Shown here: positions 1-19,337 of the stretch, in pieces | Layout of the letters: every line of letters begins with the position of its first letter | Numbering within the stretch: position 1 is the stretch's first letter | DNA from: Bacteroidota bacterium | GTDB lineage: Bacteria > Bacteroidota > Bacteroidia > NS11-12g > UBA955 | Length of the DNA: 19,337 bases | NCBI GenBank assembly: GCA_030836345.1 | Contig: JAURQA010000027.1 | Span: 1 to 19,337 of the forward strand | Direction of reading: 5' to 3' | Made by a program: the position numbers and the translations under genes | The notes under the pieces: generated by a model | Told to the model about the DNA's origin: nothing | Seen by the model: the letters and a program-made list of their open reading frames with translations, nothing else | Database searches by the model: none

Positions 1-654
1 ACCTGCCCCATCGTTTTTAGAGGGCCCACAGGTAGTGCAGGTCAATTAGCACAACAACATTCTCAAAATTTCGAAAACTGGTATGCCAATACTCCAGGAT
101 TAAAAGTAGTGGTTCCAAGCAATTGTCAAGATGCCAAAGGATTGCTTAAAACCTCTATTAGAGATAACAATCCCGTAATCTTTATGGAAAGTGAGCAAAT
201 GTATGGGGCGAAAGGTCCTGTCCCAGAGGAAGAATATCTGATCCCTATAGGAGTGGCCCGAGTGGATGAAGTAGGATCTGATGTAACTATAGTTAGCTTT
301 GGAAAAATGATGTTGCGCGCTCAAACAGCCGTTCAGGAATTAAAAAAAGAAGGCATTAACGCCGAACTCATTGATTTAAGAACAGTAAGACCCATTGATT
401 ATGATACCGTTATTAATAGCGTGAAAAAAACCAATCGATTAGTCATTGTTGAAGAAGCGTGGCCACTAGCTAGTATCAGCTCAGAAATTAGTCATATGGT
501 TCAATTAAAAGCGTTTGATCACCTCGATGCTCCCATTAGAAGAATTACTTCTAAAGATACCACTCTGCCCTATGCAAGCACTTTTGTTGAGGAATACCTC
601 CCAAGTGTAAAAGCTATAATTGAAGCAGTGAAATCAGTTACATACGTAGCTTAA
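1..654 (+). CDS. pdhB: Pyruvate dehydrogenase E1 component, beta subunit (5' truncated by window edge)
   Basis: The frame is open from the first base, so the gene begins upstream; about 217 C-terminal residues of a usual ~325 are visible. With the alpha subunit, this protein forms the thiamine-diphosphate-dependent E1 that decarboxylates pyruvate in the cytoplasmic pyruvate dehydrogenase complex. Visible family signatures are the opening PIVFRGPTGSAGQLAQQHSQ, then NTPGLKVVVPS (end of the pyrimidine-binding domain), and the transketolase C-terminal domain with VTIVSFGKM, ELIDLRTVRPID and VIVEEAWP. The stop is TAA. The nearest downstream gene is on the opposite strand 46 bp away and no clear terminator lies between. 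Related 2-oxo-acid dehydrogenase E1 beta proteins (branched-chain) are similar, but the first half and the FRGP region fit pyruvate dehydrogenase best. Confidence 0.93.
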   Translation, partial: TCPIVFRGPTGSAGQLAQQHSQNFENWYANTPGLKVVVPSNCQDAKGLLKTSIRDNNPVIFMESEQMYGAKGPVPEEEYLIPIGVARVDEVGSDVTIVSFGKMMLRAQTAVQELKKEGINAELIDLRTVRPIDYDTVINSVKKTNRLVIVEEAWPLASISSEISHMVQLKAFDHLDAPIRRITSKDTTLPYASTFVEEYLPSVKAIIEAVKSVTYVA

Positions 655-700
655 GCACCCTCTTTCGTATAATTAATCGAGCAAAAACTATTTGTTTGCA

Positions 701-934
701 CTAGTTGTAGTCGAACAGATCCTTTAATTCAATCCCCAGGGCTTCAGATAAGATGAGGACCGTTTTTAACGTCACATTGGTTCTTCCATTTTCTATCCTA
801 GAAATGGCCGTTATTTCCAAATTGCATTTAACAGCCAGGTCTAATTGAGATAAGCCTTTTCCTCTGCGAATTCCTTTTACTTTGGCACCAAATTTTTTCT
901 TGTGAGATTCTAAACTTAATCCATTTTTTGACAT
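701..934 (-). CDS. Small XRE-family helix-turn-helix transcriptional regulator
   Basis: A 77-residue cytoplasmic DNA-binding protein made almost entirely of one HTH_3/Cro-CI domain. The helix-turn-helix is seen in LSQLDLAVKCNLEITAISR followed by IENGRTNVTLKTV and the closing ALGIELKDLF. I chose the ATG at 934 (protein begins MSKNGLSLES); the frame could be extended to a TTG at 943, but that adds only three residues. The ATG lies inside a perfect palindrome (930-941) that recurs upstream at 974-983, which suggests the protein binds there and represses its own gene (inference). It is divergent from the candidate small RNA at about 1051-1155. No toxin, phage or restriction gene is adjacent, so its wider target is unknown. 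HTH assignment is secure; regulon is not. Confidence 0.88.
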   Translation of the reverse strand: MSKNGLSLESHKKKFGAKVKGIRRGKGLSQLDLAVKCNLEITAISRIENGRTNVTLKTVLILSEALGIELKDLFDYN

Positions 935-986
935 ATATGTCAAATTTCTTTATTATAATTGCACTCAGTGTAAACATATATGTCAA
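930..986. promoter_or_regulatory. Duplicated palindromic operator for the XRE regulator (predicted)
   Basis: Two sites share the 13-mer ACATATATGTCAA, at 931-943 and 974-986, with starts 43 bp apart (about four helical turns). The core ACATATATGT is self-complementary; the first copy extends to a perfect 12-bp palindrome, GACATATATGTC (930-941). The first copy contains the ATG of the regulator gene, and the second overlaps its predicted -7 box. Paired palindromes at the start of an XRE gene are typical autoregulatory operators. The palindromes are seen directly; the binding protein is inferred. Confidence 0.6.
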
Positions 987-1002
987 TTTCAATGTTTTTC
1001 AA
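971..1002 (-). promoter_or_regulatory. Predicted promoter of the XRE regulator gene
   Basis: Reading the minus strand, TTG (1002-1000) is followed after 21 nt by TATGTTTA (978-971), a 7/8 match to the Bacteroidota -7 box TAnnTTTG. Transcription would begin near 964, about 30 nt upstream of the ATG at 934. The -7 box overlaps the upstream operator copy, so binding there would block the promoter. Confidence 0.4.
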
Positions 1003-1012
1003 TAAAAAAAAA

Positions 1013-1044
1013 TTTGTTATTTTGTATCATATATTATACTTTTG
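1013..1044 (+). promoter_or_regulatory. Strong Bacteroidota-type promoter driving the candidate small RNA
   Basis: TTTG at 1013-1016 is followed after 20 nt by TACTTTTG at 1037-1044, a perfect match to the -33/-7 pattern TTG...TAnnTTTG of Bacteroidota housekeeping sigma. The predicted start is near 1050-1051. No plus-strand protein gene follows. Confidence 0.6.
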
Positions 1045-1050
1045 AGCGTG

Positions 1051-1155
1051 TTTGATTTTTATAGCTCCCAGAAAGGGAGATATTTCTCAATACTTTAAAA
1101 ACAACTACATAACAACCCAAAAAGCGTAGGCAGAATTTTGCCTATGCTTTTTTTT
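1051..1155 (+). ncRNA. Candidate intergenic small RNA (~105 nt)
   Basis: The segment between a perfect promoter (1013-1044) and a strong intrinsic terminator (1119-1155) holds no open reading frame on the plus strand and reads only into the antisense end of the DUF3109 gene. The 5' part folds into a hairpin: CTCCC (1065-1069), loop AGAAA, GGGAG (1075-1079). A short AUA/UAU helix extends it across a G.A mismatch, and an outer UUGA/UCAA pairing (1052-1055 with 1087-1090) lies beyond a U-rich internal loop. An unpaired A-rich linker (1091-1118) leads to the terminator stem. I could not assign it to a known RNA family; the Flavo-1 motif of Flavobacteria is a comparison to make. It could regulate mRNAs in trans, or be a trivial antisense transcript. 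Confidence 0.5.
1119..1155 (+). terminator. Intrinsic terminator of the candidate small RNA, possibly bidirectional
   Basis: AAAAAGCGTAGGCA (1119-1132) pairs with TGCCTATGCTTTTT (1139-1152) around a 6-nt loop; the plus-strand RNA has one G.U pair, and the T tract runs 1148-1155. Read on the minus strand, the same stem has an A.C mismatch but is followed by five Ts, so it may also end the long minus-strand operon whose last stop codon (1142-1144) lies within it. Confidence 0.75.
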
Positions 1156-1717
1156 CTCTTAAATGGACAAGCACGTTCTTAAACTCCTCATACCAGTGCT
1201 CACCAAATTTTCGGATTAAGGGCTCCTTTAAAAAATCTGATACCCTGATATTTTCTTTATCTCCTCTTTGGCAAGCCGGTTCACAAATATCCCATTTATG
1301 ATAATTTAGCGCCAAATATTCTCCTATTTTTTTAACCCTTACCGGATAAAGATGGCATGAGATTGGTTTCTTAAATGATAAAGCTCCAGCTCGTTGTGCA
1401 TTCTCAATAGCACAGGTGGCCATCATTCCATCAAATTTTACAAAAACACAAGCCCCGCTAGGTAAACATGTGGTACAGTCCTCTTCATCAATATCCTTTT
1501 CATGAAACCCCTCGGCGTCGAGCAAAGCAATGCCTTCAACTTCCATAAATGGTTTAATTTGGTTAATGCTATCCTGAATAATTTGAATCTCTTCTTTTTC
1601 TAATGGCGCACCATAATCTCCCTCTACACAACAGGCCCCTTTACAAGCCGAAGTATTGCAAGCGAACTGGGTGTTTATTAAATTATCTGATACTAAAACA
1701 TCTTCTATGATAAGCAT
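1142..1717 (-). CDS. DUF3109 family cysteine-cluster protein
   Basis: A 191-residue soluble protein of the DUF3109 family, widespread in Bacteroidota and of unknown biochemical function. It is cysteine-rich in a family-specific pattern: C20, C25-x3-C29-C30, C81-x2-C84, C90, C102, C121 in SCHLYPVR, and C145-x3-C149. This suggests metal or iron-sulfur cluster binding, as in YkgJ-type proteins (inference). There is no signal peptide. It is the last gene of the minus-strand array, starting 6 nt after the GLPGLI stop, and its own stop sits inside the bidirectional hairpin at 1119-1152. Family assignment is confident; role unknown. Confidence 0.85.
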   Translation of the reverse strand: MLIIEDVLVSDNLINTQFACNTSACKGACCVEGDYGAPLEKEEIQIIQDSINQIKPFMEVEGIALLDAEGFHEKDIDEEDCTTCLPSGACVFVKFDGMMATCAIENAQRAGALSFKKPISCHLYPVRVKKIGEYLALNYHKWDICEPACQRGDKENIRVSDFLKEPLIRKFGEHWYEEFKNVLVHLREKKA

Positions 1718-1723
1718 AACTAA

Positions 1724-2464
1724 CTATAGTAAGATCATCATTGCATTAATATAATAGCTCTTCCGCCGATACTTTGCAGGCATTTGGCTTGATTTACTGG
1801 AGAGCAGTTCAACTAGAGAAGCATTGGTGTGTTGCTCTCTTTTCTTTTCTAGCATATAGTTTTTTGGCAGCTCCTTTAAACTGGGAGATACCTTAGAAGC
1901 AAACCAGTTTAGATGTAAAGCAGGCAATGCCACGCCTAAAATACATCCTGGTAGGCCATTAAAAGCATCAGGACCAGCTGATGGCTTTATTTGAGGACAG
2001 TAAAATGCAAAAACCTTAACCGAGTCAAAAATAACCGTAGTCGCCTGGCGGCAATTATAACCCGCAATATTTCTATGCGTATTTGTGATCGTCCAACTCA
2101 TATTACGTGTTGTATCTACTACACGAACCTTTTTGTCATAAATATCCTTATTCTCTGAATATAAAGAGTCTTTTAAATCCGTTGAAACTTGGTTTTTATT
2201 AAGTGCATATCCCCATAAACCGGGAACCCTAATATCGTTCGTATTTTCTGGGAAATACTCCGACCCATGCGGTCTAACCACCAAGTAAAATACTTCTTTA
2301 TTCTCTGCGGGAATATTAGATGCGTATTTTTTCATCCACTCATTATCCTTCATCATATTCTGGATGTACATGGTTTTTTCAAATGTTACGGTACACGAAT
2401 CCATGTATTGCGCCTGCAATCCAAATGAAATGGTCATGACTAGTAGCATTGCTATTCTTATCAT
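1724..2464 (-). CDS. GLPGLI family exported protein
   Basis: A 246-residue protein with a signal peptide (MIRIAMLLVMTISFGLQAQ) and the name-giving motif of the GLPGLI family, here GLPGCILGVAL at residues 170-180, preceded by the conserved AGYNCRQA (134-141). The family is almost confined to Bacteroidota and has no established function; it is expected in the periplasm or at the outer membrane. Its ATG overlaps the stop of the upstream plug/barrel gene by 4 nt (ATGA), so the two are translationally coupled. GLPGLI genes are recurrently found beside such barrel proteins, which argues that they act together (inference). The DUF3109 gene follows after 6 nt. Confidence 0.9.
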   Translation of the reverse strand: MIRIAMLLVMTISFGLQAQYMDSCTVTFEKTMYIQNMMKDNEWMKKYASNIPAENKEVFYLVVRPHGSEYFPENTNDIRVPGLWGYALNKNQVSTDLKDSLYSENKDIYDKKVRVVDTTRNMSWTITNTHRNIAGYNCRQATTVIFDSVKVFAFYCPQIKPSAGPDAFNGLPGCILGVALPALHLNWFASKVSPSLKELPKNYMLEKKREQHTNASLVELLSSKSSQMPAKYRRKSYYINAMMILL

Positions 2465-5304
2465 TTATGCATTCCTTTCATTCTCCCAGACTTTTTCACT
2501 GGCTTTTTATTGGGTTTAGACTTAGAAGTAGTTGACATTCCTCTCCTAGTTGACGTATTGCCCTGATTGGAACCCAAACGACTAAACCTCCAAGATAATC
2601 TAGCATAAAAATACTGAGTGAAAATATTATATGTATTTTCTGAAATGGTATTTTGATATACATTTCTGCTATACCCAATATTTTGGTTGAATAAATCGTA
2701 TACGCCAAGCTTAAATTTTACTTTTCGCTTTTTATCCAAATACCGGGCTGCGCTTGCAGAGACTATAAAACTATTGGAGTTCTGCTTAAAAACAGCATTC
2801 GTTGGTCTAATATTTTGCGTCATTTCAACTTCCAAATCAACCACTTTAGGGTTCTCATAGAATAATTCAAGATCCCAGCTTTGCATAACATTTTCATTCT
2901 CAAACTCTTTGAATACACTTGCTGTAGATTTAGAGAAATTATAGGTGTATGAGAAATTCAAACCATATTTTCCAAAGTCTAGGTCAATTCCAGGATTTAT
3001 ATTGTGGCTCCACGAATTGGTCGTATTTTCTACATCATTAATGAAATTTACAAACCGGTCATAGGAAGGGCGATACCCCATACGAACGCTTAATGGCAGC
3101 TTACCAAAATTCTTATAGTAGTTGAAATTTCCATTAAACCCATACACTCCATTTCCATTGACTGTTTGATTCACACTTCTTCCAAATTCATCATAATTTA
3201 CTTTTGAAACAAAGGCATCCTGTGTTGCAAAAAATCGTAAATTACCAAAGATATATCGGCTCTTAAATGTTCTGTTATCAAACAATCGAAGGCGAACATT
3301 ATGCGTCAATGAGTTTTTTAAATTGACATTTCCGATGTTTAAATTTATTGGATTAATATTATCAATAATTGGTTGAATCTGATTGATACTAGGGGTGGTA
3401 ACATTGGATGAATATTTAATGTTTAAATTACCTTGGGTATAATATTTATAATTAAACTCCATGGTAGGAACAAAGGTATTAATAGGATCTTGCGTAAAAT
3501 CAATCCCTCTAATTTGTTCTTTTTGATTTAGGCTTATAAAATTGTGATTTAAGCCAATCTTAAAACGAATTTTATTGCGCAACCAATTAATGCCTGTTGA
3601 GTTCACCATTCGCAGTACGGAGTAATCTGAAATGGAACTTAAGCTATCAATATAGCTGAAACTGTTTTCATTAAACGTGAATTTCTCGCTTTCCATATTC
3701 TCAATATTTGTGGTCGTTGATGCCGAAATAAAAACTTCTTTCGATAGCGGATGATTGTAGAATACTCGAGCGCTGAGGTTATCTGCCTTTCCTTTAAAAC
3801 CCTTTTTTTGTGTCCACTGATTTCTTTGGGCACCCGTATCAACAAATGTGCGCACGGTAGATTCAAAGTCTGTAGAATCCTCGTTATTTTTTATACCATA
3901 TGAGAAGTTTGCTCCAAAGTATTGATTTTCTTTTTCAAACTTTTTCCTTAAAAAAATGGAAAGAGAGACGCTCTCTGATTGTCCATTTACTTTACTCTTG
4001 CTGCTTTGCGAATTGAGAGACCGCCCATCTCCTGAAAAGCTGCTATATTCTTGAGAGCTTTCATTTTTAAGTCGATCCTGATTTGCTTTAAAACTTATTC
4101 CTATATTGGTAAAAGTATCCAGTTGGATCTCCGTGCTAATCCCAAAATCAGCCCTATTTTTAAAATTAGATACTACGTTTGAATCAAGTCTATCCAGCGA
4201 GTTGCTCTCTAACAAGCTTTTTCTTCGGTTGCTGGTTCGAGTATCCAATAACAACTCCTTATAACCTCCATTTATATTCAGACTAATTTTATTGTTGTGA
4301 AATTTATTTTGATAATAACCATAGGTCGTATTTCCTTTTGGTAAACCCTGACTATAACCCAGCCAATAATCAAAATCAGATTTTGTAAAAGTTGTCGAGA
4401 ACCCTTCGGAACTAAAAGAGGAGTTAATGCTATTCGTAAACTCTCTCTTCTCCCTCCACGAAATATTAACCTCGGGCGAATTAGCTGTAATAGCATACAC
4501 ACCAAAGCGTTCTTTCTGTCTAAAGTGATTTACAAATATTTTTCCATCATATAAAAAATCATGGTTTTCGCCCCGAGCACCTCCCGCAGTTACCTTTGCT
4601 ATCCAGCCTTTTTTGGCATTGTCCTTTAATCGAATATCCATCACTTTTAAGGTTTCTCCATCCCCAGCAGCTTTCGCATCATCCGATTGCGCGTCATATA
4701 CTTTTACCGCATCTACATCTTTGGCATTTAAGTTTTTGGTGGCAATGGTAGCATCATCTCCAAAGAACTCCTCCCCATCCACTAATACGCGATCTACATC
4801 TTTACCTTGAGCCACAATATTTCCTGAGCGATCTACCTGCACTCCGGGCAGCTTACGCAGCAAATCCTCTACGGTTGCTCCTTCAAAGGTTTTAAAGCTA
4901 TCTGCAACAAATATTACTGTATCTCCCTTCATTTGTATTGCCGCTCGCTTGGCACGAATGACAATTGCTTTCATAAGTTCGTACGATTGAATCATATTGA
5001 GCGCTCCCAAATTTTGGGACTCATTAGGCTTTAAATCAACAAAGTCAACCATATCGGCAAACTCTGGATTGGAAGCAATAATTTTATAGGAGCCGGAATC
5101 TAAATCATTAAATCTAAATTGACCGCCCGCATTAGATCGTGTAAAACTAAGCAATGTATTATCGCTCTTTCTTAATAATAAGATCGATGCATCCTCAAAA
5201 TCTGATATCCTAGAGGTGTCGGTAAGTGTCCCTGAGATAGACCCCTTCTGGGCTAATAAAGGCAAACTCGCTAAGCTCAAAAAGGCAATAAAAAATGGTT
5301 TCAT
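2461..5304 (-). CDS. TonB-receptor-like outer-membrane barrel with carboxypeptidase regulatory-like domain
   Basis: A 947-residue outer-membrane protein. In order: signal peptide (1-18, ending LLA before Q19); a carboxypeptidase-D regulatory-like Ig fold (about 21-105, GSISGTLTDT ... GSYKIIASNPEF); a plug-like domain (about 117-215) with GDTVIFVADSF, LLRKLPGVQVD and VDGEEFFGDD; then a large barrel of the OMP_b-brl_3 type. The last predicted strand is near YFYARLSWRFSRLG. The barrel is followed by about 30 residues that are very basic (KSKPNKKPVKKSGRMKGMHK), so the protein does not end on the usual aromatic outer-membrane signal. The gene starts 26 nt after purE and overlaps the GLPGLI gene by 4 nt. 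The substrate is unknown: there is no SusD partner, so sugar import is not indicated. Confidence 0.88.
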   Translation of the reverse strand: MKPFFIAFLSLASLPLLAQKGSISGTLTDTSRISDFEDASILLLRKSDNTLLSFTRSNAGGQFRFNDLDSGSYKIIASNPEFADMVDFVDLKPNESQNLGALNMIQSYELMKAIVIRAKRAAIQMKGDTVIFVADSFKTFEGATVEDLLRKLPGVQVDRSGNIVAQGKDVDRVLVDGEEFFGDDATIATKNLNAKDVDAVKVYDAQSDDAKAAGDGETLKVMDIRLKDNAKKGWIAKVTAGGARGENHDFLYDGKIFVNHFRQKERFGVYAITANSPEVNISWREKREFTNSINSSFSSEGFSTTFTKSDFDYWLGYSQGLPKGNTTYGYYQNKFHNNKISLNINGGYKELLLDTRTSNRRKSLLESNSLDRLDSNVVSNFKNRADFGISTEIQLDTFTNIGISFKANQDRLKNESSQEYSSFSGDGRSLNSQSSKSKVNGQSESVSLSIFLRKKFEKENQYFGANFSYGIKNNEDSTDFESTVRTFVDTGAQRNQWTQKKGFKGKADNLSARVFYNHPLSKEVFISASTTTNIENMESEKFTFNENSFSYIDSLSSISDYSVLRMVNSTGINWLRNKIRFKIGLNHNFISLNQKEQIRGIDFTQDPINTFVPTMEFNYKYYTQGNLNIKYSSNVTTPSINQIQPIIDNINPINLNIGNVNLKNSLTHNVRLRLFDNRTFKSRYIFGNLRFFATQDAFVSKVNYDEFGRSVNQTVNGNGVYGFNGNFNYYKNFGKLPLSVRMGYRPSYDRFVNFINDVENTTNSWSHNINPGIDLDFGKYGLNFSYTYNFSKSTASVFKEFENENVMQSWDLELFYENPKVVDLEVEMTQNIRPTNAVFKQNSNSFIVSASAARYLDKKRKVKFKLGVYDLFNQNIGYSRNVYQNTISENTYNIFTQYFYARLSWRFSRLGSNQGNTSTRRGMSTTSKSKPNKKPVKKSGRMKGMHK

Positions 5305-5330
5305 GTGTGATTATTCTGCAAATAAACGGA

Positions 5331-5852
5331 TTACTTGCCCATTATGTTTTTTAAGTAGTCCAAAGAATCCATGCTCTCTAACTTAGATGCTTTGTTCAAC
5401 ACTTCATTTTCCATTTTATTCTTATAAATAGAAACGCGCTGCAGTACCTCTGCATTGGAAGACCCAATAATTTGAGCCGCTAAAATCCCTGCATTTTTTG
5501 CACCGTTAATGGCTACTGTGGCTACGGGAACCCCGGGAGGCATTTGAACAATGGAGTACAAACTGTCTATACCATTCATATTCGACGATTTTACAGGAAC
5601 TCCAATAACTGGCAATGGCGAAAATGCTGCAACCATTCCGGGAAGGTGTGCCGCGCCGCCTGCTCCTGCTATAATAACAGAATAATGATGTTCATGGGCT
5701 GTTTTGGAGAACTCCACTAGCCTATCAGGTGTTCTATGTGCGCTTACTACTGTTGTATCACAGTCAATCTTGAGTTTTTTAAGCACTTTTTCAGCTTCTA
5801 CCATTACTGGTAAATCGCTATCGCTGCCCATTATTATAGCTACCTTAGTCAT
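5331..5852 (-). CDS. purE: N5-carboxyaminoimidazole ribonucleotide mutase (class I PurE)
   Basis: A 173-residue cytoplasmic enzyme that converts N5-CAIR to CAIR in purine synthesis. The family's signatures are present: the N-terminal IIMGSDSDLPVM, SAHRTPDR with the catalytic histidine, AGAGGAAHLPGMVAA, GVPVKS, and the GVPVATVAI loop. The length fits class I PurE, which needs a separate PurK to make N5-CAIR; purK is not in this window. The start overlaps the end of pssA by 8 nt, so it is read from the same mRNA as a phospholipid gene, a pairing that looks like convenience rather than pathway logic. Confidence 0.96.
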   Translation of the reverse strand: MTKVAIIMGSDSDLPVMVEAEKVLKKLKIDCDTTVVSAHRTPDRLVEFSKTAHEHHYSVIIAGAGGAAHLPGMVAAFSPLPVIGVPVKSSNMNGIDSLYSIVQMPPGVPVATVAINGAKNAGILAAQIIGSSNAEVLQRVSIYKNKMENEVLNKASKLESMDSLDYLKNIMGK

Positions 5853-6558
5853 GATTTTTCACAAAGTAATGGGATAAAAGAGATATTCCAATATACATGA
5901 AGTAAATACTTAGTCCTGCTTCTTTGGGGAATAAGGCCATGAAAGCAATAGATGCAAGCAAAAAGATCCCCTTTTGTATTTTAAAAGGATCCCCTTTTTT
6001 TATCTTAAAAGCAAACATTTCCCAATTAGAAAGCATAAAAAAAGCAAATACAAACGGGAGCAATATCATAAACTCCGTTTGGCCACCAATGGCATTGCCC
6101 AAGTTTGTCCCATCAAATAAAAAGACCATAGATGCTATGGTTAAGCCCGTTATGGGCGTGGGTACACCAATAAAACCTTGGCTTTGGCGCGTATCTATAT
6201 TAAATAAGGCTAAGCGATATATCGCCGCCAAGGGTATGGCCAGAAATACGTATTTATTTATACAAAAACCTTGGGTACTGCAATGGCCCATGGCATTCAT
6301 AAAATCCCACCAGATAAACCCAGGTAAAACACCAAAAGTAACGCCATCTGCCAGCGAGTCTAGTTGTTTTCCCAATGCTCCAGCTGCATTTACCAAACGC
6401 GCAACAAAGCCGTCAAAGAAATCAAATACGGCCGCTAGAACCATGAACCAAAATGCCTGTTCCAGCTTGCCTTCAAAAACGGCTATTATCCCAAGAATTC
6501 CGCAAGCTAAATTGGATAGCGTGAGTAGATTGGGCAGTTGTTTTAACAAGTTTTTCAT
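5845..6558 (-). CDS. pssA: CDP-diacylglycerol--serine O-phosphatidyltransferase
   Basis: A 237-residue inner-membrane enzyme that makes phosphatidylserine, the precursor of phosphatidylethanolamine, from CDP-diacylglycerol and serine. The CDP-alcohol phosphatidyltransferase motif D-x2-DG-x2-AR-x8-G-x3-D-x3-D is complete: D46, D49, G50, A53, R54, G63, D67, D71. The N terminus LPNLLTLSNLACG is typical of bacterial PssA, and several hydrophobic membrane segments follow (for example near 140-152, 164-178, 195-210 and 215-230). Phosphatidylserine decarboxylase is not nearby. The start overlaps the upstream barrel-fusion gene by 4 nt. Phosphatidylglycerophosphate synthase shares the motif, but the N terminus favours PssA. 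Confidence 0.93.
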   Translation of the reverse strand: MKNLLKQLPNLLTLSNLACGILGIIAVFEGKLEQAFWFMVLAAVFDFFDGFVARLVNAAGALGKQLDSLADGVTFGVLPGFIWWDFMNAMGHCSTQGFCINKYVFLAIPLAAIYRLALFNIDTRQSQGFIGVPTPITGLTIASMVFLFDGTNLGNAIGGQTEFMILLPFVFAFFMLSNWEMFAFKIKKGDPFKIQKGIFLLASIAFMALFPKEAGLSIYFMYIGISLLSHYFVKNHD

Positions 6559-8369
6559 AATATCAAACCTAATTTAAGAATAACCATTAAAGGGGTGGCA
6601 TACTCGTTGGTTATTTTTGGATTTCCAAATTGTTTTGCTGGCGCAGAACCATCTAAAGACCACCCTCTATTATTGATACTTAGAGGACTTGTATAATCTC
6701 CACTTAGCGCCATATATATCCCAGATCCATCGTTATATTGAAGCGTGATACCGCCGGTTAATAAAACGTCTTGTTTCCTAAAATTCGAAAGTATTTTAGT
6801 ACCAAACAAACTATCAGACCCTTTACTTCGAGTTAATTTTTGAACCGTATATAAGCCGCCAACATGAAAATCTACAGCTCCTTTTTTTCCGTTAATAAGA
6901 GCATAACCTAATTGGCCCCGAATGGCTTTTGACTTAAAGTCCATTGCCACTCTATTTCTTTGCTCTCTCCAATTACCTGCGGCCCATGAGAATCCCAATT
7001 CTGAGTTTATTCTGTGGATTAAGTTCACTCGTGCAAAAACGCCAAGATGAGGCAAAGCTCCTGCCCTAAACTCCAAACTATCTAAAGCATAAATATCTGA
7101 AATTCCTGATTGGGAAGCAAGCCATGCTTCCAGACCAAAAGAATAGGTGTTTTTCAAGCCAAAATGATTTGCTCTTTTAGTTCTCTTTTGAGAGACTTTT
7201 TTAGCAAGCATTCGGTCGTTGACCAAAGCAAAGTCGAACTGACTGGCAATGCGCGTGGGGATTCCAAAAGGCTTTAAGTTAAATAAACTTATTTTTTCTG
7301 ATGGAGCATACTTCATTAGATTACGGTACTTTTTATCATAATATTGGCTGCGATTCTTTCCATAAAACATTCCCATAGACACCGTTTTAATCCCTGGATT
7401 CTTTTGTGCAATTCGCTCCATTGTACTTTTAAACGCATACCAATCGCACTCCTTTTCAATAACGGTACGTATAGAATGACAGCGTCCAAACTGTCCGTAA
7501 AATTGCTTTTCTGGATACGCCTGAATCAAATAATTCAGTCGTTTAAACATATGTGTTTCTCGCCAATTATGTTCGAGAGGCGTATTATGATACTCCTTAA
7601 AAGTAACATACTCTTTCAAATAGCCTATTTGCTCTTTGAAAAAATCATACTCTTCACCAAAGTAGGCTTTTAATGACTGGCTTAAAGAATCGGATGTAAA
7701 AATGATTTGTTTAACACCCATCAGTGAAACTTTATAAGACCCATAATATGACTCCCCTGGTTTTGCAAAGAACTTTAAACCCGATTCCATGATTCTGTGA
7801 AATCTATAAATAGCACTATTTCTTAAGGGCTCAATGCCATTGGGAACATCTGTATTCCTATTTTCAAATAACTCCCCAATGTTCATTAGAGGGATCTCAT
7901 TGAAACGTTCCACATCGATTCCATGCGCTGTAATTTTCCGTTCAGGCACCAAAACATCATTCCATGCTTTTAATGATTCATAGAGCGTAAAATGGGAATA
8001 AGATGAACTCGCTTTTAGTTTTAATGCAGCCATGGAATCGCCTTTAAGAAATTCATTGATCAAATGGGATCGTGCCGGCCCTAGTTCAATGATATAATCT
8101 TTAAACCCATGCCGCGTATTTAATTCGTTTAGAATGGTGAAGGAAATTAAATTATTGAATGGAATGTACAAATGGTTCTCTCCAGAATAAACCACTTGCG
8201 CATTTTTACATGAATCAAAAAACGGATCCAAGCCCTCCGTTGCATTAAGCAAGCCTAATTTTACGATATTATAATCTACATCCTTTATAGCTAAATAGCG
8301 GGGCTCTTCCTCCTGAGCATACAGGTTTGTACTTAGGAATAGAACACATAAAATGAGAAGTCTTTTCAT
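6555..8369 (-). CDS. Exported erythromycin-esterase-like domain fused to a C-terminal outer-membrane beta-barrel
   Basis: A 604-residue protein with a signal peptide (MKRLLILCVLFLSTNLYA). Residues about 50-370 resemble the erythromycin esterase (EreA/B-like) superfamily. VVYSGENHLYIPFN places G63-E64-x-H66, YIIELGPARS gives E95, HGIDVE spans 149-154, NWRETHMFKRLNYL spans 268-281, and YGQFGRCHS gives H298. The order and spacing suit the family's GE-x-x-H, glutamate and late-histidine motifs. Residues about 405-604 lack enzyme motifs and alternate hydrophobic and polar residues in short strands ending MVILKLGLIL, as in a small outer-membrane barrel. It overlaps its neighbours by 4 nt on both sides. 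No substrate can be named; macrolide hydrolysis is not implied. Domain calls are by eye and the fusion is unusual. Confidence 0.6.
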   Translation of the reverse strand: MKRLLILCVLFLSTNLYAQEEEPRYLAIKDVDYNIVKLGLLNATEGLDPFFDSCKNAQVVYSGENHLYIPFNNLISFTILNELNTRHGFKDYIIELGPARSHLINEFLKGDSMAALKLKASSSYSHFTLYESLKAWNDVLVPERKITAHGIDVERFNEIPLMNIGELFENRNTDVPNGIEPLRNSAIYRFHRIMESGLKFFAKPGESYYGSYKVSLMGVKQIIFTSDSLSQSLKAYFGEEYDFFKEQIGYLKEYVTFKEYHNTPLEHNWRETHMFKRLNYLIQAYPEKQFYGQFGRCHSIRTVIEKECDWYAFKSTMERIAQKNPGIKTVSMGMFYGKNRSQYYDKKYRNLMKYAPSEKISLFNLKPFGIPTRIASQFDFALVNDRMLAKKVSQKRTKRANHFGLKNTYSFGLEAWLASQSGISDIYALDSLEFRAGALPHLGVFARVNLIHRINSELGFSWAAGNWREQRNRVAMDFKSKAIRGQLGYALINGKKGAVDFHVGGLYTVQKLTRSKGSDSLFGTKILSNFRKQDVLLTGGITLQYNDGSGIYMALSGDYTSPLSINNRGWSLDGSAPAKQFGNPKITNEYATPLMVILKLGLIL

Positions 8370-10159
8370 AGAGTACTAAAGTAAATTGAAGATGAAATGC
8401 CCAACTGAAACCCTCTAAAATTAAAAGAATTTAGATTGCTATTATGATTCGATTTTACCTTCCATTGAGGATGATAAATGGAGTTTGAAAAATATTTAGC
8501 TTCAGCTGAAATAGACCAGAAACGCAAGGGGTAAACCATGTACTGAATGCCAAGACCAAGGCTAAGTCCATTCGTTTTTGCTACCTCAACGGCATTAGCA
8601 GAAATAGGAGCTGATGAAAAGTAATTCAAATCAAAAGGGTTCACCAAAGTAGCTCTCGAATACCTCAAAGGAACGCTTAGAGAAATAGAACTGCGACCAT
8701 TTTTAGATAGAGGGATCATTCCAACGCCCCCATATTCAACATGCCTAAAGTAAAAGTCCTCCAGATTACCGGCATTGTAAAAAGACAAGTAAGCCCCTGA
8801 GTTTTGTTTTATATATCCCACAGTAAAGTGGTATCCACTGTATTGGGAAGGAACTTTTATTTGAGAGAATCCCTGAACATTTTTTGTAGAAATAGCATTA
8901 GTGATACATCCTGCAGAAACAAAAAGGCCTTGACCTATGTCACTCTCAAAGTCTTCATTGGCATTGACCTCCTTAGAATAGCCAGGATACCACACATTTG
9001 TTGTATTGAGGATGTAATGCGCACTATTTAACTCTTCCTCATCCAAGAAATCAAAATAAGAGTATATAAAGGAGTCGTTTCCATAATACTGCTCATCCAA
9101 AACCGCATCCATTGCTTTTTCAATCTCACTTAAACAAACTCCAGAAGCTTGCATTTTAGATTTATTTCGCTTCAATAAAGAGAATTGACCCACTCCTGCT
9201 AACCGTTGTGTAAATCTATTATCTGCTAATATACTTTGAACAAGGGTGGGAGATTGATAGATTGAAACATGGTCTAAGCCCCTTTTTCGTGCATTTCCAT
9301 CGAAAGCCTCTAAAATAATAAAAGCCTGCGGATCTTTTTGCCAAATATTTAGCAATGCTACTTTCTGGTTGCTGGTTTGAAAATATATATTCGCTATCTT
9401 TTCAGATGAATGATCTTCTTTTTTCAAGTTCTCTAGAGCCCCTTTAGCCTCTTTGGAATAAATCCCATACTGCCTAAGCACCCGGTCTCTGGTAGAATCA
9501 AAATAGGTGAAAATAGGTTGAACCTCTGTATAAGTCAAAGCATTATATTTTCGATACCCTTTGTAGGAACCTTCATTATTTGAATAATTAAAGTCGCGAG
9601 CAATAATTTGGGTATAGGCCGATGTAATCGCATCAAAAAATATTTGATCTTCGGGCAAAACCGTTTCTGGTGCAAACTGATGAAGCATACAGATATCTGA
9701 ATACAAACTTTTATTCCCTTTGGAAATAATTTCTAAACGGGCCCTTTCCTCTGAATCTAAAACCTGGTTGAGCTCCTTTAAAAAGGGCATCTTTACATAA
9801 TCTAAATAGTCTTCAATAAAACTCTCATCTGCAAGCTCCCCCTGCACAATGGCATTTAAAATAACTGCCGATGAATGTGAAAAATCTTCAATGAGCCATT
9901 TTACTCTTTTACCACTTTGCAATACGCGCACGATGAGATTTCCCTCATAGGCATCTAATACATTCATGTAGTTTGTAACATACCCATTGTAATTAGTAAT
10001 CAGGTCATCAAATGAATGGGGTTGAATTACAGAAGAATCCAATTCCTCATTTGCATTGCTACTAACCTGAGCACTGGTGCTTGAACCCCATTGCGCATGC
10101 ATAGTAGACATCACAGTAAATGCAAACAACAAACAAAACACATATAGATTCGATTTCAT
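8366..10159 (-). CDS. Exported protein of unknown function: degenerate esterase-like domain plus C-terminal barrel
   Basis: A 597-residue protein with a signal peptide ending in MHA-Q. Residues about 50-400 look helical and mixed; residues about 410-597 consist of short alternating strands ending FQLGISSSIYFSTL, typical of a small outer-membrane barrel. I found no family match by recognition. Compared by hand with the next gene's product, G59 to E91 has the same 32-residue spacing as its G63 to E95. WLIEDFSHSS...IVQGE parallels YIIELGPARS...FLKGD, and LKELNQVLDSE (127-137) parallels LKAWNDVLVPE (133-143). The GENH motif is GYVT here and no late histidine follows, so it would be a catalytically dead relative (inference). 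It begins 21 nt after yicC and overlaps the next gene by 4 nt. Confidence 0.55.
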   Translation of the reverse strand: MKSNLYVFCLLFAFTVMSTMHAQWGSSTSAQVSSNANEELDSSVIQPHSFDDLITNYNGYVTNYMNVLDAYEGNLIVRVLQSGKRVKWLIEDFSHSSAVILNAIVQGELADESFIEDYLDYVKMPFLKELNQVLDSEERARLEIISKGNKSLYSDICMLHQFAPETVLPEDQIFFDAITSAYTQIIARDFNYSNNEGSYKGYRKYNALTYTEVQPIFTYFDSTRDRVLRQYGIYSKEAKGALENLKKEDHSSEKIANIYFQTSNQKVALLNIWQKDPQAFIILEAFDGNARKRGLDHVSIYQSPTLVQSILADNRFTQRLAGVGQFSLLKRNKSKMQASGVCLSEIEKAMDAVLDEQYYGNDSFIYSYFDFLDEEELNSAHYILNTTNVWYPGYSKEVNANEDFESDIGQGLFVSAGCITNAISTKNVQGFSQIKVPSQYSGYHFTVGYIKQNSGAYLSFYNAGNLEDFYFRHVEYGGVGMIPLSKNGRSSISLSVPLRYSRATLVNPFDLNYFSSAPISANAVEVAKTNGLSLGLGIQYMVYPLRFWSISAEAKYFSNSIYHPQWKVKSNHNSNLNSFNFRGFQLGISSSIYFSTL

Positions 10160-10180
10160 GCTATATTAATAAGACTGTCT

Positions 10181-11062
10181 TTAAACAATGTTCATCACTT
10201 GCTCTTTAATTTGTTCCAAACGCTCCTTAACCTCAACTATAAGCTGTTGAATAGCAAAATAATTGCTTTTCACCCCAAGTGTATTAGATTCACGATTCAT
10301 TTCTTGATTGATGAAATACAATTTTTTACCCGAATTAGGTAAGGCCATTGTTTCCCTAAAATAGTTTAAATGTTGTGCGAGTCTCACCTTTTCCTCGGAA
10401 ACATCCCACTTATCTAAATAGTGCAGTAACTCTTGTTCAAATCGCGTCTCATCTATTTTATCCATATCCACATGTTGGGATAAATGTCCGTACATTTTTT
10501 CCTTCAGCGCTTCTTTTCGTGGCCCCTCGTGCTCTTTTATCTGTTCCAAACGTTCTTCAATGGCTTCAATATTTCCCAACAAATCATCGTGAAGTACTTT
10601 TCCCTCCGTTTGTCTAAAATCGACCAATTTATGGGCAGCAGCTAAGGCACAATCAATAATAAGTTTACGTGATTCATCTGAATATCCCGCTTCATGTGTT
10701 TGAATGATTTCCGGCATATTTGCAATTTGCCCAAACAAATCTGGGCTCTTTAAATCTAGTTCTTTTTCCAGAGCCAAAAATTCGTCATTGTATTTACGCG
10801 CCAAACTTTTATTTACAGATATATTCTGTGATAGGGTACTCGGCTTATTGACAATATTGAATACCAAAACCACAGAGCCTCTCACCAAAATGGAAGAAAC
10901 CCTCTTGCGAATTTCCACATCAATCTCATAAAGATGTTTGGGAAGTCGAATATCTAAATCAATAAATTTTCCGTTCAATGAACGCATTTCACACTCAACG
11001 GCAATCTCATCATTGTCCATAGTGGACTTTCCAAAACCCGTCATACTCTGCACATTAATCAC
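10181..11062 (-). CDS. yicC: YicC/YloC-family endoribonuclease-like protein
   Basis: A protein of up to 293 residues matching the YicC family, whose E. coli member is an endoribonuclease acting on RNA. The N-terminal hallmark SMTGFGKS and the C-terminal DUF1732 region are present: EQELLHYLDKWDVSEE, RLAQHL, KLYFINQEMNRESNT and the glutamate-rich end. The assigned start is GTG at 11062; a GTG at 11053 (giving MQSMTGFG) or the ATG at 11044 are alternatives, and the family's usual M-x-x-SMTGFG opening suits 11053 well. In many Bacteroidota yicC is followed by gmk and nadD; here an unknown exported protein follows instead. The promoter overlaps that of the divergent peptidase gene. Confidence 0.92.
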   Translation of the reverse strand: MINVQSMTGFGKSTMDNDEIAVECEMRSLNGKFIDLDIRLPKHLYEIDVEIRKRVSSILVRGSVVLVFNIVNKPSTLSQNISVNKSLARKYNDEFLALEKELDLKSPDLFGQIANMPEIIQTHEAGYSDESRKLIIDCALAAAHKLVDFRQTEGKVLHDDLLGNIEAIEERLEQIKEHEGPRKEALKEKMYGHLSQHVDMDKIDETRFEQELLHYLDKWDVSEEKVRLAQHLNYFRETMALPNSGKKLYFINQEMNRESNTLGVKSNYFAIQQLIVEVKERLEQIKEQVMNIV

Positions 11063-11095
11063 TTGGCGAATATAGGTAAATAAGGCCTATTTTTG
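11063..11095 (+). promoter_or_regulatory. Predicted promoter of the M28 peptidase gene, leaderless
   Basis: TTG (11063-11065), 22 nt, then a perfect TATTTTTG (11088-11095). Only six bases separate the box from the ATG at 11102, so transcription would start at or next to the start codon. It occupies the same DNA as the opposing yicC promoter. Confidence 0.5.
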
Positions 11096-11098
11096 CAA
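11067..11098 (-). promoter_or_regulatory. Predicted promoter of yicC and the minus-strand gene array
   Basis: On the minus strand, TTG (11098-11096), 21 nt, then TATATTCG (11074-11067), a 7/8 match to TAnnTTTG. The start would fall near 11060, which puts it at or just before the GTG start codons at 11062 and 11053, so the mRNA would have almost no leader and the 11053 start becomes more likely. This is the only good promoter seen ahead of the eight-gene array. Confidence 0.4.
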
Positions 11099-11101
11099 TA
11101 G

Positions 11102-12103
11102 ATGAGACCCTTGAAATCGCTTCTTATTGGCAGTTTACCCTTAAGCTTAGTCCTATTTTCTCACTGTGGAAACTCAGATTACGTTGAGGAAGAGGAACCC
11201 ACTATCGTTGAGAGCCTCATTGAAAACCAAGCTCCTGTTTTTGATGAAGAAAGTGCTTTTTCCTACATCCAAAACCAAATTGATTTTGGATTTAGAATTC
11301 CAGGAACTGCAGCACATAAAAAATGTGCCGATTATCTCTACGACGAACTAAACAAGTACTGCGATACCGTTTATTATCAAAAAGGAGAAGCCCTAAACTT
11401 CCGCAACGAAACCATTCCCATTTATAATCTCATTGGATCATTTCTTCCAGATCACCCTCAAAGAGCTTTGTATTCCAGCCATTGGGACAGTCGACCATTT
11501 GCTGATAATGACAGTGACCCCAGCAATCACACCAAACCATTATTGGGAGCCAATGATGGAGCGAGCGGAGTGGGAATCCTTTTATCCATGGCCAAAACCC
11601 TCAAAAATACAAGGCCAAAACATGGGCTCGATATCATTTTTTGGGATGCCGAAGATTTTGGAAAAAGCGAATACCCAAATTCGTTTTGTTTGGGGAGCCA
11701 ATACTGGGGTAAAAACAAACACATAGATAACTATACCGCCAATTACGGAGTTTTATTGGATATGGTTGGAGCCAAGGATGCGGAATTTGGCCGCGAAGGG
11801 TACAGTGAGCGAAATGCGGGCTACGTTATGACTCATGTATGGACTATGGCCCAAGAATTAGGCTATGGAAGTCATTTTGTAAATATTGCCTCTGGGCCCA
11901 CTATTGATGACCATTTATACGTCAACCAAGCCACGGGTATTCCAATGATTGATATTATTCAATTTGATAGAACACGGGGCTTTGCCCATTACTGGCACAC
12001 CTTAAAAGACGACATGTCCAACATTCATAAACCAACTCTTAAAGCGGTTGGTACCACAATGATGAACCTCCTCTTTAACCCTCCATTCGAAATAAACCAA
12101 TGA
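11102..12103 (+). CDS. M28-family metallohydrolase, glutaminyl-cyclase-like lipoprotein
   Basis: A 333-residue exported protein. The N terminus is a hydrophobic signal with Cys22 followed by GNSDYVEEEEP; the residues before the cysteine (LFSH) are a weak lipobox, but the acidic tail after it resembles Bacteroidota lipoprotein export signals. The zinc-peptidase fold shows SSHWDSRPF (H127, D129), GANDGASG (D152), IIFWDAEDF (E184, D185), LLDMVGA (D220), IDDH (269-271) and YWHTLKDDMSN (H299). The set D152/E184/H299 and the DDH-x-GIP-x-WHT arrangement resemble glutaminyl-peptide cyclotransferases, which turn N-terminal glutamine into pyroglutamate; an aminopeptidase is the alternative. It overlaps bshB1 by 4 nt. 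Confidence 0.87.
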   Translation: MRPLKSLLIGSLPLSLVLFSHCGNSDYVEEEEPTIVESLIENQAPVFDEESAFSYIQNQIDFGFRIPGTAAHKKCADYLYDELNKYCDTVYYQKGEALNFRNETIPIYNLIGSFLPDHPQRALYSSHWDSRPFADNDSDPSNHTKPLLGANDGASGVGILLSMAKTLKNTRPKHGLDIIFWDAEDFGKSEYPNSFCLGSQYWGKNKHIDNYTANYGVLLDMVGAKDAEFGREGYSERNAGYVMTHVWTMAQELGYGSHFVNIASGPTIDDHLYVNQATGIPMIDIIQFDRTRGFAHYWHTLKDDMSNIHKPTLKAVGTTMMNLLFNPPFEINQ

Positions 12104-12804
12104 TAGATATTCTTGCATTTGCAGCCCATCCCGATGATGTTGAACTCTCCTGCGCAGGGACTTTAATAGCCCAAAAGAAAAAAGGCTACAAGACCGGCGT
12201 TATTGATTTAACCAGAGGAGAATTAGGCACCCGAGGAACGGCCAAAACTAGAGATCAGGAAGCTCAGATTAGTGCTGCCATTTTAGATTTAGACGTCCGA
12301 GAAAATTTAGATTTAGGAGATGGTTTTTTTGAAGAAAGTAAAGAACATTTAATCGCCATTATTGGAGTCATACGAAAGTATAAACCAAAAATACTCTTAG
12401 CTAATGCCATTAGAGATAGACACCCAGATCATGCTAGAGCTGCAAAATTAGTAGAAAGAGCCGCATTTTTATCAGGTCTTGTAAAAATTAAAGATGAACA
12501 TAATCAAAAGCCACATCGTCCCAAGATTATTCTTCATTACATACAAGATCGTTGGATAGAACCAGACATTGTAGTGGATATTACAAAACATTACACCCAG
12601 AAAATAGAAGCGATAAAGGCCTTTAAAACCCAGTTTTTTGACCCCGAGAGTACGGAGCCTGAAACGCCCATTAGCGGCGCTAATTTTTTTGCTTATTTAG
12701 ATGGAAGAGCCAGAGAATTTGGACGCTACGCCCAAACAGAGTATGCCGAGGGCTTTACCAAAAGCAAAGCGCTTCCTATTGATGATCTCTGCCATTTTTT
12801 ATAA
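12100..12804 (+). CDS. bshB1: N-acetyl-alpha-D-glucosaminyl L-malate deacetylase (bacillithiol synthesis)
   Basis: A 234-residue cytoplasmic PIG-L/LmbE-family zinc deacetylase. The metal motif AHPDDVE (H10, D13) and the later histidine in RHPDH (H111) are present. The BshB1-specific stretches VIDLTRGELGTRGTA, VRENLDLGDGFF, NAIRDRHPDH and the C-terminal YAQTEYAEGF distinguish it from general LmbE proteins. It removes the acetyl group from GlcNAc-malate, the second step of bacillithiol synthesis; bshA and bshC are not in the window. The start codon overlaps the M28 stop (ATGA), so translation is coupled to an envelope protein of no known link to thiol metabolism. Confidence 0.93.
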   Translation: MIDILAFAAHPDDVELSCAGTLIAQKKKGYKTGVIDLTRGELGTRGTAKTRDQEAQISAAILDLDVRENLDLGDGFFEESKEHLIAIIGVIRKYKPKILLANAIRDRHPDHARAAKLVERAAFLSGLVKIKDEHNQKPHRPKIILHYIQDRWIEPDIVVDITKHYTQKIEAIKAFKTQFFDPESTEPETPISGANFFAYLDGRAREFGRYAQTEYAEGFTKSKALPIDDLCHFL

Positions 12805-12813
12805 AGCTTTGAC

Positions 12814-12821
12814 TATATTTG
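12814..12821 (+). promoter_or_regulatory. Predicted -7 box upstream of the vWA-like gene
   Basis: TATATTTG is a perfect TAnnTTTG match 9 bp after bshB1. A clear TTG -33 element is not seen at the right distance. The predicted start near 12827 gives a leader of about 49 nt to the ATG at 12876. A TTG inside this box could be read as a start codon (12819), which I reject. Confidence 0.35.
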
Positions 12822-12875
12822 GAATGTATGACGTATAAAATATACGGGCGAAACCTTACGTTATATCTATGTTAC

Positions 12876-14222
12876 ATGCGCAAAATTGCCATCATATTAC
12901 TTCTTACACTTTTCACGGTTGAGGCCAGAGCAGACGAGATTGATCGTTTGATGCGCTTAAGGCCCTCGCATATTCCTTACCTTCCCTATCGTAAGTCCGA
13001 TAATATAGCATACTTGCAAACGCCTTTTTCTAAAGCACAAATAGTCAGAGAAATCAATACAGAAATCTTAAAAAATAAAGAGAGAATACATGCCATTCAC
13101 TTGGTATACACTCGATTTAAAGAGGTGGACAGCTTTAACCAGCCTAGACTCAACTATTTTAGGTTTAAGGAATTAGAGAAAAAATACCCTGAACTTTTTA
13201 AATTAAAAAAAGTACACTGGAAAGTACTGGAACAACACAAAGCAAAAACAAAAAAAACCGCCAGTAATTACTTTCATGGGTTTGTGATTTATTTAAAAAA
13301 TGAAATCCCAACCAAGCGAATTGAGTCGACACTTACCATTGTGGAGGATATTTTAGACTCCTACAAAGACTCCATTATTGTGATTCCTCCAAGCCGCAGG
13401 ATAAAAGTAAAACGGAGGCGTATAGGAACCGGCATTTATTATCCCAGGAGCAATGCAAAGCGCAAGAAAGGAATCACGTATTATAAGCCCGGCATTTGGG
13501 GCCGAAGAGAAAAAACATACCTCAAAAAAGATACCACTGTTCTCTGGGAAGTACCAGAGAAACGAATGAACATAGGTTCTTTTAATACGCAGAATTTAAA
13601 AAACATTGATGTCTATAGAACCTTACAAAAAATTCCGAAAGGAAAACACCCTATTGTAATAACAGATATTACCGGCTCTATGGCACCTTATAGTGCGGAG
13701 GTTATGCTTTGGGTAAAAAACCAACCGCGCATGAGGCACGATGCACGATTTATCTTCTTTAATGATGGAAATAATGAACCAGACCACTATAAAAAATTAG
13801 GGAAAACTGGAGGGATTTACCAGAGCAATAGTACTAATTACGACAGTATTTTTAGCTGCATGAGAAAAACCATGCTGCTCGGACAAGGAGGTTTGCCTCC
13901 TGAAAATTATTGTGAAGCCATCATGAAAGGCATTCAATGGTATCCAGATACGGACACCGTTATTGTAGTTGCAGATATGAATGCTTCGGCCAGTGACATA
14001 TTATTGGCCTCAAAAATAAAGAAGCCGGTAAATATTATTCTTGCTGGGGGTCAAGAAAAAATGAGCGTTCCTCAAGATTATACAGAAATTTGCTCCTTAA
14101 CTGGCGGCTATCTATTCTTTAAAGGGCTTCGCATAGATCCTAAAAAAATAAAAAAACAGAATAGGACATTCTTGGGTTCCTCTTACGTTATAAAAAAAGG
14201 CGGAAGGATTGAGAAAATTTAG
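12876..14222 (+). CDS. Exported von Willebrand factor A-like protein
   Basis: A 448-residue protein taken from the ATG at 12876, because the protein then opens with a proper signal peptide (MRKIAIILLLTLFTVEARA); the open frame continues back to 12819 but would add 19 residues before it. Residues about 20-250 are a conserved-looking basic region that I cannot name. The C-terminal half is vWA-like: VITDITGSMAPYSAEV carries the MIDAS D264-x-T266-x-S268, FIFFNDGNN follows at 292-300, GQGGLPPENYCEAI (336-349) matches the GGGDxPE loop of this group, and VIVVADMNAS (362-371) gives a late aspartate. Such domains bind proteins through a metal ion; the partner is unknown. It is presumably periplasmic. 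Confidence 0.75.
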   Translation: MRKIAIILLLTLFTVEARADEIDRLMRLRPSHIPYLPYRKSDNIAYLQTPFSKAQIVREINTEILKNKERIHAIHLVYTRFKEVDSFNQPRLNYFRFKELEKKYPELFKLKKVHWKVLEQHKAKTKKTASNYFHGFVIYLKNEIPTKRIESTLTIVEDILDSYKDSIIVIPPSRRIKVKRRRIGTGIYYPRSNAKRKKGITYYKPGIWGRREKTYLKKDTTVLWEVPEKRMNIGSFNTQNLKNIDVYRTLQKIPKGKHPIVITDITGSMAPYSAEVMLWVKNQPRMRHDARFIFFNDGNNEPDHYKKLGKTGGIYQSNSTNYDSIFSCMRKTMLLGQGGLPPENYCEAIMKGIQWYPDTDTVIVVADMNASASDILLASKIKKPVNIILAGGQEKMSVPQDYTEICSLTGGYLFFKGLRIDPKKIKKQNRTFLGSSYVIKKGGRIEKI

Positions 14223-14267
14223 AAATCTTAAAGTCCTTAAAATCCTAATATTTTATTCAATATTTTG

Positions 14268-14275
14268 TATTTTTG
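14268..14275 (+). promoter_or_regulatory. Predicted -7 box of the small lipoprotein gene, leaderless
   Basis: A perfect TATTTTTG ends four bases before the ATG at 14280, the same arrangement as in front of the M28 peptidase. No TTG lies 19-22 nt upstream, so the promoter would be weaker or helped by a factor. Confidence 0.35.
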
Positions 14276-14279
14276 CCTC

Positions 14280-14495
14280 ATGAAAAAATTAATGTTTGTT
14301 TTTGCTCTCAGTGGATTTTTAATTGCCTGCGGAGGCGAAGCAACGGTAAGCGAAGAAGAATTGGAGGCTCAGGATCAAGTAGATAGTGCAGATGCCGCCG
14401 ATGTATTTGAGCAAATGGAGAATGAAATGAAAGAGGATGGAACCATAGAGGATGGAACCGAAGTAATGCCTAACGACGCTCCTACTGAAGAATAA
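14280..14495 (+). CDS. Small acidic lipoprotein
   Basis: A 71-residue protein with a short lipoprotein signal MKKLMFVFALSGFLIACGG; the lipobox LIAC places the lipidated cysteine at residue 17. The ATG at 14280 is preferred over an upstream in-frame start at 14265 because it begins directly with the signal. The remaining ~54 residues are strikingly acidic (rich in Glu and Asp: SEEELEAQDQVDSADAADV, then MENEMKEDGT) with no recognisable domain and are probably disordered. It is directly followed by asd: its TAA touches the ATG of asd with no gap, so expression is linked. Function unknown. Confidence 0.75.
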   Translation: MKKLMFVFALSGFLIACGGEATVSEEELEAQDQVDSADAADVFEQMENEMKEDGTIEDGTEVMPNDAPTEE

Positions 14496-15482
14496 ATGAA
14501 GGTAGCCCTTGTAGGTGCCACCGGCCTGGTGGGCAGTAAAATGCTACAAATTTTGGAGGAACGCGATTTTCCAATCAGTGTTCTTTTACCCGTAGCTTCT
14601 AAGCGGAGCATTGGAAAAAGAGTATCTTTCAAAGGAACTCCTTATGCTATTATTTCGGCCGAAGAAGCCATCAACCAAGCACCTGAAATAGCTCTTTTTA
14701 GTGCTGGCGGAGCAATAAGCAAAGATTTGGCTGAAAAATTTGCGGCCAAAGGCACTTATGTAATAGATAATAGCAGCGCGTGGCGCATGGTTGAAGGCGT
14801 CCCTCTGGTAATCCCGGAAGTAAATCCCGAGGCCTTAAATAAGAACAAAAAAATCATAGCTAATCCCAATTGTTCTACCATCCAAATGTTGGTGGCTTTA
14901 AAACCACTACACCAAGCATATGGCATAAAACGAGTAGTAATAAGTACTTATCAAAGTGTAACTGGAACGGGAGTAGCTGCCGTTACTCAAATGATGGATG
15001 AACGGGCAGGAAAACAAGGGGAAAAGGCTTATCCACATAAAATTGATATGAATGTATTGCCTCATATTGATGTTTTTATGGAGAATGGAAGCACTAAAGA
15101 GGAGGAGAAAATGGTGAATGAAACTAAGAAAATGTTGGATCCCACCTTAGAAGTTACTGCTACCTGCGTGCGTATTCCAACTATGGGAGGACATAGCGAG
15201 GCAATTAATGTGGAGTTTAAAAATTCCTATGATTTGACGGAGGCCATAGAATTATTAGAAAAAGCCACAGGAATTGTAGTTCAAAACAATGTCAATCAAA
15301 ATGAATACCCTATGCCTTTAACTGCACATGATAAAGATGCTGTTTTTGTAGGAAGAATACGCAGAGATACTACTGTAAAAAACGGTTTAAATCTTTGGGT
15401 GGTTAGCGACAACCTGCGTAAGGGAGCAGCAACCAATGCAGTACAAATTGCTGAGCTATTAGTAGCAAATAACTGGGTATAA
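14496..15482 (+). CDS. asd: Aspartate-semialdehyde dehydrogenase
   Basis: A 328-residue cytoplasmic enzyme that reduces beta-aspartyl phosphate to aspartate semialdehyde with NADPH, the branch point to lysine/diaminopimelate, threonine and methionine. It shows the nucleotide-binding VALVGATGLVG, the catalytic cysteine C126 in NPNCSTIQ, TYQSVTGTG, R226 and H233 in RIPTMGGHSEA, and the closing GRIRRD and WVVSDNLRKGAA. The length and sequence type match the Gram-positive/Bacteroidota class. The start codon follows the lipoprotein stop without spacing (TAAATG). The DUF2452 gene follows after 43 bp with no visible terminator, so it may be cotranscribed. Confidence 0.96.
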   Translation: MKVALVGATGLVGSKMLQILEERDFPISVLLPVASKRSIGKRVSFKGTPYAIISAEEAINQAPEIALFSAGGAISKDLAEKFAAKGTYVIDNSSAWRMVEGVPLVIPEVNPEALNKNKKIIANPNCSTIQMLVALKPLHQAYGIKRVVISTYQSVTGTGVAAVTQMMDERAGKQGEKAYPHKIDMNVLPHIDVFMENGSTKEEEKMVNETKKMLDPTLEVTATCVRIPTMGGHSEAINVEFKNSYDLTEAIELLEKATGIVVQNNVNQNEYPMPLTAHDKDAVFVGRIRRDTTVKNGLNLWVVSDNLRKGAATNAVQIAELLVANNWV

Positions 15483-15525
15483 ATTACCCCATTTTACAAG
15501 TGATTATGAATTTATAAATCTTTTT

Positions 15526-16020
15526 ATGCCTTTTGTTGTTACTATTAATACTTTGGAACAATCAAAAGAGAGCATAACGGAACAAAAAGAGCAGGAAGAT
15601 AATAGGCCTGTGTTTTTAAAAGATGCGCTATATCAGGGTGAGCCATATGCCGCTCCTTATCCCATTACCGTGGCCTCTCCAAAAATTGATCCCATGGATA
15701 AAAGCCTTATGAAGGCCAATGCTCATGAAAGCATGCAGAATCAAGCAGAACAACAAATTTCTATGCTCCAAAAGCAGGCGGCATTGCTCATGAATCAAGC
15801 AAAAGAGATTCAAGACCGCCTTAAAGTATCACATACAATATACAAAGCAGATATGAATTTTGAACCCGTGGTTGGAACCATGTATCACTTATACCAAAGG
15901 GAAGATGAATCCTGGCTACTAAGCATGATAGCTCCTTATGAGTGGGGAAAAAAAACACCGTTTACTTTCCTAAATACCGTCCGATTATTGGCGGATAAGA
16001 CCTGGGATGTATTAGAATGA
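15526..16020 (+). CDS. DUF2452 family protein
   Basis: A 164-residue soluble protein without signal peptide. The C-terminal part carries the DUF2452 pattern: LLMNQAKEIQDRLKVS, the MNFEPVVGTMYHLYQR block and SWLLSMIAPYEWG. The family includes the human C1orf50-type proteins and has no established function. A Gln-rich, probably coiled-coil helix runs through about residues 68-100. The N-terminal 40 residues are acidic and likely flexible. It lies 43 bp after asd in the same direction and converges on carB. Confidence 0.82.
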   Translation: MPFVVTINTLEQSKESITEQKEQEDNRPVFLKDALYQGEPYAAPYPITVASPKIDPMDKSLMKANAHESMQNQAEQQISMLQKQAALLMNQAKEIQDRLKVSHTIYKADMNFEPVVGTMYHLYQREDESWLLSMIAPYEWGKKTPFTFLNTVRLLADKTWDVLE

Positions 16021-16047
16021 AAATCTAGGCAAGCGTCAACTCCTTCT

Positions 16048-16066
16048 AGGGTAACGTAGTTACCCT
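16048..16066. terminator. Hairpin between convergent DUF2452 and carB genes
   Basis: AGGGTAAC (16048-16055) and GTTACCCT (16059-16066) form a perfect 8-bp stem with a GTA loop, touching the carB stop codon (16066-16068). Neither side has a long T tract, so it is a plausible but weak bidirectional terminator. A short outer pairing GCAAG/CTTGC (16029-16033 with 16069-16073) could extend it. Confidence 0.45.
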
Positions 16067-18882
16067 TACTTGCTTAAGTAAACGGATTTCATTTTATAGA
16101 TTTCTCTAAATTCAGCATCTTGTGTACTTTTTACAAAAAGAATTTCCTCACCTGTACTTTTCATTTCTGGGCCAAGTTCTTTGCTCACTCCTGGAAACTT
16201 GTTAAAACTAAAAACAGGCTTCTTAATTGCAAAGCCTGATGGTCTAGCAGGGATATCAAAATCTTTCACTTTATGAGTTCCTAGCATCACCTTAGTAGCC
16301 ATATTTATGTAAGGAAAATTGTAGGCTTTGCAAATGAAAGGGACTGTTCTAGAAGCTCTTGGATTGGCCTCGATCACATATACTTTCTCGTTTTTGACAG
16401 CAAACTGGATATTCATAAGGCCCCTAATTTTCAATGCCTTGGCCAGTTTAATTGTATATTCTTCCATTTGAGAAATCACACTTTCTGACAGTGAGAAGGG
16501 AGGAAGGACAGCACTGCTATCGCCGGAGTGAATACCAGCAGGTTCAATGTGTTCCATCATACCAATCACATGCACATCATTCTCATCGCAAATGCAATCG
16601 GATTCTGTTTCTTCGGCTCTATCCAGGAAATGATCGATAAGTACTCGATTACCTGGCATGCTGCCCATTAATTTAACCACAGCCCGCTCCAGATCTTCAT
16701 CATTAATTACAATTTCCATTCCTTGACCTCCAAGAACATAGCTCGGCCTCACCAATACAGGATATCCCACCTGATTAGCAATCACCAGAGCCTCTTCGGC
16801 ATTTAGCGCTACCCCATATTTTGGATAAGGGATGTTAAGTTCTGCCAAAAGGTCGGAGAATCGTCCGCGGTCCTCGGCTAAATCCATATCTTCAAAAGAT
16901 GTTCCTATGATTTTTATTCCTTTTTCTTTGAGTTTCTCGCTCAATTTAAGAGCGGTTTGCCCGCCCAGTTGAACAATAACGCCCTCGGGTTTCTCATGGT
17001 CAATAATTTCCCAAAGATGCTCCCAGTATACAGGCTCAAAGTATAATTTATCGGCTATATCAAAATCCGTACTTACGGTTTCCGGATTACAATTCACCAT
17101 AATGGCTTCATAGCCCATTTCGCGCGCTGCTTTTATTCCATGCACGCAACTGTAATCAAATTCTATTCCTTGACCAATTCTATTGGGACCACTGCCCAGC
17201 ACAATAATTTTCTTTTTAGTACTTGCAATACTCTCATTTTCACCATCAAAAGTGGAATAGAAATAATTGGTCTCACTAGGGAACTCAGCACTACAGGTAT
17301 CCACCATTTTGTAGACTCTATTTATGCCGCATTCCTTGCGCTTAAGGTAAACTTCCTCGGCTGATATCTTACCAATCAACCATGCAATTTGCTCATCACT
17401 ATATCCTTTTTCTTTCGCAGTTCTTAATAAGTCTGCAGGTAAGTTTTCTAAACTGCAGCGTCTAATTTCATTATCCAATTCAGCTAATTCATTCACTTGC
17501 TCCAAGAACCATCGATCTATTTTGGTAAGCTTTTGAACACTACTAATGGGAATCCCTAAAGACAAGGCATCCTTAACCATAAATACTCTATCCCAACTTG
17601 GATACTCTAAATTATGGGTTAATAAATCCAGATTTCGCTGAATGGGTCTGTCTGCACCAAGGCCGTCTCTTCCGATTTCTAAACTTTGACAGGCCTTCTG
17701 CAATGCTTCTTGGAAACTTCTTCCAATTGCCATTACCTCACCAACACTCTTCATTTGGAAACCCAATTCTGGATTGGAGCCAGGAAACTTATCAAAATTC
17801 CAACGGGGTATTTTTACAATAACGTAATCTAAGGCCGGTTCAAAAAATGCCGACGTAGTTTTAGTCACAGGGTTTTTTAATTCATCCAAGTAGAAACCAA
17901 CCGCTAATTTAGCAGCTATTTTAGCAATGGGATATCCCGTTGCTTTACTAGCCAATGCCGAGCTACGGCTTACTCTTGGATTAATTTCTATAGCAATAAT
18001 CTCCTCATCCTCTGGGTTTACACTAAACTGCACATTACAGCCTCCAGCAAAATTACCCATGCTGCGCATCATCTTAAATGCCATGTCTCGCATTTTTTGA
18101 AAAGCAGTATCGCTTAAAGTCATGGCTGGTGCCACGGTAATACTATCACCCGTATGCACACCCATTGGATCAAAGTTTTCAATCGTACAGATCACAGCAA
18201 TATCATCCTTGCTATCTCTTAGCAATTCAAATTCATATTCCTTCCAGCCTAAAACAGCTTGCTCCACCAATACTTCGTGTATTGGACTTGCTTCTAAGGC
18301 TCGTTTTAAATCATGATCAAAAGTTTCTTTTTTACGAACTACAGCACCCCCGTGCCCACCTAAGGTATAACTCGGCCGAAGTACTAATGGAAAACCCATT
18401 TCCTGAGCAACTTCTTTTCCCTCTAGGTAAGAATTGGCAATGCGACTTTTTGCTACACCTACCTCTAACTCACCCATCAAGTGTCTAAACTTTTCACGAT
18501 CCTCCATTCGATCAATCGCTTCAATATTTACACCAATAATGCGGGCATTATGCTTTTCAAAAATACCTAATTCTTCGCATTCCTTAGCCAAGTTAAGAGC
18601 AGTTTGACCACCCATGGTAGGCAACACACTGTCTATATTTTGCTCCGTAAGTATTTTGTCTATACTCTCAGGGGTTAAGGGCCATAAGTAAATGTGATCG
18701 GCATTCATTTTATCCGTCATAATGGTGGCGGGATTACTGTTGATAAGGGAAACTTCTATTCCCTCCTCACGTAAACTTCGAGCCGCTTGGCTTCCTGAGT
18801 AATCAAATTCACAGGCTTGTCCAATGATGATTGGACCAGAACCAATAATTAAAACCGATTTTATTGAAGGATCTTTTGGCAT
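16066..18882 (-). CDS. carB: Carbamoyl-phosphate synthase large subunit, without the C-terminal allosteric domain
   Basis: A 938-residue enzyme that makes carbamoyl phosphate for pyrimidines and arginine from bicarbonate, ATP and ammonia supplied by CarA. The first ATP-grasp half (about 1-400) has SVLIIGSGPIIIGQACEFDY, LPTMGGQTALN, RPSYTLGGHGG and EINPRVSRSSALASKATGYP. A linker region with the oligomerisation domain follows, then the second half with VLGSGPNRIGQGIEFDY, VQLGGQTALKL, RPSYVLGGQGME and IEANPRASRTVPF. It ends shortly after VFSFNKFPGVSKELGPEMKSTGE. The ~1070-residue E. coli protein has a further ~135-residue MGS-like regulatory domain, absent here; I know shortened CarB proteins from Flavobacteriia, so this is likely a lineage trait. 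carA is not adjacent. Confidence 0.95.
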   Translation of the reverse strand: MPKDPSIKSVLIIGSGPIIIGQACEFDYSGSQAARSLREEGIEVSLINSNPATIMTDKMNADHIYLWPLTPESIDKILTEQNIDSVLPTMGGQTALNLAKECEELGIFEKHNARIIGVNIEAIDRMEDREKFRHLMGELEVGVAKSRIANSYLEGKEVAQEMGFPLVLRPSYTLGGHGGAVVRKKETFDHDLKRALEASPIHEVLVEQAVLGWKEYEFELLRDSKDDIAVICTIENFDPMGVHTGDSITVAPAMTLSDTAFQKMRDMAFKMMRSMGNFAGGCNVQFSVNPEDEEIIAIEINPRVSRSSALASKATGYPIAKIAAKLAVGFYLDELKNPVTKTTSAFFEPALDYVIVKIPRWNFDKFPGSNPELGFQMKSVGEVMAIGRSFQEALQKACQSLEIGRDGLGADRPIQRNLDLLTHNLEYPSWDRVFMVKDALSLGIPISSVQKLTKIDRWFLEQVNELAELDNEIRRCSLENLPADLLRTAKEKGYSDEQIAWLIGKISAEEVYLKRKECGINRVYKMVDTCSAEFPSETNYFYSTFDGENESIASTKKKIIVLGSGPNRIGQGIEFDYSCVHGIKAAREMGYEAIMVNCNPETVSTDFDIADKLYFEPVYWEHLWEIIDHEKPEGVIVQLGGQTALKLSEKLKEKGIKIIGTSFEDMDLAEDRGRFSDLLAELNIPYPKYGVALNAEEALVIANQVGYPVLVRPSYVLGGQGMEIVINDEDLERAVVKLMGSMPGNRVLIDHFLDRAEETESDCICDENDVHVIGMMEHIEPAGIHSGDSSAVLPPFSLSESVISQMEEYTIKLAKALKIRGLMNIQFAVKNEKVYVIEANPRASRTVPFICKAYNFPYINMATKVMLGTHKVKDFDIPARPSGFAIKKPVFSFNKFPGVSKELGPEMKSTGEEILFVKSTQDAEFREIYKMKSVYLSK

Positions 18883-18899
18883 TGCTACTTTAAACTGAG

Positions 18900-18907
18900 C
18901 AAAGTTA
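18900..18907 (-). promoter_or_regulatory. Predicted -7 box of carB
   Basis: On the minus strand TAACTTTG (18907-18900) matches TAnnTTTG perfectly and lies 17 nt before the carB ATG, giving a leader of about ten bases. No clear TTG -33 element is at the right distance. There is no room for a pyrimidine-sensing leader or attenuator. Confidence 0.4.
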
Positions 18908-19181
18908 AGGTGCCGCCTTTAGCCTACCTTGTAATTGAATAATTTGTGGACAAATGGCTTGTATTTTTTCCTACAGTATTTAATGTGAACTGAATGGAGA
19001 GTATTGAAAGAACACGATTTCTTGAGGAATCTATTCCAAAAGACTACAAATATGCTAACCAAGCCTGCTTGCGAAAACCTACGCTGATTTCCTATTTGGT
19101 TTTCTTTTATTAATTTAGTGATATAAAACTTACTACTATTTATATCTGAAGCGTTAGTAGGAACTATTAAAAATAAAATCA
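18908..19181. other. Intergenic region between carB and the VOC gene
   Basis: About 270 AT-rich bases between divergent genes. A 39-codon plus-strand frame starts at ATG 18994 (MESIERTRFLEESIPKDYKY...) and a longer minus-strand frame spans it; neither has a family signature, a convincing promoter or conserved context, so I do not call either a gene. I see no repeat or strong hairpin. The VOC gene's promoter should lie here, but no clear TAnnTTTG box is close to its ATG. Confidence 0.5.
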
Positions 19182-19337
19182 ATGGAAGACAAAACAGAAG
19201 AAACTGGGCTTAATCTAGAGCCAAAGGTGACTGGAATTGGAGGAATTTTCTTTTTCTCCGACGCGCCAGAAAAAACAAATGACTGGTATTCAAAAAATTT
19301 GGGACTTGAAGTAAACGAATGGGGTTCAAGTTTTGAA
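19182..19337 (+). CDS. VOC (glyoxalase/bleomycin-resistance) family protein, 3' end beyond window
   Basis: The last 156 bases are an open frame from ATG at 19182 giving 52 residues before the window ends. After a short polar start, GIGGIFFFS then WYSKNLGLEVNEWGSSFE matches the first beta-alpha-beta-beta unit of vicinal-oxygen-chelate proteins, with the typical D-x-x-x-x-x-x-WY-x-x-x-LGL pattern. Members are metal-dependent lyases, dioxygenases or binding proteins; the substrate cannot be told from this fragment. The gene is divergent from carB. The frame and motif make it a real gene despite its truncation. Confidence 0.78.
   Translation, partial: MEDKTEETGLNLEPKVTGIGGIFFFSDAPEKTNDWYSKNLGLEVNEWGSSFE

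Follow-up and report, generated by a model that had tools for sequence, protein, structure and literature searches.

A catalytically stripped twin encoded beside an Ere-type outer-membrane protein in Bacteroidota: a probable pseudoenzyme partner

Introduction

Ere-type enzymes have mostly been described as soluble esterases that act on macrolides. Enzyme-pseudoenzyme pairs, in which an active copy and a paralogue without catalytic residues are kept together, are also known; none of them is known to carry an outer-membrane barrel or a domain of the Ere type.

We describe two coupled genes of a Bacteroidota bacterium, A and B. The closest known proteins to B are those of the erythromycin esterase family, namely EreC (PDB 6xcq/6xcs), the B. 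cereus structures 3b55/2rad/2qgm and PF05139. The likeness of B to the ChaN/Tiki superfamily (PF04187; C. jejuni ChaN, PDB 2g5g) is weaker than that to EreC; ChaN has no barrel, unlike B, and B has no clear sequence-level membership of ChaN/Tiki here. OmpA, OprF and OmpW are small outer-membrane barrels, whereas the barrel of B comes after an Ere-like domain and forms the C-terminal end.

Results

The A-B locus

The window is the whole stretch of DNA that was analysed (19,337 nucleotides, contig JAURQA010000027.1). The two long minus-strand open frames lie where the preliminary description had placed them, between two flanking genes:

10181..11062, minus strand: yicC-like gene for an endoribonuclease, flanking the locus upstream (Pfam YicC-like N and C)
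8366..10159, minus strand: gene A (597 aa), twin of B with almost no catalytic residues left
8366..8369, minus strand: ATGA shared by the stop codon of A and the start codon of B (read from the sequence)
6555..8369, minus strand: gene B, 604 aa, EreC-like domain then barrel
5845..6558, minus strand: CDP-alcohol phosphatidyltransferase gene, pssA-like, downstream flank (Pfam CDP-OH_P_transf)

The yicC-like gene is separated from the start of A by 21 bases, and the pssA-like gene follows B with a 4-base overlap. The neighbours yicC and pssA are housekeeping genes and tell little about the substrate. Elsewhere in the window (1724-5304), a large OMP_b-brl_3 protein, which also bears a carboxypeptidase-regulatory-like domain, is followed by a Porph_ging family protein; their genes share a 4-base overlap and form a second coupled envelope pair. 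At 12819-14222, no Pfam family matched the encoded 467-aa protein at E 0.001.

Protein B

Residues 30-395 of B form a domain with an EreC-like fold and residues 403-604 a well-modelled barrel of the 8-stranded type. The motifs are G63-E64-N65-H66, E95, GIDVER (150-155), RE (270-271) and GQFGRCH (292-298). G63, E64, H66, E95, R270, E271 and H298 are invariant in 24/24 rows of the B family, which comprises the 24 matches listed, B itself among them. B reads GENH, with Glu and His two apart, compared to GENTH in 2qgm and GEATH in 2rad; in a sequence alignment, H66 is one position off the histidine of 2qgm. A Pfam scan of B gave no match at E up to 10, and B does not reach the curated PF05139 score. 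PF05139 was matched by 10 of the 24 family members at E up to 0.1, the best at 4.1e-7. The NCBIfam EreB model scored 14.3 bits on B against a cut-off of 750, and a PDB sequence search with B reached EreC at E 0.074. One B homologue (L199, genome G073) is broken into several parts separated by stop codons and is apparently decaying or badly assembled.

Recurrence of the twin upstream of B

The survey of the order covered 108 genomes. The B profile matched 77 of them; the twin profile, by which B is detected as well, matched 74. Neighbourhoods were tabulated for 73 of the 77 B-matching genomes, those represented by fragments only being omitted (G035, G059, G063, G091). The twin profile had been built from 18 twins of the same or overlapping loci, and A of the window was placed among the twins on the strength of the B profile and its position, not of the twin profile. 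A motif-less twin lies directly upstream of B in 40/108 genomes, the window included; the bacteria that share the pair are uncultured relatives. Among the 77 genomes with B, 40 have a twin, 28 have none and 9 are undecidable (G015, G035, G059, G062, G063, G073, G078, G086, G091).

Counting the window, twin and B are separate genes in 39 pairs. Their distance is -4 bases in 24 pairs and falls between -94 and +4 in 14, where long overlaps are partly due to picking the longest frame; in one pair (G088) a masked stretch lies between them. The gene yicC is upstream of the twin in 34/40 genomes (four of the other six are at a contig end and two have different genes), and pssA is downstream of B in 39/40. 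Some twin loci have an extra small gene between yicC and the twin. The ATGA overlap and this recurring upstream position bear out the coupling of A to B proposed in the preliminary description.

By the test that the preliminary description had set, the survey counts against its proposal: the genes do not always occur together, and B is common on its own. In the 28 B genomes with a non-twin neighbour upstream, this neighbour is on the opposite strand in 10 and on the same strand in 18, with B-profile scores of at most 24.3. A named collection, which shares many genomes with the order set, holds 46 B loci; 12 have a twin, one is cut off upstream, and 33 of the 45 judgeable loci have no twin. Thus, B does not need a twin in every lineage. 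Two loci (L033 and L035, in G002 and G023) read yicC-B-pssA without a twin, so the flanking order is independent of the twin. Upstream proteins of about 712 aa in several genomes of a second family (G053, G045 and G067, and G049 and G061, both cut) were considered and rejected as twins; by eye they are DPP4-like peptidases, and they have no B-profile match. No twin without B was seen in the 108 genomes, a count from profiles that an A-like twin far from B would escape.

Loss of catalytic motifs in the twins and in A

GE[NS]H and GQFGRCH are kept in 34/34 B rows. E64, H66 and H298 occur together in 0/22 twin rows and 0/5 A rows, the column assignment being uncertain for the most diverged twins. 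The loss is graded: twin L022 reads GENF with GQFSMCH, and other twins keep single pieces. A plain motif search found GE[NDS]H and GQFGRCH in none of the twin frames; this search was itself filtered on these motifs, which, compared with the neighbourhood table, dropped only the fused twin described below. The twins of G033 and G004 (contig edges) and G088 (masked) are not fully judgeable.

Protein A begins with a stretch that looks by eye like a signal peptide, followed by an Ere-like domain at about 46-330, assigned by profile, and a diverged barrel-like C-terminal domain at about 405-597. It has no equivalents of E64, H66, R155, R270-E271 and H298. In the profile alignment with B, given below, A has a gap opposite E64-N65-H66 and N289 opposite H298. 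The GE-x-H motif and the late histidine are absent, as first described. The catalytic-motif columns of B are empty or changed in 5/5 A rows. A is very probably a pseudoenzyme of B's kind.

It is rather unlikely that A has been neofunctionalised, working alone with another active site or ligand pocket and coupled to B through shared regulation only, and yet several observations point in that direction. D92 of A, invariant in 5/5 A rows, pairs with E95 of B; with an acidic residue kept at this position, the site of A is not wholly erased. In the parts of A picked at the catalytic loops of B (56-66, 90-98, 144-155), identity to the distant relative P0006 is 56%, compared to 37% over residues 46-330. 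This excess was considered as a sign of a conserved former active site, but it is suggestive and not significant (0.058, random placement). B is also common without A, as described above. Against a twin that works alone, no twin was seen without B, and one genome fuses the twin to the enzyme.

This fusion is found in G016 (L056:2287-5581). An uninterrupted frame of 1098 residues, running up to the contig end, encodes a twin and then a GENH domain. The barrel-like part of the twin ends at about residue 716, about 130 residues more follow, and GENH is at 845. By eye, there is no signal-peptide-like stretch between the twin and the GENH domain. In G004, of the same genus, the two are separate genes and B has its own signal-peptide-like start; that G016 lacks this start speaks against a simple sequencing error. 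A second G016 contig (L061) carries a 502-residue frame with GQFGRCH, followed by pssA. L056 and L061 together would give two barrels in one predicted polypeptide. The fusion is seen in one genome only and is split by the contig end.

Homology between A and B

Direct BLASTP of A against B gave no match, and the two are 13% identical in the large alignment. Profile comparison detected what BLASTP did not. Using hhalign, the A family (5 rows) matched the B family (24 rows) with a probability of 96, an E value of 3.2e-9 and a score of 77.6, and the 541 aligned columns are collinear from end to end. Sixty column-shuffles of A scored at most 24.9, and reversed A scored 21.9. The N domains alone scored 48.2 (60 shuffles at most 21.8) and the C domains alone 42.3 (60 shuffles at most 21.6), with the C domain of A aligned to the barrel of B. 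Crossed A and B domains scored just 8.6 and 13.6. The 450-1000 aa proteins encoded in the window and in L022-L107 were each run as a single sequence against the B profile; among them, enzymes, twins and A scored at least 38.6 (A 50.0) and every other protein at most 30.1. As judged from these profiles, A is an extremely diverged paralogue of B: both of its domains show significant homology to those of B, in the same order. This profile-profile comparison, proposed in the preliminary description, agrees with the shared layout noted there.

The residue pairings of the preliminary hand alignment fared unevenly. IVQG pairs with FLKG and LNQVLDSE with WNDVLVPE, so the parallel pieces largely hold. 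G59 and E91 of A and G63 and E95 of B, taken there as equivalent pairs, exist as residues, but the pairings fail: G59 aligns with V59 and N63 of A with G63 of B, a four-residue gap in A lies opposite E64-N65-H66-L67, and E91 aligns with I94, with D92 opposite E95, in which the large MAFFT alignment agrees. Since both key pairings fail, the equal 32-residue spacing is no evidence of homology.

The single-chain model of A is poor (pLDDT 42), and the strands of its C domain are present only in this low-confidence model. Modelled from an alignment without B, A gave a weak EreC signal, with the same helix/strand order through about residue 285. A Foldseek search with the A model had no hit that reached E 0.001; an unrelated VTC protein came first and an Ere relative second, at E 0.07. 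The sole Pfam/NCBIfam hit of A, PF22125, was under its cut-off (17.2 vs 26 bits) and was set aside, as was the single row of a PDB sequence search, Cas12m at E 0.22. Given the poor model and the lack of a significant Foldseek match, the fold and barrel of A rest on profile homology. Of the barrels first described on both proteins, that of B is well modelled and that of A is predicted by homology.

That A is unrelated to B, with a convergent layout of signal peptide, helical domain and beta-rich tail, is highly improbable. It would fit the missing BLASTP similarity, the 13% identity and the failure of any twin to match A at E 0.01, but the collinear match on both domains beats the shuffle, reversal and unrelated-protein controls, and A occupies the position of detectable twins.

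Descent and selection

The tree was built from 56 rows (34 B, 17 twins and 5 A; five twin rows were left out). One branch (92/97) parts all 34 B proteins, including enzymes from twin-less lineages, from the 17 twins and 5 A rows. As A sits inside a twin group, no branch sets the twins apart on their own. The place of A is weak (75/86) and long branches were flagged; its position beside one twin group was read as a meeting of long branches and not used. In the order search, the profile of 18 twins did not reach A, the single row for G000 being B, and BLASTP of the twins against A gave no match at E 0.01. Hhalign of A against small twin groups gave probabilities of 0.1-15, two groups joined gave 17, and all twins joined gave 95, on the C-terminal domain. 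These sequence links are weak; the case for A as a twin is carried by its position between yicC and B.

A search of about 5.8 billion proteins gave four relatives of A with E values up to 1, and a profile search returned the same four; they are 570-592 aa long, with 33-95% identity. Among 57 relatives examined, A was found in one, its own genome, and a protein search of the sister genome G001 (70% complete) found neither A nor B.

Across 19 genomes, the twins resemble each other less than their partner enzymes do in 170/171 pairs. Twin and partner-enzyme distances are correlated (rho 0.70), which the shared ancestry of the genomes explains too. Seven pairs of twins other than A were tried for Nei-Gojobori dN/dS, and two were saturated in dS; the other five gave 0.06, 0.16, 0.22, 0.14 and 0.30, near the 0.10-0.18 of four B pairs measured alongside. 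Twins other than A are under purifying selection. That A is a decaying duplicate whose function is gone would suit the greater divergence and the lost motifs, but it is the least probable reading and is largely refuted for the twin family by these ratios and by full-length frames; the lengths and identities of A's relatives also speak against it.

Discussion

We favour the view that A is probably a conserved pseudoenzyme partner of B, an outer-membrane Ere/ChaN-type hydrolase. A and B would come from one exported ancestor that carried an erythromycin-esterase/ChaN-type domain and an outer-membrane barrel. Both barrels are predicted to be embedded in the outer membrane, and the Ere-like domains of A and B to lie in the periplasm. 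The substrate of B may be an envelope or periplasmic molecule in which it hydrolyses an ester-type or related bond. A may pair with B, stabilising it, gating its active site or holding the substrate.

The frequent overlap, the co-occurrence and the one gene fusion favour an A-B complex, although 4-base overlaps also join genes whose proteins do not touch. We propose only tentatively that A and B form a physical heteromer. Such a heteromer, which would be a single polypeptide in one lineage, might, equally tentatively, join a live Ere-type domain to its dead paralogue, both barrel-borne, with the dead half gating the live half or presenting substrate to it on the inner side of the outer membrane.

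Dozens of Bacteroidota genomes join an Ere-type fold to an outer-membrane barrel, and within one family a dead copy is often kept adjacent to this enzyme. The twins form a graded series, from GENF in place of GENH to barely detectable resemblance, which lets the formation of a pseudoenzyme be followed. They also offer a defined pair in which dead twins can be tested as outer-membrane partners, and the unit of an enzyme and a dead partner is a testable idea. Compared to the erythromycin esterase family, B adds an outer-membrane barrel and A is without the family motifs. As in enzyme-pseudoenzyme pairs in general, an active copy is kept beside a catalytically stripped paralogue.
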